Below the pieces are notes generated by a model, which did not search any database, was not told the DNA's origin, and saw nothing but the letters and a program-made list of their open reading frames with translations. Shown here piece after piece: positions 1-64,000 of a stretch of 64,000 nt of DNA. Every line of letters begins with the position of its first letter. Position 1 is the first letter of the stretch. A program made the translations under genes and the position numbers. Source of the DNA: an uncultured Lachnospiraceae bacterium (GTDB taxonomy: Bacteria > Bacillota > Clostridia > Lachnospirales > Lachnospiraceae); assembly GCA_947243855.1 (NCBI GenBank), contig CAMXIK010000001.1, forward strand, positions 124,001 to 188,000, given 5' to 3'.

Positions 1-1428
1 TGTGCATTTGCCAATGATCTTGATAATTGGGGCGGCGGCTATATTGTTATTGGTGTTGGTGAGAGTGACGGAGCTCCGATCTATCCGTTAAAAGGGGTTC
101 CGACAGATAAGCTTGATGCTTATCAGAAAAATATTTATGCAAAGTGTAAATTGATTAGACCTGCATATACGCCAATAATAGGTGTAGAGACATATCAGGA
201 TAAGCAATTTATTGTTCTATGGTGTCCGGGCGGAGATAACAGGCCATATTCTGCACCTAAGACTATGGCAAAGGATAACAGGGAACGGATTCATTATATT
301 CGTAAAGCGTCAAGTACGGTTGAACCATCGGACGATGAAGAAAAGGATCTGTTTAGTCTGGCCAATAGGATACCCTATGATGACAGAGTAAATCATCAGG
401 CAGATGTGACGGATTTAAACATAACTCTTATTCAGAATTATTTGAAAGAGGTTAAAAGTTCTCTTTATGAGAAGTCAAAAACGGCAGATTTTATAGAAGT
501 GTGCCGTGATATGAATATTATTAGCAGTCTTCCAGAATATGTAAAACCCAAAAATGTCGGATTGATGTTTTTCAGTATGGAGCCGGACAAGTTTTTTCCG
601 TATACACAAATAGATGTTGTACAGTTTCCACAGGGATTGGGCGGAAATGACATTATAGAAAATACATTTAAAGGGCCGATTCACCAACAATTGAGAGATG
701 CGCTTCAATTTATTAAGAATACAATTATCACCGAAAAAGTGGTAAAACATCCAGACAGAGCAGAGGCAGACCGTTTTTTTAACTATCCGTATGCGGCAAT
801 AGAAGAAGCTTTGTCTAATGCGGTATATCATCGTGCTTATGATCTTCGCGAACCGATTGAAGTACGCGTGGAAAATGACAGGGTAGAGATTGTAAGTTTT
901 CCCGGACCAGATCGTTCTGTGACGCAGGAAGGATTAAAAAATTATCGTGTGTCGAATCGCAGATATAGAAATCGGCGAATCGGTGATTTCTTAAAAGAGT
1001 TACATTTGACCGAGGGTAGAAATACCGGTTTTAAGAAAATACTTGATGCACTTGAGGTAAATGGCTCTCCAAAACCGGAATTTGAGACGGACGATGAGCA
1101 TAGCTATTTTATATCGAGACTGTTTGTACATGAGGCATTTTTAAAAGAGGGTGAGCCAAAAAGGAGCCAAAAAGGAGCCGAAAAGGAGCCAAAAAGGAGC
1201 CAAAAAGAAGCCAAAAAGGAGCCGAAAAGGAGCCAAAAAGGAGCCGAAAGAAAACAGATGATTCAGGAATTGCTAAGAGAAAATCCATTCATGACTCAGA
1301 CAATGTTAATGAAAAAATTACATTTGAGTAGAAAACAGGTGCAGAATGATATAAAGGAACTACAGGAGGAGGGTGTGCTTGTAAGGGAAGGTTCAAATAG
1401 AAATGGAAAATGGGTATTGAAGAATTAA
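1..1428 (+). CDS. AlbA_2 (Schlafen-type) ATP-binding protein with C-terminal winged helix, 5' partial
   Basis: The frame is open from base 1, so the true start lies upstream and about 40-50 N-terminal residues are missing. The first visible residues include a WGGGYIVIGV motif typical of the AlbA_2/divergent AAA_4 domain. The middle portion has the RecG-like C-terminal fold with an EEALSNAVYHRAY motif, as in transcriptional-regulator-type ATP-binding proteins of this group. A Lys/Glu/Arg/Gln-rich hinge of three 11-residue repeats follows, encoded by nine 11-bp DNA repeats, and then a roughly 55-residue C-terminal winged helix. The family is often called a putative DNA-binding regulator; the target is unknown. 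It ends just before a strong terminator and appears unconnected to the next operon. The family assignment is fairly secure, the role is not. Confidence 0.8.
   Translation, partial: CAFANDLDNWGGGYIVIGVGESDGAPIYPLKGVPTDKLDAYQKNIYAKCKLIRPAYTPIIGVETYQDKQFIVLWCPGGDNRPYSAPKTMAKDNRERIHYIRKASSTVEPSDDEEKDLFSLANRIPYDDRVNHQADVTDLNITLIQNYLKEVKSSLYEKSKTADFIEVCRDMNIISSLPEYVKPKNVGLMFFSMEPDKFFPYTQIDVVQFPQGLGGNDIIENTFKGPIHQQLRDALQFIKNTIITEKVVKHPDRAEADRFFNYPYAAIEEALSNAVYHRAYDLREPIEVRVENDRVEIVSFPGPDRSVTQEGLKNYRVSNRRYRNRRIGDFLKELHLTEGRNTGFKKILDALEVNGSPKPEFETDDEHSYFISRLFVHEAFLKEGEPKRSQKGAEKEPKRSQKEAKKEPKRSQKGAERKQMIQELLRENPFMTQTMLMKKLHLSRKQVQNDIKELQEEGVLVREGSNRNGKWVLKN
1153..1250 (+). repeat. 11-bp tandem repeat (9 units) inside a coding region
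   Basis: Nine consecutive copies of GAGCC(A/G)AAAAG start at 1153, 1164, 1175, 1186, 1197, 1208, 1219, 1230 and 1241. The sixth begins AAG and the last has one A fewer in its run. Because 11 is not a multiple of 3, three units encode one 11-residue protein repeat (EPKRSQKGAEK), and any gain or loss of one or two units would shift the frame before the C-terminal winged helix. Confidence 0.95.
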
Positions 1429-1433
1429 TTATG

Positions 1434-1466
1434 ACAGTACAGTCCAAGTGGGCTGTGCTGTTTTTT
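1434..1466 (+). terminator. Rho-independent terminator
   Basis: A 13-bp stem (ACAGTACAGTCCA pairing with TGGGCTGTGCTGT, two G-U pairs) with a 2-nt apex is followed by a run of T ending at 1466. It lies just after the stop codon of the AlbA_2 gene. Confidence 0.85.
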
Positions 1467-1507
1467 CTACTTAGGATATTCTCCTGAAAAACTGTTCCAA
1501 AATATCA

Positions 1508-1536
1508 TTGACAAATAGATACTTTACACATATAAT
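1508..1536 (+). promoter_or_regulatory. Consensus sigma-A promoter for the redox/TetR operon
   Basis: TTGACA at 1508-1513, a 17-bp spacer and TATAAT at 1531-1536: both hexamers match consensus exactly. It lies about 65 bp upstream of the flavodoxin-ferredoxin start. Such a strong promoter normally needs repression, consistent with the palindrome that overlaps its -10 element. Confidence 0.9.
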
Positions 1537-1554
1537 TAAACCCTGAGTTTAATT
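1534..1554. promoter_or_regulatory. Inverted repeat, probable TetR-family operator
   Basis: AATTAAAC (1534-1541), 5 bp, GTTTAATT (1547-1554): a perfect 8-5-8 palindrome overlapping the -10 element and the expected transcription start. The position is that of a repressor site. The third gene's neighbour in the same operon encodes a TetR-family protein, so autoregulation is the simplest reading. Binding is inferred. Confidence 0.65.
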
Positions 1555-1602
1555 AATGATTAGAAAAAAGAAATCTAAGATATGAGAAGGAAATGGAGAA
1601 CT

Positions 1603-2367
1603 ATGATAGGTATTTATTTCAGCGGCACAGGAAATACGAAGCACTGCACGGAAAAGCTGGTGCACTTATTGGACGAAACGGCGCAAGCCGTTCCGATGGA
1701 GACCAAAGAAGCTGTGGAGGCATTGTCTCGGCAGAATTTTGTAATTTTGGCCTATCCGGTGCAATATTCCAACGCGCCTGTACTTGTGAGAGACTTTATT
1801 ACAAACCATGCGCCGCTTTGGAAAGATAAGAAGGTGCTCTGTATGGCGACGATGGGACTGTTCAGCGGGGACGGTGCGGGCTGCTCGGCACGTCTGCTCA
1901 AAAAATACGGCGCCGAGATCGTTGGCGGCCTGCACATCGTTATGCCAGATTCTATCTGTGACGTAAAGCTGTTAAAAAGATCGGCTGAAAAAAATAGAAA
2001 GATCATTAGAGCGGCGGACAGAAAAATAGAAAAATGTGCGGAGAACATCAGAAGGGGAAACTATCCGAAGGACGGACTGTATTTTTACGACAGGATAGCG
2101 GGTCTGCTCTGCCAGCGTCTTTGGTTTTATGGAAAGACAAAGGACTACACCGATCAGATAAAGATTAGCGATGCCTGTACGGGATGCGGGACGTGCACCC
2201 GTTTATGCCCGATGGGGAATCTTTCTTTAAAGGATAACAGGGCGTCTGCGGGAAACCGTTGTACCATGTGTTATCGCTGTATCAGCGCATGTCCGATGCA
2301 GGCCATCACGCTTTTGGGAGACAGAATTGTAGAGCAATGTTCGTATGACAAGTATGGGAGTGCGTAA
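1603..2367 (+). CDS. Flavodoxin-ferredoxin fusion (EFR1-type ferredoxin family)
   Basis: A 254-residue cytoplasmic redox protein. The N-terminus is flavodoxin-like, with an FSGTGNT FMN-phosphate loop at about residues 6-12. The C-terminal part has two [4Fe-4S] ferredoxin motifs of CxxCxxCxxxCP type at about residues 190-235. Electron transfer between the FMN and clusters is the expected chemistry; the partner is unknown. The start at 1603 is preferred over an in-frame ATG at 1582 because GGAG lies 5-7 bases upstream and the FMN loop then sits at its usual distance from the N-terminus. It is first in an operon with a TetR regulator, an FMN-binding-domain protein and a small membrane protein, which suggests a membrane-linked electron-transfer function under ligand control. 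Confidence 0.85.
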   Translation: MIGIYFSGTGNTKHCTEKLVHLLDETAQAVPMETKEAVEALSRQNFVILAYPVQYSNAPVLVRDFITNHAPLWKDKKVLCMATMGLFSGDGAGCSARLLKKYGAEIVGGLHIVMPDSICDVKLLKRSAEKNRKIIRAADRKIEKCAENIRRGNYPKDGLYFYDRIAGLLCQRLWFYGKTKDYTDQIKISDACTGCGTCTRLCPMGNLSLKDNRASAGNRCTMCYRCISACPMQAITLLGDRIVEQCSYDKYGSA

Positions 2368-2422
2368 GAGGATGATTGCCGCGGGCAATGTTCTGATTGA
2401 GTGAAAATGTGAGGAAAAGCAT

Positions 2423-3064
2423 ATGGGAAGAAGGAAAAAGGAACCGAGAAGCGTACACAGGGAAAACATTGCTTCCGCCGCGTCGGTCTTATTTATGGAA
2501 AAAGGCATTGACGCGGCTTCGATGGATGAGATCGCGAAAGCCGCAGGGTACAGCAAGGCCACTTTGTATGTGTATTTTGAAAACAAAGAGGAAATTGTCG
2601 GTCTTTTGGTGTTGGAGAGTATGAAAAAACTGGATGGATATATCGACGCCGCGTTGGCGCAGCAGGAAACTACCCGGAAGAGATACGACTGTATTTGCCG
2701 GGGACTGGCGCGGTATCAGGAGGAATTTCCTTTTTATTTTAAAATGGTATTGGATCAGATCAATATTGATTTTGAAAACCGCGATTATCTTCCCGAAGAA
2801 AAGGAGACTTACCAGGTTGGGGAAGAAATTAACGAGAAGATGAAAGCTTTTTTGGCAGACGGCATGAAAAATGGCGATCTGCGGGAAGATTTGGAGGTCA
2901 TGCCCACGATATTTAACTTTTGGGGTATGCTTTCCGGAATCATCCAGCTTGCCGCAAACAAAGAAGAATATATTGAAAAATCAATGGGATTATCCAAAAT
3001 TCAGTTTTTGGAATATGGGTTTCATATGTTGTACTGTTCGATTGCAAAGGAGAAGCAGGGATGA
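2423..3064 (+). CDS. TetR/AcrR family transcriptional regulator
   Basis: 213 residues. The N-terminal helix-turn-helix spans about residues 8-60 and has the characteristic AGYSKATLYVYFENKEEI signature. The rest is a helical ligand-binding domain of usual length. GAGG lies about 9 bases before the ATG. Its stop codon overlaps the start of the next gene (ATGA at 3061-3064), so the two are translationally coupled. It probably represses its own operon through the palindrome at 1534-1554. The ligand cannot be read from the sequence. Confidence 0.92.
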   Translation: MGRRKKEPRSVHRENIASAASVLFMEKGIDAASMDEIAKAAGYSKATLYVYFENKEEIVGLLVLESMKKLDGYIDAALAQQETTRKRYDCICRGLARYQEEFPFYFKMVLDQINIDFENRDYLPEEKETYQVGEEINEKMKAFLADGMKNGDLREDLEVMPTIFNFWGMLSGIIQLAANKEEYIEKSMGLSKIQFLEYGFHMLYCSIAKEKQG

Positions 3065-3450
3065 AAAAAAGAATTTTTTTGTGTATGCTGATGGTTCTGT
3101 TTCTGATCACTTTGATTGGTACAGCGGTTTATGTAAAAAGTGTGGCGGATTATAAGCGGGCAGTAAAAGAGACCTCTCTTGACGACATAGATATTTCTCG
3201 GATTTCTGATGGAACGTATATCGGGGAATATGACGTGAATTTTATTTATGCGAAAGTGGAAGTGACGGTTCAGAATGGGCGTATTACAGATATTGTTCTT
3301 CTGGAGCACAAAAACGAGAGGGGAAAATCAGCGGAGATGATTACAGATAGGATCATAGAGCAGCAAAAAACAGATGTTGACGCTGTGTCCGGTGCAACCA
3401 ATTCCAGTGTGGTTATCAAGAAGGCCGTTGAAAATGCGTTGCGCGAATGA
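3061..3450 (+). CDS. FMN-binding domain protein, membrane-anchored
   Basis: 129 residues. An N-terminal membrane segment (about residues 4-25) is followed by an extracytoplasmic FMN_bind domain. The C-terminal half contains the DAVSGATNSS motif (about residues 105-114), which resembles the SGAT(T/S) site where Rnf/Nqr-type subunits and extracellular flavoproteins receive covalent FMN on threonine. The start overlaps the stop of the TetR gene. With the flavodoxin-ferredoxin upstream, it may carry electrons across or along the membrane. The flavin-binding call is strong; the electron acceptor is unknown. Confidence 0.87.
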   Translation: MKKRIFLCMLMVLFLITLIGTAVYVKSVADYKRAVKETSLDDIDISRISDGTYIGEYDVNFIYAKVEVTVQNGRITDIVLLEHKNERGKSAEMITDRIIEQQKTDVDAVSGATNSSVVIKKAVENALRE

Positions 3451-3501
3451 TAAAATGGATCACGGATGGAAGGCTGGCAAATCAAACGGGAGAGATTCGA
3501 T

Positions 3502-3942
3502 ATGAGTATTGATAGCTATACCACAGCCATATGCTTTTTTTATCTTGGACTCTTCTTCTTTTTTGTTTTGGCTGGCATTGTGGACATTTGCCACAGAGTT
3601 CGGAAAGGCCCGCTAAAACATTGGTGGGGAATTACGCCCTGCGGGATTCTCTATGCCTTCTTTGCTTGTGTGAGCACACTTTCTGCGGACACAGCCTACG
3701 ACGATATTGCCGATCCCAATTATGCGCGTTATGGAGGCTGGGAACTGTCCGATTTTATTTTTCACGATATCAGGACGCTGGTTATCTGGGTGTTGATCGG
3801 TCTGGCGGTTTATTTTGTATCAAAAAGCCGATGGAAATTTTATATCTTGGCAGCAATAGGCATTTTGCTTACGATCTTATGGATGATCAATATTATAACA
3901 TGGCAGCCTGAGTGCTGTATGTTTCTTCCTTTTTTCGTGTGA
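3502..3942 (+). CDS. Small multi-pass membrane protein, unknown function
   Basis: About 146 residues with roughly four hydrophobic segments (about residues 8-30, 45-60, 88-105 and 110-132). The start at 3502 has GGGAGAG 7 bases upstream; an earlier in-frame ATG at 3466 lacks a clear ribosome site. No family motif was recognised. It is the last gene of the redox operon and may anchor or serve the FMN-binding protein, but that is inference from position only. It ends 9 bases from the stop of the convergent lyase gene, and no terminator is visible between them. Confidence 0.65.
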   Translation: MSIDSYTTAICFFYLGLFFFFVLAGIVDICHRVRKGPLKHWWGITPCGILYAFFACVSTLSADTAYDDIADPNYARYGGWELSDFIFHDIRTLVIWVLIGLAVYFVSKSRWKFYILAAIGILLTILWMINIITWQPECCMFLPFFV

Positions 3943-3951
3943 AAAACAGGA

Positions 3952-5826
3952 TCAGCGGATGTGCAGTTCCAGCTCTGTGCCGTCCGCTTGTACCAGAATG
4001 CGGTACAGCTCATGATCCCACGCAAGCTTCAGCCGGGGGTCATCGATGGGAATGGTTTCCACCGCGAGGAGAGAAGCGCCGGACAAAATCAGGATTCCCA
4101 AATCTCCGAGACGGAAAGAAAGCTTGTCCGAATCAGTCTGTAAGATCGGTTTTTCATAACTCATCAAACTTAAAACAACGGTATTCTTTTGTCCGTCAGT
4201 GGCGGCTGTATCAGAGGCGGCCGTATCAGAGGCGGCCGTATCGAAAGCAAAGCAATCCTTTACCACAATTTCCCTGCTTTTATGAAGAGAGACTGCCCTC
4301 CTGTAAGAGAGCAGGCCGGCCTCCTTTGGATAAGCCCCGGCAATATCCATGGAGATTTCGCACAACGTTTCGGACATCTGGTAAGAGACGTCTGCAGCGC
4401 GATAGCGCTCGCCGTCCATTTGCAGGATGCCGTTTATGGCAGGCAGGTTATGATAGGCGGACTGCATGGTCCAGATTTCGTATCTTTGCGGGGAGAAGGT
4501 TTTTTGGGTATAGCTTTCCACGCCCACGTCGATCAGCAGGGGCGCGCCGTTTTTGTATACGGTAAAACTGCCGGTGTCGTTGTGGTTGTGGCTGTCCGCA
4601 TTGTCTCCGGCTTTGACGGCTAGACAAAACGTGTCGTCTCTGGCGATAAAAAGTCCTACGCTTTGATAAAACAGATCAGGGTGGAAAATTTTTTCTGTAT
4701 GCGTGGAAGCGTATTTCATGATGCGTTCGGCGGTAAAGGCGTTTAACAATCGGTAGTATAAGTTGTTTTCGGAGGACATCAGAAGAGCGTCCTGCCCGCC
4801 CGCCATAAAATCTTTGGCGGCAAAGCGCATCATATCCGGATTGTGTACGCGTTCGGCAAAAAGGAATTCCCGTGTGCCAGCCCTTCCCGCAACGGGGGAG
4901 CAGTCGGCAAAGTTGATATAGTATTTTCCGTCTACATGCACATTCAGGATATAGGACGCGATATTTTGAATCTTCGGCTCTTCGTAGAGCGGGGCAAAGG
5001 CGCGATCTGTCACGGCGTTTAAAAGTTCCGTCACATGGAACAGGCATAGCCCGGCGTGGCGGTAATATTGCGCGCCCTCGTCGCAGCAGCCGTCTTCCCC
5101 ATATTCGGCCAGAAAATAATCCACGCTCTTGCTGGCTTTCAACAGGACTTTTTTCCGGAGAGCCTGATCGGTATCTGTCAGAAAAACGGCGAGAAGGACA
5201 TTCTGCGTACACCAGATCGTCCAGTTATTCATGGGCTGTACGCCGTCCCCCATCCACCAGAAATGCCCGTCCAGATAGGGGCGGAAAATGCGCTCGTTTA
5301 ATTCGTACTGAATGCGTTTGGTGACGGAGGGATAGAGCGCGTTCAAGCGGTTACGGAGCAGATAATAGGTAGTTGCGAGGATCGCTCCTGTCTCGCAGGC
5401 AAAGAGATCCAGAACCGGAGCGGTCCGATCCGGCAGGGGAAGCTGCGGCGTGTCGCGGACGTAAGAGTTGTGGGCGGGGAGCTGCCAGCCGCTCTCTTCA
5501 CAGACGGCAAAAACGCCATTTATGATATCGTCGAGAAACCGCTGCCTGTCCTCTGTGCATTCGGCTAAAACGAGAGCGGAAAGAGCCAGCCTTCTGGCAA
5601 AAAATTGATCTTCGAAGCGGGTTCGGTTTCCGGTTCGCGTAAAATCCATGTAATCTGTGGCGGACAGCGGTGGATAAGAATATTGTAAAAACCTTTCTCC
5701 CAGACGGATGCTTTCCAGCCGCCATTCTTGCGAAAGGCCTTCCCAGCTTTCCCTGTCTGTGATAGGCGCGCAGGGCGTATAATCTTGTAAGATACCGGTA
5801 TCATCTGCCGCAATTTCGTAATACAT
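3952..5826 (-). CDS. Heparinase II/III-like polysaccharide lyase, cytoplasmic
   Basis: 624 residues. The first 330 or so form the expected helical toroid of Heparinase_II/III proteins. The C-terminal half is the beta-rich Heparinase_II_III domain with an SHNHNDTGSF block, where His and Asn near the catalytic site are conserved in PL12/15/17/21 enzymes. No signal peptide is present, so it acts on imported oligosaccharides. ATG 5826 follows GGGAGG by 7 bases; the frame extends to a TTG at 5850 but that is a poor start. A run of three near-identical 15-bp repeats (4201-4245) encodes a DTAAS-type insertion. Together with GH88 and KduD-like genes it suggests eliminative breakdown of a uronate glycan; the exact PL family is not decided. 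Confidence 0.82.
   Translation of the reverse strand: MYYEIAADDTGILQDYTPCAPITDRESWEGLSQEWRLESIRLGERFLQYSYPPLSATDYMDFTRTGNRTRFEDQFFARRLALSALVLAECTEDRQRFLDDIINGVFAVCEESGWQLPAHNSYVRDTPQLPLPDRTAPVLDLFACETGAILATTYYLLRNRLNALYPSVTKRIQYELNERIFRPYLDGHFWWMGDGVQPMNNWTIWCTQNVLLAVFLTDTDQALRKKVLLKASKSVDYFLAEYGEDGCCDEGAQYYRHAGLCLFHVTELLNAVTDRAFAPLYEEPKIQNIASYILNVHVDGKYYINFADCSPVAGRAGTREFLFAERVHNPDMMRFAAKDFMAGGQDALLMSSENNLYYRLLNAFTAERIMKYASTHTEKIFHPDLFYQSVGLFIARDDTFCLAVKAGDNADSHNHNDTGSFTVYKNGAPLLIDVGVESYTQKTFSPQRYEIWTMQSAYHNLPAINGILQMDGERYRAADVSYQMSETLCEISMDIAGAYPKEAGLLSYRRAVSLHKSREIVVKDCFAFDTAASDTAASDTAATDGQKNTVVLSLMSYEKPILQTDSDKLSFRLGDLGILILSGASLLAVETIPIDDPRLKLAWDHELYRILVQADGTELELHIR
4201..4245. repeat. 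15-bp in-frame tandem repeat, 3 units
   Basis: Three copies of GGCGGC(C/T)GTATCAGA-like units at 4201, 4216 and 4231 lie inside the heparinase-like gene and encode a short DTAAS repeat in a probable surface loop. Copy-number changes would keep the frame. Confidence 0.85.
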
Positions 5827-5846
5827 ATCGTATCCTCCCGCAATCG

Positions 5847-7448
5847 TCAAACGTTGTTGTTCATGTAGTCTCTGGGTGAAAATCCGGTTACTTTTTTAAA
5901 GACGCGGCTGAAATAGAAGGCGCTTTCAAAACCGAGCAGGTCTGAAATTTCGTATACCTTGCGATTCCCCTCCGCCATCATCCGGATAGCCGCATTGACT
6001 TTGGTCTGGTTAATATAATCGGTAAATCCGATATCGTTATGCTTGGAAAAGAGAACGCTCAGGTAATTAGGGCTTATGCTGAACACTTCGGCTACTTTAT
6101 TCAGCGTAAGTTTTTCTTCGATATGTTCGCCGATGTACTTTTTCACATTCACAACGATATGGTGTTTGTAGTCCTTGTTATGGGAGGCAAAGCTTTCGCA
6201 TAGGCCGTCGCGAAATACGGTAAGCCAGTCCAGAATTTGCTCCACATTGGTCAGCTCATACAGAGAGCGATAGCCGTTATTTTTGTCGCGAAAGATCTCG
6301 GACACAATCTGTTCCCCGCCGTTTAGTAACGAGAGGGACAGATAGAGAATATTTCCCGCGGCGTCGAGCGCCTGTACATAGTGCGCGCTCTGGTTTTTAA
6401 ATAGATCTATGATGGAAGTGAAGATGTCGTAGAGCGCTTTTTCATCAAACTCTGCATATGCTTTGCGGATATCCTCTTTGAAGAGCGACATATTAAATAC
6501 ATTCTTGAGCGGTTCGTCGCTGGAAAAATCTTCAAAAAACAGGAAAGGGGTATCAGCGTCCAATTGCGAGGTAATCTGCTTCGCATCCTGATAGGAGGCC
6601 GCGATTTGCATCGGCATGGTAACAAGAGAACCTATCGTAGCAAAAAGTTTTATATTGAAGTAATTAAACAGCATGGACGAAGTCTGCTCCAAAGCTTTTC
6701 CGATGACGACGCGGTGATCCGACGCATGGGCGTCGTTTAGGAAAAAGAGGATGCAGAAATGTTTGGTATCAAGAGACAACACGTGGCAGGTAATGTATTT
6801 AGAAATAATCTCGCGGGCAACCTGTAAACTGTTGGTGTAAAGCGTGATTTGTTTATCTGAGGTCATGTTGGAAAGTCTGTGGTCGTCAATTGTCACATAA
6901 CTGCAGGCATAGGCAGCGTAATCAAAGCTGATATTTAAATTTTCAGCCTGAAAGAGAAATTGCTGTTCCGACTCAAAAAGATTTAATACAAGCCGTGTAA
7001 AAAAGTGTTCCTTTATTAAAAAAATGCCGTGGTCGCGGGATTTGTCCGTATGGGAGACGGCTTTTAATTCTGAAACCTTGGCAATGGCGCGTTCCAGCGT
7101 TGCGGTCAGCGATTCCGGCGTAAGCTCCAGCTTCACCAGATAGGCGATCACCTGATAGTCGAGAGCTTCCTTTACGAATTGGAATTCTTCGTAGCTGGTC
7201 AGTATGATGAATACGGGAAGCGCCCGGTTTTCCTCATAGCATTTCCGCGCCAGCTCAAGTCCGGTCATGACAGGCATTTTAATATCTGTGATCACAATTT
7301 CAGGCGCATTTTTCTGAATCATTTCCCATGCAAGAGCGCCGTTTGTTGCGGTTCCTATGATGTTAATACCATAGGCATCCCAGTTAATCATGGACTTGAT
7401 GCCGGCTTGCACTAAAGGTTCGTCGTCTGCAATTAAAAGATTAATCAT
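5847..7448 (-). CDS. YesN-type response regulator with AraC DNA-binding domain
   Basis: 533 residues. Receiver domain at residues 1-120 (DDE near the N-terminus, phosphoacceptor Asp in the VITDIKMP motif at about residue 55), a long central region, and a C-terminal AraC/XylS double helix-turn-helix (about residues 430-530) ending in GFSPRDYMN. The start ATG at 7448 is preceded by AGAGGAG; the longer open frame up to 7568 is a read-back into the kinase gene. It follows the sensor kinase on the minus strand with overlapping start and stop. It probably activates the divergent ABC transporter operon in response to the sugar sensed by the kinase. Confidence 0.93.
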   Translation of the reverse strand: MINLLIADDEPLVQAGIKSMINWDAYGINIIGTATNGALAWEMIQKNAPEIVITDIKMPVMTGLELARKCYEENRALPVFIILTSYEEFQFVKEALDYQVIAYLVKLELTPESLTATLERAIAKVSELKAVSHTDKSRDHGIFLIKEHFFTRLVLNLFESEQQFLFQAENLNISFDYAAYACSYVTIDDHRLSNMTSDKQITLYTNSLQVAREIISKYITCHVLSLDTKHFCILFFLNDAHASDHRVVIGKALEQTSSMLFNYFNIKLFATIGSLVTMPMQIAASYQDAKQITSQLDADTPFLFFEDFSSDEPLKNVFNMSLFKEDIRKAYAEFDEKALYDIFTSIIDLFKNQSAHYVQALDAAGNILYLSLSLLNGGEQIVSEIFRDKNNGYRSLYELTNVEQILDWLTVFRDGLCESFASHNKDYKHHIVVNVKKYIGEHIEEKLTLNKVAEVFSISPNYLSVLFSKHNDIGFTDYINQTKVNAAIRMMAEGNRKVYEISDLLGFESAFYFSRVFKKVTGFSPRDYMNNNV

Positions 7449-9252
7449 GGGTTTTCTCCTCTTGGGTGAAAGGCAGCAGGATCGAAATGGTTGTGAAGCT
7501 TCCAAGACTGCTTGCCACGCTAAGGCCGTATGTATTACCAAATTCATACTGTAATCGCTTGTGTACATTGCTTATGCCGATTTCCCTGAAAAAGGAGGAA
7601 TCGGCGGAGGAATCCTGCACTAACAGACGGGCCGCAGTTTCTTCATCCATACCGACGCCGTCGTCCGTAATATCGATGCAGACGTCGGAATTGTCCTTTT
7701 GATAGATATGAATGGAGATGGCGCCTGCTGTTCCTTTCGGTTCTATGCCGTGAAAGATTGCATTTTCTACGATGGGCTGCAGCGTAAATTTAATAATGCT
7801 GCATTCGGTGAGAACGGGATCTGCAACCTCAATATTCAGGGTAATCGTTCCGCCATAGCGGTATTGCTGGATGGTAAAATAATCCTGCAGCAGCGATATT
7901 TCGTGGGATAGGGGAATCAAACTGGTGGTTCCTTTTGAAATATCCTTAAGCAGACGGGACAGGGAGGTGGTCATTTCCGCAATCCCCGGCGCATTCTGTA
8001 CCGTAGCCATCCATTTAATAGAATTCAGCGTATTGTAAAGAAAATGAGGGTTGATCTGGCTCTGCAGCATGCGGTATTCGTAATCCTTTTTTTGCCGTTC
8101 ATCGTCGATTCTTTGATTCATCAGGGACAGGACGTTTTCGGAAAGATCGTTAATGGTTTTACCGATATCGCCAAGCTCGTGTTCCCATTCTGTGGAAGGG
8201 TCTCGTGAAAAATCCCCGGCTTCTATGCGTTTCATGCGTTCCTGAAGTTTTTGGATCGGCACGTTTACGGTTTTCGAGAGAAAACGGGAAAACAGGATGA
8301 CGATGGCTGTTGCAGAGCACAGGATCACAATGACAACCAGAGCGAAGGTCTGGAAAATATTCTGGGAAAGAATATGTTCGTCCAGACATTCGGTCACATA
8401 TAATCCTTCAACGCTTAAAGGGCGGGTAATTAGGATGCAGACGCGTCCTTCCGCGTTACGGGCTTTTTCAATGACAGTGCCTTCGCTGAGCGCAATATTG
8501 GATAAATCCTGAATCTGCACAAAATCCCCGTCACAGGCGATAAGGTCCCTGTCTGCATATTGATAGAGGGTGTCGGCAATGTGAAAGTAAAGGCGGCTGT
8601 CCGCGTTGGTAAGATAATTATGCAGCGGGTCGGTAATCACGGAGGTGGAAATTTCTGTGAAAATATAGCCTAATTCCTGTGATTGGTAAGGATGCTCTAT
8701 TGTCACGACAAAAGGCAGGACGGATACGTCTTTATAGGTAGAAAAAGGGTCTTTCACAATGCCAGCGGCAAGTCTGCCGGAATGCTGATACAGAGTCTCA
8801 AAATAGGGCAGGGCTGTCACGGATTCAGCGGAGACCGCAACGCTGGAGAAGGGTGATTCTACCACCTGAATAATGTCGTTTTTGGAGTTACGGATAATGA
8901 CCATGCGGATAAGCTGCGAGCGCAGCGCGGCGTTGGTGCTATAAGTGTTGAGCACAAAATCGTGGGCATCTCTTTTTAAATGCTTGCTCGAATCATCATC
9001 TTTCATGGTAAATTGGCGAACCTGACTGCTGTTTTGGCAGGAGGACACGAAGCCTTTTACGTTTTCGATATTGGACTCGATGGAAGAGGCAAGCAGGGAA
9101 AGCTTGGTTTCCGTAGTCTGGATTAGATTGTCCCGAAGGTTTGTGGAGGCGATATAATAGCTGATAAAAGCGATGATAATACTGATCAGCAGGATCAGGG
9201 AGATGGTGTATAGCAGAATCCGCGCGCGGATGGTATGTAAATGCTTTTTCAA
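7441..9252 (-). CDS. YesM-type sensor histidine kinase
   Basis: 603 residues. Two membrane segments (about residues 8-35 and 295-322) flank a large extracytoplasmic sensor region. HAMP follows, then a His_kinase domain with the QINPHFLYNTLNSIKW phosphoacceptor motif and an HATPase domain with VENAIFHG and DDGVGM boxes. The probable start is TTG at 9252, which has AAAGGGGG about 7 bases upstream; in-frame codons further 5' lack a ribosome site. It forms a pair with the YesN-type regulator and is divergent from the solute-binding protein, the usual arrangement for sugar-sensing systems in Firmicutes. Confidence 0.92.
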   Translation of the reverse strand: MKKHLHTIRARILLYTISLILLISIIIAFISYYIASTNLRDNLIQTTETKLSLLASSIESNIENVKGFVSSCQNSSQVRQFTMKDDDSSKHLKRDAHDFVLNTYSTNAALRSQLIRMVIIRNSKNDIIQVVESPFSSVAVSAESVTALPYFETLYQHSGRLAAGIVKDPFSTYKDVSVLPFVVTIEHPYQSQELGYIFTEISTSVITDPLHNYLTNADSRLYFHIADTLYQYADRDLIACDGDFVQIQDLSNIALSEGTVIEKARNAEGRVCILITRPLSVEGLYVTECLDEHILSQNIFQTFALVVIVILCSATAIVILFSRFLSKTVNVPIQKLQERMKRIEAGDFSRDPSTEWEHELGDIGKTINDLSENVLSLMNQRIDDERQKKDYEYRMLQSQINPHFLYNTLNSIKWMATVQNAPGIAEMTTSLSRLLKDISKGTTSLIPLSHEISLLQDYFTIQQYRYGGTITLNIEVADPVLTECSIIKFTLQPIVENAIFHGIEPKGTAGAISIHIYQKDNSDVCIDITDDGVGMDEETAARLLVQDSSADSSFFREIGISNVHKRLQYEFGNTYGLSVASSLGSFTTISILLPFTQEEKTHD

Positions 9253-9459
9253 ACCAATTCCCCCTTTCCTTCGCAGTGCGCCTCGATTCCGCACCGCTCA
9301 TTGCCATCGCGTACATTGTACCATATTTATTTCCCGTGGGGAAAGGGATGGGGCGGAAAAGAGGAAATTGAGATAAAAAAGACAGATTAGTCAAAAATAG
9401 TGCATGAAAGCAGGGCGGGTCTTCAAAATGTTAAAATATTATGAATAAAATCAAAAAAT

Positions 9460-9480
9460 TTTCCATGTTAATTGTGGAAA
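9460..9480. promoter_or_regulatory. Inverted repeat near the ABC operon promoter
   Basis: TTTCCA (9460-9465), 9 bp, TGGAAA (9475-9480), overlapping the -35 region of the possible promoter. It may be a binding site for the linked YesN regulator or another factor; this is inferred from position. Confidence 0.4.
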
Positions 9481-9494
9481 GAAACGACTATACT
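9466..9494 (+). promoter_or_regulatory. Possible promoter of the first sugar ABC operon
   Basis: TGTTAA (9466-9471), 17 bp, TATACT (9489-9494). The -10 is good and the -35 is weak, as expected for a promoter needing an activator such as the divergent YesN protein. Confidence 0.5.
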
Positions 9495-9559
9495 GAAAAA
9501 GCAGCAGGGGAAATGGAAATCTGCTGGCAGTTGATCACAGAAAAGAGGGAGGAAAGAAA

Positions 9560-10951
9560 ATGAAGAAAAAACTGATAAGCGTTATGCTTTCAACGGCTAT
9601 GCTTGCAACTGTTCTGGCTGGCTGCGGCGGTAACGATACGGCACAGGCTCCGGCAGCGGAGGCTCCGGCGGCGGAAGCGCCTGCAGCAGAAGCGCCCGCG
9701 GCGGAAGAACCCGCAGCAGAAGCTCCGGCAGCAGAGGAAGCGGCGGCAGGCGAGGACATTACCTTAAAGTGGGCCATTTGGGATAAGGATATCACTCCTT
9801 ATTGGCAGGCGATTAAGGATGGCTATGAGGCATCGCATCCCGGCGTGACCATTGAAATGACAGATTTGGGCGCGACCGATTATATGACGGTACTGGCAAC
9901 GGAGCTTTCGGGCAGCGGGTCCGATTTCGATGTAGTGACGATCAAAGATGTGCCCGGTTATGCGACGCTGGTATCTAAGAATACCTTGGAGCCGCTTGAC
10001 AGCTATATCGCGGATGCGGGAATTGATCTTTCCGTTTACGGCGGCGTCGATAAGCAGGTGACGGTGAACGGAAGCCTTTATGAGCTGCCCTTTAGAAATG
10101 ATTTCTGGGTAGTATTCTACAATAAAGATATTTTTGATGCGGCGGGCGTGGATTACCCGACCAATGACATGACCTTTGAACAGTATGACGAGCTGGCAAG
10201 AAAAGTGGCTGATACCACTTTCGGTTCCCAGATCTATGGAACGCATTATCACACATGGAGAAGCGCGGTGCAGCTTTTCGGCGTGCTTGACGGTAAGCAC
10301 ACCGTTATGGACGGCAATTATGATTTCTTCAAGCCTTACTATGAGATGGTATTAAAGCAGGAGGATGATTCCATTTGTAGAAATTATGCGGATCTGAGCG
10401 CGGAAGGATTACATTACTCCGCAGCGTTCTCCGGCGGCGACGTGGCGATGTTAAACATGGGTTCTTGGTACATTTCCACCCTGATTGCAAGCCTTCAAAG
10501 CGGCGAGTATGACTCCTCATTATGCGGCAACTGGGGCATTGTGAAATATCCTCATGCAGAAGGCGTAGAAGCTGGTTCTACCTTGGGCACAATTACGGGT
10601 CTTGCGGTGACGAGCGTATCGGATCAGAAGGATGCGGCGTTTGATTTCGTAGAGTGGGTGTCCGGTCCGGATGGCGCGGCGGTTATGGCTTCGACAGGTA
10701 ACTTCCCGGCCCTGATGAATGATGAGATTTCGGAAATCATTGCCGGATTGGAAGGTTTCCCGACAGATGGGGCCAGCAGGGAAGCGCTGAGCGTATCCAA
10801 TTTGTATCTGGAAGTTCCTTATGCAGAGAAGGTTTCCGAGGTGAATGATATTCTTGATACCTACCATAAGTCCATTATGAACAGAGAGGTATCAATCGAC
10901 GACGGTATCGCTTCTATGAATGAGGAAGTAGGAAAGATACTGGGACAGTAA
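9560..10951 (+). CDS. Family-1 extracellular solute-binding lipoprotein
   Basis: 463 residues. A lipoprotein signal peptide with an LAGCGG lipobox places the acylated Cys at about residue 22. A linker of repeated APAAE units follows (about residues 29-68), then a SBP_bac_1 domain typical of oligosaccharide importers. GGGAGGAAAG precedes the ATG. It is the first gene of a binding protein-permease-permease set; no ATPase is encoded, so a shared MsmK/UgpC-type ATPase elsewhere is expected, as is usual for these systems. The GH88 and lyase neighbours suggest a uronate-containing oligosaccharide as ligand. Confidence 0.92.
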   Translation: MKKKLISVMLSTAMLATVLAGCGGNDTAQAPAAEAPAAEAPAAEAPAAEEPAAEAPAAEEAAAGEDITLKWAIWDKDITPYWQAIKDGYEASHPGVTIEMTDLGATDYMTVLATELSGSGSDFDVVTIKDVPGYATLVSKNTLEPLDSYIADAGIDLSVYGGVDKQVTVNGSLYELPFRNDFWVVFYNKDIFDAAGVDYPTNDMTFEQYDELARKVADTTFGSQIYGTHYHTWRSAVQLFGVLDGKHTVMDGNYDFFKPYYEMVLKQEDDSICRNYADLSAEGLHYSAAFSGGDVAMLNMGSWYISTLIASLQSGEYDSSLCGNWGIVKYPHAEGVEAGSTLGTITGLAVTSVSDQKDAAFDFVEWVSGPDGAAVMASTGNFPALMNDEISEIIAGLEGFPTDGASREALSVSNLYLEVPYAEKVSEVNDILDTYHKSIMNREVSIDDGIASMNEEVGKILGQ

Positions 10952-10983
10952 AGAAAGAAAACTCCATAAAAGAAGTCTTAGAA

Positions 10984-11010
10984 AGGGCTGGCTGCTGCGC
11001 AGCCGACCCT
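10984..11010 (+). other. Intercistronic hairpin without U-tract
   Basis: GGCTGC/GCAGCC core stem (10990-10995 with 10999-11004), extended by outer AGGG/CCCT pairs across one mismatch. The sequence after it is not T-rich, so it is more likely an RNA stabiliser or partial attenuator that separates binding-protein and permease expression. Confidence 0.6.
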
Positions 11011-11065
11011 TATTTCGCTGTGTGTCCGGCGGGCGCACGAAAACAGGGAAAGGAGTTAAAGGCGG

Positions 11066-12115
11066 ATGGATGAGAAGAAGGCTGCTCTGGTGCAAAGACT
11101 GGAGACGGAAGCTGCGGAGCTGATGCGGCAGATCCGGGCGGAGAATGATATAGAAAAGAAGAAAAAAATAATTGTGAAACGGGATTCTGTGCAGAGAAAA
11201 TTGACTGCGGTCAGGAACAACAGAAGGATCAGCAGGGAGACGCGAAGGGATCTGGTAGCCTATTCCTTTATTGCTCCTAATTTTATCGGGTTTGCCGTGT
11301 TTACGCTTGTTCCTATTGTGTTTGCATTTGTGCTGGCGTTTATGAACTGGGACGGCAGCAATGCCATCACCTTTGTGGGACTTGAAAATTTTAAAAGGAT
11401 GCCGCAGGACACGTTCTTTTTGGCAGCTTTTAAAAATACGATTCTCTATGTGCTGGGAACGGTTCCGCTGACCATGATTGCCTCTCTTGCATTGGCGATT
11501 GTGTTAAATCAGAAGATCCGCGCAAGGGGATTTTTCAGAACGGTAGCCTTTTTCCCATATGTAGCCTCTCTGGCGGCGATCACGGCGGTGTGGAGCATGA
11601 TTTTTCATCCCTCTAAAGGCCCGGTGAACTATATTCTCTATTCGGTGTTCAAGGTGCCGCAGGATCAACTGCCCAAATGGTTCAGCGGCAGTCTTGTACT
11701 GTTTACCTTAATCCTGTTCAGCGTATGGAAATATATGGGGTATTACATGGTCATTTATCTGGCGGGATTGCAGGGAATCTCCGCAGAGCTGTATGAGGCG
11801 GGAAGTCTGGACGGCGCTAACACATGGCAGAAGTTCCGCTATATTACTTGGCCGCAGCTTCGCTCCACCACCTTTTTCGTTGTGGTTATGCTGACCATCA
11901 ACTGTTTTAAGGTATATGATATAGCGGTTATGCTGGCGGGCGGAGGAGACGGAAAGCTGAGTACGTCGGCGACGGTTCTTGTCTACTATATTTACCAGAA
12001 TGCGTTTAACTATTGGGATCTTGGCTATTCCAGCGCGATCGCTATGGTGCTGTTTATACTGGTGCTGATTGTCACGCTGATTCAGTTTAGATACGAGAAA
12101 AAGTTAGAGGCATAG
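11066..12115 (+). CDS. Sugar ABC transporter permease, MalF/UgpA type, with N-terminal coiled extension
   Basis: 349 residues. Six membrane segments start at about residue 70, and the EAGSLDGANTWQKFRYITWP loop (about residues 243-262) is the EAA motif that contacts the ATPase. The first 65 or so residues are highly charged (Glu/Lys/Arg), predicted helical and probably coiled coil, longer than the usual 10-25 residue cytoplasmic tail. AAAGGAG precedes the ATG. It pairs with the downstream MalG-type permease. Confidence 0.92.
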   Translation: MDEKKAALVQRLETEAAELMRQIRAENDIEKKKKIIVKRDSVQRKLTAVRNNRRISRETRRDLVAYSFIAPNFIGFAVFTLVPIVFAFVLAFMNWDGSNAITFVGLENFKRMPQDTFFLAAFKNTILYVLGTVPLTMIASLALAIVLNQKIRARGFFRTVAFFPYVASLAAITAVWSMIFHPSKGPVNYILYSVFKVPQDQLPKWFSGSLVLFTLILFSVWKYMGYYMVIYLAGLQGISAELYEAGSLDGANTWQKFRYITWPQLRSTTFFVVVMLTINCFKVYDIAVMLAGGGDGKLSTSATVLVYYIYQNAFNYWDLGYSSAIAMVLFILVLIVTLIQFRYEKKLEA

Positions 12116-12136
12116 GAAAGGGAAGGAGGAACCGAA

Positions 12137-13012
12137 ATGAGCAGTGCAAATACAGGTACGGCTAATCAGAAATTCAGATCGAAAAGAAGAAACCAGATCA
12201 TCGGTAAAGTTCTCGTTTATGCAATTTTGCTTGTGATTACGATATGCATGATCCTTCCCTTTTTGTGGATGCTGTCTGCTTCCATCAAATCCAACCGGGA
12301 AGTGTTTGTGATGGACCCGTTCGTGTGGATTCCGAAGCAGCCGAAATGGGATAATTATATTAAAATATGGACGAAGATACCGCTGTTAAAATTTGTGCAG
12401 AATACGGTAGTTCTCACCATTGTGGTAACGTTTTTACAGCTCCTTACGTCAAGCTTTGCGGCGTATTCTTTTGCAAAACTGGAGTTTAAACATAAAAACG
12501 CGTTGTTTTTGGCTTACATAGCGACCATAGCCATGCCGTGGCAGGTATACATGGTGCCTCAGTTTATCATGATGAGAGGCATGGGGCTGAACGATAAGCT
12601 GCTGGCGATGATCTGTTTACAGGCGTTTTCGGCTTTCGGCGTATTTTTGATGAAGCAGTTTTACGAGGGCATCCCGAACGACCTTTGCGAGGCGGCCAGA
12701 ATAGACGGCATGAGCGAATACCGGATCTATGCGAGAATTATGCTGCCCCTGTCAAAACCGGCCCTCTCGACGCTTACGATTTTTACCTTTGTGAATACGT
12801 GGAACGATTATCTTGGCCCGTTAATCTATTTGAGAACCGAGACCAAAAAGACGATCCAGCTTGGATTGAAAATGTTCATCGGCCAATATTCTGCGGAATA
12901 CGGACTGATTATGGCTGGCTCTGTTGTGTCGCTGATACCGGTCATTGTTGTATTCTTATGCCTGCAAAAATATTTTGTGGAAGGCGTAGCGTCTACGGGA
13001 TTAAAGGGTTGA
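12137..13012 (+). CDS. Sugar ABC transporter permease, MalG/UgpE type
   Basis: 291 residues with six membrane segments and the EAARIDGMSEYRIYARIMLP EAA loop at about residues 183-202. AAGGAGG lies 8 bases upstream of the ATG. It is the second membrane subunit of the importer that delivers substrate to the cytoplasmic GH88 and lyase enzymes encoded around it. Confidence 0.93.
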   Translation: MSSANTGTANQKFRSKRRNQIIGKVLVYAILLVITICMILPFLWMLSASIKSNREVFVMDPFVWIPKQPKWDNYIKIWTKIPLLKFVQNTVVLTIVVTFLQLLTSSFAAYSFAKLEFKHKNALFLAYIATIAMPWQVYMVPQFIMMRGMGLNDKLLAMICLQAFSAFGVFLMKQFYEGIPNDLCEAARIDGMSEYRIYARIMLPLSKPALSTLTIFTFVNTWNDYLGPLIYLRTETKKTIQLGLKMFIGQYSAEYGLIMAGSVVSLIPVIVVFLCLQKYFVEGVASTGLKG

Positions 13013-13047
13013 CGGCGTAAAGAAAGACTGGAACGGAGGGAGAGCGT

Positions 13048-14229
13048 ATGTTGTTTGAAACGATGCCGGAGATTACCGGGGAGGAAGTGGAACGGGCCTT
13101 ACAGTTCTGCGCCGGACAGGTGGTAAGGAACCTGAAAGATTTTACCTACAAATTTCAGAAAGCGTACAGCGAGGATGGATTTTACCGGCCCATTGAAAAT
13201 AATTACTGGACGACCGGATTCTGGACGGGCGAAATCTGGCTTGCCTATGAATATGAGAAAGAAAGAGACGGGGAACTGGCGGGACGGCTGAAAGAGGCGG
13301 GAGAAATCCAGATCGAAAGCTTCCTGCACCGTATCGACCACAAGATCGAAGTAGATCATCACGATATGGGATTCCTCTATTCCCCTTCCTGCGTGGCGGG
13401 TTATAAGCTGATTGGCAGCAGAAAGGGCAGGGAGGCCGCCATCAAAGCGGCGGATCAACTGATTACCAGATATCATCCCGTGGGAGAGTTCATACAGGCA
13501 TGGGGGCCTATGGACGCGCCGGAAAATTACAGGCTGATCATAGACTGCCTATTGAATTTGCCGCTGCTGTATTGGGCGTCGGAGGAGACCGGAGACAGAA
13601 AATACAGGGATATTGCGGAGAAGCATATTCATACGGCGATTGCCAATGTGATTCGGGAAGATTATTCTACCTGGCATACCTTTTTCTTTGATATGGAGAC
13701 GGGCGCGCCCGATCACGGGGCGACCTGTCAGGGGTATCGCGACGGCTCCGCGTGGGCCAGAGGGCAGGCGTGGGGAATCTACGGATGCGCGCTGGCATAT
13801 AAGTATACGCACAGGGAAGAGTATATTACCATTTTTAAAAAGGTGACGCAGTATTATCTGGAACATCTGCCGAAAGATATGGTGCCGTTTTGGGATTTGG
13901 AATTTACGGACGGGGACGATCAGCCGAGGGATTCCTCTTCGGCTTCCATTGCGGCCTGCGGGATGCTGGAAATGATCAAATCCATGAATGAGGCGGATGC
14001 GGCGGTGTATCATAAATATGCCGGGCAGATGGTCAAGTCTCTTTATGACCGCTACGCGGTTTGGGATGAAAAGGTTTCGAACGGGCTGGTGCTGCACAGC
14101 ACCTATTCCAACCACTCCCCCTACAATACCTGTAATCACTACGGGGTGGACGAATGTAACTCATGGGGAGATTATTTTTACATGGAGGCGCTCACAAGGC
14201 TTCATAAGGATTGGAAACTGTACTGGTGA
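13048..14229 (+). CDS. GH88 unsaturated glucuronyl hydrolase
   Basis: 393 residues, no signal peptide. The (alpha/alpha)6-barrel family GH88 hydrates the 4,5-double bond of unsaturated uronic acid at the non-reducing end of lyase products, releasing a 5-keto-4-deoxyuronate. The two essential Asp residues are visible: D106 in DHHDMGFLY and D166 in IIDCLLNLPLL, matching D88 and D149 of the Bacillus enzyme with nearly the same spacing. CGGAGGG precedes the ATG. Located between the importer and a KduD-like dehydrogenase, it supports intracellular degradation of a glycosaminoglycan-like or related oligouronide. Confidence 0.9.
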   Translation: MLFETMPEITGEEVERALQFCAGQVVRNLKDFTYKFQKAYSEDGFYRPIENNYWTTGFWTGEIWLAYEYEKERDGELAGRLKEAGEIQIESFLHRIDHKIEVDHHDMGFLYSPSCVAGYKLIGSRKGREAAIKAADQLITRYHPVGEFIQAWGPMDAPENYRLIIDCLLNLPLLYWASEETGDRKYRDIAEKHIHTAIANVIREDYSTWHTFFFDMETGAPDHGATCQGYRDGSAWARGQAWGIYGCALAYKYTHREEYITIFKKVTQYYLEHLPKDMVPFWDLEFTDGDDQPRDSSSASIAACGMLEMIKSMNEADAAVYHKYAGQMVKSLYDRYAVWDEKVSNGLVLHSTYSNHSPYNTCNHYGVDECNSWGDYFYMEALTRLHKDWKLYW

Positions 14230-14281
14230 TAGAATGCCCAAAGTGCGGGTATTCTCCGCATGGCATGATGGAGGTTAAAAC

Positions 14282-16012
14282 GTGAACAGAGAGTGGGAAG
14301 GGAAACTGAAAACGAAGGATGACTTCTGGGAACTGCTCATGGAGCTTTTACGCCCATTGCTTTCTTATTACAGCGAGGAGAGGGCGGAACTGGTTCTGGG
14401 TGTGACTGCGACCAATTATGATCAAAAGGCGATCCGCCTGGAAGCTTTTTCGCGTCCGCTGTGGGGGCTGGTTCCCTTTTGGGCAGGGGGCGGCAGTGCG
14501 CCGGAATTTGAGGAAATATACCAAAAAGGACTGGCGGCTGGAACGAATCCGCAGGGGAAGGAATATTGGGGCGGTTTTCATGCCTTTGACCAGCGGTTTG
14601 TGGAAATGGCGGCCATATCCTATGGGCTGATTCTTGCGCCGGAAAAATTATGGAATCCGCTTACGGAGACGCAGAAGGACAATCTGGAGGCATGGCTTGA
14701 CGGAATCAACCGCTATGAACTTCCAGTCTGCAACTGGGTTTTGTTTGCGGTATTGGTTAATGTGGCGTTAAAAAAACTTGGCAGATCTTATGACAGAGAA
14801 AAGCTGGAGACCTATTTACAGGGGGCGGACAGCTTTTATCTGGGGGACGGCTGGTATCAGGACGGCGATTCTGGTCAGAAGGATTACTATGTGTCCTTTG
14901 CCATCCACTTTTACAGTCTGTTTTATGCAAAGGTCATGGAGCAGGAAGACCCGGAGCGGTGCCGCGTATATAAAGAGCGGGCGGCGCTCTTTGGCAGGCA
15001 GTTTATCTATTGGTTTGACGAGGACGGGGCGGCGCTGCCGTTTGGCCGGTCCCTTACCTATCGTTTTGCACAGGTAAGTTTCTTTTCCGCTTGTCTGATG
15101 GCGGGCGTGGAGCCTTTTTCTGTGGGTGTGATGAAGGGGCTGATCGTGAGGCATCTGTGCGACTGGATGAGGAAACCGATCTTTGACAGGGACGATATTC
15201 TGACCATCGGTTATGGCTATTCCAATCTGATTATGGCGGAAAATTACAACGGTCCCGGTTCCGCCTATTGGTCGCTTAAGACCTTTGCGGTTCTGATGCT
15301 GCCGGACGACCATTCGTTTTGGAAAGCGGAAGCGGAGCCTCTGCCTCAGCTTGAGGAGCAAATGGCGCTGCCCTATGCGGATATGTTGATTCATCGGTAT
15401 CCGGGCCATGTGACGGCGTTTGTTCCCGGACGGTTCAGTCCTTTCGGACATGGGCATAGCCCGGAAAAGTACGGGAAATTTGCCTACGATACGAGGTTTG
15501 CTTTCAGCGTGGCCAAATCAACCTGTGAGATCACGGAGGCGGCCGCCGACAGTATGCTTGCTTTTGTGACGGACGGGTATGTGTATCCGCGCAGAATCTG
15601 CGAAAGCTTTTCTGTGACGGAGGAGGAGATCACATCCGAGTGGGTTGCGTGTAAAGGCATCAGGGTTACCACGACGATTACGCCCACAAAGGAGGGACAT
15701 ATCCGTAAGCACAGGATTGTGAGCGACAGGGACTGTGTGGCTTACGACAGCGGTTTTGCGGTGGAAATCGACGTGGAGGGAGAACGCTTGGAGGCTGGAG
15801 CGGATAGGGCACAGGCCGCGAACTGCTACAGCAGTTGCGAGGTCAGACGGGTGCGCGGAGAAGGAGCCGGGGAGATCGTGCAGACGGCGTGCAACACCAA
15901 TCTGCTTCATGCCATGACCAGAATTCCGGCGATCCGGTATGAGATCCGGAAGGGAGAGAATGAAATAGAGACGGAAGTCAGGGTGCGGTACGGGAAAGAG
16001 GATTTGAAATAG
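14282..16012 (+). CDS. DUF2264 family protein
   Basis: 576 residues, no signal peptide, GTG start 8 bases after GGAGG. The N-terminal part (to about residue 370) has the helical pattern of DUF2264 proteins, with blocks such as SRPLWGLVPFW and GDGWYQDGDSGQKDYY. The C-terminal third is beta-rich and resembles the sandwich domain of lyases and toroid hydrolases. These proteins occur in polysaccharide-utilisation loci and are probably glycan-active, but I cannot name a reaction with confidence. Its place between GH88 and the dehydrogenase suggests it cleaves a second linkage of the same imported oligosaccharide. Confidence 0.8.
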   Translation: MNREWEGKLKTKDDFWELLMELLRPLLSYYSEERAELVLGVTATNYDQKAIRLEAFSRPLWGLVPFWAGGGSAPEFEEIYQKGLAAGTNPQGKEYWGGFHAFDQRFVEMAAISYGLILAPEKLWNPLTETQKDNLEAWLDGINRYELPVCNWVLFAVLVNVALKKLGRSYDREKLETYLQGADSFYLGDGWYQDGDSGQKDYYVSFAIHFYSLFYAKVMEQEDPERCRVYKERAALFGRQFIYWFDEDGAALPFGRSLTYRFAQVSFFSACLMAGVEPFSVGVMKGLIVRHLCDWMRKPIFDRDDILTIGYGYSNLIMAENYNGPGSAYWSLKTFAVLMLPDDHSFWKAEAEPLPQLEEQMALPYADMLIHRYPGHVTAFVPGRFSPFGHGHSPEKYGKFAYDTRFAFSVAKSTCEITEAAADSMLAFVTDGYVYPRRICESFSVTEEEITSEWVACKGIRVTTTITPTKEGHIRKHRIVSDRDCVAYDSGFAVEIDVEGERLEAGADRAQAANCYSSCEVRRVRGEGAGEIVQTACNTNLLHAMTRIPAIRYEIRKGENEIETEVRVRYGKEDLK

Positions 16013-16043
16013 TGATTCGATAAAGCTGGGACAGGAGGAGCAG

Positions 16044-16835
16044 ATGGCGGTTTTTACATTAAAAATAGTAGACGGAAACAAGCAGATTCTCAAGGAGGAA
16101 ACCGGGGAAGCGTATGCGGCGGTCGTGTATGAAAAACCTTATCAGGAGGGAGATGCGATACAGCTTGAGACCACCGAAAAAGATTGTTATGTGGTCTGGC
16201 AGGCGGATGACGCTCTCGGGCCGGCATTTTGCTATCTCACGGAGGGCAGGGTTATTTATGAAGTGCCCTTTGGGGAGAAAAAGATTCCGTATTCCCCCAA
16301 GTCGTTTAGCGGGGAGAAGCATTATCTTTACGTGCGCGCTGCACGGGAAGAGGAAATTGGCGCGTATAGGAATCTAGCGCTCAACGTGTACGACCAGCAT
16401 GGGGATAGAGGGTGCTTCCCTCATGCCTCGGCCAATGTGGAGACCAGAGGAGAATCGGTCTTTGCGGCGCGCAACGCTATAGACGGCGTCTGTGAGAACA
16501 GAGGGCACGGCGAATGGCCCTATGCGTCGTGGGGGATTAACATGCAGGACGACGCGGAGATGAAGGTGGAGTTCGGCAGGGAGGTAGAGGCGGATCAGAT
16601 TCGGCTTTACACGCGGGCGGACTTTCCGCACGATAACTGGTGGCGGCAGGTAAAGCTGGAATTTTCGGACGGCTCCATCCTTGTGTGGGATTTGGAAAAG
16701 AGCGTGAAGCCCCACGAGATCAGCTTTGCCCCGAAAAAAATTACGTGGGTGAGATTTTACGATCTTTTAAAGGCCGACGGCCCGTCGCCTTTTCCGGCGC
16801 TCAGCCAGATCGAGGTGTATGGACGGAATGTTTAG
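16044..16835 (+). CDS. Possible carbohydrate-binding protein (discoidin-like C-terminus)
   Basis: 263 residues, no signal peptide. The C-terminal 150 residues (about 110-263) resemble F5/8-type or related beta-sandwich binding domains: NLALN opening, an AIDG block, WASWGI-like aromatic strand, VEFGREVEADQIRLY and closing ALSQIEVYG. The N-terminal 100 residues look like a separate small beta domain. No catalytic motif was recognised. GGAGGAG precedes the ATG. A cytoplasmic binding-only protein in a catabolic operon is odd; it may be a lectin-like accessory or an enzyme of an unrecognised family. Confidence 0.65.
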   Translation: MAVFTLKIVDGNKQILKEETGEAYAAVVYEKPYQEGDAIQLETTEKDCYVVWQADDALGPAFCYLTEGRVIYEVPFGEKKIPYSPKSFSGEKHYLYVRAAREEEIGAYRNLALNVYDQHGDRGCFPHASANVETRGESVFAARNAIDGVCENRGHGEWPYASWGINMQDDAEMKVEFGREVEADQIRLYTRADFPHDNWWRQVKLEFSDGSILVWDLEKSVKPHEISFAPKKITWVRFYDLLKADGPSPFPALSQIEVYGRNV

Positions 16836-16903
16836 AAACCAGAAAAATATGACAGGATAGAATGCCAGCGGGAATTTGGCGGCGTTTCAGAATGGAGGAA
16901 ATG

Positions 16904-17710
16904 ATGAACGATTTTATGAAGCAGTTTTCACTGGAGGGAAAGGTGGCGCTGATTACTGGCGCTTCTTACGGGATCGGTTTTGCCATTGCCAGCGCGTATG
17001 CGGCGGCGGGCGCAACCATTGTATATAACGATATCAAACAGGAATTGGTGGAGAAAGGGCTTGCGGCCTATGAGGAAAAGGGGATCAAGGCTCACGGCTA
17101 TGTGTGCGACGTAACCGATGAAGCGCAGGTGCAGGCTTTGGTGGCGCAGGTGGAGAAAGAAGTGGGCGTGATTGACATTCTGGTAAACAATGCCGGAATC
17201 ATCAAGCGGATTCCGATGTGCGAAATGTCGGCGGCGGAGTTCCGGCAGGTGATCGACGTAGACTTAAACGCGCCTTTCATTGTGTCTAAGGCGGTGATTC
17301 CGGGGATGATCAAAAAGGGACACGGGAAAATCATCAACATCTGCTCCATGATGAGCGAACTTGGCCGAGAGACCGTTTCCGCTTATGCGGCGGCAAAGGG
17401 CGGACTCAAGATGCTGACGAGAAACATCGCTTCCGAGTACGGGGAGTTTAACATTCAGTGTAACGGCATCGGCCCCGGCTATATTGCAACGCCCCAGACC
17501 GCGCCTTTGCGGGAGAAACAGCCGGACGGCAGCAGGCATCCTTTCGATCAGTTTATCATTGCCAAGACGCCTGCGGCGCGCTGGGGAGTGACGGAGGATT
17601 TGCAGGGTCCGGCGGTATTTCTGGCTTCCGAGGCTTCCGACTTCGTTAACGGTCATGTGCTGTATGTGGACGGCGGTATTCTGGCTTATATCGGCAAGCA
17701 GCCGCAGTAA
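16904..17710 (+). CDS. Short-chain dehydrogenase, KduD / gluconate 5-dehydrogenase-like
   Basis: About 268 residues. Classical SDR: TGASYGIG cofactor loop at about residues 18-25, NNAG at about 93-96, catalytic Ser in the INICSMMS stretch, and YAAAK (Tyr-x3-Lys). The best BLAST-type expectation from motif spacing is gluconate 5-dehydrogenase or 2-dehydro-3-deoxy-D-gluconate 5-dehydrogenase. The start at 16904 gives 5 bases after GGAGG; ATGs at 16862 and 16901 are poorer. In glycosaminoglycan loci a KduD homologue (DhuD) reduces the 4-deoxy-5-keto product of GH88 after isomerisation. The isomerase, kinase and aldolase are not in this operon. Confidence 0.85.
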   Translation: MNDFMKQFSLEGKVALITGASYGIGFAIASAYAAAGATIVYNDIKQELVEKGLAAYEEKGIKAHGYVCDVTDEAQVQALVAQVEKEVGVIDILVNNAGIIKRIPMCEMSAAEFRQVIDVDLNAPFIVSKAVIPGMIKKGHGKIINICSMMSELGRETVSAYAAAKGGLKMLTRNIASEYGEFNIQCNGIGPGYIATPQTAPLREKQPDGSRHPFDQFIIAKTPAARWGVTEDLQGPAVFLASEASDFVNGHVLYVDGGILAYIGKQPQ

Positions 17711-17726
17711 AAAGGAAGGGTATAGG

Positions 17727-17760
17727 AAAAGGACGAAAACGCCCAAGTTTCCGTCCTTTT
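17727..17760. terminator. Bidirectional terminator
   Basis: AAAAGGACG (17727-17735) pairs with CGTCCTTTT (17752-17760), extended inward by AAAC/GTTT. It separates the convergent dehydrogenase and AEC-transporter genes and carries A/T runs on both flanks. Confidence 0.8.
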
Positions 17761-17790
17761 CGTAACCCCCAAAAGATAATGGCTGATAAA

Positions 17791-18726
17791 TTATGCTACC
17801 GCATACACGGACAGCCCGATAAAAATCAAAATGGTAACCAACGTCCCCATGGACAGCGTCGTCGAAATATAAATGCCCTCCGATTCTACATCGGCGTACA
17901 ACGGTATGATAAACGGCGCCGGCAGAGAAAACAGCAGGATCATGGCCATAAACAACTGTTTGTCGAAAGGGATGATCTGGAATACGATCAGGGAGGCAAC
18001 GCATAAGAGCGCGCCCATCACAACCGTTCGGAAAATAATGGTCTTCAAAACCGGCCCGATCAGGTCTTTCCGCATGGAAAGCTCATAACCTACAATAATC
18101 AAAATCATGCCCGATGTGGGGAGCGTGATCATCTCGATGGTTTCTGAGAAGATGGCGCCCACAGGGGAAGTGGTGATCAGGTTTCCAAGACCTGTGATTC
18201 CCACGATAATTCCCAAGACAACGCCCCGAAAAGCGGGGTTTTTGCTCATTTCCTTTAACATTTCCCCGAGGGAAGGTTTTTGTCCCGTCGCATTTTTTAA
18301 GAGCGTCAGGTACACCGTATACACAAACAGAACCTGCCCTAAATCTACGGTAGCCATATAAGAGAGCTGATCCGATCCAGCAAGCAGCCCGTACAGGGCG
18401 TAACCCAGCATACCGACTTCAAAGCCAGAGAGCAGATAGGGCATCAGCTTGGAATCGGGCACAAAGCGGTTTAACAGGAAACCGCACCCCAGAGCCAGCG
18501 AACAGCTAATAAAAATAATGCTGAACATGAGCAGGCTGTCAAAGGAGTAAGAAGTAGCATAAAAAGCTTTAAACAGTACCACCGGCAGGGTGATGTTTGA
18601 GATCACACTTTTGATTCCGCCAAGGCCATCCTTGGTGAGGATGCCGGACACACGGCAAAAGTAGCCGATCAGAATCATAATGACGACCGGAAGCACCATC
18701 TCGAGAACCGATAATGTCTGCGCCAT
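17791..18726 (-). CDS. AEC (auxin efflux carrier) family transporter
   Basis: 311 residues with about ten hydrophobic segments in two five-helix halves and the N-terminal MVLPVVIMILIGYF segment typical of the AEC/YfdV family. Family members move small organic anions such as malate. The ATG is 4 bases after the cupin stop, so it belongs to the lsrR-lsrK-cupin unit. It is not part of the enterobacterial lsr operon. A role in export or uptake of an AI-2 breakdown product is possible but rests on position only. Confidence 0.85.
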   Translation of the reverse strand: MAQTLSVLEMVLPVVIMILIGYFCRVSGILTKDGLGGIKSVISNITLPVVLFKAFYATSYSFDSLLMFSIIFISCSLALGCGFLLNRFVPDSKLMPYLLSGFEVGMLGYALYGLLAGSDQLSYMATVDLGQVLFVYTVYLTLLKNATGQKPSLGEMLKEMSKNPAFRGVVLGIIVGITGLGNLITTSPVGAIFSETIEMITLPTSGMILIIVGYELSMRKDLIGPVLKTIIFRTVVMGALLCVASLIVFQIIPFDKQLFMAMILLFSLPAPFIIPLYADVESEGIYISTTLSMGTLVTILIFIGLSVYAVA

Positions 18727-18730
18727 CTGT

Positions 18731-19069
18731 TTAATCTACCTCCACTTTGTCTACTTCCTGATAAGGAGCCAGTGTGGAAACCATTTTTACCACGCTGTTG
18801 GAGCGGTTGATGACATAATGAACCTCCTTAGGTTCAATGTGAATCAACTGTCCGGCTTTCAGCGTGTGGCATACGCCGTCCACCTCGACGTCTACCTCGC
18901 CTTCTAGAATGAAGAAGTTCTCCTCCATGATATTGTGATAGTGCGCTTTGAAGTCCTGTCCGGCTTGAAACTGCACCAGTGCAAAATTGGACCGGGGTCC
19001 TTTCATCAGATATTTGGGACCGCTGTCTCCGAAACGATATTCTTTTTCATTTTCGTCAATAATAAACAT
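18731..19069 (-). CDS. Small cupin-domain protein in the AI-2 locus
   Basis: 112 residues, single cupin fold. Metal-binding motif 1 reads HYHNIMEENFFILEGEVDV (two His plus Glu) and motif 2 has PKEVHYVINRS with the third His. The family includes isomerases, dioxygenases and sugar-binding proteins. It lies between lsrK and an AEC transporter, with AGGAGG before the ATG. The locus has no LsrG, the enzyme that isomerises phospho-AI-2 before LsrF acts; a metal-dependent cupin could do this isomerisation. That is a hypothesis. Confidence 0.85.
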   Translation of the reverse strand: MFIIDENEKEYRFGDSGPKYLMKGPRSNFALVQFQAGQDFKAHYHNIMEENFFILEGEVDVEVDGVCHTLKAGQLIHIEPKEVHYVINRSNSVVKMVSTLAPYQEVDKVEVD

Positions 19070-19096
19070 TTGCCTATCCTCCTTGTATGATATTGT

Positions 19097-20659
19097 TTAG
19101 ACGCCGGGCGCAGCCCACATATTTTTGGTGAGCCCCTCGTTGGCAAGCGTAAGCTGGGCCGCGTATACCTTGCGCCATTTATCGTAGAGATCCTGATATA
19201 CCTTTGCGTTCTCGGCGTTCGGGTAATAGGTCTTTTCGATCTTGACTACTTTCTTCATCGTTTCCTCAATATCGGTGTAGATGCCCACACCTTTACCGGC
19301 CAGAATAGCGGCGCCGAGGGCGGTCGCTTCCTTTACTTGCGGCACATGTACGGGAATGTTCAGTACATCCGATACAATTTGACACCAGAGCGGACTTTTG
19401 GACGCGCCGGAGGCAAAGATGATTTCTTTTGGAAACTCTCCGGTAACGGACGCTACCAGTTCTATATTTCCTTTTGTGGCCATAGCGGAGTTTTCCATAA
19501 TGGCGCGGTAAAAGGTATAACGGTTAAACTTATCGGGATCGAGCGCAAAATTCGTAAAGGTAGGCGCAGCATGTTTCCAGCATATGTAATTCATCACATC
19601 CGAGAAGGTACAGTACATGCCATAGCAGCCAGCGGGAATTTTAGCGGCTTCTTCATTCATCAGGTCGTAGGTGTCGCGGCCCGTTTCTTTGGCGAGCTGT
19701 TTCTCCTTCTGACAAAAAGCGTCGCGATACCATCTCATGACAAGACCCGGATAAAAAGCCAGAGCTTCATACTGCCACAGATCTGGAAGCGCGTGACAAT
19801 TTACGCGTACCCGGCAGTCGTCGTCGGTTTTCGGCACGCTTGAGTTATATTCAAACTGCCAAAAGCTGCCGCCGAAAACAGCGCCCTGTGAGGAGGAGAC
19901 GAGTCCCACGCCGATACAGCCAAGCTGTGCGTCGCCGCCGCCGGCTACTACGGGTGTGCCCTCCGCAAGACCAGTAATGTCCGCCGCTTCCTTTGTCACG
20001 TTGGCAACAATCGTGCCGCTTTCATAAACCTTGGGGAAAATATCGGATTTCAGGCCGCATTTTTCCATGATAGTACGATCCCAGTCTCTTGTGGAAAGGT
20101 CAAAAATACCGGTGGTGGAGCCGTTGCTCGGCTCAATGGACATAACGCCGGTCAATTTCAGGATCAGCCAGTCGTTGAACATACCGACATATGCCGTTTT
20201 ATCATAGATCTCCGGCATTTTGTTTTTTACCCAGAGAATTCTGGGGAGCGCGCCGAGCGCATAGGTCTGGCCGGAAACTTTGTAGATGTCCCGTTCCAGC
20301 TCGGGAGATTTGCGGATCAGTTCTACAACCTCGTCGTCAGAGCGGGCGTCCACATTGGCGCAGGCCCAGATTTCATGGTAATCCTTGTCATAGAGAACGA
20401 TTCCCTCGCGCATACAGGTGGTAGAGATCGCAGCGATTTCAGAGGGGGCAATTCCCGTTTCTTTTAGAACGTCCCTGATACAGCCGCAGGTCAGATCCCA
20501 GTTATGCGTCCAGTCAAAGTCCATGGAACCGGGGAACCGGGGGTCTTCTTTGTGTTCCCATTCCTGCTGGGATACGCCAAGTTGATTTCCCTCCAGATCG
20601 AAAAGTACGGCACGGACACTTCCGGTTCCTGCATCTAAAGCCATTAAATACTTGCCCAT
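19097..20659 (-). CDS. lsrK: Autoinducer-2 kinase LsrK (FGGY family)
   Basis: 520 residues, close in length to the enterobacterial enzyme. It phosphorylates imported AI-2 (linear DPD) at C5, trapping it in the cell and making the LsrR ligand. The N-terminal YLMALDAGTGS phosphate loop, the MREGIVLY and IWACANVDAR blocks, the GGGDAQLGC motif and the C-terminal GLTKNMWAAPG tail all match LsrK as I know it, more closely than xylulo- or glycerol kinases. ATG 20659 follows AGGAGG by 7 bases. It lies directly downstream of lsrR. Confidence 0.93.
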   Translation of the reverse strand: MGKYLMALDAGTGSVRAVLFDLEGNQLGVSQQEWEHKEDPRFPGSMDFDWTHNWDLTCGCIRDVLKETGIAPSEIAAISTTCMREGIVLYDKDYHEIWACANVDARSDDEVVELIRKSPELERDIYKVSGQTYALGALPRILWVKNKMPEIYDKTAYVGMFNDWLILKLTGVMSIEPSNGSTTGIFDLSTRDWDRTIMEKCGLKSDIFPKVYESGTIVANVTKEAADITGLAEGTPVVAGGGDAQLGCIGVGLVSSSQGAVFGGSFWQFEYNSSVPKTDDDCRVRVNCHALPDLWQYEALAFYPGLVMRWYRDAFCQKEKQLAKETGRDTYDLMNEEAAKIPAGCYGMYCTFSDVMNYICWKHAAPTFTNFALDPDKFNRYTFYRAIMENSAMATKGNIELVASVTGEFPKEIIFASGASKSPLWCQIVSDVLNIPVHVPQVKEATALGAAILAGKGVGIYTDIEETMKKVVKIEKTYYPNAENAKVYQDLYDKWRKVYAAQLTLANEGLTKNMWAAPGV

Positions 20660-20725
20660 TTTGATACCTCCTGTCATAATATGATGTTTATGTTTCTATA
20701 CATAAAATAAGAATAAAGCTTCCGG

Positions 20726-21652
20726 CTAAATTTGGCATAATTGTTCGGCGGTCTCCTCGTCGGTGATCAGGATATCCATATATCCGCCCATCAAGGCTGC
20801 GTGAATGGCGTGGAGCTTGTGTTTTCCGGCAGCGACGCCGATTACATTTTCCAATTCCTTCAAGGTGCTCAGGGGAACGCTTACTAAACGGGAATCCACT
20901 TCGGTGTCCACCAAGTTTCCGTCTTTATCAATGAAGTGGCAGATTACGTCGCCCACGGCGCCCTTCATGGCAAGCAGTCTAAAATCGCTGGGATTTAAGA
21001 TGGAGGACTTCACGATGGTGGCGGAGTCGTCCATGCTACCGATTCCCACGACGGTCATGCTGGCCAGACGGATCATATTCGTGACCTCCTGCACGGAGCT
21101 TTCCTGCTTGATCGCGTCGGCCATTTGCTCCGAGGACATAATGATCGGAGAAGGAATCAGATACAGTTTTGCGTTAAAAATATTGCTCTCTGACTTGGGC
21201 AGATAATACCCGACGCCTCCAGTTAGAGACACAAAGGAAACCGCCGTTTCCAGATTCTTCGCAAGATATTCGATGGTTTTGGAGGTAGTGTCGCCGTATC
21301 CGAAATTTATGTAGGAATTTTCTCTCACATGGTCGGCAATATAAATGGAAGCCGCCCTGGCGATGGTATCGTTTGTACTTACCGCATTTGGATTGGTGGG
21401 TACGGTGTAACAGTCGCGCAGATGGTATTTTTCCATCAGCTTGGTCTCCAGATCCCGCCTGAAATCAAGGGAGGAGGAGATGCGGAACTGAACGACGCCG
21501 GTCTGCCGCGCCTTTTCTAAAAGTTTGATGACCCGCATACGGGTTATGTTGAGCTGGTCGGCGATCGCCTGCTGTGTCATATTTTCCATGTAATAATACC
21601 ATGCGATTTTTATCATGAGATTCTTTTCATAGTCGGTCGTGGCATCAAACAT
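20726..21652 (-). CDS. lsrR: LsrR-type transcriptional repressor (SorC/DeoR family)
   Basis: 308 residues. The N-terminal winged HTH has the TQQAIADQLNITRMRVIKLLEKAR recognition region at about residues 25-48; the rest is a SorC sugar-phosphate-binding domain. In enteric bacteria LsrR represses the lsr operon until phospho-AI-2 binds. GAGGTGA precedes the ATG. It is transcribed divergently from lsrA, and palindromes lie in the shared 225-bp control region, so the same logic is expected here. Confidence 0.9.
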   Translation of the reverse strand: MFDATTDYEKNLMIKIAWYYYMENMTQQAIADQLNITRMRVIKLLEKARQTGVVQFRISSSLDFRRDLETKLMEKYHLRDCYTVPTNPNAVSTNDTIARAASIYIADHVRENSYINFGYGDTTSKTIEYLAKNLETAVSFVSLTGGVGYYLPKSESNIFNAKLYLIPSPIIMSSEQMADAIKQESSVQEVTNMIRLASMTVVGIGSMDDSATIVKSSILNPSDFRLLAMKGAVGDVICHFIDKDGNLVDTEVDSRLVSVPLSTLKELENVIGVAAGKHKLHAIHAALMGGYMDILITDEETAEQLCQI

Positions 21653-21720
21653 GCTGTCACCTCTTCATTGGAATAAAATGGCACAAAAGTTTAATAACGA
21701 ATCAAATGTATCTTGAGAAC

Positions 21721-21749
21721 AGTATATCAACCGGGAAATCAAAAGTCAA
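21721..21749 (-). promoter_or_regulatory. lsrR promoter
   Basis: On the minus strand TTGACT (21749-21744), 17-bp spacer, TATACT (21726-21721). A strong sigma-A-type promoter about 70 bp upstream of the lsrR start codon. Confidence 0.8.
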
Positions 21750-21762
21750 TGTCATAATGACA
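21750..21762. promoter_or_regulatory. Palindrome between divergent lsr promoters
   Basis: TGTCATAATGACA has perfect 6-bp arms around a central A. It abuts the -35 hexamer of the lsrR promoter and lies 25 bp upstream of the lsrA -35. It is a candidate LsrR operator. Confidence 0.6.
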
Positions 21763-21787
21763 TAAATTGCAAAAAATGCGTTCGGTA

Positions 21788-21816
21788 TTGACAAATAACG
21801 CCATGTCGCTTATGAT
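21788..21816 (+). promoter_or_regulatory. lsrACDBF promoter
   Basis: TTGACA (21788-21793), 17-bp spacer, TATGAT (21811-21816): a near-consensus sigma-A promoter about 62 bp upstream of the lsrA start codon. Confidence 0.88.
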
Positions 21817-21835
21817 ATTTCTACGGAACAAAATT

Positions 21836-21851
21836 TTTGTGTTCACACAAA
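21836..21851. promoter_or_regulatory. Palindrome downstream of the lsrA transcription start
   Basis: TTTGTGTTCACACAAA: perfect 7-bp arms around TC. It lies about 20 bp downstream of the -10 element, a roadblock or operator position, and is the second candidate LsrR site. It does not resemble the upstream palindrome, so two different factors may act here. Confidence 0.6.
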
Positions 21852-21877
21852 TGTCTCTTTTAGATGGGGGAAGCTCT

Positions 21878-23401
21878 ATGGAAAACACACAAACTTTGCT
21901 GTCCGTTCAGAACATAGAGAAGTCGTTTGGCTTAAACCGTGTTCTGAAGGGAATTAATTTGGAACTGAGAGCCGGAGAGGTGCTTTCCTTAATAGGAGGA
22001 AACGGCGCCGGTAAGAGTACGCTGATGAAAATTATAATGGGTATCTATCAGCCGGACAAAGGACAAATCCGCATCAAGGATCAGGAAGTGAACCTGAACA
22101 GACCGTCGGTTGCTCTGGCGCATGGTATTTATATGGTTCCGCAAGAGCCTATGCTGTTTCCCAATATGACGGTGGAAGAAAACATTGTCATGGGATTTGA
22201 CGAAAAGCAGACGGAGCTGCACAAACGGCTGCTGGAGAGGATTGCCGAGGTTGGGTGGGAGCTTGACCTAAACCGCAAGGCTGGAAGCCTTTCCATTGCG
22301 GAGCAGCAGTTGGTAGAGATTTTGCGGGGGCTTCTTCGGAATGCGGAGATATTAATTTTGGATGAGCCTACCAGCGCGCTGACCTTCGATGAGGTGAAGA
22401 GCCTGTTTCAATGTGTGAATGATCTGCGCGCCAAAGGAATCGGAATCATCTATATTACGCATCGTCTGACGGAGGTCTTTGAGATCTCAACCAGCGTGGC
22501 GATCATGCGGGACGGTGTGATCACGTTGAGCGGCGAGGTTGGCGAGTTTACGAAGGAAGCGCTGGTAAAAGGGCTTCTGCCTCCCAACAGGGAGGAAAAG
22601 TCCGGGGAGGACGGTAAAGCGGAGGAGACCGAGCATAAGATTGATTACACAAAGCCGCCTGTTTTGGAACTGCAAAATTTCAGCGGTTATGGATTTAACG
22701 ATATTTCCCTGAAACTTTATCCGGGAGAGATTCTAGGTGTGGCGGGCGTTGTGGGAGCCGGCCGGACAGAACTTGCGACGACGATTTTCGGGCGTGATAA
22801 AGCGCTCGGCGGCAAGGTGCTTTTGGATGGCAAGGATATTACGGGACTTTCCACGAAAAAGGTGGTGGAGGCCGGACTCAATTATGTGCCGGAGGACAGA
22901 CACCTTCACGGATTGTTTAAGATTGCCGATGTGGCTGTCAATACGACTTCGGCATTCCTGCCGGATAAATCCATGGGCAGGTTCTTGTTGAACAGAAAGA
23001 AGGAACGTGAGGTCACGCAGAAATACATAGATGATTTTCGAATCAAGGTGACGGGACAGTCCCAGCTTGCGGGAAGCCTGTCCGGCGGAAACCAACAGAA
23101 GATCGTAATAGGCAGAAGCCTTTCCACGGCGCCCAAGGTGGTCATTCTCGATGAGCCAACAAGAGGTATCGACGCGGGAGCCCGCGGAGATGTGTATGCG
23201 ATCATTCACCAACTGAGAAAACAGGGCGTGTCCGTACTTTTGATATCCTCCGATATGGAAGAGATTGTGGAGCTGTCCGACAGGGCTGTTTCCGTATTTC
23301 AGGGCCGTATCAATGCGGAGCTTTCTAAAGAAGAAATCAATCAGGACAGACTGATGGCGGCGGCCTTTGACGTTAAGCAAGAGAAAGAGGTGAGTGTATG
23401 A
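21878..23401 (+). CDS. lsrA: AI-2 ABC transporter ATPase LsrA
   Basis: 507 residues with two tandem ATPase domains, as in sugar importers of the RbsA/LsrA type. The first domain has Walker A GGNGAGKST (about residues 40-48), a SIAEQQ signature and Walker B ILILDEPTSAL. The second has a degenerate Walker A (GVVGAGRTE) and an intact LSGGNQQK signature and Walker B VVILDEPTRGID. The start at 21878 has GGGGGAAG 5-6 bases upstream; the open frame extends back to a TTG at 21767 across the promoter and is not used. The stop overlaps lsrC (ATGA). Confidence 0.92.
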   Translation: MENTQTLLSVQNIEKSFGLNRVLKGINLELRAGEVLSLIGGNGAGKSTLMKIIMGIYQPDKGQIRIKDQEVNLNRPSVALAHGIYMVPQEPMLFPNMTVEENIVMGFDEKQTELHKRLLERIAEVGWELDLNRKAGSLSIAEQQLVEILRGLLRNAEILILDEPTSALTFDEVKSLFQCVNDLRAKGIGIIYITHRLTEVFEISTSVAIMRDGVITLSGEVGEFTKEALVKGLLPPNREEKSGEDGKAEETEHKIDYTKPPVLELQNFSGYGFNDISLKLYPGEILGVAGVVGAGRTELATTIFGRDKALGGKVLLDGKDITGLSTKKVVEAGLNYVPEDRHLHGLFKIADVAVNTTSAFLPDKSMGRFLLNRKKEREVTQKYIDDFRIKVTGQSQLAGSLSGGNQQKIVIGRSLSTAPKVVILDEPTRGIDAGARGDVYAIIHQLRKQGVSVLLISSDMEEIVELSDRAVSVFQGRINAELSKEEINQDRLMAAAFDVKQEKEVSV

Positions 23402-24414
23402 ATACCATAAAGAAGCTCACAAAAGCGCGTGAGGCGAGCAGCCTTTTATTTCTGGTAGTTTTGTTTGCGATAGTCGGATGTATTAACAGCGACTTTCTGG
23501 CGCCGTCCAGTATCATGGCCTGTTTCAATGACAGCGTGGTGTTTACGCTATTGGCGGTGGGTATGGCTTTTGCCATTTTTATCGGCGAGATCGACGTATC
23601 TATTGGTTCCAATCTGGGCTTTTCGGCGGCGGTGGTTGGTTCCATGCTGCGGGACGGACACAGCCCGGTTCTGGCTTTTGCGACCGGTATCTTGATCGGT
23701 GTGCTGGTGGGTCTGTTTAACGGATGGGGCGTTGCGGTGCTGAAAATACCTTCCCTCATTTTTACATTGGGAACAAACGGTATCCTGCGGGGTATGATCT
23801 TCCTGTATACGGGCGGCGCATGGGTGGAAAATCTGCCGCCGGCGTTTACGGCGTATTCCTCTAAGCCGCTGGTGAGTAATCTGACTGTGTATTACGCAGT
23901 GGTGATCGCTGCGGTGATCGGAATCCATATTCTTTTGACAAGGACGAAAAAAGGAAAATATTTTATAGCTGTCGGCGATAATGAGGGCGGCGCGACGCTG
24001 GTCGGCATTCCCGCCGTGCAGACAAAAGTGCTGGCATATGTGTTCTGCGGTATTTTTGCCTCGATAGCGGGCATCATCTATGCGTCCCGTATCGGATTCA
24101 TCACGGTGCTTGCGGGTAACGGCTATGAGATGAAGGCGGTGGCGGCCTGTGTAATCGGCGGCATCAGTTTGACGGGCGGTTTGGGAAGCGTGATCGGCGC
24201 GGCCATCGGTGCGGTTATTATGTCCAGTGTCAGCCGTATTCTGGTGTTTATGGGTTTCTCTTCCGATTACGATAATACGATTACGGGTTTGATGCTGATT
24301 ACCATCGTTGTGCTGGATGCGCTGCTGCAGAGACATTCGGCTGAGAGAATCCGGCGGGAACGTCTGACGAACAGGGCGGCGAACGCGGCGCAAAAGGGAG
24401 GGGAGCAGGCATGA
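23398..24414 (+). CDS. lsrC: AI-2 ABC transporter permease LsrC
   Basis: 338 residues, about ten hydrophobic segments, BPD_transp_2 (RbsC-like) family. Conserved GEIDVSIGS and the GGISLTGGLGSVIGAAIGA motif near the C-terminus are typical. Overlapping ATGA junctions with both neighbours imply translational coupling. Assigned as LsrC from position after LsrA and before a second RbsC-type permease. Confidence 0.88.
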   Translation: MNTIKKLTKAREASSLLFLVVLFAIVGCINSDFLAPSSIMACFNDSVVFTLLAVGMAFAIFIGEIDVSIGSNLGFSAAVVGSMLRDGHSPVLAFATGILIGVLVGLFNGWGVAVLKIPSLIFTLGTNGILRGMIFLYTGGAWVENLPPAFTAYSSKPLVSNLTVYYAVVIAAVIGIHILLTRTKKGKYFIAVGDNEGGATLVGIPAVQTKVLAYVFCGIFASIAGIIYASRIGFITVLAGNGYEMKAVAACVIGGISLTGGLGSVIGAAIGAVIMSSVSRILVFMGFSSDYDNTITGLMLITIVVLDALLQRHSAERIRRERLTNRAANAAQKGGEQA

Positions 24415-25412
24415 AAAAAAGTATAAAATCCTTTTTTAACTGGGATATGTTTCTTCTCTGCGTATTGATTTTAGAGTTTGTGATCTTTGGTATGAAGAAC
24501 CAGAAATTCCTGATGCCGAGAGTGCTTTTGGCGAGCGTAAACGATTTTATAGCCATTTGTATTATTTCTTTGTTTGTGACCTTTGTTATGATCACGGGCG
24601 GCATTGACATTCAGGCGGCTTCCATCGTGGGCCTCACTTCCATCATTATCGGTGTGGCGTGGCAGGATGGGGGGATGAATGTCTGGGCGGCAGCTCTTTT
24701 GGCGGTAGTGGCGGCGGCCCTCTGCGGCGCGCTCTCCGGATTTTTTATCGCCTACTGTAATGTACAGGCGATGGTCATTACGCTTGGCGGCAGTTTCCTA
24801 TATGCGGGATTCGCGCTGCTGGTATCCAATTTGTCTGCGACGGAAGCTTACAAGGGAATCAGCGGCTTCCCGGACAGTTTTAAGGTGATATCCAAGTTTA
24901 AGCTTTTCGGGGTAATTCCCAGCCAGCTTATCCTGTTTGCGGTATTGACGCTTATAGCCTATCTGCTTTTGCATAAGTCAAAATACGGGCGCAGCGTTTT
25001 TCTTGTGGGAATCAACCAGAAGGCGGCGGAGTATTCGGGGATTAACACCAGATTGGTGATTATGAGCACTTATATTTTATCAGCGGTCAGCGCGGCGATT
25101 GCGGGCATTATGCTTACGTCTTATCTGGGAACCTCAAAAAGCGATCTGGGTTCCAACCTGACGCTGAATATCATTACCACGGTAGTGCTTGGCGGAACGC
25201 TCAGTACGGGCGGAAAGGGAAGCGTGATCGGTACGGCGCTGGCTTCTTTGGTAATCGGCATCCTTCGTTTTGGTCTGCCGTTATGCTTTAAGGTGAACAC
25301 GCAGTATCTGGATGTGCCGGTAGGGCTTTTGCTGATTGTGGTTGTGGTGGGACGCGCGATTGCCTCCTCACCGAAAACTGCGGTATTTTTTAAGCGATTT
25401 CAGAAAAACTAA
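24411..25412 (+). CDS. lsrD: AI-2 ABC transporter permease LsrD
   Basis: 333 residues, BPD_transp_2 family with about nine hydrophobic segments, a GGIDIQAASIVGL motif and a GGTLSTGGKGSVIGTALASL motif. It starts inside the lsrC stop (ATGA). Two different RbsC-type permeases in one operon is a mark of lsr systems and differs from ribose systems, which have one. Confidence 0.88.
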   Translation: MKKSIKSFFNWDMFLLCVLILEFVIFGMKNQKFLMPRVLLASVNDFIAICIISLFVTFVMITGGIDIQAASIVGLTSIIIGVAWQDGGMNVWAAALLAVVAAALCGALSGFFIAYCNVQAMVITLGGSFLYAGFALLVSNLSATEAYKGISGFPDSFKVISKFKLFGVIPSQLILFAVLTLIAYLLLHKSKYGRSVFLVGINQKAAEYSGINTRLVIMSTYILSAVSAAIAGIMLTSYLGTSKSDLGSNLTLNIITTVVLGGTLSTGGKGSVIGTALASLVIGILRFGLPLCFKVNTQYLDVPVGLLLIVVVVGRAIASSPKTAVFFKRFQKN

Positions 25413-25509
25413 AAATAATGAGTCATTTCTGTCAATTTCATACAGTTATTCAGAGCGTATTGCAAAGTGTAATTCGCTTTTGGATAGAATAAATAAGGAG
25501 GAAAAAGAT

Positions 25510-26709
25510 ATGAAAATGAAAAAGGTTATGTCACTTGCGCTGGCAATGTCTATGGTATTTACCATGACGGCGTGCGGCGGAAACGGGGCGGCGGAGGCTC
25601 CCGCACAGGAAGCGCCCGCGGCAGAGGCGCCCGCAGCGGAGGCTCCTGCAGCACAGGAGGAAGCGCCTGCAGAAGAGGAAAAGCCGGCGGCAGAGGCAGA
25701 GGCGCCTGCGGCAGGCGGCGATGTGTCTGGTAAGACGGTCGTATTCATTCCGAAGGTTACAGGTAATGCGTTCTTTGAGGCAGCCAATGACGGCGCACAG
25801 AAGTATGCGGCTGATTGGGGATTCACGGTAGATTATCAGGGCAGCGCAACAGCAAGCGCAGCAGATCAGGTACAGGTAATCAATAATGCGGTAGCAAGCG
25901 GCGCTGACGCGATCTGCATTTCTACCGTAGATGCAGCAGGCGTAAGAGATGCGCTTCTGGCGGCAAAGGATGCGGGTCTTGCAGTCTGCACATGGGACTC
26001 TGACGCTGAGTCTGACGCACGTTCCCTGATGGTATCTCAGGGTACTCCCGAGGTGCTTGGACAGATGCTTGTTGATATGTCTGTTGACGCATTGACAAAG
26101 CGCGGCGTTGATCCAGCAGCGGATGAAGTGAAGTATGTATGGCACTATTCACAGGCAACCGTTACCGACCAGAACTCCTGGCAGGTAGCAGGCGAGAAGA
26201 TTATCGCTGAGAAGTATCCCAACTGGGTAAAGGTTGCAGACAACTACTACTCCGAGCAGGACGCTGAGAAGGCTGTTTCTACAGGCGCGGCTATTCTGGA
26301 CGCTTATGCAGATATCGACCTGATCATCTGCAACGACTCCACCGCTCTTCCCGGCCAGTTAAAGGCTGCACAGAACAAGGGCCTTGGCAAAGACGATATC
26401 ACCATCACCGGTTTCGCAAGCCCGATGTCCATCAAGGAGTATTGCGATGCGAACGTTCTGTATGAGTGGGGTCTCTGGGACTGTGGTATTCAGGGCGCGA
26501 TGGGCTGCTATCTTGCGGCGTACATGGCGGCAGGCAACGAAGTTAAGGTTGGCGATAAGGTGAACATTCCCGGTATCGGCGATTGTGAGATTCTGGCAAA
26601 CGACTGTCTCTCCGAGGGCGACACCACGGCTGACACCAACAACGGCGTGGTTCTGCTTCCAGAGACAACCGTGTTCACGGCTGACAACGTAAACGATTAC
26701 AACTTCTAA
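25510..26709 (+). CDS. lsrB: AI-2-binding lipoprotein LsrB
   Basis: 399 residues. A lipoprotein signal with a TACGG lipobox (Cys about residue 21), then a roughly 45-residue Ala/Pro/Glu linker, then a Peripla_BP_4 domain starting at about residue 76 (VVFIPKVTGNAFFEAANDGAQ region). The folded part matches the length of enteric LsrB (about 340 residues). AAGGAGG lies 8 bases upstream of the ATG. LsrB receptors have been described in clostridia with altered AI-2-site residues, so ligand identity should be read from the pocket, which I did not align fully. Confidence 0.88.
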   Translation: MKMKKVMSLALAMSMVFTMTACGGNGAAEAPAQEAPAAEAPAAEAPAAQEEAPAEEEKPAAEAEAPAAGGDVSGKTVVFIPKVTGNAFFEAANDGAQKYAADWGFTVDYQGSATASAADQVQVINNAVASGADAICISTVDAAGVRDALLAAKDAGLAVCTWDSDAESDARSLMVSQGTPEVLGQMLVDMSVDALTKRGVDPAADEVKYVWHYSQATVTDQNSWQVAGEKIIAEKYPNWVKVADNYYSEQDAEKAVSTGAAILDAYADIDLIICNDSTALPGQLKAAQNKGLGKDDITITGFASPMSIKEYCDANVLYEWGLWDCGIQGAMGCYLAAYMAAGNEVKVGDKVNIPGIGDCEILANDCLSEGDTTADTNNGVVLLPETTVFTADNVNDYNF

Positions 26710-26746
26710 GAGGATTTGCCGAAGAAGAAATACGAACCAATGACAT

Positions 26747-26771
26747 GGACAGCGCAGAAGATGCGCTGTCC
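26747..26771 (+). other. Hairpin between lsrB and lsrF without U-tract
   Basis: GGACAGCGCA, 5-nt loop, TGCGCTGTCC: a perfect 10-bp stem. No T-run follows, so it probably stabilises the lsrB message and does not terminate. Confidence 0.75.
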
Positions 26772-26813
26772 TGTTGAAAGACGGAGACTGCTACAGTAAG
26801 GAGGGTATATAAG

Positions 26814-27689
26814 ATGGCAGATGTAGATGGATTAAAAGTAGCGAAAGATTATAAGGTTGACGTTCCTTTTGCGAATCAGGGAGACTTTCATGTAAAGGGC
26901 GCTAACAATCTGGATTGGGGCATGAAGAAACACCTTTCCAATATCTTCGATCCGGAGAGCGGAAATACGGTGATGTTTGCCTTCGATCATGGCTATTTCA
27001 TGGGATCTACAGCAGGCCTTGAGAGATTGGATGTTCTGCTTCCGCAGTTGATTCCCTATGTGGACGTGCTGATGGGAACCAGAGGCGCTATCCGCACTTG
27101 CGTGCCGGCTGACTGCCGGAAGGGTATCGCGCTTCGCACGACGTCCGGATCTTCCATGCTCAATGACGATCTTTCTCATGAGGTGCTTGCGGTAGATATT
27201 GAGGATGTGGTTCGCATGAACGCAGACTGTATGGCCATTCAGACGTTTATCGGCGCGGACGGACAGCTTTCCAGCTTGGATAATTTATCGAAAGCGGTGA
27301 ATGCGGGAATGCGCTACAGCGTACCTGTGATGGGCGTTGTCGCTGTCGGAAAGCAGATGGAGCGCACGGGCCGCTTCTTCAAACTGGCTACCCGTATCTT
27401 AGCGGAGCTGGGCGCGAATATCATTAAGACGTATAACTGCGAAGACTTTGAGGAAGTGGTGGCGGCATGTCCGGTACCGATTGTGGTGGCAGGCGGCAAG
27501 AAGCTTCCGGAGAAGGAAGCTCTGGAGTTGGCATATGAAGTGATCAGCAAGGGCGCGAGAGGCGTGGATATGGGACGGAATATCTTCCAGAGCCAGAAAC
27601 CGGCGGTTATGGCGCAGGCTGTCAACATGGTTGTGCATAAGGGCGCGACGGCTAAGGAAGCTTATGAATTCTTCCAAGACACCAAATAA
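26814..27689 (+). CDS. lsrF: LsrF thiolase (phospho-AI-2 breakdown)
   Basis: 291 residues, the same length as enteric LsrF. A DeoC/FbaB-type barrel. It cleaves the isomerised phospho-AI-2 product with CoA to give dihydroxyacetone phosphate and acetyl-CoA. The FAFDHGYFMG motif, MGTRGAIR block and the catalytic Lys (K205 in ANIIKTYNCEDF) are visible. AAGGAGGGTAT precedes the ATG. Last gene of the lsrACDBF unit, before a strong terminator. LsrG, which normally prepares its substrate, is missing. Confidence 0.93.
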   Translation: MADVDGLKVAKDYKVDVPFANQGDFHVKGANNLDWGMKKHLSNIFDPESGNTVMFAFDHGYFMGSTAGLERLDVLLPQLIPYVDVLMGTRGAIRTCVPADCRKGIALRTTSGSSMLNDDLSHEVLAVDIEDVVRMNADCMAIQTFIGADGQLSSLDNLSKAVNAGMRYSVPVMGVVAVGKQMERTGRFFKLATRILAELGANIIKTYNCEDFEEVVAACPVPIVVAGGKKLPEKEALELAYEVISKGARGVDMGRNIFQSQKPAVMAQAVNMVVHKGATAKEAYEFFQDTK

Positions 27690-27727
27690 TTCCGACCTTA
27701 AGTCGAAGTCTTAAGAATGAAATAGAG

Positions 27728-27760
27728 AAACCCGCTTTGCAGATGCAAGGCGGGTTTTTT
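27728..27760 (+). terminator. Rho-independent terminator of the lsr operon
   Basis: AAACCCGC(T)TTGCA pairs with TGCAA(G)GCGGGTTT across a GA loop, followed by TTT. Strong GC-rich stem with U-tract. Confidence 0.92.
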
Positions 27761-27862
27761 GTGGCGCGAATAAAATTATTGCCTGTCAATCTGAAAAAAA
27801 GTGTGTTAAGATAGATCAAATAGCATGGACATCAACACGGCGGATCAGAAAAGAGAAAAATC

Positions 27863-28615
27863 ATGGGATATCAGAGTGAGTGGCTTCTTTTTGAAGCGGG
27901 AGACGAAATCGATGAATTGGAGCACAGGCAGCCGACGGAGGAATTTTTATTTTATCAGGCTGTGACAAACGGCGATGTGGCGGCGGTCAGAAAAAACTGC
28001 GAACTGGAACGGTTTACGGACAGCGAAGGAGTAGGCGTGCTGTCTAAAAATCCAGTTACGAATCTAAAATACCATTTTGTCATTACTACGGCGATGATTA
28101 CCAGACTTTGCAGGCAGAACGGCATGGAGCTGGAACAGGCTTTCCGGATGAGCGATTTTTATATCCAGAGCCTTGACGATCTTCATACCGTGCAGGAGGT
28201 GCGGAAGCTTCATGATGAAATGGTGTTGGATTATGCTGAAAAAATGCAGAAAATCCACAGGAACGACACTACCTCAAAACATATTAATCTCTGTAAGGAA
28301 TATATTTATTCCCACATCAAGGAACGAATCACAATAGAAGAGCTTGCGGACAAATTGGGCGTGTCCGCAAGCTATCTCTCGAGACTGTTTAAGAAGGAGA
28401 CCGGAGATTCCGTCAGCGCATATATACGCGGGCAGAAAATTGAAATGGCCAAAAACCTGCTGCGCTACAGCGACTATACGCTGATTGATATTGCGAATCA
28501 CCTCTCCTTTTCCTCGCAGAGCCATTTTATCCAGCAGTTTCGTGAGCTGGTCGGCATGACGCCGAAAAAATACCGCGATCTCAATCATATGATACAGTGG
28601 GACACATCGGTTTAG
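27863..28615 (+). CDS. AraC family transcriptional regulator
   Basis: 250 residues. The N-terminal 130 residues are of unknown type; the C-terminal 100 (about 145-245) form an AraC double helix-turn-helix (ITIEELADKLGVSASYLSRLF, then LIDIANHLSFSSQSHFIQQF, GMTPKKYR). The ribosome site is weak (AAAAGAGAAA). It is convergent with the GH94 gene and their stop codons overlap, so each could interfere with the other's transcription. It may control the GH94 genes or the lsr operon; sequence does not decide. Confidence 0.87.
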   Translation: MGYQSEWLLFEAGDEIDELEHRQPTEEFLFYQAVTNGDVAAVRKNCELERFTDSEGVGVLSKNPVTNLKYHFVITTAMITRLCRQNGMELEQAFRMSDFYIQSLDDLHTVQEVRKLHDEMVLDYAEKMQKIHRNDTTSKHINLCKEYIYSHIKERITIEELADKLGVSASYLSRLFKKETGDSVSAYIRGQKIEMAKNLLRYSDYTLIDIANHLSFSSQSHFIQQFRELVGMTPKKYRDLNHMIQWDTSV

Positions 28616-31023
28616 AGAACTAATAAAATATGATTCTCGTCTTCCAACATACTTTCCGGGATATAGTTTCCTTCTATTTCCCGGCCGTTTAACAGAAGTT
28701 TTTCACAGCCGGATTCCCGTTTCTGGGGATTTTCGACGCGGATGCTCAAATGTCTGCCCCGGAAATCCTTCTCTATTTCAAATGCAGCCCAGTTCTTGGG
28801 AACAGAGGGCGATATTTTGATGCCCTGCGGGTCAGGGCGCAGCCCGAGAATGCCCTCCACGCAGCCGACCATGACGGTGGAAGCCGTACCGGTCAGCCAG
28901 TGGACGTGGGAACGACCATGGTGGGGGCTGGCTTTTCCTTCCGTAAACTGTCCGTAGCAATAAGGCTCTAACCGCCTGATTTCGGCGCGGTCATTCTGCG
29001 CCGCAGGCGCATTTTCCATAAAGTAAGTAAAGGCGCGTTCCCCGTGTCCAAGCAGCGCCTCCGCCAGAATCAGCCAGCCTTGGGACTGGGAGAAGATGCC
29101 GGAGTTTTCTTTGGCGCCCTGATTGTAGATCACCGCAAGCGCGCCGTCGAAGGCATGGGCGTGGTAGGGCGGGTCCATCAAAATTGCGCCGTATTCGGTA
29201 TTCAGTCTGTTATAAACGTTGGCGAGGGCGGCGTCCGCCTGCTCTTTGGATGCAAGTCCGCTGATGACGGAAAAGCTCTGCGGGTTTAACCAGAGATTAG
29301 CTTCGGGATCGGCAGCCGCGCCAATCAGCTCGCCTCTTTCCGTAAAGCCTCGGACAAAACGGTCGTGATCCCAGTATAATTCCAGAATTTTTGTTCCGAA
29401 TTCAGCCTGCTTTTCTTCCAGATATTTGTTGTATTCCGCATCCTTTTTCTGCTCGGAAAAGTTTTTCATAATGGTCATGGCATAGTAGAACTGCATGGCA
29501 ACGAAGGTGGACTCCCCGTTTGCCCCTAACCGCAGACAGTCGTTCCAGTCCGCATAAAGCCCGGCGGGCGTACCGTGAGGGCCGAGATGCGCAAAAGAGA
29601 AATCTATCGCGCGCTTCAGGTGGTCGTAGACGCTGGCTTCCCCCTGATTGGCGAAGGGAATGATTTCGTCGAGAAACGCCAGATTCCCCGTCTCGGAAAT
29701 ATATTTATAGACGGTGGGGAACAGCCACAGCGCATCGTCGGCGCGGTAGGCGGGATGGCCTGTTTCCAGACGGTAGGAAGCGTCGTCCGGCGTATCTTCA
29801 TGCCCTGGATTGTGCGTAAATTTTACGAGAGGCAGGCCGCCGCCGTTGTCAACCTGCGCGGACAGCATGAAGCGGATTTTTTCCGCCGCCATTTCCGGCG
29901 CGAGGTGAATAATGCCCTGAATATCCTGTACGGTGTCGCGGTAGCCATAACCGTTGCGCAGGCCGCAGTAGATGAAGGAAGCGGCGCGCGACCAGATAAA
30001 GGTCATAAAGCAGTTGTAGGCGTTCCAAGTATTGATCATCGTATTAAATTCAGGGCTTGGCGTATATACTTCCAACGGGCGCAGCTTCTCGTTCCAGTAA
30101 GCCTTCAGCTCCGCAAATTCCCGCTCCACTGTCGCGGCTGGATTTTTGTAGCTTTCCGCAATGGCGCCAGCCTCGGCGGAGCTTTTCATGCCAAGCAGGA
30201 AAACGATATGCTTCGTTTCCCCCGGAGCGAGGCAGACCGCGCAGGAGAGCGCGCCGCAGGCGTTTTCGTTATAGCTGACGGCGTCGCCGAGATTTCCAGA
30301 GGAAACGCCCTGCGGGTCGCCGTAACTGTGATACTTTCCAAGGAAAATATCTTTGTCGCCGCAGTAGGAGGAAACCGTTTCCCCCGCGAGGGCAAAAAAC
30401 CGTTCTTGCGTATCTTTGCAGTCCACTTGCTTTCCTTTGGGAATTAAGTCCAGATTGCCGTGAATCTGTTGCACAATGCGGTTTTCTTCAAAACGGGTGT
30501 TGGTAATGAAAAGGGAATATTGCAAATTCACCTGATCCTGCTCGTAATTGCTGTGGTTGGTAAATTCCGCATAGCCGGTCAGGGTCAGCTTTCTGGGCTG
30601 CTGGGAGCGGTTTGTCACGCGCAGCGACCAAACCTCGTAGGACTTCCTAAGCGGCACATAGTAAAGCGCCTCGGAGGAAATTTGGCTGTACTCTGCGGTC
30701 ATTTTGGTATAGCCGAGGCCGTGACGGCATTTGCTTTGGTATAAGGCCGTGTCTTTTCCGACCGGCTGCCAGGAGGCGGACCAAAAGTCATGGGATTCGT
30801 TGTCCCGGAGATACAGGTAACGGCCGGGCTGGTCAAACTGATTGAAGACATAGCGCAGAATGCGTCCGTTTGCGCCGGACTTAGCAAAGCTGTAGCCTCC
30901 GGCATTATTGGAAATGATCGCGCCGTATTCGGGGGAACCGAGATAATTCACCCAAGGAGCTGGGGTGTCGGGCCGCTCGATCACATATTCGCGGTTCTCG
31001 TCGTCAAAATATCCGTATTTCAT
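28612..31023 (-). CDS. GH94 disaccharide phosphorylase (cellobiose/chitobiose type)
   Basis: 803 residues, the usual length for cellobiose or N,N'-diacetylchitobiose phosphorylases. The N-terminus MKYGYFDDENREYVIERPDT and WVNYLG are diagnostic for GH94. A beta-sandwich domain (to about residue 270) leads by helices into an (alpha/alpha)6 barrel with the catalytic Asp in the ADWNDCLRLG motif at about residues 495-504, and a C-terminal jelly-roll cap. Phosphorolysis of a beta-linked disaccharide gives alpha-glucose (or GlcNAc) 1-phosphate without ATP. No signal peptide, so it acts on imported sugar. It follows another GH94 gene with 33 bases between. Confidence 0.88.
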   Translation of the reverse strand: MKYGYFDDENREYVIERPDTPAPWVNYLGSPEYGAIISNNAGGYSFAKSGANGRILRYVFNQFDQPGRYLYLRDNESHDFWSASWQPVGKDTALYQSKCRHGLGYTKMTAEYSQISSEALYYVPLRKSYEVWSLRVTNRSQQPRKLTLTGYAEFTNHSNYEQDQVNLQYSLFITNTRFEENRIVQQIHGNLDLIPKGKQVDCKDTQERFFALAGETVSSYCGDKDIFLGKYHSYGDPQGVSSGNLGDAVSYNENACGALSCAVCLAPGETKHIVFLLGMKSSAEAGAIAESYKNPAATVEREFAELKAYWNEKLRPLEVYTPSPEFNTMINTWNAYNCFMTFIWSRAASFIYCGLRNGYGYRDTVQDIQGIIHLAPEMAAEKIRFMLSAQVDNGGGLPLVKFTHNPGHEDTPDDASYRLETGHPAYRADDALWLFPTVYKYISETGNLAFLDEIIPFANQGEASVYDHLKRAIDFSFAHLGPHGTPAGLYADWNDCLRLGANGESTFVAMQFYYAMTIMKNFSEQKKDAEYNKYLEEKQAEFGTKILELYWDHDRFVRGFTERGELIGAAADPEANLWLNPQSFSVISGLASKEQADAALANVYNRLNTEYGAILMDPPYHAHAFDGALAVIYNQGAKENSGIFSQSQGWLILAEALLGHGERAFTYFMENAPAAQNDRAEIRRLEPYCYGQFTEGKASPHHGRSHVHWLTGTASTVMVGCVEGILGLRPDPQGIKISPSVPKNWAAFEIEKDFRGRHLSIRVENPQKRESGCEKLLLNGREIEGNYIPESMLEDENHILLVL

Positions 31024-31056
31024 AGTGATGTAAACTCCTTTCTGGTTTCACGGAAT

Positions 31057-33756
31057 CTAAATCAGATTCACGCAGATTTCATGCGGCTCGCCAGTCATAG
31101 CGGCGAGCGTCTGGCGGGAAATGGTAAAGCAGGCGCCTTGATCTACGGGAAGCGCCGATTGATCGCAGGTTACGGAGTCAATCGCGTAGGAGCCGTAGTC
31201 CTTCCGGTTGTGGTTGACGAACAGAATCTGTAAGGTCTTTCCCGCAAAGGGAACCGTGAGGGAAGCCGTTCCGTCCTGATCGAACTGCTCCGCGAGGAGC
31301 TTGGGATGAATGACAAGATCTCCCGCTTTGCCGTGAACGCCGAAGACTTCTGTAATCATGGTCATCATATACCAGCTCGCCGCGCCGGTCAGATACTGGT
31401 ACATCCCCCGGCCTTCACTGTTGAAATATTCTGGAATGCCCGGATAGATACGGCTGGTTTTAAAATGCAGTGAGGCGTCGGCCAAGGTTTTCAGCGCTTT
31501 CCAGCCCTCTTTGACAAACCCTCTGCGGTACAGGGCGTTTGCGTACATAACCGTCATATGGGAGAAAACGGCGCCGTTTTCCTTTTCCCCGTAAGCGAAT
31601 CCGAACATTCTGCCCATGTCGAATTTCAGTTCATGGAAATTGGTATTCAGCCGGTAGCCTCCAATTTCCTTTTGGTAGAGATAATGGTCTGCGCTTTTTG
31701 CAATCTTCTCAATCTGTGCGTTTTCCGCCACGTTTCCCATAATGGCGAATACCTGTCCGGTCAGCATCATGCGCGTCTGGCCGTCAAAAAAGCCTTCTAC
31801 GGCGCGCCCGTTGTTGTCATAGTAGCTGTTAAACCATCCTTCTGAATCGGGGCCGTCTATCCATTCCTGCGACCTGATATGGCTGGTCAGCCAGTTGGCT
31901 TTCTGAATCAGGTTTGCGGCCAGAAGGGAAAGGGAGAAGCTGGCGCGTCTGCCGCTTACGGTATGACGGCAGCGGTCGGCAAATTCATGTAGGATAGCGT
32001 GTTTTTTGTCAATATCTGTAAACATATCCTCGTCGTCGTTTAAGAGGACGGCGATTTCCTCTAACAATTCCGCCTCGTGATTCGGGGAGGCGTTGTCGAG
32101 AAGCTGTAACAAGGCCGCCAGCTCCCGCAGATTTCCCGCGTAGGCGCAGGTGAAGGCGACGCTTTCCCCGCGCTCGGCCGCCATATCGAGGGCGTCGTTC
32201 CAATCGGCGCCGCGCAGACGGTAAACGTTATGTTCGCCGACCTCATAGAAGGCCGCAAGCTGTTGAATCAGAAGGTGTTCGAGAATCGTTCCCTGATAGA
32301 CGTCGCCCTGTGCGGTGAGCTGCAAACATCCGTCGCCCGGCTGCCACAATTCATCGGCGTCGGTTCCGCGCATCACCTGTGCGTCTTTAAAGTAAGAAGC
32401 TTCTTTTAGTAAAATATCCGCGTCTCCTGTCTGGTCGATGTAGAGCTTAGTGGTCATAAGCGGCCAAAGGGCGTGATCCATCCAGACGCGGGAGATACCG
32501 TTGCGGTCGGCGATGAAGCTGCCGTTTTCACTGCCGATAATCGTTGCGTTGGTTCCGTCGATGCGGACGCCGCCGTAGTTTGCGGCAATCATCTGGCCGA
32601 CGCCCTGCGGCTCCATCAAAAGGAGGGAAAGGCAGTCCTGCCACAGATCCCGCCATCCGCGCCCGCCGCGTCCGTAGTCGTGGTGGGGCAGGAAGGAACA
32701 GCCGAACAGCCGGCGCAAAAACGGCTGGAAGCTGACCCATTTCATCAGACGGTCAAAGTCTGGATCGGCGGTGTGATAACTGACATTCACCTGATTCTGC
32801 CAATATGTTTTGGTTTTGTTAAGCGCGTCCTGTACCTGCGCCGTCGTCCGGTACATGTCGAGAAGACGGTCGATTTCTTCTTCCTGCTCCGCTATACCGG
32901 AGAGAAGAATATATTCCGCCGTCTGGTCTGGGTCAAGGACAATTTTAGGAAAACGGAGCGCGCCCATGGCCTCCTTTCCTTCCGCAGCGCTGAACGCGGG
33001 GACGCCGTTGTCGATCCCGCTCAAGGCGCGGGGATTGGTGTAGGTGCCGCCCTCGCCGATGAATGCTTCCACGGTGGGGTAGAAACGCTCCGGCGCTTCG
33101 CCCGTACCGGTAGAGCCGCAGACATAGTAGATTTTGTGGTTGGGCCGATGGCCTTTTTCGTCGAAGGACATGGTGGGCTGTACCAATACCCCGTTCTGCG
33201 TTGTCCGTATGCGGTGCAGCATGGAGGTGACGTTCCGGTGGTCGCGGATGTTGTCCGCGCTGCGTCCGTAAATGGGAATCGCGCCGTATGCGGTTACGTG
33301 CTGTGCCCGCCTTGATAAATTGCGTATCGTAATATGTTGAATTTCTACGTTGCTGTCCTTGGGCAGAAAGGTGGTTACGGTCGATTCTAACTGAAACGGC
33401 TTGGAGACGCGTTTCAGGGTATGCCACATGAAACCGGCGGACAGTTCGCTTTCATCCTGTAAAGGAGAAAATTTGGCGGCTTCCTGCGAGGCGGAGGAGC
33501 CAACGGCCGAATAGGCGCCGACACAGTCGACTACGCACCAGAAGTTCCGGGTGGAACGGTTGTTGTGGAGGTTTTCCACGCTGACCGGTTCTAATAGGAA
33601 GGTTTCCTGATCGATCTTGGCGTCGCCGCCGAGATTGGGCGTTACCGCGCTCTTTAAGCCGGCCTCCGAGGCGAGGGGAAAATACAGATAACTGGTATTT
33701 TCCGGATTTTTCATGGAAAAGCTTCCGTGTTCGTCATTAAATTTGATTGCTTTCAA
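31057..33756 (-). CDS. GH94-related phosphorylase, long form (laminaribiose-like)
   Basis: 899 residues. GH94/GH36-like architecture with catalytic Asp in GADWNDALDM (about residues 525-534) and RGWRDLWQDCL, HHDYGRGGRG substrate-loop motifs. The length and motif set resemble laminaribiose phosphorylases and related beta-glucan phosphorylases, not the 800-residue cellobiose type. The start is a TTG at 33756, with GGAGG 7 bases upstream and no nearby ATG. It precedes the shorter GH94 gene and is divergent from a sugar ABC importer, so the two phosphorylases probably use different linkages or lengths of the same imported beta-glycan. Confidence 0.8.
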   Translation of the reverse strand: MKAIKFNDEHGSFSMKNPENTSYLYFPLASEAGLKSAVTPNLGGDAKIDQETFLLEPVSVENLHNNRSTRNFWCVVDCVGAYSAVGSSASQEAAKFSPLQDESELSAGFMWHTLKRVSKPFQLESTVTTFLPKDSNVEIQHITIRNLSRRAQHVTAYGAIPIYGRSADNIRDHRNVTSMLHRIRTTQNGVLVQPTMSFDEKGHRPNHKIYYVCGSTGTGEAPERFYPTVEAFIGEGGTYTNPRALSGIDNGVPAFSAAEGKEAMGALRFPKIVLDPDQTAEYILLSGIAEQEEEIDRLLDMYRTTAQVQDALNKTKTYWQNQVNVSYHTADPDFDRLMKWVSFQPFLRRLFGCSFLPHHDYGRGGRGWRDLWQDCLSLLLMEPQGVGQMIAANYGGVRIDGTNATIIGSENGSFIADRNGISRVWMDHALWPLMTTKLYIDQTGDADILLKEASYFKDAQVMRGTDADELWQPGDGCLQLTAQGDVYQGTILEHLLIQQLAAFYEVGEHNVYRLRGADWNDALDMAAERGESVAFTCAYAGNLRELAALLQLLDNASPNHEAELLEEIAVLLNDDEDMFTDIDKKHAILHEFADRCRHTVSGRRASFSLSLLAANLIQKANWLTSHIRSQEWIDGPDSEGWFNSYYDNNGRAVEGFFDGQTRMMLTGQVFAIMGNVAENAQIEKIAKSADHYLYQKEIGGYRLNTNFHELKFDMGRMFGFAYGEKENGAVFSHMTVMYANALYRRGFVKEGWKALKTLADASLHFKTSRIYPGIPEYFNSEGRGMYQYLTGAASWYMMTMITEVFGVHGKAGDLVIHPKLLAEQFDQDGTASLTVPFAGKTLQILFVNHNRKDYGSYAIDSVTCDQSALPVDQGACFTISRQTLAAMTGEPHEICVNLI

Positions 33757-33799
33757 TTTTTATCCTCCTTTCGCGCCAAAAGTAAAGCGCACCCGTATG

Positions 33800-33831
33800 C
33801 TTATATGATTATGATAGAAAAATCATATAAG
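33800..33831. promoter_or_regulatory. Perfect 11-10-11 inverted repeat
   Basis: CTTATATGATT and AATCATATAAG are exact complements separated by 10 bp. Centre-to-centre spacing of the arms is 21 bp, two helical turns. It lies 45-75 bp upstream of the GH94 start, suitable for a dimeric regulator or as a stem in the leader RNA. Confidence 0.7.
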
Positions 33832-33982
33832 AATTTTGACGTGGAGAAAATCAAAAACATGAGAAAAATATCAGAATCATGACCTGAAAAACAGAGCGGC
33901 GTTATGAAAATCGACGGATTTGGAACATTTTTTTAATCTGGGTCATGAATCTGATATTTTGTTAAAGAACGTAATATATTCT

Positions 33983-33992
33983 GGGGGGGGGG
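33983..33992. repeat. G10 homopolymer in the importer promoter region
   Basis: Ten consecutive G residues lie 5 bp upstream of the TATACT -10 candidate (33998-34003). Such a tract can slip during replication and change promoter spacing. It may also be a sequencing error site. Confidence 0.75.
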
Positions 33993-34073
33993 TAAGTTAT
34001 ACTCCAATCATAACAACGAATGCGGCGCACCCGCCGCACAAACAAACGATCAAAAAGGAGGATATGAATTATC

Positions 34074-35531
34074 ATGAAAAAGAAGTTATTGTCAGTTTTA
34101 TTGACGACGGCCGTTCTGGCAGGCACACTGGCAGGCTGCGGCAATTCAAATTCGGGCGGCTCCTCTGATGGGGGAACGTCAACGGACGCACCGGCAGCAG
34201 ACGCGCCGACAGCGGACGCACCTGCGGCGGAAGGCGGAGACGCAGCGGCAGCAAGCAGCGACGAAGGAAAGGTTATTAACATCTATAGTTTTAACGACGA
34301 GCTTCGCACACGTATCACGGCCGTTTATCCGGCAATTGAAAACACGTCTGATGACGGCACCGTATCTACCTTAAACGATGGTACGGAAATCCACTGGATC
34401 ATCAACCCCAATCAGGACGGCGTGTATCAGGACAAATTGGACGAGGCGCTTATGAATCAGGCGGACGCGGCAGCCGACGATAAGGTTGACCTGTTTGCGG
34501 CTGAGCTTGATTACATCGTTAAGTATACGGATGCAGATGTTGACGTAGCGATGCCCCTCTCTGATCTGGGAATCAATCCGGATTCGGATCTGGCGGATCA
34601 GTTTGCATTTACCAAGACGGTGGCGTCTGATGCGAACGGCGTACAGAGAGCTTCCACATGGCAGGCTTGCCCCGGTGTTTTAGTATACCGCCGCGATATC
34701 GCAAAAGATGTTTTCGGCACCGACGATCCGGCTGAAATCGGAAAGAAGACGGCGGACTGGGCGACCATGAAGACGACTGCGGAAGAGCTTAAGGCAAAGG
34801 GCTACTATGCATTCAGCTCTTATGCGGACACTTTCCGTACATACGGCAACAATATTGCAGGCCCTTGGGTTGAGGCTGGTTCCTCGACGATCAAGGTTGA
34901 CCAGAAGATCCTCGATTGGGTTACCGATTCCAAGGACTGGATGGACGCTGGCTATTTTGATCCCACAGTAACGGGACAGTGGACTTCGGACTGGTTTACC
35001 GCAATGAGTTCCAGCTCAAAGGTATTTGCATATCTCTTCCCGGCATGGGGCATCGACACGCAGATGGTGCCTAACTGGGACGGAGCGGAAGGCTCTTGGG
35101 CGGTTACGAACGCTCCCCTGCCTTACAACTGGGGCGGCACTTATCTTGTTGCAGCGACAGGCACGGATAATCCGGGTCATGTAAAGGATATCATCATGGC
35201 TCTGACAGGCAATCAGGATAATTTGACGAAAGTAGCAAAAGAGTATACCGAGTTCACGAACGCGCAGTCCGTTATGGAAGCGGCGGCAAGCAACGACGAG
35301 TTTAATTCTGCTTTCCTTGGAAGTCAGAACCCGTACGGCTATTTTGCAGACAGTCTTTCCAGCATTAAGATGGCTCCGTTATCCTCCTATGACCAAGGCT
35401 GCGTAGAGCTGATTCAGAATGCGTTTGGCGATTATTTACAGGGACAGATCGATTACGACACAGCGAAATCTAATTTTGAGACAGCTATCATTGAGCGTTA
35501 TCCAGAGATTACAGAAATTCAGTGGCCGTAA
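34074..35531 (+). CDS. Family-1 solute-binding lipoprotein, third importer
   Basis: 485 residues. Lipoprotein signal with LAGCGN lipobox (Cys about residue 22), then a Ser/Gly and Asp/Ala/Pro linker to about residue 60, then a SBP_bac_1-type domain. AAAGGAGG is 12-13 bases from the ATG, a long spacing. An ATG at 34064 is in another frame. With two permeases downstream and two divergent GH94 phosphorylases, the likely cargo is a beta-gluco-oligosaccharide or chito-oligosaccharide. No ATPase is encoded nearby. Confidence 0.9.
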   Translation: MKKKLLSVLLTTAVLAGTLAGCGNSNSGGSSDGGTSTDAPAADAPTADAPAAEGGDAAAASSDEGKVINIYSFNDELRTRITAVYPAIENTSDDGTVSTLNDGTEIHWIINPNQDGVYQDKLDEALMNQADAAADDKVDLFAAELDYIVKYTDADVDVAMPLSDLGINPDSDLADQFAFTKTVASDANGVQRASTWQACPGVLVYRRDIAKDVFGTDDPAEIGKKTADWATMKTTAEELKAKGYYAFSSYADTFRTYGNNIAGPWVEAGSSTIKVDQKILDWVTDSKDWMDAGYFDPTVTGQWTSDWFTAMSSSSKVFAYLFPAWGIDTQMVPNWDGAEGSWAVTNAPLPYNWGGTYLVAATGTDNPGHVKDIIMALTGNQDNLTKVAKEYTEFTNAQSVMEAAASNDEFNSAFLGSQNPYGYFADSLSSIKMAPLSSYDQGCVELIQNAFGDYLQGQIDYDTAKSNFETAIIERYPEITEIQWP

Positions 35532-35547
35532 TTTTTAAAACGATTCA

Positions 35548-35576
35548 GAATGCGGCGTACTCGTTACGCCGCATTC
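35548..35576 (+). other. Perfect intercistronic hairpin without U-tract
   Basis: GAATGCGGCGTA, 5-nt loop, TACGCCGCATTC: a 12-bp perfect stem between binding protein and permease genes. It is followed by TCAATATAAG, so termination is unlikely; probable mRNA stabiliser. Confidence 0.8.
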
Positions 35577-35601
35577 TCAATATAAGAAGGGGGTGCTGTT
35601 C

Positions 35602-36552
35602 GTGCAGAAAAAACGTAAATTGGTCAATTACGCAAAATGGGGCTATATTTTTATTCTTCCTTTTTTTGCAAGCTTTTTAATTTTTTCTCTTATACCGTTG
35701 GTAGACACCATTCGATACAGCTTCTATGAATATTTTCGTTCCGGAATTAAAGAAATCGGCCCCAATTTTATCGGCATGGCAAATTATGCGAGCCTGATCG
35801 AGTCCGACATGCTGAAATACGCTGGAAATACTTTGATTTTGTGGTTGATTGGTTTTATTCCGCAGATCGTAATCGCGCTGACGCTCGCTTCTTGGTTTGT
35901 AGATGTGCGGATGAAAATTCGCTGCCAGCAGTTTTTCAAGGTAGTTATTTATCTGCCTAACCTGATTATGGCAAGTGCGTTTGCAATGCTGTTTTTTACT
36001 TTGTTTTCAAAGTCGGGTCCGGTTAACTCCATATTAATGTCGCTTGGCGTGATAAGCGAAGTCATTGATTTTATGCGCACCGCATTAGGCGTAAGGTCTT
36101 TGGTTGGAACCATGAATTTCCTAATGTGGTTTGGTAATACGACGATTATGCTGATGGCCGCAATCATGGGTATCAGCCCTGATATCTTTGAGGCGTCGGA
36201 AATAGACGGATGCAACAGTATGCAGAGATTTTTCCGCATTACGCTTCCGCTGATCCGGCCGATTCTTGCCTATACATTGATTACATCCATCATCGGCGGT
36301 CTACAGATGTTCGATGTGCCTCAGATTTTGACGAACGGACAGGGAAATCCGGACCGCACATCCATGACGCTGATTATGTTCCTTAATAGTCATTTGAGAA
36401 GTAAAAACTACGGCATGGCTGGCGCTCTTTCGGTTTATCTGTTTATTGTCAGCGGCATCTTATGCTTTATCGTATACAAGATAACAAATGACAATGATCC
36501 GGACGGCTCCAAAGCGGCTGCCAAAGCAAAGAAAAAGAGAGGAGGGCGATAG
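35602..36552 (+). CDS. Sugar ABC transporter permease, MalF type
   Basis: 316 residues with six membrane segments and the EASEIDGCNSMQRFFRITLP EAA loop at about residues 200-219. GTG 35602 is the likely start, 8 bases after GAAGGGGG; a GTG at 35593 overlaps the ribosome site. The C-terminal tail is Lys/Ala-rich. It is the first membrane subunit of the third importer and sits 3 bases before the second. Confidence 0.9.
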   Translation: MQKKRKLVNYAKWGYIFILPFFASFLIFSLIPLVDTIRYSFYEYFRSGIKEIGPNFIGMANYASLIESDMLKYAGNTLILWLIGFIPQIVIALTLASWFVDVRMKIRCQQFFKVVIYLPNLIMASAFAMLFFTLFSKSGPVNSILMSLGVISEVIDFMRTALGVRSLVGTMNFLMWFGNTTIMLMAAIMGISPDIFEASEIDGCNSMQRFFRITLPLIRPILAYTLITSIIGGLQMFDVPQILTNGQGNPDRTSMTLIMFLNSHLRSKNYGMAGALSVYLFIVSGILCFIVYKITNDNDPDGSKAAAKAKKKRGGR

Positions 36553-36555
36553 ACT

Positions 36556-37401
36556 ATGAGTTCAAAATCATTTAACCGTTTTCGTACTGTTTTCGCGCAT
36601 GTGCTGTTAATCTTTTTGTCCTTTTTGTGCTTGTTTTTCTTCTACATCCTGATCATAAACGCAACGCATTCCCATGCGGAGCTGCAAAGAGGTTTTTATG
36701 CGCTGCCCGGAACCAGCTTTTTTAAGAATTTTAACGGTGTGGCAAATAACGGGGAATTTCCCATGGTGCGGGGTATCATAAACAGCCTGATCGTTTCCGG
36801 CTGCAGCGCGGCAATCTGCATTTATTTTTCCGCGTTGACTGCATATGGTCTTTATGCTTACGATTTTAAGCTTAAAAAGATCGCGTTTACGTTTATTATG
36901 ATGATTCTTGTTATGCCTACGCAGGTTACCGCAATGGGCTTCCTGCGCCTGATTACAAAGATGGGCATGTACGATTCCCTGCTTCCGCTGATTATTCCGT
37001 CGATCGCGTCGCCTGCTGTATTCTATTTTATGTACAGCTACATGGAGTCTTCGCTCCCGCTGTCGCTTGTGGAAGCGGCGAGGATTGACGGCTCGTGGGA
37101 ATTTCGGACCTTTAATCAGATTGTCCTTCCCATTATGAAGCCGGCAATGGCGGTACAGGCAATCTTTACTTTTGTGGGTTCGTGGAACAATTATTTCGTT
37201 CCCGCGCTAGTCATTCAGTCGAAAGACAAAATGACCGTGCCAATCTTGATCGCGCTCCTTCGAGGCGCCGATTATATGAACCGTGATATGGGAAAAATAT
37301 ACATGATGATTCTGCTGGCAATTGTGCCGATCATTCTTGTGTATCTGCTTTTGTCCAAGTATATTATCGCGGGTGTAACGCTTGGCGGCGTGAAAGGCTG
37401 A
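36556..37401 (+). CDS. Sugar ABC transporter permease, MalG type
   Basis: 281 residues, six membrane segments, EAARIDGSWEFRTFNQIVLP EAA loop at about residues 174-193, C-terminal IIAGVTLGGVKG tail typical of MalG-like subunits. GGAGGGCGATAG precedes the ATG. It completes the importer formed with the upstream lipoprotein and permease. Confidence 0.92.
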   Translation: MSSKSFNRFRTVFAHVLLIFLSFLCLFFFYILIINATHSHAELQRGFYALPGTSFFKNFNGVANNGEFPMVRGIINSLIVSGCSAAICIYFSALTAYGLYAYDFKLKKIAFTFIMMILVMPTQVTAMGFLRLITKMGMYDSLLPLIIPSIASPAVFYFMYSYMESSLPLSLVEAARIDGSWEFRTFNQIVLPIMKPAMAVQAIFTFVGSWNNYFVPALVIQSKDKMTVPILIALLRGADYMNRDMGKIYMMILLAIVPIILVYLLLSKYIIAGVTLGGVKG

Positions 37402-37416
37402 TGCTGTCCGCGTGAT

Positions 37417-37464
37417 AAAAACCCGGAAGAAAAGCGGTTTGCGCTTTCTCTCCGGGTTTTGTTT
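37417..37464. terminator. Bidirectional terminator
   Basis: A-rich run then ACCCGGA (37421-37427) paired with TCCGGGT (37451-37457), extended by an AGAAAAGC/GCTTTCT stem with a bulge, then TTTTGTTTG. It serves the importer on the plus strand and spoVT on the minus strand. Confidence 0.85.
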
Positions 37465-37467
37465 GTG

Positions 37468-38010
37468 TTACTGTTCCATCTGTCGTCCGAGGAAGCCGGC
37501 CGCCGATTGGATCAGCTTTTGTTCCACTTCGCCCATTCTGGACTTGTGGTCTGTCTCCACGAGGATGACGGAGCCGATTACATCCCCTTCGCAGATGATG
37601 GGGCTGATGGCTTCGTGGTGAATGTCCTCCACGTCGTTATTGATGGGAATAAAGCTGCGGTCTCCTTTCGTTGCCACCACGCTTTCCCTATGGTCGATTT
37701 TTTCTTCCAGCTCTTTACTGATGGCTTTTCCCAATAAATTTTTCAGGCCGCCGGAGACTGCGATAAACTGATCTCTGTCGGTGATTAATGCGATGTGGCC
37801 TGAGACCTGCGCCATGCTTTCTGCATACTGCTTGGCGAAGGTTCCCATTTCGCCGATGGGAGAATATTTCTTTAAGATGATCTCCCCTTCCCTGTCTGTG
37901 TAGATTTCAAGGGGGTCCGCCTCGCGGATTCTTAAGGTGCGGCGGATTTCTTTGGGGATGACAATGCGTCCCAGATCATCGATCCTTCTGACGATTCCTG
38001 TTGCTTTCAT
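37468..38010 (-). CDS. spoVT: Stage V sporulation protein T (SpoVT)
   Basis: 180 residues, matching the Bacillus protein (178). The N-terminal AbrB/MazE swapped-hairpin DNA-binding domain (MKATGIVRRIDDLGRIVIPKE, residues 1-50) and a C-terminal GAF-like domain. SpoVT tunes forespore genes of the sigma-G regulon. GGAGG lies 9 bases upstream. It sits alone between sugar-utilisation genes, with a perfect 14-bp palindrome just upstream, and is the main evidence that this organism sporulates. Confidence 0.95.
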   Translation of the reverse strand: MKATGIVRRIDDLGRIVIPKEIRRTLRIREADPLEIYTDREGEIILKKYSPIGEMGTFAKQYAESMAQVSGHIALITDRDQFIAVSGGLKNLLGKAISKELEEKIDHRESVVATKGDRSFIPINNDVEDIHHEAISPIICEGDVIGSVILVETDHKSRMGEVEQKLIQSAAGFLGRQMEQ

Positions 38011-38026
38011 ATCTTATAACCTCCAT

Positions 38027-38040
38027 CTACAAATTTGTAG
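38027..38040. promoter_or_regulatory. 14-bp palindrome upstream of spoVT
   Basis: CTACAAATTTGTAG is perfectly self-complementary and lies about 17 bp upstream of the spoVT start; another TTTGTAG half-site follows at about 38067-38073. It is a candidate site for SpoVT itself or another AbrB-like factor. Confidence 0.5.
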
Positions 38041-38122
38041 TTATTTTTGTTTGCGTTTTACTATTATTTGTAGAGTAGGAAATTATATACATACAAGGCG
38101 AATCTTGTCTGCCGGAAAAATT

Positions 38123-39439
38123 TTAATGTGCAAACTGCGGCAGATACGCTTTGTTCTCGGCAATGATATCGTCTAAAATTTGTTTGGCCACGGTGGCGGA
38201 ATCTACCAGCGGGTGAATGGTAAGCGCCTGCAATGCGCAGTCATAATCGCCCTTTACGGCGGCCTCGATGGTGAGCTGTTCGTAAGCTTTTACGTTTTGT
38301 AAAAGGCCGCGAATCTTTAAAGGGGTGCGTCCGATGGCAAGAGGATGCGCACCGTCCGCGTCGATCACACAGTTGCGCTCGATGGAGGCGTTGTCTGGAA
38401 GGTCCGCGTTTGTGCCGTTATTGAGGACGTTTACGGTCTGTATGTCCTTTCTGTTATTATAGATGGAATCGATCAAACTGCAGGCCGCGTCGGAGTAGCG
38501 CGCTCCGCCGCGTTTGGCAAGCTGCGGCGGTTTGATGTCTAACGCCGGGTCCTGATAGAGCTTGAATAGATCGGTTTCTACCTGCTTAATCACTTCCGCG
38601 CGGCAGCCCTCCGCTCCCGCAGCGCGGGTGCACTCCGCCAGCATTTCCGGCTGCATATAGTAGTATTTCAGATAACTTACCGGAACCATGCCTAAGGACC
38701 GCAGAAAAGCGGGGTCGTAGTGAATTTCCGGGATGTTCGCCATCACTTCTTTTGCGGAATCGTCACATAGCTTTTCAATGGCTTCGGCGGTGACGTCTTT
38801 TCCTTTGACAAGCACGCGCTTCGCCCAGACAAGATGGTTGATGCCCACGAAGTCGCAGAATACGTCGGAGGCGTCGCAGCCAAATTTTTCCGCCATGTCG
38901 CTCACCATGTTAATGGGGCAGTTGCAAAGGCCGATGGTTTTGATCGCGCTGTGGTTGAGCGCGGCCTCGGTCAAAATGCCAGAAGGATTAGCGAAGTTAA
39001 TCAGCCATGCGTCGGGGCAGAGCCGTTCCATATCGCGGCAGATGTCAAGGATAACGGGAACGGAGCGCAGCGCTTTGGCGAAACCGCCCGCACCGGTGGT
39101 TTCCTGTCCGATTCTGCCGTAGCGCAGCGGGATTCTTTCGTCCCGGATTCGGGCGTCCAGAAGCCCTACGCGAAACTGCGTTGTGACAAAATCGGCGTCC
39201 CGTAAGGCTTCCGATCTGTCCGTAGTGGCGTGAATCTGTAAATCGACGCCGGCTTTCTCAGTCATTCGTTTCGCGAGAGCGGTGACGGTCTGCAATTTTT
39301 CCATGCCTGCATCAATGTCCACCAGATAAATGTCCTTTACGGGCAGGGACTCATAGCGTTTGATAAAACCCTCGATCAGCTCTGGGGTATAGCTGGAGCC
39401 TCCGCCGATGGTTGCGATTTTTAATCCTCTGTTTGTCAT
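38123..39439 (-). CDS. GH4 family 6-phospho-beta-glucosidase-like enzyme
   Basis: 438 residues. NAD-binding loop IATIGGGSSYTPEL at the N-terminus, the metal-site Cys in GLCNCPINM (about residue 170) and His in GINHLVWA (about 200) are the hallmarks of GH4, which cleaves by redox-elimination with NAD+ and Mn2+. The CN(x)PI form favours 6-phospho-beta-glucosidase over alpha-galactosidase or alpha-glucuronidase. ATG 39439 has GAGGAGG 6 bases upstream. No PTS genes are visible to supply a phosphorylated substrate. It is cotranscribed with, and downstream of, a LacI regulator. Confidence 0.87.
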   Translation of the reverse strand: MTNRGLKIATIGGGSSYTPELIEGFIKRYESLPVKDIYLVDIDAGMEKLQTVTALAKRMTEKAGVDLQIHATTDRSEALRDADFVTTQFRVGLLDARIRDERIPLRYGRIGQETTGAGGFAKALRSVPVILDICRDMERLCPDAWLINFANPSGILTEAALNHSAIKTIGLCNCPINMVSDMAEKFGCDASDVFCDFVGINHLVWAKRVLVKGKDVTAEAIEKLCDDSAKEVMANIPEIHYDPAFLRSLGMVPVSYLKYYYMQPEMLAECTRAAGAEGCRAEVIKQVETDLFKLYQDPALDIKPPQLAKRGGARYSDAACSLIDSIYNNRKDIQTVNVLNNGTNADLPDNASIERNCVIDADGAHPLAIGRTPLKIRGLLQNVKAYEQLTIEAAVKGDYDCALQALTIHPLVDSATVAKQILDDIIAENKAYLPQFAH

Positions 39440-39484
39440 AAACATCCTCCTCTCCGAAGCATTCGCGATGCTTCCAGTCAACAG

Positions 39485-40486
39485 TTATTTGCACGTCTCG
39501 CGCAGCAGCAGATCCGCTTTAAAAGTTTTTGCAATCGGTTCGCGCTCCGGATGATCAATTTTATCAATCAGGAGCGCAACGCCCGCCTGTCCCATCTCGT
39601 AGAGCGGCTGGCGCATCGTGGAGAGCGGCGGGAACAGGATATCTTTTGAATCCGGCTCATCGTCGTCGAATCCGATGACGGCCAGATCGCGGGGAACCGA
39701 AAGTCCCGCGTCCATAGCCGCCCGCAGAACGCCGAAAGCGGGCTTATCGGCTCCGGCAAAGCAGGCGTCGGGGCGCGTACCCTGTGCCAGACGTTTCTGC
39801 ATCTGCTGATAAGCAACGTCTTCGAAGTGATCGGCGTAGAGAATGGAATCTGGCCCCAAGGGCATGTGGTAATCGTGCATGGCCTGCACAAAGCCATTGA
39901 GACGCTCCAATCCCACGTGGTAGTTCATATCACAGGTCACGTGAATGATATGCTTGCGGCCCTGTTTGATTAGATGCTCAGTAGCGGCATAGGCGCCCTG
40001 AAAATTGTCAAGCAGAATTTTGTCTGTGACGCAGCCGCTCAGGTTGCTCTCAATCAGGACGCTATTTGCCGATTTCGCGGCCACATAGCGGAAGAGCTCG
40101 TCGTCGTCAAAACAACTGCCGTAGGCGATCATGCCGTCGGTGCATCCGCCGGTAAGGTAGTCTACATATTTTAGTTTCGTGGCCATATCCTTTCGGCCGC
40201 TGCAAAAAAGAATATTGTAATCATGCGCCTCCGCGGCGTCTTGAAGTCCGGCGATCAGCTTAAAGAAAAAAGTGTTGCACAGATCGTCGATAACGACGCC
40301 GATGGTGTTGGTTTTCTGTAATACCAACGATTTGGCGAGGCCGTTGGGGACGTAGTGGTTTTCTTCGATGACTTCCAAAATTTTTTTCCGGTTTTCGGGG
40401 CTGACGCCCGGCTTGTTGTTTAAAACACGGGAAACCAGTGTTCTGGAAACGTTCGCCTGACGCGCGATATCTGATATGGTAGCCAT
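39485..40486 (-). CDS. LacI/PurR family transcriptional regulator
   Basis: 333 residues. N-terminal HTH and hinge (ATISDIARQANVSRTLVSRVLNNKPGVS, residues 2-29) followed by a Peripla_BP_3-like sugar-binding domain. GAAAGGAGG lies 4-5 bases from the ATG. It precedes the GH4 gene in the same direction and probably controls it and itself, perhaps through the AAATGTTTCATA repeats upstream. Confidence 0.92.
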   Translation of the reverse strand: MATISDIARQANVSRTLVSRVLNNKPGVSPENRKKILEVIEENHYVPNGLAKSLVLQKTNTIGVVIDDLCNTFFFKLIAGLQDAAEAHDYNILFCSGRKDMATKLKYVDYLTGGCTDGMIAYGSCFDDDELFRYVAAKSANSVLIESNLSGCVTDKILLDNFQGAYAATEHLIKQGRKHIIHVTCDMNYHVGLERLNGFVQAMHDYHMPLGPDSILYADHFEDVAYQQMQKRLAQGTRPDACFAGADKPAFGVLRAAMDAGLSVPRDLAVIGFDDDEPDSKDILFPPLSTMRQPLYEMGQAGVALLIDKIDHPEREPIAKTFKADLLLRETCK

Positions 40487-40525
40487 ATGCCTCCTTTCTT
40501 ATGCTGCTGTTATCTTGTACCAAAG

Positions 40526-40569
40526 AAATGTTTCATAATACACATAATTAGAATAAAAAATGTTTCATA
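40526..40569. promoter_or_regulatory. Two 12-bp direct repeats upstream of the LacI gene
   Basis: AAATGTTTCATA at 40526-40537 and 40558-40569, 32 bp apart (three helical turns), in the leader/promoter region of the LacI-family gene. The first copy contains a GAAA-TG-TTTC palindrome. Candidate autoregulatory operators. Confidence 0.5.
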
Positions 40570-40638
40570 GTTTACACCCTAATTGTAACATGATGGCTTG
40601 AAATGTCAAGACAAAAAGAAATAAAGATGACTCCTATA

Positions 40639-40667
40639 TTGACGAAAAGGGAAAAGGCGAGTATGAT
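40639..40667 (+). promoter_or_regulatory. Promoter of the BadF-type kinase and downstream genes
   Basis: TTGACG (40639-40644), 17-bp spacer, TATGAT (40662-40667). Strong sigma-A promoter about 100 bp upstream of the kinase start. Confidence 0.85.
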
Positions 40668-40768
40668 ACAATTAGATGTAAATCGATACACAAATTAAAC
40701 CATAAGGATTCTATAGGGAACAGACAACGGACGGAGCGTGCTTAGGACGGTTCGGGAGGGAGGACACG

Positions 40769-41770
40769 ATGGAGAAATCGAATACAAGCGGATATATTCT
40801 GGGGATTGATCAGGGCGGCACAAAGACGGCGGCTGCGGTTATGAGGGAAGACGGTTTCATTGTGGGACAGGCAGTGACACGGGGCGCCTATTTTCCCAGT
40901 GAAGGGATGGAATCTGCGGTGACGGCCGTGCGGGAGGCGGCAGAAGGGGCGCTGAAAAGCGCTGCTGTTGACTGGAAGGAGATTGCGCTTACGGTGGCGG
41001 GAATCGGCGGTGTGGATTGGCCGGGAGATGATAGATTGGTAGAAGATGCACTGCGGGAGATACTTCCGTTGGGAGAAGCCGTTATCTGTAACGATGCGGT
41101 GATCGCTTTTTACAGCGGCGCTCTGCGTTCTCACGGCGCGGTGATCTGCGCGGGTACGGGAATGAACGGCGCGCTGATCGACAAGGAGGGCAGGCAGTTC
41201 GTTTACGGGGATTATATGGAAGAGAAAATGCAGGGAGGAAGCGCGCTGGCGCGCAGGGCGGCGAGGAAGGTCTTCGATGCGGAATTAGGATTATGCCCGC
41301 CTACCAAATTGACGCCGCTGTTTTTGGAGCAGGCGGAAGTCTCTGATGTGGATAGTCTGCTGAAACGGTATATGATGGAGGATGTATTTCGGAAGGAACT
41401 GCGTTTCCTGGTGCCGCAGATTTTGATGATAGCCGAACAGGGCGACGAAGTTACCCGCGGCCTGATTATCGAATATGCGGAGCAGATTGTCGACTATATG
41501 GAAGCTGGATTTCGGAGAATGAAGATGAATCCGGGGGAAGAAGAGATTGTGCTGGCTGGAAGCGTGTTTAAGGGAGAGGCAAATCCGCTTACAAAACAGG
41601 TGGTAAAACGGATTGGAGAACGGCTTTCGGGGGCGGAAGTAATGCGGGCCTGTTATGAACCTGTGGTGGGTGCGTGTATTATGGGATTGACCAGACTGCA
41701 TAGAGAGCCTTCGGAGCGGGAAAAAGGTATTCAGGAGAGCGCGGCGGTTTTGGGACTGCTTTATGGCTGA
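40769..41770 (+). CDS. BadF/BadG/BcrA/BcrD ATPase family kinase (N-acetylglucosamine kinase-like)
   Basis: 333 residues, ASKHA fold. Phosphate-1 loop GIDQGGTKTAAAV (about residues 12-24), phosphate-2 VICAGTGMNG (about 124-133) and adenosine motif VLAGSVFKG near residue 260. The closest known activity is GlcNAc kinase, but BadF-type proteins vary. GGGAGGGAGG precedes the ATG. It is 38 bases before the polyphosphate polymerase gene with no terminator between, so it may be the first gene of that operon; equally it may belong to the GH94 sugar region. Confidence 0.8.
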   Translation: MEKSNTSGYILGIDQGGTKTAAAVMREDGFIVGQAVTRGAYFPSEGMESAVTAVREAAEGALKSAAVDWKEIALTVAGIGGVDWPGDDRLVEDALREILPLGEAVICNDAVIAFYSGALRSHGAVICAGTGMNGALIDKEGRQFVYGDYMEEKMQGGSALARRAARKVFDAELGLCPPTKLTPLFLEQAEVSDVDSLLKRYMMEDVFRKELRFLVPQILMIAEQGDEVTRGLIIEYAEQIVDYMEAGFRRMKMNPGEEEIVLAGSVFKGEANPLTKQVVKRIGERLSGAEVMRACYEPVVGACIMGLTRLHREPSEREKGIQESAAVLGLLYG

Positions 41771-41808
41771 CGGTTGCAAAAAGGGGCCGATGATGGTAAG
41801 ATGAAACA

Positions 41809-42516
41809 ATGGAAAAAGAGCTTTATTCTCTTAGAAAAGAAATCAAGTATGTGGTTCCCCTCGGGAAAGCTTTGGCGATCAGAGACAGGCTGGACAGGCT
41901 GTTGGAAAGGGACAGTCATTGTATGGACGGCCCTTATTCGGTGAGGAGCCTTTATTTTGACTCTGTAAATAATATTGATTTTGCGGAAAAACTTGCGGGC
42001 GTGAGGGATCGTAAGAAGGTGCGCCTGCGGATTTATGACAAGGATGCGTCTTTCTGTAAGCTGGAGATCAAACAGAAATCAGACGACCGGCAGCAGAAGC
42101 TGAGTCTGATTGTATCGGAATCGGACGCCAGAGAGCTTGCGCGCGGAAATAGTAAGGCGCTGCATCGTTATTTTGACAGCTCTGAAACCAGCCGGAAAGC
42201 CTATGGCATTATGGTTCAGGGGCAGTACCGTCCTGTCGCGCAGATCGAGTATGACAGGCTTGCCTACAAATATCCGCTGTATGACACCCGCATTACCTTG
42301 GATATGAATATCAGATCCTCAGAGTCCAATTTGGATCTGTTTTCCACTGAGGTCTGCTATACGCCCGTTATGCGGGAAAACGCGGTTCTGGAAGTGAAGT
42401 ACAGCGGTAAGCTGATGGGCTTTTTGTCCGCTGTGTTTGCGCAGTTTGATCTGACACAGGGCACCTACAGTAAATACTGCGCCGGGCGTCAGATTTTTTA
42501 TGATTTTAACGATTAG
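41809..42516 (+). CDS. VTC domain protein (polyphosphate polymerase-like)
   Basis: 235 residues. The VTC domain is a tunnel-shaped beta-barrel of the triphosphate tunnel metalloenzyme type. Visible basic and acidic tunnel positions include RKEIKYVV at residues 5-12, VRSLYFDS, KVRLRIYD and CKLEIKQK, and C-terminal VLEVKYSG. In yeast the domain makes polyphosphate from ATP; bacterial copies typically sit with DUF4956 and CotH genes, as here. No signal peptide, so the active site is cytoplasmic. Weak ribosome site; it may be translated by coupling from upstream. Confidence 0.88.
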   Translation: MEKELYSLRKEIKYVVPLGKALAIRDRLDRLLERDSHCMDGPYSVRSLYFDSVNNIDFAEKLAGVRDRKKVRLRIYDKDASFCKLEIKQKSDDRQQKLSLIVSESDARELARGNSKALHRYFDSSETSRKAYGIMVQGQYRPVAQIEYDRLAYKYPLYDTRITLDMNIRSSESNLDLFSTEVCYTPVMRENAVLEVKYSGKLMGFLSAVFAQFDLTQGTYSKYCAGRQIFYDFND

Positions 42517-42530
42517 GGAGTGAATCTGCC

Positions 42531-43205
42531 ATGTCGAAAGAAGAGGTTCTCAGCTATTTTTATACCAACAGCAGCGAATACGGCGTAAAACGCACGCTGG
42601 TGATCCTGCTGTGCGGTCTGGCGGTCGGAATGATTATCTATCTGACCTATTATATTTCTTCGGAAAAGATTGCGTACAACAGGAAGTTTAACTGGTCGTT
42701 AGTGATCATGCACTTGATTACCGTGATTGTCATGATGATGATCAGCAGCAACATTGCGGTATCTCTGGGTATGGTCGGCGCGCTGTCCATTGTCCGTTTC
42801 CGGACGGCGGTGAAGGACAGCCGCGACACGATGTTTATTTTCTGGGCGATGGCGGAAGGGCTTTGCGTGAGTTCCCAGAACTGGCGGTTGACATTTACGT
42901 CCGTGCTGTTTATTGCGGTTGTTCTGATCGCTTCCAGTAAAGTGCCGGGAATCAGAAACCGATATTTGCTGATTGTGAACGGCGCGGGGGAGAGCATCGA
43001 TAGAAAACTGTTTGAAGAGAAATTAAAACCTTATATAGTAAGTTTTCGGGTGCGGACTGCCAATAAGGAAGCTGATCGCGAGGAAATGATCTGTGAGGTC
43101 AGGACAAAGGGGGAACTCGATCTGGATGTGCTCGACGAGCTTTTGTCCGTGCCGGGCATACAGTCTGTCAACTGGGTTGTGGAATCCGGAGAAACGGTAG
43201 GATGA
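42531..43205 (+). CDS. DUF4956 membrane protein
   Basis: 224 residues. Three or four membrane segments between residues 20 and 150 (LVILLCGLAVGMIIYLTYYI; LVIMHLITVIVMMMISS; LTFTSVLFIAVVLIAS) and a conserved SIVRFRTAVKDSRD loop, followed by a soluble C-terminal domain of about 70 residues. GGGAG precedes the ATG. DUF4956 is repeatedly found with VTC-domain proteins, so it probably forms a membrane complex or channel for the polymer or its regulator, but function is unknown. Confidence 0.87.
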   Translation: MSKEEVLSYFYTNSSEYGVKRTLVILLCGLAVGMIIYLTYYISSEKIAYNRKFNWSLVIMHLITVIVMMMISSNIAVSLGMVGALSIVRFRTAVKDSRDTMFIFWAMAEGLCVSSQNWRLTFTSVLFIAVVLIASSKVPGIRNRYLLIVNGAGESIDRKLFEEKLKPYIVSFRVRTANKEADREEMICEVRTKGELDLDVLDELLSVPGIQSVNWVVESGETVG

Positions 43206-45142
43206 TGAGTCGAAAAAGCGCGCTGTTTTGTTTGTTGTTCTTATGCGGGCTTCTGTGCCTGCTTCTTTTGTGTGACAAATATGACCGCACGGGACTGACG
43301 TTTTCCAGAGAGTCGGGGTTTTATGAGGAGCCTTTTGCGCTGGAGATGTCGGCTCCGATCGGGACCAAAATCTTTTATACGCTCGACGGTTCTGTACCGG
43401 ATGAAACGGCGTTTCTGTACACAGATCCCATTGTAATCGACGATGCGACCCTGCATCCGAATGTATATTCCATGCGGACCGATCTGGCATATGAGGCCAC
43501 GATGGAGGGCTTTCCCTATCAACTGCCTGATTATGCGGTAGACAAGTGTACGGTGGTCCGGGCCGTTTATCAGGATAGGGACGGAAAGTATCAGGACCTA
43601 AAAACGGAGAGCTATTTTGTAGGATATGAGGGGAAGCCGGGCTATTCGGGCATGAACGTGATTTCCATTGTGACGGACCCGGATCACTTGTTTGGCTATG
43701 ACGATGGTATTTACGTTTTCGGACGCAGATTTGATACGGAGCTGGATGAGAATGGAAATCATATCGAATTGACGGAAAATTTTAATCAGCATGGATTCCA
43801 ATGGGAGCGTCCTGCGGATATTCAGCTTTTTAACGCGGACAGGGAGGTTGTTTTGAAGCAGTCCTGCGGCATCCGCATTCAGGGAGGCGGCAGCCGGAGC
43901 TGTCTGCCCAAAAGCCTGAACCTTTACGCGAGAGAAGATTACGGCATGGCCAAAAGGTTTTATGCGGATTTATTCGGAACCGGCTATATGGCGGACACCT
44001 TGACCTTGTCTGCGGGCGGGCAGGACACGATCGCTAAGTTCCGGGATCGGTTCGTCTCGACGCTGACAAAAGATAGAGATTTCAGCACCATGAACTATGA
44101 GCCTTATGCGGCGTTTCTGGACGGCGAATACTGGGGCGTTTACTGGCTGACCGAACGCTATACCGACAACTATCTGAGCCATTACTATGGTATTGATAAG
44201 GACGATGCGCTGATCGTCAAAAACGGCAGGCCGGAATCGGACAGCGACGAGGACTGGGCGATTTATAACGGTATGATGAATTACCTAAAGGAGACTGACT
44301 TTTCCGTTTCGGATCAATACGAAGCGCTTGATGATACCATCGATCTGCAAAGCTATCTGGATTACTATGCGACGGAAATTTATATCGGGCGGGGGCTCGA
44401 TTGGCCCGGCGGTACAAACGAGGCGTTCTGGCGGTTGCGGGAACCGTCAAAAAACGCCGAAGGCGGGGCGTTTGGGGACGGCAGATGGCGGTGGATGCTC
44501 TTTGACGTGAATACAAAATCTTTGGACTTCGAGCTTGTGGGGGACGATACGCTTGCTTTTGCGATGGAGCACAGCACGGTGTTTCGCAACCTCTGCCAAA
44601 GCGATGGATTTAAAGAAGATTTCACTCTTACGATGATGGATATCGCCAACGAGGTTTTTTCTCCGGCTCACACGGAACCATTGATGGAGGCGCATCTTGA
44701 CCTGATGGCGGAGCCGGTGGATGCCCATTTGAAACGGTTTTTCGGATCTGACCACCCTTACCGGCTGGAAGAGGAAATGGGAAATATCCGCACCTTCTTG
44801 GAAAACCGGAAAGGGTATATGGGGGAGTTTTTGAAAGAGGATTTCGGGCTGGAAGGCAGCCTTGCCACGGTGGAAATCGGGATTACGGACGCTGCGGCGG
44901 GAAGCGTGGTTTTGAATACCATTACGCCGACCTTTGATGAAGAGGGAACGTGGCGGGGGGAATATTTTACGGATTATCCGGTCACGGTTTCGGCGTCCGT
45001 CAAGGAAGGCTTTCGTTTCGTCGGATGGGAGATAGACGGCGTGCAGGACGATGAAAGGATGGGCGAAGCGTCGGCGGAATTTATGATACCGGAAACGGGA
45101 TTGTATTTGCGGGCGGTTTTTGAGAAGGAGACGGGAGAGTAA
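43202..45142 (+). CDS. Membrane-anchored CotH family kinase
   Basis: 646 residues. An N-terminal membrane anchor (about residues 6-22), a chitobiase-like beta-sandwich with IFYTLDGSVPDE (about 55-70), a CotH kinase domain (about 140-500; SCGIRIQGGGSR, RYTDNYLSHYYGID, WRWMLFDVNTKSLDF), and a C-terminal repeat of about 85 residues like bacterial cell-wall InlB-type domains. CotH in Bacillus phosphorylates spore-coat proteins. The usual second Asp of the metal motif is Asn here (DVN), so activity is uncertain. ATGATG start overlaps the stop of the DUF4956 gene. The kinase domain faces outside the membrane. Confidence 0.88.
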   Translation: MMSRKSALFCLLFLCGLLCLLLLCDKYDRTGLTFSRESGFYEEPFALEMSAPIGTKIFYTLDGSVPDETAFLYTDPIVIDDATLHPNVYSMRTDLAYEATMEGFPYQLPDYAVDKCTVVRAVYQDRDGKYQDLKTESYFVGYEGKPGYSGMNVISIVTDPDHLFGYDDGIYVFGRRFDTELDENGNHIELTENFNQHGFQWERPADIQLFNADREVVLKQSCGIRIQGGGSRSCLPKSLNLYAREDYGMAKRFYADLFGTGYMADTLTLSAGGQDTIAKFRDRFVSTLTKDRDFSTMNYEPYAAFLDGEYWGVYWLTERYTDNYLSHYYGIDKDDALIVKNGRPESDSDEDWAIYNGMMNYLKETDFSVSDQYEALDDTIDLQSYLDYYATEIYIGRGLDWPGGTNEAFWRLREPSKNAEGGAFGDGRWRWMLFDVNTKSLDFELVGDDTLAFAMEHSTVFRNLCQSDGFKEDFTLTMMDIANEVFSPAHTEPLMEAHLDLMAEPVDAHLKRFFGSDHPYRLEEEMGNIRTFLENRKGYMGEFLKEDFGLEGSLATVEIGITDAAAGSVVLNTITPTFDEEGTWRGEYFTDYPVTVSASVKEGFRFVGWEIDGVQDDERMGEASAEFMIPETGLYLRAVFEKETGE

Positions 45143-45180
45143 GACGTGGAAATTTCCAGAGATTGTGGAGGCGTTGACGA

Positions 45181-46290
45181 ATGAATCGGGGTAACTACGG
45201 GAGTGCGCTTGTTCTGGCGGCCTTGATTGGAAGTTTGCTTTTTACGGAAACGGTGCTGGCAGCTCCGGCAGAGACAGAGGGGGCTTCCGTATCGGCGGAG
45301 TATGAAGCGTATTATGAGCGTTTGATGGCGATAGAAAATCAGGACGGGATCGCGGACGGCGGCTTTCGTGTGGTGGAAGATCAGATTTTTGCCTTAGAGC
45401 CGGAGGAAGAGGACAGCATTTTGATGGTGCCGGCTTTTGACGAGCAGTATCACCGATTGGCGTTGTTTATCGTGGATGGGGACGGGCGGATTCTTTACCG
45501 GACGGAGCAGCTAGAGACCAATTACTGTGTCAAGGGACGGATGCGGCAGCCGGTGCAGTCCATTGCGGCGGTCTCCTTTCAGGATCTGAACCGGGATGGC
45601 CGGACGGATATCGTTCTCATTACGTTCTGCGTCAACGAGAGCGGCGCCTATGCAGGGGAGACCTACAAGGTTGGGGACGTGCTTTTTCAAAATGCGGCGG
45701 GAAACGGTTTTTACCGGGATTACCGGATCTCGGAAAAAATTAACCGTTTTGGGATGAATAAGAGCGCGGAATCCATTGCGGCTTTTGTAAGGGACGGGGA
45801 TTCCACGGAATTTTTGTATACGGCGTCCACCTTGCGGGAACTGCAAAGAAACGGTTTCCGGATTATTTCAGAGCAGTGTTATCTGCGGACGTTCGGCAAG
45901 CTGGGTAAACTGCAGGTGACGCCGGGGACATACCGGCTTGCGGATTATGATATTTTTATGATTTATCTGGTGAGCGAGCAGGGCGATATTGTTTCGGTCT
46001 TACAGCCGATGGGAGAGTACGACAATCTCTATGCGCTCAAGGGCGTTGCCTGCCGGGATATTGACGGGGATGGGCTAAAAGACATTGTGGTTCTCGCCAG
46101 ATACAGCTATGAGGGCGAGGGCGGGGAGCTGCTGATTGAGAGCGATTACCGGATCTATTATCAGAGAACCGGCGGGTTTGTGCCGGATACGGAGATCAGG
46201 GACGCCTATCGGTGCAGCGACGAGGACACGATGGAAATACTGGTAGAGAAAGCGCGGGCTTATTGGGGGTGGCAGAGCACAAATGACTAA
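45181..46290 (+). CDS. Secreted protein with Asp-rich calcium-type repeats
   Basis: 369 residues. N-terminal signal peptide (about residues 1-27). Two motifs of the kind DLNRDGRTDIV (about residue 140) and DIDGDGLKDIV (about 290) match FG-GAP/VCBS-type calcium loops of beta-propellers. No enzyme motif was recognised. GGAGG is 10 bases upstream. Its stop overlaps the start of the response regulator gene by 8 bases, so it is tied to the two-component system and may be a periplasmic-side sensor partner; that is inferred. Confidence 0.72.
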   Translation: MNRGNYGSALVLAALIGSLLFTETVLAAPAETEGASVSAEYEAYYERLMAIENQDGIADGGFRVVEDQIFALEPEEEDSILMVPAFDEQYHRLALFIVDGDGRILYRTEQLETNYCVKGRMRQPVQSIAAVSFQDLNRDGRTDIVLITFCVNESGAYAGETYKVGDVLFQNAAGNGFYRDYRISEKINRFGMNKSAESIAAFVRDGDSTEFLYTASTLRELQRNGFRIISEQCYLRTFGKLGKLQVTPGTYRLADYDIFMIYLVSEQGDIVSVLQPMGEYDNLYALKGVACRDIDGDGLKDIVVLARYSYEGEGGELLIESDYRIYYQRTGGFVPDTEIRDAYRCSDEDTMEILVEKARAYWGWQSTND

Positions 46291-46942
46291 AATACTGATT
46301 GTAGACGATGAAAAACCGATCTGTGACTTGATAGACTTAAATCTTTCTTCCGCGGGGTATCATTGTACAGCGGTACAGGACGGCCTGCAGGCGATCGACC
46401 TGATCGAGAAGGAAGAGTTTGAACTGGTTCTTTTGGATATCATGCTCCCGGGAGCGGACGGCTATGATGTGATGGAGTACATACGGCCGCTGGGGATTCC
46501 AGTGATCTTTATTACCGCCAAGCATGAGGTAAAGCATCGGGTGAAGGGGTTGAAACTGGGCGCGGACGATTATCTGGTCAAACCCTTCGACGTAGTAGAG
46601 CTGGTGGCGAGAGTGGAGGCGGTGCTCAGGCGTTACAACAAAGCGGAACAGCATCTTACGGCGGGAGACGTGACAGTGGATGTGGACGCGCGCAGGGTGA
46701 CGAAGGCGGGACGTCCGGTGGAACTGACGAACAAAGAATTTGGTCTTCTGCTCCTTTTTATGAAAAATAAGAACGTCGCCCTGTTTCGGGAGACCTTATA
46801 TGAAAAGGTGTGGGAAGGGGAATACTTTGCGGACAGCAGGACGCTTGATCTGCATGTACAGCGTTTACGGAAAAAACTGGGGTGGGAGCATAATCTGGTG
46901 GCCGTGTATAAGGTCGGCTACCGTTTAGAGGTGCAGGAATGA
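46283..46942 (+). CDS. OmpR-family response regulator
   Basis: 219 residues. Receiver with D8, D9, phosphoacceptor D52 (LLDIMLPG), T77 and K100, and a C-terminal winged helix (about 125-215) with the VAVYKVGYRLE end. Starts inside the upstream gene and overlaps the kinase by 4 bases. OmpR-type proteins bind direct repeats as dimers; an array of 11-bp-spaced repeats lies 2.3 kb downstream, ahead of the amidase-deacetylase gene, and is its most likely target. Confidence 0.95.
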   Translation: MTKILIVDDEKPICDLIDLNLSSAGYHCTAVQDGLQAIDLIEKEEFELVLLDIMLPGADGYDVMEYIRPLGIPVIFITAKHEVKHRVKGLKLGADDYLVKPFDVVELVARVEAVLRRYNKAEQHLTAGDVTVDVDARRVTKAGRPVELTNKEFGLLLLFMKNKNVALFRETLYEKVWEGEYFADSRTLDLHVQRLRKKLGWEHNLVAVYKVGYRLEVQE

Positions 46943-48396
46943 AATTTTCGATGAAATTAGTGCTGTCTACCATGATCGTGCTGGCGCTGGCGCTGGGATT
47001 CAGCGGTTTTTATTTTGTAAACTATGTGTTCGAGACTTCTCTGGAAAGAGAGGTGGGACAGGCGCTCGATGAGAGCAGCATCTTAAGCTTTGCTTTTGAG
47101 ACGGCGGCTTTGAATGTGCCTCTCAAGTACAGCGTTTTGCCAGACAGCGTGGTGGAGGAGATCGCGTCCAAACTGGAAATGGGCGGACAGAGCGGCGGGC
47201 GTCTTCTGCGGATTGCCGATGAGGAAAAAAACATACTGTATACCAGCAGCGGATTTACTACGGATGAGGGATTGCTGCCGCAGACGGATCAGCACACCAA
47301 ATCCTACCGCGTGATTCGCGCGCAGGACAGTTTCTATGTGCACACTTGCGTATCCATCAATGCGCTCAACCGGATTTTGTATTTGGAGACCATGAAGGAT
47401 GTGACGGGAGTGTTTACGGAACGCGCCCTTGGGTTTTCCCTGTATCGCAAGGTAACGATTGTTATGCTGCTGACCGGAATGGTTGTCATGCTGTTTATCG
47501 CTTCCTTCCTGACAAAGCCGATTCGTCTGCTGACACAGGCGACCAGAAAAATGGCGGCGGGAGATTACGCCTACCGGGCCAGACAGATCAGCCGGGATGA
47601 GCTGGGGCAGCTTACCGGGGATTTTAACAGGATGGCAAATGCCTTGGAGGAAACGATCTGTAAGCTGGAGGAGGAGATCGAAGCGAGGGAGGAGTTTATG
47701 GGCGCGTTTGCCCATGAATTGAAAACGCCTCTGACGGCGATCATCGGCTATGCGGACATGCTGCGTTCCCACAAAATGGACGAGGAAAAAAGCATCCTGT
47801 CGGCAAATTATATCTATACGGAGGGCAAACGCTTAGAGGCGATGTCCTTCCGGCTTCTGGATATTATCGTGGCAAAACAGGAAGAGGCTAACTTACAGGA
47901 AACCTCTGTGGGAGAACTCTTTGCCTATCTACGGGAAATGTTTGCGGAGAAAAAGGAGCAGGATATCCGCTTCGCCTACGAGGAAGCCGTGGTATGGATG
48001 GAAGAGAACCTGATCAAGACCGTGCTGGTAAACCTGATCGACAATGCCTGTAAGGCTTCGGAGACAGGAGGCGGAGCGGACGGCGCGGGTTCCGATACGG
48101 CGGGTGTGGTCGAGGTCAGCGGCAAGGCGGCCGACGGCGGTTACCGGATCGCGGTAAAAGATTATGGGATCGGCATACCGGAGGCGGAACAAAATAAGAT
48201 TGTCAAGGCGTTTTACATGGTGGATAAGTCAAGGGCAAGAAGCAAGAACGGGGCGGGGCTTGGACTGGCCCTGTGTGCGGAGATTCTAAAGATTCATCAC
48301 AGCGAATTACAGATTGAGAGTAAAGTTGGGGAAGGCTCCTGTTTCAGCTTCCTATTAAGTACCCACGAAAAGAGGGACGGAGAATCGTACATATGA
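46939..48396 (+). CDS. HAMP-containing sensor histidine kinase
   Basis: 485 residues. Membrane segments at about residues 5-27 and 168-190 flank an extracytoplasmic sensor of about 140 residues. HAMP (about 190-245), HisKA with FAHELKTPLTAIIGYADML (phosphoacceptor His about 259), and HATPase_c with NLIDNACKAS, VKDYGIGIPE and GAGLGLALCAEI boxes. Coupled to the response regulator by an ATGA overlap. The sensed signal is unknown, perhaps cell-envelope state given the neighbours. Confidence 0.94.
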   Translation: MKFSMKLVLSTMIVLALALGFSGFYFVNYVFETSLEREVGQALDESSILSFAFETAALNVPLKYSVLPDSVVEEIASKLEMGGQSGGRLLRIADEEKNILYTSSGFTTDEGLLPQTDQHTKSYRVIRAQDSFYVHTCVSINALNRILYLETMKDVTGVFTERALGFSLYRKVTIVMLLTGMVVMLFIASFLTKPIRLLTQATRKMAAGDYAYRARQISRDELGQLTGDFNRMANALEETICKLEEEIEAREEFMGAFAHELKTPLTAIIGYADMLRSHKMDEEKSILSANYIYTEGKRLEAMSFRLLDIIVAKQEEANLQETSVGELFAYLREMFAEKKEQDIRFAYEEAVVWMEENLIKTVLVNLIDNACKASETGGGADGAGSDTAGVVEVSGKAADGGYRIAVKDYGIGIPEAEQNKIVKAFYMVDKSRARSKNGAGLGLALCAEILKIHHSELQIESKVGEGSCFSFLLSTHEKRDGESYI

Positions 48397-49223
48397 AGAA
48401 TCAGGTATATTATCTGGCGGTTCCGCTGTTGGCGGCGCTTGCAATGTTTGTTTCCATATGGGGGCCGGAGGCGCTGGCGGAGTATAAGGATCAGGGGATT
48501 CTGGACAGACCGCATACGGAAAACGTGGAAAATGCCGGGGAGGGCTACCGCTACCAGATGAACAGCAATGAGAAGCTGTATCTTCTGTCATGCTGTTTGA
48601 GCAGCCAGTCCATTCCGGAGAGCGAGACGAGCGCCATGACGCATGAGGAGGACGTGGAGGCTGAGTATCAGGAACTGGAAGGTTCTTATGCCTTTGTGGT
48701 GAACCGCAGGGGGCCGTCCGGCAGGGAGATCACGGACGAGCAGATCTATGTCACATGTAATGAGGGGCTTGCGCTGCTCAAGGAAAAAGGAATCTTGCCA
48801 GAGCAGGTAAAGGAGGTGGAGGCGTCTTCCTACGACGTGACGCTTTACTCAGCGATCGATGTGCTGGAACCGCGCAATAATGTGGCGGTCTGGAAGATGA
48901 GCCTCTCCAATTCCCAGAAAAATGCGGATAAGACAAACCGTCTGATGGATGCCTATCTGGATGCGGACGACGGAAAAATATATGAGTTTTATGTGAGGAC
49001 GCCTCTCTTGTGGGAAGAGATCGACGCGGATGCGCTGGTGGCGGACTGGGCGGCCTATATGGGGCTTGGAGAACCAGAGCCTTATGAGTCGGACAACCCG
49101 CTCTTAGAGACGACGCCGTATTTTCGCAAATATGTTTTCCAAGGCATGGGGAACGGACAGACGGTGGTCACGCTGGGATTTTACGAGGGGATCAACGAAT
49201 TGTTCCTGAAAGTGTCCAGATGA
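48393..49223 (+). CDS. Exported protein of unknown function
   Basis: 276 residues. An N-terminal hydrophobic segment (about 5-30) acts as signal or anchor. The rest is acidic and mixed alpha/beta with no recognised domain; there are similarities in style to regulatory proteins that sit next to HK/RR pairs (YycH/YycI-like placement), but I see no sequence motif to support that. Starts within the kinase stop (ATGA). Its stop codon lies in the first unit of the GATGCAA repeat array. Confidence 0.68.
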   Translation: MKNQVYYLAVPLLAALAMFVSIWGPEALAEYKDQGILDRPHTENVENAGEGYRYQMNSNEKLYLLSCCLSSQSIPESETSAMTHEEDVEAEYQELEGSYAFVVNRRGPSGREITDEQIYVTCNEGLALLKEKGILPEQVKEVEASSYDVTLYSAIDVLEPRNNVAVWKMSLSNSQKNADKTNRLMDAYLDADDGKIYEFYVRTPLLWEEIDADALVADWAAYMGLGEPEPYESDNPLLETTPYFRKYVFQGMGNGQTVVTLGFYEGINELFLKVSR

Positions 49224-49305
49224 TGCAACTTTGATGCAAAAAAGATGGGATTTTGATGCAACTATTATGGCGTTTTGATGCAACTTAGATGAAATTCTGA
49301 TGCAG
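49222..49305 (+). repeat. Array of eight 11-bp-spaced GATGCAA-like repeats (probable response-regulator sites)
   Basis: Heptamers begin at exact 11-bp steps: 49222 GATGCAA, 49233 GATGCAA, 49244 GATGGGA, 49255 GATGCAA, 49266 TATGGCG, 49277 GATGCAA, 49288 GATGAAA, 49299 GATGCAG. The strongest copies from 49233 on are every 22 bp, with weaker ones between, the pattern of tandem half-sites for OmpR-type dimers. The last copy covers the -35 position of the amidase-deacetylase promoter. Confidence 0.85.
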
Positions 49306-49312
49306 CCCGCAG

Positions 49313-49336
49313 GTATGCTTACACTGTAAAGCATAC
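49313..49336. promoter_or_regulatory. Imperfect palindrome over the -10 of the amidase-deacetylase gene
   Basis: GTATGCTT (49313-49320) and AAGCATAC (49329-49336) with inner TTACA/TGTAA arms. TACACT (49320-49325) inside it is a likely -10, 17 bp from the last GATGCA repeat, with no consensus -35. This suits an activator-dependent promoter. Confidence 0.6.
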
Positions 49337-49354
49337 AAGAGAGGAGCATCAGAG

Positions 49355-50833
49355 ATGTACGGAGAGTCGTCGTTTACATGGGAGTATGTCTGTGGTTATG
49401 AGACGAGGGAGCAGAGAAAAAGGCGTCTGTTAAGGAGGACGTACGGACTGAGCGCTACTTTGTGTATCGTCAGTCTGACAGCAATGCTTTCCGTGAAGAT
49501 TGCTTCGGCAGGCGGCGTCCGGTATCTGACGGAAAAATTTTGGAATACGGAGAAGGAGGCAGCGGCGGATCTGCCGTTTACCGGGGAAGGGATAGAGACG
49601 ATACAGGAGGAAACGGCAGTACCCCTCCCTGTAGTGACGGAGCAGATGGCAGTTCCCGCCGGGAATGAGAACGGGCAGCCGGCAGCGGTACAGATTCCAA
49701 CGGTTTATTTAGATCCGGGACATGGCGGTGCGGACGAGGGCTGCGCAAGGGAAGGCGTTCTGGAAAAAGACCTGAATCTTGCCATTGCGCTGTTAGTAAG
49801 GGATAGGCTGGAAGAGCAGGGCTATAAGGTGATCATGTCCAGAGAGACAGATACCTATGTTGCGAAGGAAGCGCGCGTGGAGGAAGCAAACCAGTCGGGG
49901 GCGGATATCTATATCAGCATTCATCAGAACGCTGCGGAGGACGGCGCCGGGGTGAACGGGATGGAGGTGTGGTATACGGAGGACGGCGACCGGAGCGGCA
50001 GTAAGAGACTGGCGCAGTTGATCCGGCAGCAGACGTTAAAGAGCACTGGAGCTGCGGACCGGGAATTGCGGGGCGACGCGGATTTTTATGTGACGGGGAA
50101 CGCTTCTATGCCCGCTTGTCTGATTGAGACTGGATTTCTCTCCAATTCGGCGGAGCGCAGGAAACTGAGTCTTGCGGAATATCAGCAGGAGATCGCGGAC
50201 GGCATCGTGCAGGGCGTTTCCTACTATTTTCATCCAAAGACCATGTACTTAACCTTTGACGACGGCCCTTCCGAGGAAAATACAAGGAAGGTGCTCGCGA
50301 TCCTGCGGGAAAGAAATATTAAGGCTACCTTCTTTCTGATAGGAGAGAATGTGAGACAGCATCCGGAGGTGGCGCGCCAGATCGTGGCGGAAGGACATAC
50401 CATTGGCATTCACTGCGATAACCATGATTATGACGTTTTATATGAGAGTGTGGACAGTTATGTGGCGGATTTTGAAAAGGCAAGACAGACGGTATACGAA
50501 GTGACGGGAGTGGAGACGAATTTGTTCCGTTTTCCGGGCGGAAGCGTCAACGACTTTAATGAGAAAACGGGCGAAGCGATCATCCGTGAGATGACGGAGA
50601 GAGGCTACATTTATTACGACTGGAACGCCAGTCTGGAAGACGCGGTTAAAAATCCAGACCCGAAGCAGCTCATAGAAAACGGCGTAACGACGACGTTGGG
50701 GCGCAAGAAGGTCATCCTGCTCGCCCATGATGTGGTTGGCAGTACGGGGCTTTGTCTGGAGGAGCTTCTGGACAGCCTGCCGGAATATGAAATGAAGCCG
50801 CTCAGCGAGGAGGTAGAGCCGATTCGTTTTTGA
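49355..50833 (+). CDS. Amidase_3 - polysaccharide deacetylase fusion, membrane-anchored
   Basis: 492 residues. Basic cytoplasmic N-terminus, membrane segment (about 30-52), Pro-rich linker, Amidase_3 domain (about 115-292; zinc ligands H123 in DPGHGG, E137, H190 in SIHQNA; catalytic E258 in LIETGF), then a NodB deacetylase domain (about 296-480; TFDDGP 300-305, H353 and H357, RFPGG 392-396, ILLAHD). The two activities would cut the peptide from muramic acid and remove acetyl groups from glycan. GAGAGGAGC precedes the ATG. Preceded by the 11-bp repeat array, so it is probably the main target of the adjacent two-component system. Confidence 0.92.
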   Translation: MYGESSFTWEYVCGYETREQRKRRLLRRTYGLSATLCIVSLTAMLSVKIASAGGVRYLTEKFWNTEKEAAADLPFTGEGIETIQEETAVPLPVVTEQMAVPAGNENGQPAAVQIPTVYLDPGHGGADEGCAREGVLEKDLNLAIALLVRDRLEEQGYKVIMSRETDTYVAKEARVEEANQSGADIYISIHQNAAEDGAGVNGMEVWYTEDGDRSGSKRLAQLIRQQTLKSTGAADRELRGDADFYVTGNASMPACLIETGFLSNSAERRKLSLAEYQQEIADGIVQGVSYYFHPKTMYLTFDDGPSEENTRKVLAILRERNIKATFFLIGENVRQHPEVARQIVAEGHTIGIHCDNHDYDVLYESVDSYVADFEKARQTVYEVTGVETNLFRFPGGSVNDFNEKTGEAIIREMTERGYIYYDWNASLEDAVKNPDPKQLIENGVTTTLGRKKVILLAHDVVGSTGLCLEELLDSLPEYEMKPLSEEVEPIRF

Positions 50834-51107
50834 GCGGGATAAAATTGATGGAAAGCTGTTTTCCCAACCCTTTTGCTAAAAGCTGTAGTGTGGCGACTGT
50901 AGGACTGCAGTTGCCACTTTCGATACGGCTGATGTTTGATTGGCGGATTCCGGAACGTTCTGCAAGTTCCTGCTGTGTCATATTCATGGAAGTTCTTGCT
51001 TCAATAAGCGCTTGGGCCACTTCAAATTCAATTCTTGTCGCCTCGTGCTCTGCACGAAATTCTGGATTTTTTAATTGCTTTTCCAGATATTTGTGAAGAT
51101 CGTTCAT
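50802..51107 (-). CDS. higA: XRE-family antitoxin, HigA-like
   Basis: 101 residues. N-terminal helical extension and an XRE helix-turn-helix (about residues 38-90; MTQQELAERSGIRQSNISRIESG). It begins 4 bases before the end of the toxin gene and is translated second, the HigBA order. It ends inside the 3' end of the convergent deacetylase gene (32-base overlap). Confidence 0.85.
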   Translation of the reverse strand: MNDLHKYLEKQLKNPEFRAEHEATRIEFEVAQALIEARTSMNMTQQELAERSGIRQSNISRIESGNCSPTVATLQLLAKGLGKQLSINFIPLKNESALPPR

Positions 51108-51466
51108 ATTCGTGAATTCCTTTCTTGGGCCTTTTGTTCGTAGTCGGCTTTATATTTTTTGGCTAATTCTAGTTGGCTGCGCGGTGTCTTTTGGGTTTTT
51201 TTGATAAAACCATTGGTTAGTATAATTTTATTATTTATGTAGAAGAAGTAGAAAATTCGTGAAATATCTGAGGAAAATTTGATTCTAAGTTCAAATAGTC
51301 CTCCGCCGACATGCTTTGAATAGGGTTCACGTAAGTTGTTCCCGAATTTTTCTAAAATGAGTAAGCTGTCCAATGCCTTATTTCGCATTTTAACATTCAG
51401 GGTATCCAGAAATTCTTCGACAGGAGATGTTCCGTCGGATAATCGATAAAATTCAATGTCAAACAT
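51104..51466 (-). CDS. higB: RelE/HigB-like toxin (Gp49 type)
   Basis: 120 residues. Short mRNA-interferase-type protein with FDIEFYRLSDGTSPVEEFLDTL at the N-terminus and GLFELRIKFSSDISRIFYFF core, typical of the phage-derived Gp49/HigB group. C-terminal LAKKYKADYE helix. AAAGAAAGGAA precedes the ATG. It forms a pair with the downstream XRE protein. Confidence 0.87.
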   Translation of the reverse strand: MFDIEFYRLSDGTSPVEEFLDTLNVKMRNKALDSLLILEKFGNNLREPYSKHVGGGLFELRIKFSSDISRIFYFFYINNKIILTNGFIKKTQKTPRSQLELAKKYKADYEQKAQERNSRI

Positions 51467-51483
51467 AAGGATTCCTTTCTTTC

Positions 51484-51512
51484 ACAATATTCCTTTTTTG
51501 ATATAATGTCAA
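51484..51512 (-). promoter_or_regulatory. Promoter of the toxin-antitoxin pair
   Basis: On the minus strand TTGACA (51512-51507), 17-bp spacer, TATTGT (51489-51484). It lies about 20 bp upstream of the toxin start. Confidence 0.75.
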
Positions 51513-51738
51513 GTAAGCAATGGTAAGTGAAAATTATCTGCATGGAAAAACAAGGCACACGGAATCGTGCGATGTTGAAGATCAGATATCTGTAAAGGGA
51601 ATACGAATAAAACCTTACAGATATTAGAAAGTAATCAGATATATCATATATCATACTATGCTTAAGGAAATAAAGCAAACAAATTTGGCTATTTTTTGAT
51701 TGTGAGGGGAAACTTGCGAAAATAGCCGCTAAATTTCC
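51513..51738. other. Non-coding stretch between TA pair and ileS leader
   Basis: About 225 bp of AT-rich sequence. A minus-strand open frame crosses it (to 51882) but has no family, no ribosome site and overlaps the toxin, so no gene is called. No other structure seen. Confidence 0.6.
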
Positions 51739-51767
51739 TTGACAATTCCCCTTTTCAATGCCAAAAT
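51739..51767 (+). promoter_or_regulatory. ileS promoter
   Basis: TTGACA (51739-51744), 17-bp spacer, CAAAAT (51762-51767). The transcription start would lie just before the T-box leader. Confidence 0.65.
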
Positions 51768-51774
51768 GATAAGC

Positions 51775-52085
51775 AGTTATCATAGGCACAGACGTTGAGG
51801 AAGACAGTACCCGATTTTTGAAAGCTGCAGCGAGCCGGGGATGGTGCAAGCCCGGTACGAGTAGGGGATCGGAGAAGATCACTTCTGAGTTTCAGACCGA
51901 ACTTTCAAAGCCTTTGCCGGAAACCGTTTTGGAACCGGAGAGTGCAGGATGAAACAGTAGGCTCTGACGGCGTTCCGCCGTTATCGGAAAGCGTATAGCC
52001 ATTTGCGGATGGCGGTGCGTCGTAACAGGTGGTATCACGAGAACTTTGCCCTCGTCCTTTTACGGGACGGGGGCTTTGCTTTTTC
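51775..52085 (+). ncRNA. T-box riboswitch leader of ileS
   Basis: A leader of about 310 nt. Stem I includes the distal-loop block AGCGAGCCGGGGATGGTG and a likely specifier ATC (isoleucine, 51878-51880) within AGAAGATCACTTCT. The T-box sequence AACAGGTGGTATCACGAG lies at 52024-52041; its TGGT pairs with the ACCA end of uncharged tRNA-Ile. The terminator follows at 52048-52085. Uncharged tRNA-Ile would stabilise the antiterminator and allow ileS transcription. Confidence 0.88.
52048..52085 (+). terminator. T-box leader terminator
   Basis: GCCCTCGTCC pairs with GGACGGGGGC (10 bp, one G-U) around a 7-nt loop, then TTTGCTTTTTC. The conditional terminator of the ileS leader. Confidence 0.88.
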
Positions 52086-52103
52086 AAAGAAAGGATGGAC
52101 GCT

Positions 52104-55100
52104 ATGTATCAGAAAGTTGACGCAAACCTGAATTTTGTGGACAGAGAAAAAGAAGTATGCCTTTTCTGGAAGGAGAACAATATTTTTCAGAAAAGTATGG
52201 ACTCCCGCAAGGACGGCCCGACCTACACCTTTTACGACGGCCCTCCGACGGCCAACGGCAAGCCTCACATCGGGCACGTACTGACACGTGTCATCAAGGA
52301 TATGATTCCCAGATACCGCACCATGAAGGGCTGTATGGTGCCCCGAAAAGCAGGCTGGGACACCCATGGGCTGCCCGTGGAGCTGGAAGTGGAAAAGCTT
52401 CTGGGACTGGACGGCAAGGAGCAGATCGAGGAGTACGGTCTTGACCCGTTTATCAGCAAATGTAAGGAATCCGTGTGGAAATATAAGGGCATGTGGGAGG
52501 ATTTCTCCGGCACGGTGGGATTCTGGGCCGATATGGACGATCCCTACGTGACCTATCACGACGATTTTATCGAGTCCGAGTGGTGGGCGCTTAAGCAGAT
52601 TTGGGACAAGGGCCTTTTGTACAAAGGCTTTAAGATCGTGCCCTATTGCCCCCGCTGCGGCACGCCGCTGTCCTCCCATGAGGTGGCGCAAGGCTACAAG
52701 GCGGTGAAGGAACGTTCCGCTATCGCCAGATTTAAGGTAAAGGACGAGGACGCTTATTTCCTTGCATGGACGACCACGCCGTGGACGCTGCCCTCTAATG
52801 TGGCGCTCTGCGTGAATCCGTCCGAGACCTATGTGAAGGTAAAGGCGGCGGACGGTTACACTTACTATATGGCCGAGGCGCTTTTAGATACGGTGCTGGG
52901 TAAGCTTGCTGCGGACGATAAGCCGGCCTATGAAGTTTTGGAGACTTACGTCGGGACAGATTTGGAGTATAAAGAGTACGAGCCTCTTTTTGCCTGTGCG
53001 GGCGAGGAAGCGGCGAAGCAGAAAAAGAAAGCCCATTATGTGACCTGCGACAATTACGTTACCATGACGGACGGTACCGGTATCGTGCATATCGCCCCTG
53101 CCTTTGGTGAGGACGACGCGCAGGTTGGCCGTAAATACGACCTTCCTTTCGTACAGTTTGTGGACGGCAAGGGCAATATGACTGAGGAGACGCCTTATGC
53201 GGGTCTGTTTGTGAAAAAGGCGGACCCGGAAGTCATCAAGGATCTGGACAAAGAAGGAAAGCTGTTTGACGCGCCTAAGTTTGAGCACGATTACCCGTTC
53301 TGCTGGCGTTGCGATACGCCCCTGATTTATTATGCCCGCGAGTCATGGTTTATCAAAATGACGGCGGTGCGCGACGATCTCGTGCGGAACAACAAGACGG
53401 TCAACTGGATTCCCGAATCCATCGGCGAGGGGCGTTTCGGCAACTGGCTGGAAAACATTCAGGATTGGGGCATTTCAAGAAACCGTTATTGGGGTACGCC
53501 CTTAAACGTGTGGGAATGCGAGGGGTGCGGTCACATGGAGGCCATCGGTTCCCGCGAAGAACTGGAAAAAATGAGCGGCAATGCGGCGGCAAAAACGGTG
53601 GAACTGCACAGGCCCTATATCGACGAGATTACCTGTACCTGTCCGGAATGCGGCAAAACCATGAAGCGGGTTCCGGAGGTGATCGACTGCTGGTTTGATT
53701 CCGGCGCGATGCCGTTTGCCCAGCATCATTATCCTTTTGAGAATAAAGAGCTGTTTGACAGCCAGTTCCCGGCCCAGTTTATCTCCGAGGCGGTTGACCA
53801 GACGCGCGGGTGGTTCTACTCGTTGATGGCGGAGTCTACCCTGCTGTTTAACTGTGCGCCTTTTGAGAACGTCATCGTGTTGGGACACGTGCAGGACGAG
53901 AACGGACAGAAGATGAGCAAGAGCAAGGGCAACGCGGTAGATCCTTTCGAGGCTCTTGAGACTTATGGGGCGGACGCGATCCGCTGGTATTTCTATATCA
54001 ATTCCGCGCCATGGCTGCCCAACCGTTTCCACGGTAAGGCGGTGCAGGAGGGACAGCGTAAATTCCTCGGCACGCTCTGGAATACGTATGCCTTTTTCGT
54101 TCTGTACGCGAATATCGACAACTTTGACGCGACGAAGTACGCGTTGGAATACGATAAACTGCCCGTTATGGACAAGTGGCTGCTGTCCAAACTGAACACA
54201 GCCGTAAAGGAAGTGGACGATCATCTGGACAATTACAGAATCCCCGAAGCGGCCAGAGTATTGGATAACTTTGTGGACGAGATGAGCAACTGGTATGTGA
54301 GAAGAAGCCGCGAGCGTTTCTGGGCGAAGGGGATGGAGCAGGATAAGATCAACGCTTACATGACGCTCTACACGGCCCTTGTGGATATCTGCAAGTGTGC
54401 GGCTCCCATGATTCCCTTTATGACGGAGGAGATTTACCGTAATCTGGTGTGCAGTATCGACAAGGACGCGCCGGAGAGCATTCACTTATGCGATTTCCCT
54501 ACGGCCGACGAGGGAATGATCGACAAGAAGCTTGAGGATTCCATGGAAGAAGTTTTGAAGATCGTGGTGATGGGCCGCGCGGCCCGCAACACGGCGAACA
54601 TTAAGAACCGCCAGCCCATTGGCACCATGTATGTGAAGGCGGAGTCTGTGCTCGACGATTTCTGTCTGGATATCGTTAAGGATGAGCTGAATGTGAAGGA
54701 GATTGTATTCTCAGACGATGTGTCGGCGTTTACCACCTACAGCTTCAAGCCCCAGCTTAAGACTGTCGGTCCGAAGTACGGCAAACAGCTCGGCGGCATC
54801 AAGGCGTATCTGTCCGGCGTGGACGGCAGCGCGGCTATGGAGACTTTAAAGACGGAGGGCAAGCTTACCTTTGATGTGGACGGTGTGGAAGTTTCCCTTG
54901 CAGAGGAAGACCTGCTCATTGATATGGCGCAGAAGGACGGTTTCGTGGCGGAGGCCGACAATTATGTGACGGTAGTGCTCGACACGAACCTGACAGAAGA
55001 CCTGATCGAGGAGGGCTTTGTCTACGAGATCATCAGCAAGATCCAGACGATGAGAAAGGATGCGGATTTTGAGGTCATGGATCACATCAAAGTTTCCTTT

Positions 55101-55259
55101 AACGGGAATGAGAAGGTGGCACAGATTGCCGCGAAAAATGAGGCGGTGATTGCCGGGAAGGTGCTGGCTGAAAGCATTGGCACGGGAGAGAGTCTTTCCG
55201 TCTCCAAGGAGTGGAATGTGAACGGGGAGAAAGTGACGATTGATGTGGAAAAAGTATAA
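52104..55259 (+). CDS. ileS: Isoleucyl-tRNA synthetase, long (type 2-like) form
   Basis: 1051 residues; it attaches isoleucine to tRNA-Ile. HIGH motif at residues 55-58 (NGKPHIGHV), KMSKSKGN at about 602-609, CP1 editing domain between, and C-terminal anticodon-binding domain. The length exceeds the usual 920-residue bacterial form and fits the eukaryote-like IleRS2 group, several of which resist mupirocin. AAAGGA lies 8 bases before ATG 52104; the ATG at 52095 overlaps it. Regulated by the T-box leader upstream. Confidence 0.93.
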   Translation: MYQKVDANLNFVDREKEVCLFWKENNIFQKSMDSRKDGPTYTFYDGPPTANGKPHIGHVLTRVIKDMIPRYRTMKGCMVPRKAGWDTHGLPVELEVEKLLGLDGKEQIEEYGLDPFISKCKESVWKYKGMWEDFSGTVGFWADMDDPYVTYHDDFIESEWWALKQIWDKGLLYKGFKIVPYCPRCGTPLSSHEVAQGYKAVKERSAIARFKVKDEDAYFLAWTTTPWTLPSNVALCVNPSETYVKVKAADGYTYYMAEALLDTVLGKLAADDKPAYEVLETYVGTDLEYKEYEPLFACAGEEAAKQKKKAHYVTCDNYVTMTDGTGIVHIAPAFGEDDAQVGRKYDLPFVQFVDGKGNMTEETPYAGLFVKKADPEVIKDLDKEGKLFDAPKFEHDYPFCWRCDTPLIYYARESWFIKMTAVRDDLVRNNKTVNWIPESIGEGRFGNWLENIQDWGISRNRYWGTPLNVWECEGCGHMEAIGSREELEKMSGNAAAKTVELHRPYIDEITCTCPECGKTMKRVPEVIDCWFDSGAMPFAQHHYPFENKELFDSQFPAQFISEAVDQTRGWFYSLMAESTLLFNCAPFENVIVLGHVQDENGQKMSKSKGNAVDPFEALETYGADAIRWYFYINSAPWLPNRFHGKAVQEGQRKFLGTLWNTYAFFVLYANIDNFDATKYALEYDKLPVMDKWLLSKLNTAVKEVDDHLDNYRIPEAARVLDNFVDEMSNWYVRRSRERFWAKGMEQDKINAYMTLYTALVDICKCAAPMIPFMTEEIYRNLVCSIDKDAPESIHLCDFPTADEGMIDKKLEDSMEEVLKIVVMGRAARNTANIKNRQPIGTMYVKAESVLDDFCLDIVKDELNVKEIVFSDDVSAFTTYSFKPQLKTVGPKYGKQLGGIKAYLSGVDGSAAMETLKTEGKLTFDVDGVEVSLAEEDLLIDMAQKDGFVAEADNYVTVVLDTNLTEDLIEEGFVYEIISKIQTMRKDADFEVMDHIKVSFNGNEKVAQIAAKNEAVIAGKVLAESIGTGESLSVSKEWNVNGEKVTIDVEKV

Positions 55260-56667
55260 CGGCAGAATCGCTGCCGTATGTGTCTTAATCCTCATGCTCT
55301 GTATGACGATTTTCCCTGCGGACAGCGGGACGGAGCATGATTTCGCTCCTGTGTCCTACGACCTGACAAACCTTCCGCCTATGGAGAATGAAATGTACGC
55401 CGAGTGGGAGGGCAACATTTATTACCGGCAGTATTCCGATGAAGATATGGAGGATGGCGGGCTATGGGCGTATTTTGGGTCTGTTCCGGGTACGGAAAAA
55501 GAGATCATGTGCATGAAACCGGACGGGAGCGTGACACAGGTCGGGATGGATTATGGTTGTAATGAGTTTTATATTGTCAATGGCAGAATCTATTCCAGTG
55601 CATATGGCTGGACGGACGACGAAGGGCGGGAGGTGATCCACGACGGGGTTTATTCCTGTGCTCTGGATGGGAGCGATGTGAGAGAATATGATTCCTCTTG
55701 GATATATGATGTGAGGGGCGACAAGATTGTCTGCGCGATGGGGGATAATGCGCTTGCATGGATCGACGGGCGGGATGGGGAGGAACATATCCTGCTGCCG
55801 AAGAACGACGCGTATCACGGCTCGGTGTATCTGGGAGCCACGGAGGAAGCGGTATTTTTATCTAAGCTTGTGAGGAATGAGTCGGAAGAGTACGAAGAAT
55901 ACTTGCAGCCCTATGATGTGACGCTGTATTTTGTTGACTATCAGGGGAATACAAAGGATCTGGCGACGGTCACCATGCAGGAGTATACGGAAGACTGTGT
56001 GTCGGAAGAATTTTTGGTGAACGTAAATCAATCGCCGCTTTTCATTTCTTACTTTCAGATTATGGAGAATGATCTTTATTTTTCCGTTGGCACTACCAAC
56101 GGTACGGCACATGTATATTCTGGCGGCATGATCTATCGGGTGAAAAAGGATGGAAGCGGCCTAACCCGGCTTGTAAAGGAATCCCTTACAGAGAGTTTCT
56201 ATCTGTATGATAATGGTGCGAACAGGGTTTTGTTCTGCCGCATGCCAGATCAGAGAACCGGCGAGTGGCAGGATGAAATGCAGCAGGTCATCCTGCAGGG
56301 AAAAGCTGTCGATGATATCGTGGTGCGGGACGCCGATCAGACCTATTTCGACCAGCCCCACAGCTATGTGAATGCAGACGGCGCTGACGAGATTCTTTTT
56401 TATCCTGATACTTCCGGCGTCTGCTATGTATTGCTAACTTCGGAGGAAAGCGAAGCATTGGGCATCCGGACGCATGTGGACTGGGATATGGTACAGCAGA
56501 TCGGAGATATAGAATATCTGAACGGAAAATTGTTTTTTACCGTGACAGATCTGACTTACAGTAAAGAGTATAGCATGGGATGGCGGGACGGATATGAGCG
56601 CGGCAGAAGCGTGTGTTATTGTAAAGACCTAGAGAGCGGAGAAATCCGCGCACTCTATGAATACTGA
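55243..56667 (+). CDS. Exported propeller-like protein of unknown function
   Basis: 474 residues. N-terminal signal/anchor (about 5-28). The remainder shows repeating blocks with aromatic strands and turn motifs (YSCALDGSDVREY, MIYRVKKDGSGLTRL, NGKLFFTVTDLTYSKEY), in the style of DUF5050/beta-propeller surface proteins. It overlaps the end of ileS by 17 bases and may be cotranscribed by read-through. A GGGGAG ribosome site is 13-15 bases from the ATG. Role unknown. Confidence 0.7.
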   Translation: MWKKYNGRIAAVCVLILMLCMTIFPADSGTEHDFAPVSYDLTNLPPMENEMYAEWEGNIYYRQYSDEDMEDGGLWAYFGSVPGTEKEIMCMKPDGSVTQVGMDYGCNEFYIVNGRIYSSAYGWTDDEGREVIHDGVYSCALDGSDVREYDSSWIYDVRGDKIVCAMGDNALAWIDGRDGEEHILLPKNDAYHGSVYLGATEEAVFLSKLVRNESEEYEEYLQPYDVTLYFVDYQGNTKDLATVTMQEYTEDCVSEEFLVNVNQSPLFISYFQIMENDLYFSVGTTNGTAHVYSGGMIYRVKKDGSGLTRLVKESLTESFYLYDNGANRVLFCRMPDQRTGEWQDEMQQVILQGKAVDDIVVRDADQTYFDQPHSYVNADGADEILFYPDTSGVCYVLLTSEESEALGIRTHVDWDMVQQIGDIEYLNGKLFFTVTDLTYSKEYSMGWRDGYERGRSVCYCKDLESGEIRALYEY

Positions 56668-56761
56668 TCTGCGGACGGTATGAGACGCGCGGTAAATGCA
56701 TGGCGCGGATGTGAAGCGCAGCGATTCCTGCAAGGGAAAATGTGAAATTTAAATCTTTATA

Positions 56762-56790
56762 TGGTCAAAAGACAAAATACAAGCTATAAT
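56762..56790 (+). promoter_or_regulatory. glgP promoter
   Basis: TGGTCA (56762-56767), 17-bp spacer, TATAAT (56785-56790). Perfect -10 with a moderate -35, 57 bp upstream of the glgP start codon. Confidence 0.78.
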
Positions 56791-56846
56791 AGAAAGGAAT
56801 ATGAAAAGACTTCTGTGACATAAGAGACAGCAAGGAGGAGGAAGAA

Positions 56847-59363
56847 ATGATAAAAAAAGCACCGGCGACAACTTTTGATACAGAGCTTTTTAAGAGAAGC
56901 GTCCTATACAATGTAAAGACCCTTTACAGAAAGACGCTGGAGGAGGCGACGGATCAACAGATCTTTCAGGCAGTGTCCTACGCCATCAAGGACGCCATTG
57001 TGGATCAGTGGTTAAAATCCCAGAAAGAGTATGACAGGCAGGACCCTAAGATGGTTTACTATCTGTCCATGGAGTTCTTGATGGGCCGTGCTCTGGGAAA
57101 TAATATGATTAACTTACAGGCTTATAAGGCGGTGGAGAAGGCGCTTGAGGAGCTTGGTATCGACATCAACGTGGTGGAGGATCAGGAGCCAGACGCGGCT
57201 CTCGGAAACGGCGGCTTGGGACGTCTGGCAGCCTGCTTTTTGGACTCTTTAGCAACCCTTGGCTACGCGGCTTACGGCTGCGGTATCCGTTACCGTTACG
57301 GTATGTTCAAGCAGGAGATTCGCGACGGCTATCAGGTGGAAGTGCCGGATAACTGGCTCAAAGACGGCAATCCCTTCGAACTGCGCCGTCCGGAGTATGC
57401 GAAAGAGGTGCGCTTCGGCGGCTATGTGAATGTCTATGTGGATGAGAACGGCAGAAGCAATTTCAGACAGGAAGGTTATCAGGCTGTGACGGCCATTCCT
57501 TACGATCTGCCGGTTGTAGGATATGGCAACGGTATTGTAAATACCCTTCGTATCTGGGATGCGGAGCCGGTGAACTGCTTCCAGTTGGATTCCTTTGACA
57601 AGGGCGATTATCAGAAGGCGGTAGAGCAGGAGAACCTTGCGAGAAATATCGTGGAGGTGCTTTACCCGAACGACAACCATTACGCGGGCAAGGAACTTCG
57701 CTTAAAACAGCAGTATTTCTTCATTTCTGCGTCTGTGCAGGAAGCCGTTGCGAAATATATGCGCAAGCATGAGGATATCAGGAAGTTCCATGAGAAAGTG
57801 ACCTTCCAGTTGAACGATACCCATCCGACGGTGGCGATTGCGGAGCTGATGCGTATTTTGATGGATGAGCATTATCTGACATGGGACGAGGCGTGGGAGG
57901 TAACCACAAAGACATGCGCATACACCAACCACACGATCATGTCGGAGGCTTTGGAGAAATGGCCCATCGAGCTTTTTTCCAGACTGCTTCCCAGAGTGTA
58001 CCAGATTGTGGAGGAGATCAACCGCCGCTTTATCGCAAGAATCGAGCAGATGTATCCCGGCAATCAGGAAAAAGTCAGGAAGATGGCGATTATCTATGAC
58101 GGGCAGGTAAAGATGGCCCATCTGGCAATCGCGGCAGGCTACTCCGTAAACGGTGTGGCAAGATTACATACGGAAATTTTGAAGAATCAGGAGCTTAAGG
58201 ATTTCTATGAGATGATGCCGGAGAAGTTTAACAATAAGACCAACGGCATTACTCAGAGACGTTTCCTGCTCCATGCAAATCCCTTGCTTGCCGATTGGGT
58301 GACAGCCCATGTGGGCAGCGACTGGATCACCGATCTGCCTAAGATCAACAAGTTAAGGATTTATGCAGACGACGAGAAGGCGCAGCAGGAGTTTATGAAC
58401 ATCAAGTACCAGAACAAGGTGCGTCTGGCGGAGTATATTTTGGAGCACAACGGCATCGAGGTAGATCCCCGTTCCATCTTTGACGTGCAGGTAAAGCGTC
58501 TCCATGAGTATAAGCGTCAGTTGTTGAATATCCTGCATGTGATGTATCTCTACAATGAATTGAAAGAGCATCCGGATATGGAGTTCTATCCCAGAACGTT
58601 CATCTTCGGCGCGAAAGCGGCGGCAGGCTACAAAAATGCAAAATTGACCATCAAGCTGATCAATTCTGTGGCGGATGTGGTAAACAACGATCCAGCCATC
58701 AAGGGAAAGATCAAGGTGGTATTTATTGAGAATTACCGGGTGTCCAATGCGGAGATTATTTTTGCGGCGGCGGACGTGTCCGAGCAGATCTCCACGGCGA
58801 GTAAGGAGGCTTCTGGTACAGGTAACATGAAGTTTATGTTGAACGGCGCGCTGACCATCGGCACCATGGACGGCGCGAATGTGGAGATCGTGGAGGAAGT
58901 AGGCGAGGAGAATGCGTTTATTTTTGGTCTTTCCTCCGACGAAGTGATCCGTTATGAGAATTACGGCGGCTACGATCCCACCGAGATCTTTAATAACGAT
59001 CCCGATGTGAGAAAGGTGCTGATGCAGTTGATCAACGGCACCTATGCGCCGGGCGATCCGGATCTGTTCCGCTCCCTTTACAATTCTCTGTTGAATACGC
59101 AGAGCACCGCCAAGGCGGACACCTATTTTATCCTAAAGGATTTCAAGGCTTATGCGGAAGCGCAGAAGAAGGTAGAAGCGGCTTACAGGAACGAGAAAGG
59201 CTGGGCGAAGAGCGCGATCTTAAATGTGGCGTGCTCCGGCAAATTTACCTCTGACAGAACCATTCAGGAGTATGTGGATGAGATTTGGAAGCTCGACAAG
59301 GTTGTGCTTCCCAAGGAGCCGGTGACGACGGCGCCTGTGGCCACAAAGATTGTTAAGCCATAA
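56847..59363 (+). CDS. glgP: Glycogen/alpha-glucan phosphorylase
   Basis: 838 residues, GT35 family. It releases glucose 1-phosphate from alpha-1,4-glucan. The PLP lysine is in EASGTGNMKFMLNG (Lys about residue 661), and the QLNDTHPTVAIAE and NGGLGRLAACF motifs are intact. AAGGAGGAGG precedes the ATG. No other glycogen genes adjoin. Transcribed from its own promoter and ended by a strong hairpin. Confidence 0.96.
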   Translation: MIKKAPATTFDTELFKRSVLYNVKTLYRKTLEEATDQQIFQAVSYAIKDAIVDQWLKSQKEYDRQDPKMVYYLSMEFLMGRALGNNMINLQAYKAVEKALEELGIDINVVEDQEPDAALGNGGLGRLAACFLDSLATLGYAAYGCGIRYRYGMFKQEIRDGYQVEVPDNWLKDGNPFELRRPEYAKEVRFGGYVNVYVDENGRSNFRQEGYQAVTAIPYDLPVVGYGNGIVNTLRIWDAEPVNCFQLDSFDKGDYQKAVEQENLARNIVEVLYPNDNHYAGKELRLKQQYFFISASVQEAVAKYMRKHEDIRKFHEKVTFQLNDTHPTVAIAELMRILMDEHYLTWDEAWEVTTKTCAYTNHTIMSEALEKWPIELFSRLLPRVYQIVEEINRRFIARIEQMYPGNQEKVRKMAIIYDGQVKMAHLAIAAGYSVNGVARLHTEILKNQELKDFYEMMPEKFNNKTNGITQRRFLLHANPLLADWVTAHVGSDWITDLPKINKLRIYADDEKAQQEFMNIKYQNKVRLAEYILEHNGIEVDPRSIFDVQVKRLHEYKRQLLNILHVMYLYNELKEHPDMEFYPRTFIFGAKAAAGYKNAKLTIKLINSVADVVNNDPAIKGKIKVVFIENYRVSNAEIIFAAADVSEQISTASKEASGTGNMKFMLNGALTIGTMDGANVEIVEEVGEENAFIFGLSSDEVIRYENYGGYDPTEIFNNDPDVRKVLMQLINGTYAPGDPDLFRSLYNSLLNTQSTAKADTYFILKDFKAYAEAQKKVEAAYRNEKGWAKSAILNVACSGKFTSDRTIQEYVDEIWKLDKVVLPKEPVTTAPVATKIVKP

Positions 59364-59389
59364 ACGCAGCGGCATGAATTGAAAAGAAG

Positions 59390-59422
59390 GCCTCCTTCGG
59401 AATATTAGAAGGAGGCTTTTTT
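59390..59422 (+). terminator. Terminator after glgP
   Basis: GCCTCCTTC (59390-59398) pairs with GAAGGAGGC (59408-59416), then TTTTTT. The next gene's ribosome site follows almost directly, so the TPR gene is either expressed by read-through or from an unseen promoter. Confidence 0.9.
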
Positions 59423-59434
59423 CAAAGGAGAGAT

Positions 59435-62400
59435 ATGGGGATGGACAAAAAATTAGCGTTTCAGATTTTAGGAATAGCGCAGACGCAGGAGGAAGACAGA
59501 ATCCGGCAGCGGTATCTGTCTCTCTTAAAGGATACCAATCCGGAGGACGACCCGGAAGGGTTTAAACGTCTGCGCGAGGCTTACGAGGAGGCCCTTCGGT
59601 CTGCGGCACAGCGGGAAGACGAGAGGGAGGAGGAGCCGCTGGGAGAGGTTGGCCAGTGGATGAAACGGGTGCGGGAGACTTACCGCGACATTTTTCTGCG
59701 CAGGGATGAGGAAGTCTGGAAAGAGCTTTTTGAAGATTCGGTCTGTGTCGGCTTTGATACCTTTTTGGATGCGAGAGGGCAGATCCTTAGCTTTTTGGCA
59801 GGGCATTCCTTTTTGCCGCGTGTGATCTGGCAGCAGCTTGACAAAACCTTTCATGTGATGGATGATTTTGACGCGTTGAAGGAGGAATTTCATGTGAATT
59901 TCCTCCGGCATATCGAATACCATTTGAATACGGATGATTTTCTCGATTACAGCCTCTTTGAGGAGAAGGAAGATTATGAGCCGGAGAATGACGAGGAAGT
60001 CGACCGTTATATCATGGAGTTTTTTGAGATCAGGAACCAATTGGAGGAGGGCGAGACCGAGGGGGTAGAAAAGGCCCTTGGAGACTTGACAAGACATGGG
60101 CTTTACCATCCTTACGAGGAAGTGGAACGTCTGCGCTTGTATATCAGGCAGGAGGAGAGCGAAAAGGGAAAAGAGCTGGCGGAAAGCCTGCTTTTGCGCT
60201 ATCCAGAGGACAGCTATGTGCAGATTTGGGCCGGAAAGGTATTCAGCGATGCGGGGGACGAGGAGAGAGGGTTTTCTCTTTGGGAGGCAGTGCTTGCAAA
60301 AGAGCCGGAATATTATATGGCAAGATATTTTGCCTTGGGTCATCTGGTGCGGCAAAAGCAGTGGTATCAGGCTGGAAAATATATCAACGAACTGCTCAAG
60401 GTGAATAGTCAGGACGAGGAACTGCGGGAGCAGTTAAATGAGATCAACCAAGGTTTAGTGCCTCTGGTGCAGGAGGCTTATGAGAAGGGGGAAGGATTTG
60501 AGGATCTGGAAAAAGAGGAAGTGCCTCTTTTTCTGGGCCGCAGGCTCTATAACATGGAGCGGTTTGCGGAAGTGATGGAGCTTTTGGACAAAGACCCGGA
60601 GCTGTTAAAAAAGGAGGAGGGCAGCCTGAATCTCAAAACATGGACGCTCTACCGTTTGGGGCGGTATGAGGAGGCGGTGCCTGTCTTTCGGGAATATCTG
60701 ACATGTCTGGAAAAGATTCTGGACGAGACGGAGAGAGCAGCCAAAACGGCGCAGGCCCACCGTACACTCGGCGCTTGCTTTTTCGATATGGGAAACCGTG
60801 AGGAGGGAGAGCGGGAGACGCGGATGGCCATGGAGCGGGAGACGAACGAAAGAAGCCGTCTGGACTGCAAATCCTATCTGGCGAAAAAGTACCTCTCTTT
60901 TCGGGAGTACGAGAGGGCGGTGGAGGAATGCGACGAGATCCTTGCGCAGGACGAGAACTATTATCCCGCCTATCTGACCAGACAGGAGGCCTGCTATTAT
61001 CTGAAACGCGGGCAGCAGGTGGTGGACGATTACTACCGTGCGATTGATCTTTATGCGGGGTATGACAGACCCTATCTCTATGCGGCTATGGTTTTTTATA
61101 ATCACAGCCAGTATCAGGACGCGATAGGCGTGATCGAGAGAGCGAGAGAAAACAAGGTGGAGTTTTCTAAGAAGCTTTGCTTTCAGGAGGCCAAGATCAG
61201 GCGGATGCTGGCGGAGAACCCAGAGGAGCGGCAGGAGGTGATGGAGCTTCTGGACGCGCTGCTTTCTGCGCAGGAGGAAGAAAACGGAGAACCGAAGCAG
61301 GAGGAGGGTGAAAAACAGGAGAACGGCGCGGACGGGGAGGATGTTCTTGATCGGGCGGAGCTGGTCTTTGAGAAAGCGCTGGTATTTGAAGACGACGAGA
61401 AGTTGATAGACGCTGCCGCTCTGGTGGCGGAGGCCATAAAAATGAGCCCCAAAGAGCCGTATTACCGTCTGGTGCTGGGAAATCTCCTGCGGGATATGCA
61501 AAAATACGCTGAGGCGTTGAAAGAATATGAATTGGTGGAGGAGGTTTACCACCACGCGGAGTTCTACTTCGGTATGGGAGTCTGCCACGAGGAAGCCGGA
61601 AATTGGGCGAAGGCCATCAATTACTATGAGAAAGCGGTGGAGCTGGAAGAATTTTATCGGGACACGCATCACCGGCTGTACCGGGGGTATTTGAATAGAT
61701 ACGGGAAGACGTGGAAAAAAGAGGATTACGACGCGGCGCTTTTCCACATCAATAAGCAGTTGGAGGTGACGAACAACAGGCCTTATCGTCTCTGGGACAG
61801 AGCATATTTATACGACGAGGGGATGGAAATAGAAAAGGCCCTTGCGGATTATGAAGAGGCTTTGGAGACTGTCGAGAAGGCGGACCGGTATATCATTTTG
61901 GAGAATATTGGCTTTACCTATAAGAAGGACAGACAGTTTGCAAAAGCCTGTGAATTCTTTGGGCGGGCTGTGGAAGAGATGGAGAAAAAAGACGCCTCAG
62001 AGAGGGGATATTATCATCTGGCGGAGTGCAGGAAGAAGATGGGCGATTACGAGGGAGCGATTGCAGGCTGCCGCGCCGGTCTGGCCGTCTTTCCGAAGGA
62101 CGAGGATACGTGGGAGCTGCTGTCCGACTGCTATGCGGAGACAGGCCGCCTTGAGGAGGCGCTTGCGGTGACAAAAGAGTGGTGCGCGCAGGCCGGAAAA
62201 ACAGTGGAGTATTTTAATCAGGCCGCCTTTGTTCTGGTGAAGATGGGAAAGCTAGAGGAAGGCTTCCGATGCTACGAGGACGGAAAGAAGGAATTGATCA
62301 AGAACGCGGCCGATAAGGCGGAATTGGCAAAGCTGTATGAGAAATGGGGAAACCGTTTTGACAGTATTGCCGACTTTGCGGCCTCTGCGGATCTGTACCG

Positions 62401-62971
62401 GGACGCCGCCGTTCTCTATCGGGAAAATTGGGATCAATTAAACGTGGAGTGCAAGCTGGTTAAAAACAGTTATATGGCGGGCAACCGCGAGAGGGCGGCG
62501 AAACACGCGGAGAAGGTGATGGAGCTGTTGAAAGAGCGGGGCGCCACAATGGAAGATTATTTGTCATATCCTAGTTATACGCCGATCCGTATGGGATGGA
62601 TGGCTTGGATCGAGCTGGCCTTGGGGAATAAGGAGAAAGCCAAGGAATATTTTGAGAAGATGGAGCAGATCAGGCCCTGCACGGGGTGCGGCTATCAGCA
62701 ATGTTTTGAGTCTTCCCTGTGGCTGGCATTTTATCATTATGCAGAGGGAGACTATGAGAAAGCGACGGAGCTGTTAGCGGAGACGTTAAAGAGAAATCCG
62801 GATGAGCAGACTGCGGAGTATCTCTTGCAGAAGATGCAGAATCAAACGGGAGAAAGCGGCGCGGCGGGCAGACGTTTCCCGCAAAAACCAGATGGAAGCA
62901 CGCGGGCGCAGGATGCGGAACAAAAGCAGGGATTCTTAGAGAAGCTATTTCGCAGAAAAACGCAAAAATAG
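59435..62971 (+). CDS. Large J-like/TPR repeat protein
   Basis: 1178 residues, cytoplasmic. The first 55 residues resemble a J domain (helices LAFQILGIAQTQEEDRIRQRYLSLLK and EGFKRLREAYEEALRSA), but the HPD triad that activates Hsp70 is missing (TNPEDD in its place). From about residue 220 on there are many tetratricopeptide-like repeats (e.g. YEEAVPVFREYL, WAKAINYYEKAVELEE, YEGAIAGCRAGLAVFP). An acidic Glu-rich loop lies at about 600-640. AAAGGAGAG precedes the ATG. It sits 25 bases before an Hsp70 gene, suggesting a dedicated chaperone partner or substrate adaptor. Confidence 0.87.
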   Translation: MGMDKKLAFQILGIAQTQEEDRIRQRYLSLLKDTNPEDDPEGFKRLREAYEEALRSAAQREDEREEEPLGEVGQWMKRVRETYRDIFLRRDEEVWKELFEDSVCVGFDTFLDARGQILSFLAGHSFLPRVIWQQLDKTFHVMDDFDALKEEFHVNFLRHIEYHLNTDDFLDYSLFEEKEDYEPENDEEVDRYIMEFFEIRNQLEEGETEGVEKALGDLTRHGLYHPYEEVERLRLYIRQEESEKGKELAESLLLRYPEDSYVQIWAGKVFSDAGDEERGFSLWEAVLAKEPEYYMARYFALGHLVRQKQWYQAGKYINELLKVNSQDEELREQLNEINQGLVPLVQEAYEKGEGFEDLEKEEVPLFLGRRLYNMERFAEVMELLDKDPELLKKEEGSLNLKTWTLYRLGRYEEAVPVFREYLTCLEKILDETERAAKTAQAHRTLGACFFDMGNREEGERETRMAMERETNERSRLDCKSYLAKKYLSFREYERAVEECDEILAQDENYYPAYLTRQEACYYLKRGQQVVDDYYRAIDLYAGYDRPYLYAAMVFYNHSQYQDAIGVIERARENKVEFSKKLCFQEAKIRRMLAENPEERQEVMELLDALLSAQEEENGEPKQEEGEKQENGADGEDVLDRAELVFEKALVFEDDEKLIDAAALVAEAIKMSPKEPYYRLVLGNLLRDMQKYAEALKEYELVEEVYHHAEFYFGMGVCHEEAGNWAKAINYYEKAVELEEFYRDTHHRLYRGYLNRYGKTWKKEDYDAALFHINKQLEVTNNRPYRLWDRAYLYDEGMEIEKALADYEEALETVEKADRYIILENIGFTYKKDRQFAKACEFFGRAVEEMEKKDASERGYYHLAECRKKMGDYEGAIAGCRAGLAVFPKDEDTWELLSDCYAETGRLEEALAVTKEWCAQAGKTVEYFNQAAFVLVKMGKLEEGFRCYEDGKKELIKNAADKAELAKLYEKWGNRFDSIADFAASADLYRDAAVLYRENWDQLNVECKLVKNSYMAGNRERAAKHAEKVMELLKERGATMEDYLSYPSYTPIRMGWMAWIELALGNKEKAKEYFEKMEQIRPCTGCGYQQCFESSLWLAFYHYAEGDYEKATELLAETLKRNPDEQTAEYLLQKMQNQTGESGAAGRRFPQKPDGSTRAQDAEQKQGFLEKLFRRKTQK

Positions 62972-62996
62972 AAAGAACGAAGGGATTTGATAGAGC

Positions 62997-64000
62997 ATGA
63001 TAATCGGAATCGACTTGGGAACCACAAACAGTCTGGCGGCTTATTTTACGGAAGAGGGGCCACAGATTATACCGAACCGTTTGGGAAAGAGACTGACGCC
63101 CTCCGTGGTGAGTATGGATGAGGAGGAGCAGATTTATGTGGGCGATCTGGCGGTAGAAAGAGGACTTCTCTATCCGGGAAGCGCGGCCTCCGTCTTTAAG
63201 CGGGATATGGGAAGCGGCAGGAAATTTAACCTCCTGCACAAATCTTTTACGGCGGAAGAGCTGTCTTCTTTTGTACTCCGCGCGTTGAAGGAAGATGCGG
63301 AGACGTTTCTGGGAGAGCCGGTGACGGAAGCCGTAATCAGCGTACCCGCCTATTTCAATGACGAGAGGCGGCGCGCCACCAGAAGGGCCGGGGAGCTGGC
63401 TGGGCTTAAGGTGGAGCGGATTATCAGCGAACCCACGGCGGCGGCCATCGCTTACGGCCTGTATCAGAGCCAAGGCCATATGCGGTTTCTGGTCTTCGAT
63501 CTGGGCGGCGGCACCTTCGATGTGTCCGTGTTGGAGCGGATCGACCAGATTTTAGAAGTACGCGCCGTGGCGGGAGACAATTTCCTTGGCGGCGAGGACT
63601 TTACAGCGGTATTGGAGGATATGTTTTTTGAGAAATATCCGCAGTTTGACAGATTGACGCTGGATGCAAAGACCCTGCGCCACATCCATAAACAGGCGGA
63701 TAAGTGTAAAATCGGCTTCGCGGAGGGGAAGACTTCCGTTATGGAGTGTAAAATCGGCGAGGAAGTATATACTTATTCTGTGGAACTTCCGGCTTACGAA
63801 CATGCCTGCGGGGAGCTTCTTGACAAGATCAGGCAGCCCGTGCGGCGCAGTCTTTCCGACGCCCATATCCGTCTTTCTGATATCGACAAGGTGGTGCTGG
63901 TGGGCGGGGCCACCAAGAGTCCCGTGGTCCGTCGGTTTGTCAGCAAGCTTTTCCGGGCCATTCCGGATACCAATAGTAATCCGGACGAGGTGGTGGCTCT
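62997..64000 (+). CDS. hscC: HscC-type Hsp70 chaperone, 3' partial
   Basis: 334 codons visible; the gene runs off the window. N-terminal phosphate loop IGIDLGTTNSLAAYF, VISVPAYFNDERRRATR, SEPTAAAIAYG, FDLGGGTFDVSVLE, GDNFLGGED and LVGGATKSPVV are standard Hsp70 ATPase motifs. The absence of the usual DnaK spacing and the FKRDMGSG block resemble the HscC branch, not DnaK. GAAGGGA lies 11 bases before the ATG. Paired with the TPR/J-like protein upstream. Confidence 0.88.
   Translation, partial: MIIGIDLGTTNSLAAYFTEEGPQIIPNRLGKRLTPSVVSMDEEEQIYVGDLAVERGLLYPGSAASVFKRDMGSGRKFNLLHKSFTAEELSSFVLRALKEDAETFLGEPVTEAVISVPAYFNDERRRATRRAGELAGLKVERIISEPTAAAIAYGLYQSQGHMRFLVFDLGGGTFDVSVLERIDQILEVRAVAGDNFLGGEDFTAVLEDMFFEKYPQFDRLTLDAKTLRHIHKQADKCKIGFAEGKTSVMECKIGEEVYTYSVELPAYEHACGELLDKIRQPVRRSLSDAHIRLSDIDKVVLVGGATKSPVVRRFVSKLFRAIPDTNSNPDEVVA

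What the first reader, a model, noticed from the sequence alone, without database searches (positions are those of the whole stretch)
49222..49325. Eight 11-bp-spaced repeats ahead of the amidase-deacetylase gene
Perfect 11-bp spacing with alternate strong and weak copies is the signature of OmpR-type dimers in tandem. The last copy replaces the -35 hexamer. The adjacent OmpR-type regulator is the natural candidate. Arrays of this length are uncommon and suggest graded, cooperative control.
Basis: partly seen in the sequence, partly recalled or inferred. Interest (0 to 1): 0.72.

Follow-up and report, generated by a model that had tools for sequence, protein, structure and literature searches.

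The report
Repeat-array promoter guarding a wall-cutting enzyme
Eight evenly spaced copies of a short DNA word in front of a cell-wall-cutting enzyme gene look like a real, conserved switch for the neighbouring sensor system, and the last copy also seems to form half of an RNA hairpin that keeps the enzyme silent when it is copied from elsewhere.

Summary
The array is real: eight GATGCAA-like 7-mers at an exact 11-bp step (49222-49305). Of 116 orthologue loci from Lachnospiraceae relatives, 109 carry it by my detector (77 distinct); copy number is mostly six, and even in 72 of 76. The motif recurs before other envelope-type genes (lipoteichoic acid synthase-like, VIT/VWA, lipoprotein-like). 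In 64 chosen arrays a TATAAT-like -10 sits at one fixed distance, 15 bp from the start of the last copy; so the window's -10 is TATGCT 49314-49319 and the array covers the -35 slot. The motif tracks the adjacent OmpR/PhoB-type regulator: 205 sites in 65 genomes with it, 4 in 12 without.

RNA from this promoter should lack the left arm; RNA reading in from upstream has it. The hairpin is strong at the amidase promoter (median z -3.9, 76 leaders), not at 59 sister promoters (-0.1). I infer insulation against read-through, as in phage T4 lysozyme. Compensatory support is inconclusive.

The parts
46283..46942 (+). OmpR/PhoB-type response regulator (receiver + winged helix), proposed to bind the array
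   Evidence: Pfam Response_reg and Trans_reg_C; best solved chains MtrA and RegX3; co-occurrence with motif
46939..48396 (+). HAMP/HisKA/HATPase sensor histidine kinase
   Evidence: Pfam; adjoining the regulator
48393..49223 (+). Orphan ORF X, last gene before the array; its stop overlaps the first repeat
   Evidence: No Pfam hit at E 0.001; weak PepSY in 19 of 26 orthologues at E up to 1, but not in the window's own copy
49222..49305 (+). Operator array: eight GATGCAA-like 7-mers, 11-bp step (4 presumed dimer sites)
   Evidence: conserved in relatives
49291..49296 (+). -35 slot (17-bp spacer assumed), covered by copies 7/8
   Evidence: Geometry; no promoter listed at the array
49314..49319 (+). 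-10 element TATGCT, 15 bp from the start of the last copy
   Evidence: Fixed offset in 64 regulon arrays; composite score 37.3 against at most 15.7 in 20 shuffles (the matrix was built from 135 sites that include this one)
49326..49327 (+). Predicted transcription start (about 7 nt past the -10), in the hairpin loop
   Evidence: Inference from the -10 position; not mapped
49296..49320 (+). Left arm of hairpin = last repeat + spacer + -10 (present only in read-through RNA if the start is as predicted)
49329..49353 (+). Right arm of hairpin, holds the Shine-Dalgarno AGGAG 49342-49346
   Evidence: RNA 49326-49380 has no such fold
49355..50833 (+). Amidase_3 (CwlD-like) fused to polysaccharide deacetylase (PdaB-like): presumed target gene
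   Evidence: Pfam and NCBIfam, the latter below the equivalog cut-offs

Best explanation
The array is the activator platform of the amidase-deacetylase promoter. The response regulator at 46283-46942, when activated by its kinase, binds head-to-tail as dimers, one per 22 bp, and the dimer next to the promoter covers the missing -35 and recruits RNA polymerase to the -10 at 49314-49319. The same regulator drives a regulon of envelope genes with the same geometry. At this promoter the last repeat and the -10 double as the left arm of an RNA hairpin. RNA that starts here begins in the loop, lacks the left arm and exposes the Shine-Dalgarno. RNA that reads in from the regulator operon carries both arms and hides it; in related species the hairpin is an intrinsic terminator instead. 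The wall hydrolase would thus be made only when the regulator fires this promoter. Shown by comparison: array, even copy number, fixed -10, co-occurrence, and a predicted hairpin that is special to this promoter. Inferred: binding, activation, start site, silencing of read-through RNA.
For: Array in 109 of 116 orthologue loci; copy number even in 72 of 76. -10 at offset 15: 37 of 64 arrays have at least 5 of 6 matches, against at most 7 of 64 at any other offset 5-59. Regulator and motif: 62 of 65 genomes with the regulator have the exact pair, 4 of 12 without it; 205 against 4 sites; reversed-pattern control 5 sites in 77 genomes. Outside the genus 5 of 6 genomes with a regulator at least 78% identical keep regulator-kinase-X-array-amidase; in the sixth (G153) array and amidase are both absent from the 2.5 kb after X. 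Where 3.7-4.8 kb of other DNA lies between X and the amidase (8 named loci), the array stays with the amidase. Hairpin: median z -3.9 in 76 leaders (49 of 76 at -3 or below) against -0.1 at 59 other regulon promoters (3 of 59), Mann-Whitney p 3e-15; window RNA 49295-49380 -28.8 kcal/mol, z -3.6, RNA 49326-49380 -5.6, z +0.5; Shine-Dalgarno pairing 0.83 in read-through and 0.34 in promoter RNA (medians of 46 leaders without a T-run).
Against: No binding, transcription or start-site data. In the window's own leader the predicted Shine-Dalgarno pairing differs less (0.62 against 0.39). RNAalifold found no consensus structure on 32 leaders; on 10 close leaders only 2 of 17 pairs show double changes; the number of pairs with double changes (7) is no more than shuffled (6.7), though the covariation score is higher (0.194 against 0.157, 0 of 500). 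By one automatic rule 10 of 76 leaders have neither block, and 27 of 76 do not reach z -3. Odd copy counts are 13 of 59 in other regulon promoters. Three of 65 genomes with the regulator lack the exact pair and 4 of 12 without it have one. Orthologues are related, so counts are not independent events. The window holds no further site, so none before the regulator operon.
Confidence: 0.72

Rival explanations
1. The array is an activator operator as described, but the hairpin is an ordinary leader or terminator stem of the upstream operon with no role in telling transcripts apart; the overlap with the -10 comes from limited space.
For: In about 25 of 76 leaders the stem looks like a standard intrinsic terminator with a T-run (my count after setting aside six Shine-Dalgarno-type leaders); RNAalifold is negative on the wide alignment.
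Against: In 44 of 76 leaders, the window's among them, the right arm overlaps the Shine-Dalgarno by at least 3 bases; 59 sister promoters as a set lack such hairpins; the hairpin is also there in the clade with a different upstream gene.
Confidence: 0.25
2. Another regulator of the same DNA-binding class, not the adjacent one, binds the array; the neighbourhood is incidental.
For: The genome has many regulator-like places (83 candidates in the first look); 4 of 12 genomes without this regulator have one site.
Against: Co-occurrence within the genus and syntenic linkage in 5 of 6 genomes of other genera; the exact motif is in 2 of those 6, in 0 of 8 genomes with only a 58-63% identical homologue and in 0 of 16 genomes without a match at E 1e-85.
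Confidence: 0.1
3. The array represses (or autoregulates) rather than activates.
For: OmpR-type regulators can repress (recalled); some arrays run close to the start codon (for example C3:35161).
Against: No promoter with a -35 listed at the array and the fixed distance to the -10 fit activation in place of the -35.
Confidence: 0.1

Closest known systems
OmpR/PhoB-family tandem operators (Mtb PhoP, PMC4832192, passages seen; E. coli PhoB pho box, recalled)
   Same: Direct repeats of 7 bp with a 4-bp spacer; tandem dimer; higher affinity with 3 and 4 motifs reported for Mtb PhoP; box in place of -35 (PhoB, recalled)
   Different: Different word (GATGCAA), arrays of mostly 4-8 copies with an even bias, envelope-type regulon in Lachnospiraceae
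C. difficile RR_1586 (PMC6222199, passages seen)
   Same: OmpR-family regulator of a clostridial anaerobe with an 11-bp direct repeat site
   Different: Consensus DRTTAAGNWWW twice; sporulation and germination targets; no long arrays in the passages seen
Phage T4 gene e (lysozyme), soc, I-TevI (PMC3014915 and PMC2988022, passages seen)
   Same: Long upstream transcripts hide the ribosome site in a hairpin; a promoter within the left arm makes RNA without it; gene e is also a wall hydrolase
   Different: Phage late promoters, not a two-component operator; here a terminator version seems to replace the translational one in some species
IS10 transposase protection from read-through (recalled, not read)
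   Same: Read-through RNA folds to hide the ribosome site
   Different: Mobile element, no regulator array

Membership tests
OmpR/PhoB-type response-regulator operator | Direct (head-to-tail) repeats of about 7 bp at 10-11 bp step | tested here: met
OmpR/PhoB-type response-regulator operator | Dimer units, even number of half-sites | tested here: met
   72 of 76 amidase leaders, 46 of 59 other promoters
OmpR/PhoB-type response-regulator operator | Fixed placement relative to the -10 | tested here: met
   Offset 15 in 64 arrays
OmpR/PhoB-type response-regulator operator | Cognate regulator of this family co-occurs with the site | tested here: met
   exceptions on both sides
OmpR/PhoB-type response-regulator operator | Binding by the (phosphorylated) regulator | not testable with these tools
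   Needs footprint or shift assay
T4 gene e-type read-through block | Ribosome site paired in long RNA, free in short RNA | tested here: met
   Predicted folds only: 46 leaders without a T-run, medians 0.83 and 0.34; window 0.62 and 0.39
T4 gene e-type read-through block | Promoter inside the sequence coding the left arm | tested here: met
   -10 at offset 15-20, pairs up to offset 23; start site not mapped
T4 gene e-type read-through block | Long RNA is poorly translated | not testable with these tools
   Needs reporter assay
T4 gene e-type read-through block | Structure supported by compensatory changes | tested here: inconclusive
   Score above shuffles and 2 double-changed pairs, but no excess of double-changed pairs and RNAalifold negative
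Known Rfam leader family | Match to a curated RNA family at 49180-49420 | tested here: not met
   none at E up to 1

The most novel reading that the evidence does not exclude
A chromosomal two-component regulon has a dual-use operator: the promoter-proximal response-regulator repeat and the -10 are also the left strand of an RNA hairpin, so the same bases tell the cell where a transcript began. The block on foreign transcripts has switched between translational (Shine-Dalgarno hidden) and transcriptional (terminator) forms during the evolution of one bacterial group, keeping a wall hydrolase strictly under its regulator.
Probability: 0.5. Interest if true: 0.68.

Novelty: new variant of a known kind. 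Interest (0 to 1): 0.56.

Why it matters
It gives a binding word, a promoter geometry and a list of candidate targets for what looks like an undescribed envelope two-component system in Lachnospiraceae. If the hairpin reading holds, it would also show a bacterial chromosome using the T4-lysozyme trick to keep a wall-cutting enzyme from being made off the wrong transcript, with a natural series of translational and terminator versions to compare.

Tried and rejected
Consensus scan for a sigma-70 -35/-10 pair at the array: none listed. Rfam on the leader: none. RNAalifold on 32 leaders: no structure. The exact motif in genomes with only distant regulator homologues (58-63% identical): 0 of 8; short look-alikes seen by eye there were not pursued. 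A further site in the window, such as one before the regulator operon: none above the shuffles. Structure prediction of protein X: machine busy three times, given up. Literature: I saw no paper with this motif as a regulator site in the listings (20, 15 and 10 rows shown of 71, 424 and 85), and no chromosomal two-component case of this read-through design in the listings; neighbouring subjects seen there only as listings (ISPpu9 transposase leader, PMC8450116; a Helicobacter toxin mRNA, PMC6733600) were not read. Only open-licence PMC papers are covered.

Rows dropped: began with 116 loci (30, 14 of the 17 stretches, 72 of the 79 loci; many are the same genome under two names). Seven lacked an array of at least 3 copies by the detector (L031 and L219 are contig ends; L064, L255, L259, L260 and L265 had 2 detected copies); 109 remained, 77 were distinct, and 1 (L264) fell to the -10 filter, leaving 76. 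The regulon set is 64 arrays in 61 stretches (L003 and 60 that I picked from the listed matches, itself a cut list); the -10 offset test used all 64, the parity and hairpin tests the 59 with at least 4 of 6 -10 matches, a selected set.

Full report
OBSERVATION. The window holds eight 7-bp copies of GATGCAA or close variants at 49222, 49233, 49244, 49255, 49266, 49277, 49288 and 49299, each 11 bp from the next. Copies 1, 2, 4, 6 and 8 are full or near-full; 3, 5 and 7 are weaker. The spaced pattern GATG-N7-GATG-N7-GATG with one mismatch allowed matches 6 times in the window, all here, against 0.63 expected and none of 100 shuffles reaching 6. In the whole 3.58-Mb genome GATGCAAN4GATGCAA occurs twice, its reversed control not at all.

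SETTING. Upstream on the same strand lie a CotH-domain protein (43202-45142), an FG-GAP protein (45181-46290), an OmpR/PhoB-type response regulator (46283-46942), a histidine kinase (46939-48396) and an orphan ORF X (48393-49223), whose stop overlaps the first repeat. Downstream is a 492-aa fusion of a CwlD-like amidase and a PdaB-like deacetylase (49355-50833). The terminator scan lists no + strand site between 48580 and 50065.

CONSERVATION. The genome's genus is unnamed in the tools. Named relatives found with the amidase are mostly Lachnospiraceae, among them Bacterium 1xD42-87 (83% identical) and, more distantly, Acetatifactor muris (52%). One search covered 116 genomes with the amidase. 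From its matches and those I examined 116 loci (30, 14 stretches, 72). Of these, 109 carry the array by my detector, 77 with distinct sequence. Counting by a position matrix from the promoter end, copy number is even in 72 of 76 leaders (52 with six, 11 with eight, 8 with four, 1 with two) and odd in 4; motif scores occur almost only in the 11-bp phase. Length changes between relatives are thus mostly steps of 22 bp, one presumed dimer site. In the clade of L020-L026, with another upstream gene, 3.7-4.8 kb lie between X and the amidase (8 named loci) and the array stays with the amidase.

REGULON AND PROMOTER GEOMETRY. The exact pair occurs in 66 of 77 genus genomes; the reversed control has 5 sites in all. 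I fetched a chosen set of other sites and, with L003, found 64 arrays in 61 stretches. A TATAAT-like hexamer stands exactly 15 bp after the start of the last copy: mean match 4.48 of 6, with at least 5 of 6 in 37 of 64; no other offset from 5 to 59 exceeds 7 of 64. This sets the window's -10 at TATGCT 49314-49319 and the -35 slot at 49291-49296, between copies 7 and 8. By BLAST clusters, downstream genes include LtaS-like sulfatases (9 of 64) and VIT/VWA proteins with 8-9 scored copies (7 of 64). Of 27 proteins scanned with Pfam, 14 have no family; the others include sulfatase, VIT/VWA, RHS, WG-repeat, LRR, lectin, LysM, MBOAT, FHA, deacetylase and a sigma factor; the MBOAT and sigma-factor arrays have poor -10s. 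By a crude test 54 of 64 first genes have an N-terminal hydrophobic stretch or lipobox; the control, 18 of 56 long ORFs of the window, includes false ORFs. In the window's own genome I see three likely sites: the amidase, an LtaS-like protein (C6:22973; solved chains matched are lipoteichoic acid synthases) and an FHA-domain protein (C3:35161, one mismatch, composite score 20.4). At two mismatches 22 places match against 6 for the control, most of the others inside ORFs.

WHICH REGULATOR. Taking a regulator at least 75% identical as orthologue, 62 of 65 genomes with it have the exact pair and 4 of 12 without it (Fisher p 3e-6); 205 sites against 4. Of 250 family genomes, 6 from other genera have a regulator 78-89% identical. 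Five of these keep regulator, kinase, X, an array (some degenerate) and the amidase in order; in G153 both array and amidase are missing from the 2.5 kb after X. The exact pair was found in 2 of these 6, 0 of 8 genomes with a 58-63% homologue and 0 of 16 without a match at E 1e-85. These are comparisons, not binding data, and the genomes share ancestry.

THE HAIRPIN. The inverted repeat 49296-49320 / 49329-49353 joins the last repeat, spacer and -10 to the Shine-Dalgarno region. RNA 49295-49380 folds at -28.8 kcal/mol (z -3.6, 0 of 200 shuffles as good); RNA from the predicted start, 49326-49380, at -5.6 (z +0.5). The arm-to-downstream duplex has median z -3.9 in 76 amidase leaders (49 at -3 or below) and -0.1 at 59 other regulon promoters (3 at -3 or below, two of them LtaS-like, L003 and L179), so it is not a by-product of the operator. 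In 46 leaders without a T-run the Shine-Dalgarno is paired with median probability 0.83 in read-through RNA and 0.34 in promoter RNA; in 31 with a T-run 0.45 and 0.49; in the window's own leader 0.62 and 0.39, a smaller contrast. By the duplex rule, 44 of 76 leaders have the right arm on the Shine-Dalgarno, 6 are called terminator and 26 neither. By the rule, 31 have a hairpin followed by T, of which I set aside six (L012, L022, L026, L069, L202, L204) by eye as Shine-Dalgarno type (all six are so called), leaving 25 terminator-like; 35 are occlusion only and 10 neither.

TESTS THAT WERE WEAK OR NEGATIVE. On a 32-leader alignment RNAalifold gave no structure. With a named 22-pair stem taken from L010, 76.1% of cells pair against 36-48% when slid (a template advantage is expected), and the covariation score is 0.194 against 0.157 shuffled (0 of 500), but the count of pairs with double changes is 7 against 6.7, no excess. 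On 10 close leaders 17 pairs are predicted, 2 with double changes, both in the -10 region. Compensatory support is therefore inconclusive; the stronger argument is the contrast with sister promoters.

MECHANISM AND COMPARISON. The 7+4-bp tandem sites match Mycobacterium tuberculosis PhoP, which bound sequences with 3 and 4 motifs more tightly (PMC4832192, passages). C. difficile RR_1586 has another word at the same period (PMC6222199, passages). The hairpin works, on paper, like T4 gene e and I-TevI, where long transcripts hide the ribosome site and a promoter inside the left arm makes free RNA (PMC3014915 and PMC2988022, passages). Gene e is likewise a wall hydrolase. The T4 designs are translational; the terminator-like form in 25 of 76 leaders is a variation that I did not see in the listings named under Tried and rejected.

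VERDICT. The array is a conserved operator of a known kind, with a word and regulon new to me and to the listings searched; its coupling to a transcript-origin hairpin is a new variant of known kinds and awaits experiment.

Noticed in passing
window 50802-51466, minus strand: HTH protein and Gp49-family protein side by side just after the amidase gene: a likely toxin-antitoxin pair (families; the pairing is recalled knowledge).
   Followed up: no
window 51786-52062: T-box leader ahead of a large ORF at 52029 that looks like an aminoacyl-tRNA ligase (recalled, not searched); Rfam RF00230 at E 1.5e-16 but 75 bits against a gathering score of 93, so missed at the gathering threshold.
   Followed up: partly
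L300, L301, L302, L304, L305, L306: Downstream of distant regulator homologues (58-63% identical) short GATGCAA/GACGCAA-like stretches seem to sit 15 bp before a -10-like hexamer; judged by eye only.
   Followed up: no
L003 4930-5010 and L179: The LtaS-like promoter also shows a significant arm-to-downstream duplex (z -4.6 and -5.1); in L003 it lies just behind a co-directional ORF, so a read-through block may exist there too.
   Followed up: no
window 48393-49223: Protein X has no Pfam family at E 0.001, but 19 of 26 orthologues give weak PepSY matches at E up to 1; it was found in 68 of 72 named loci.
   Followed up: partly
G071, G006, G055, G067: These relatives have 13, 12, 8 and 8 exact motif pairs per genome against 2 in the window's genome, so the regulon may have grown in some lineages.
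   Followed up: partly
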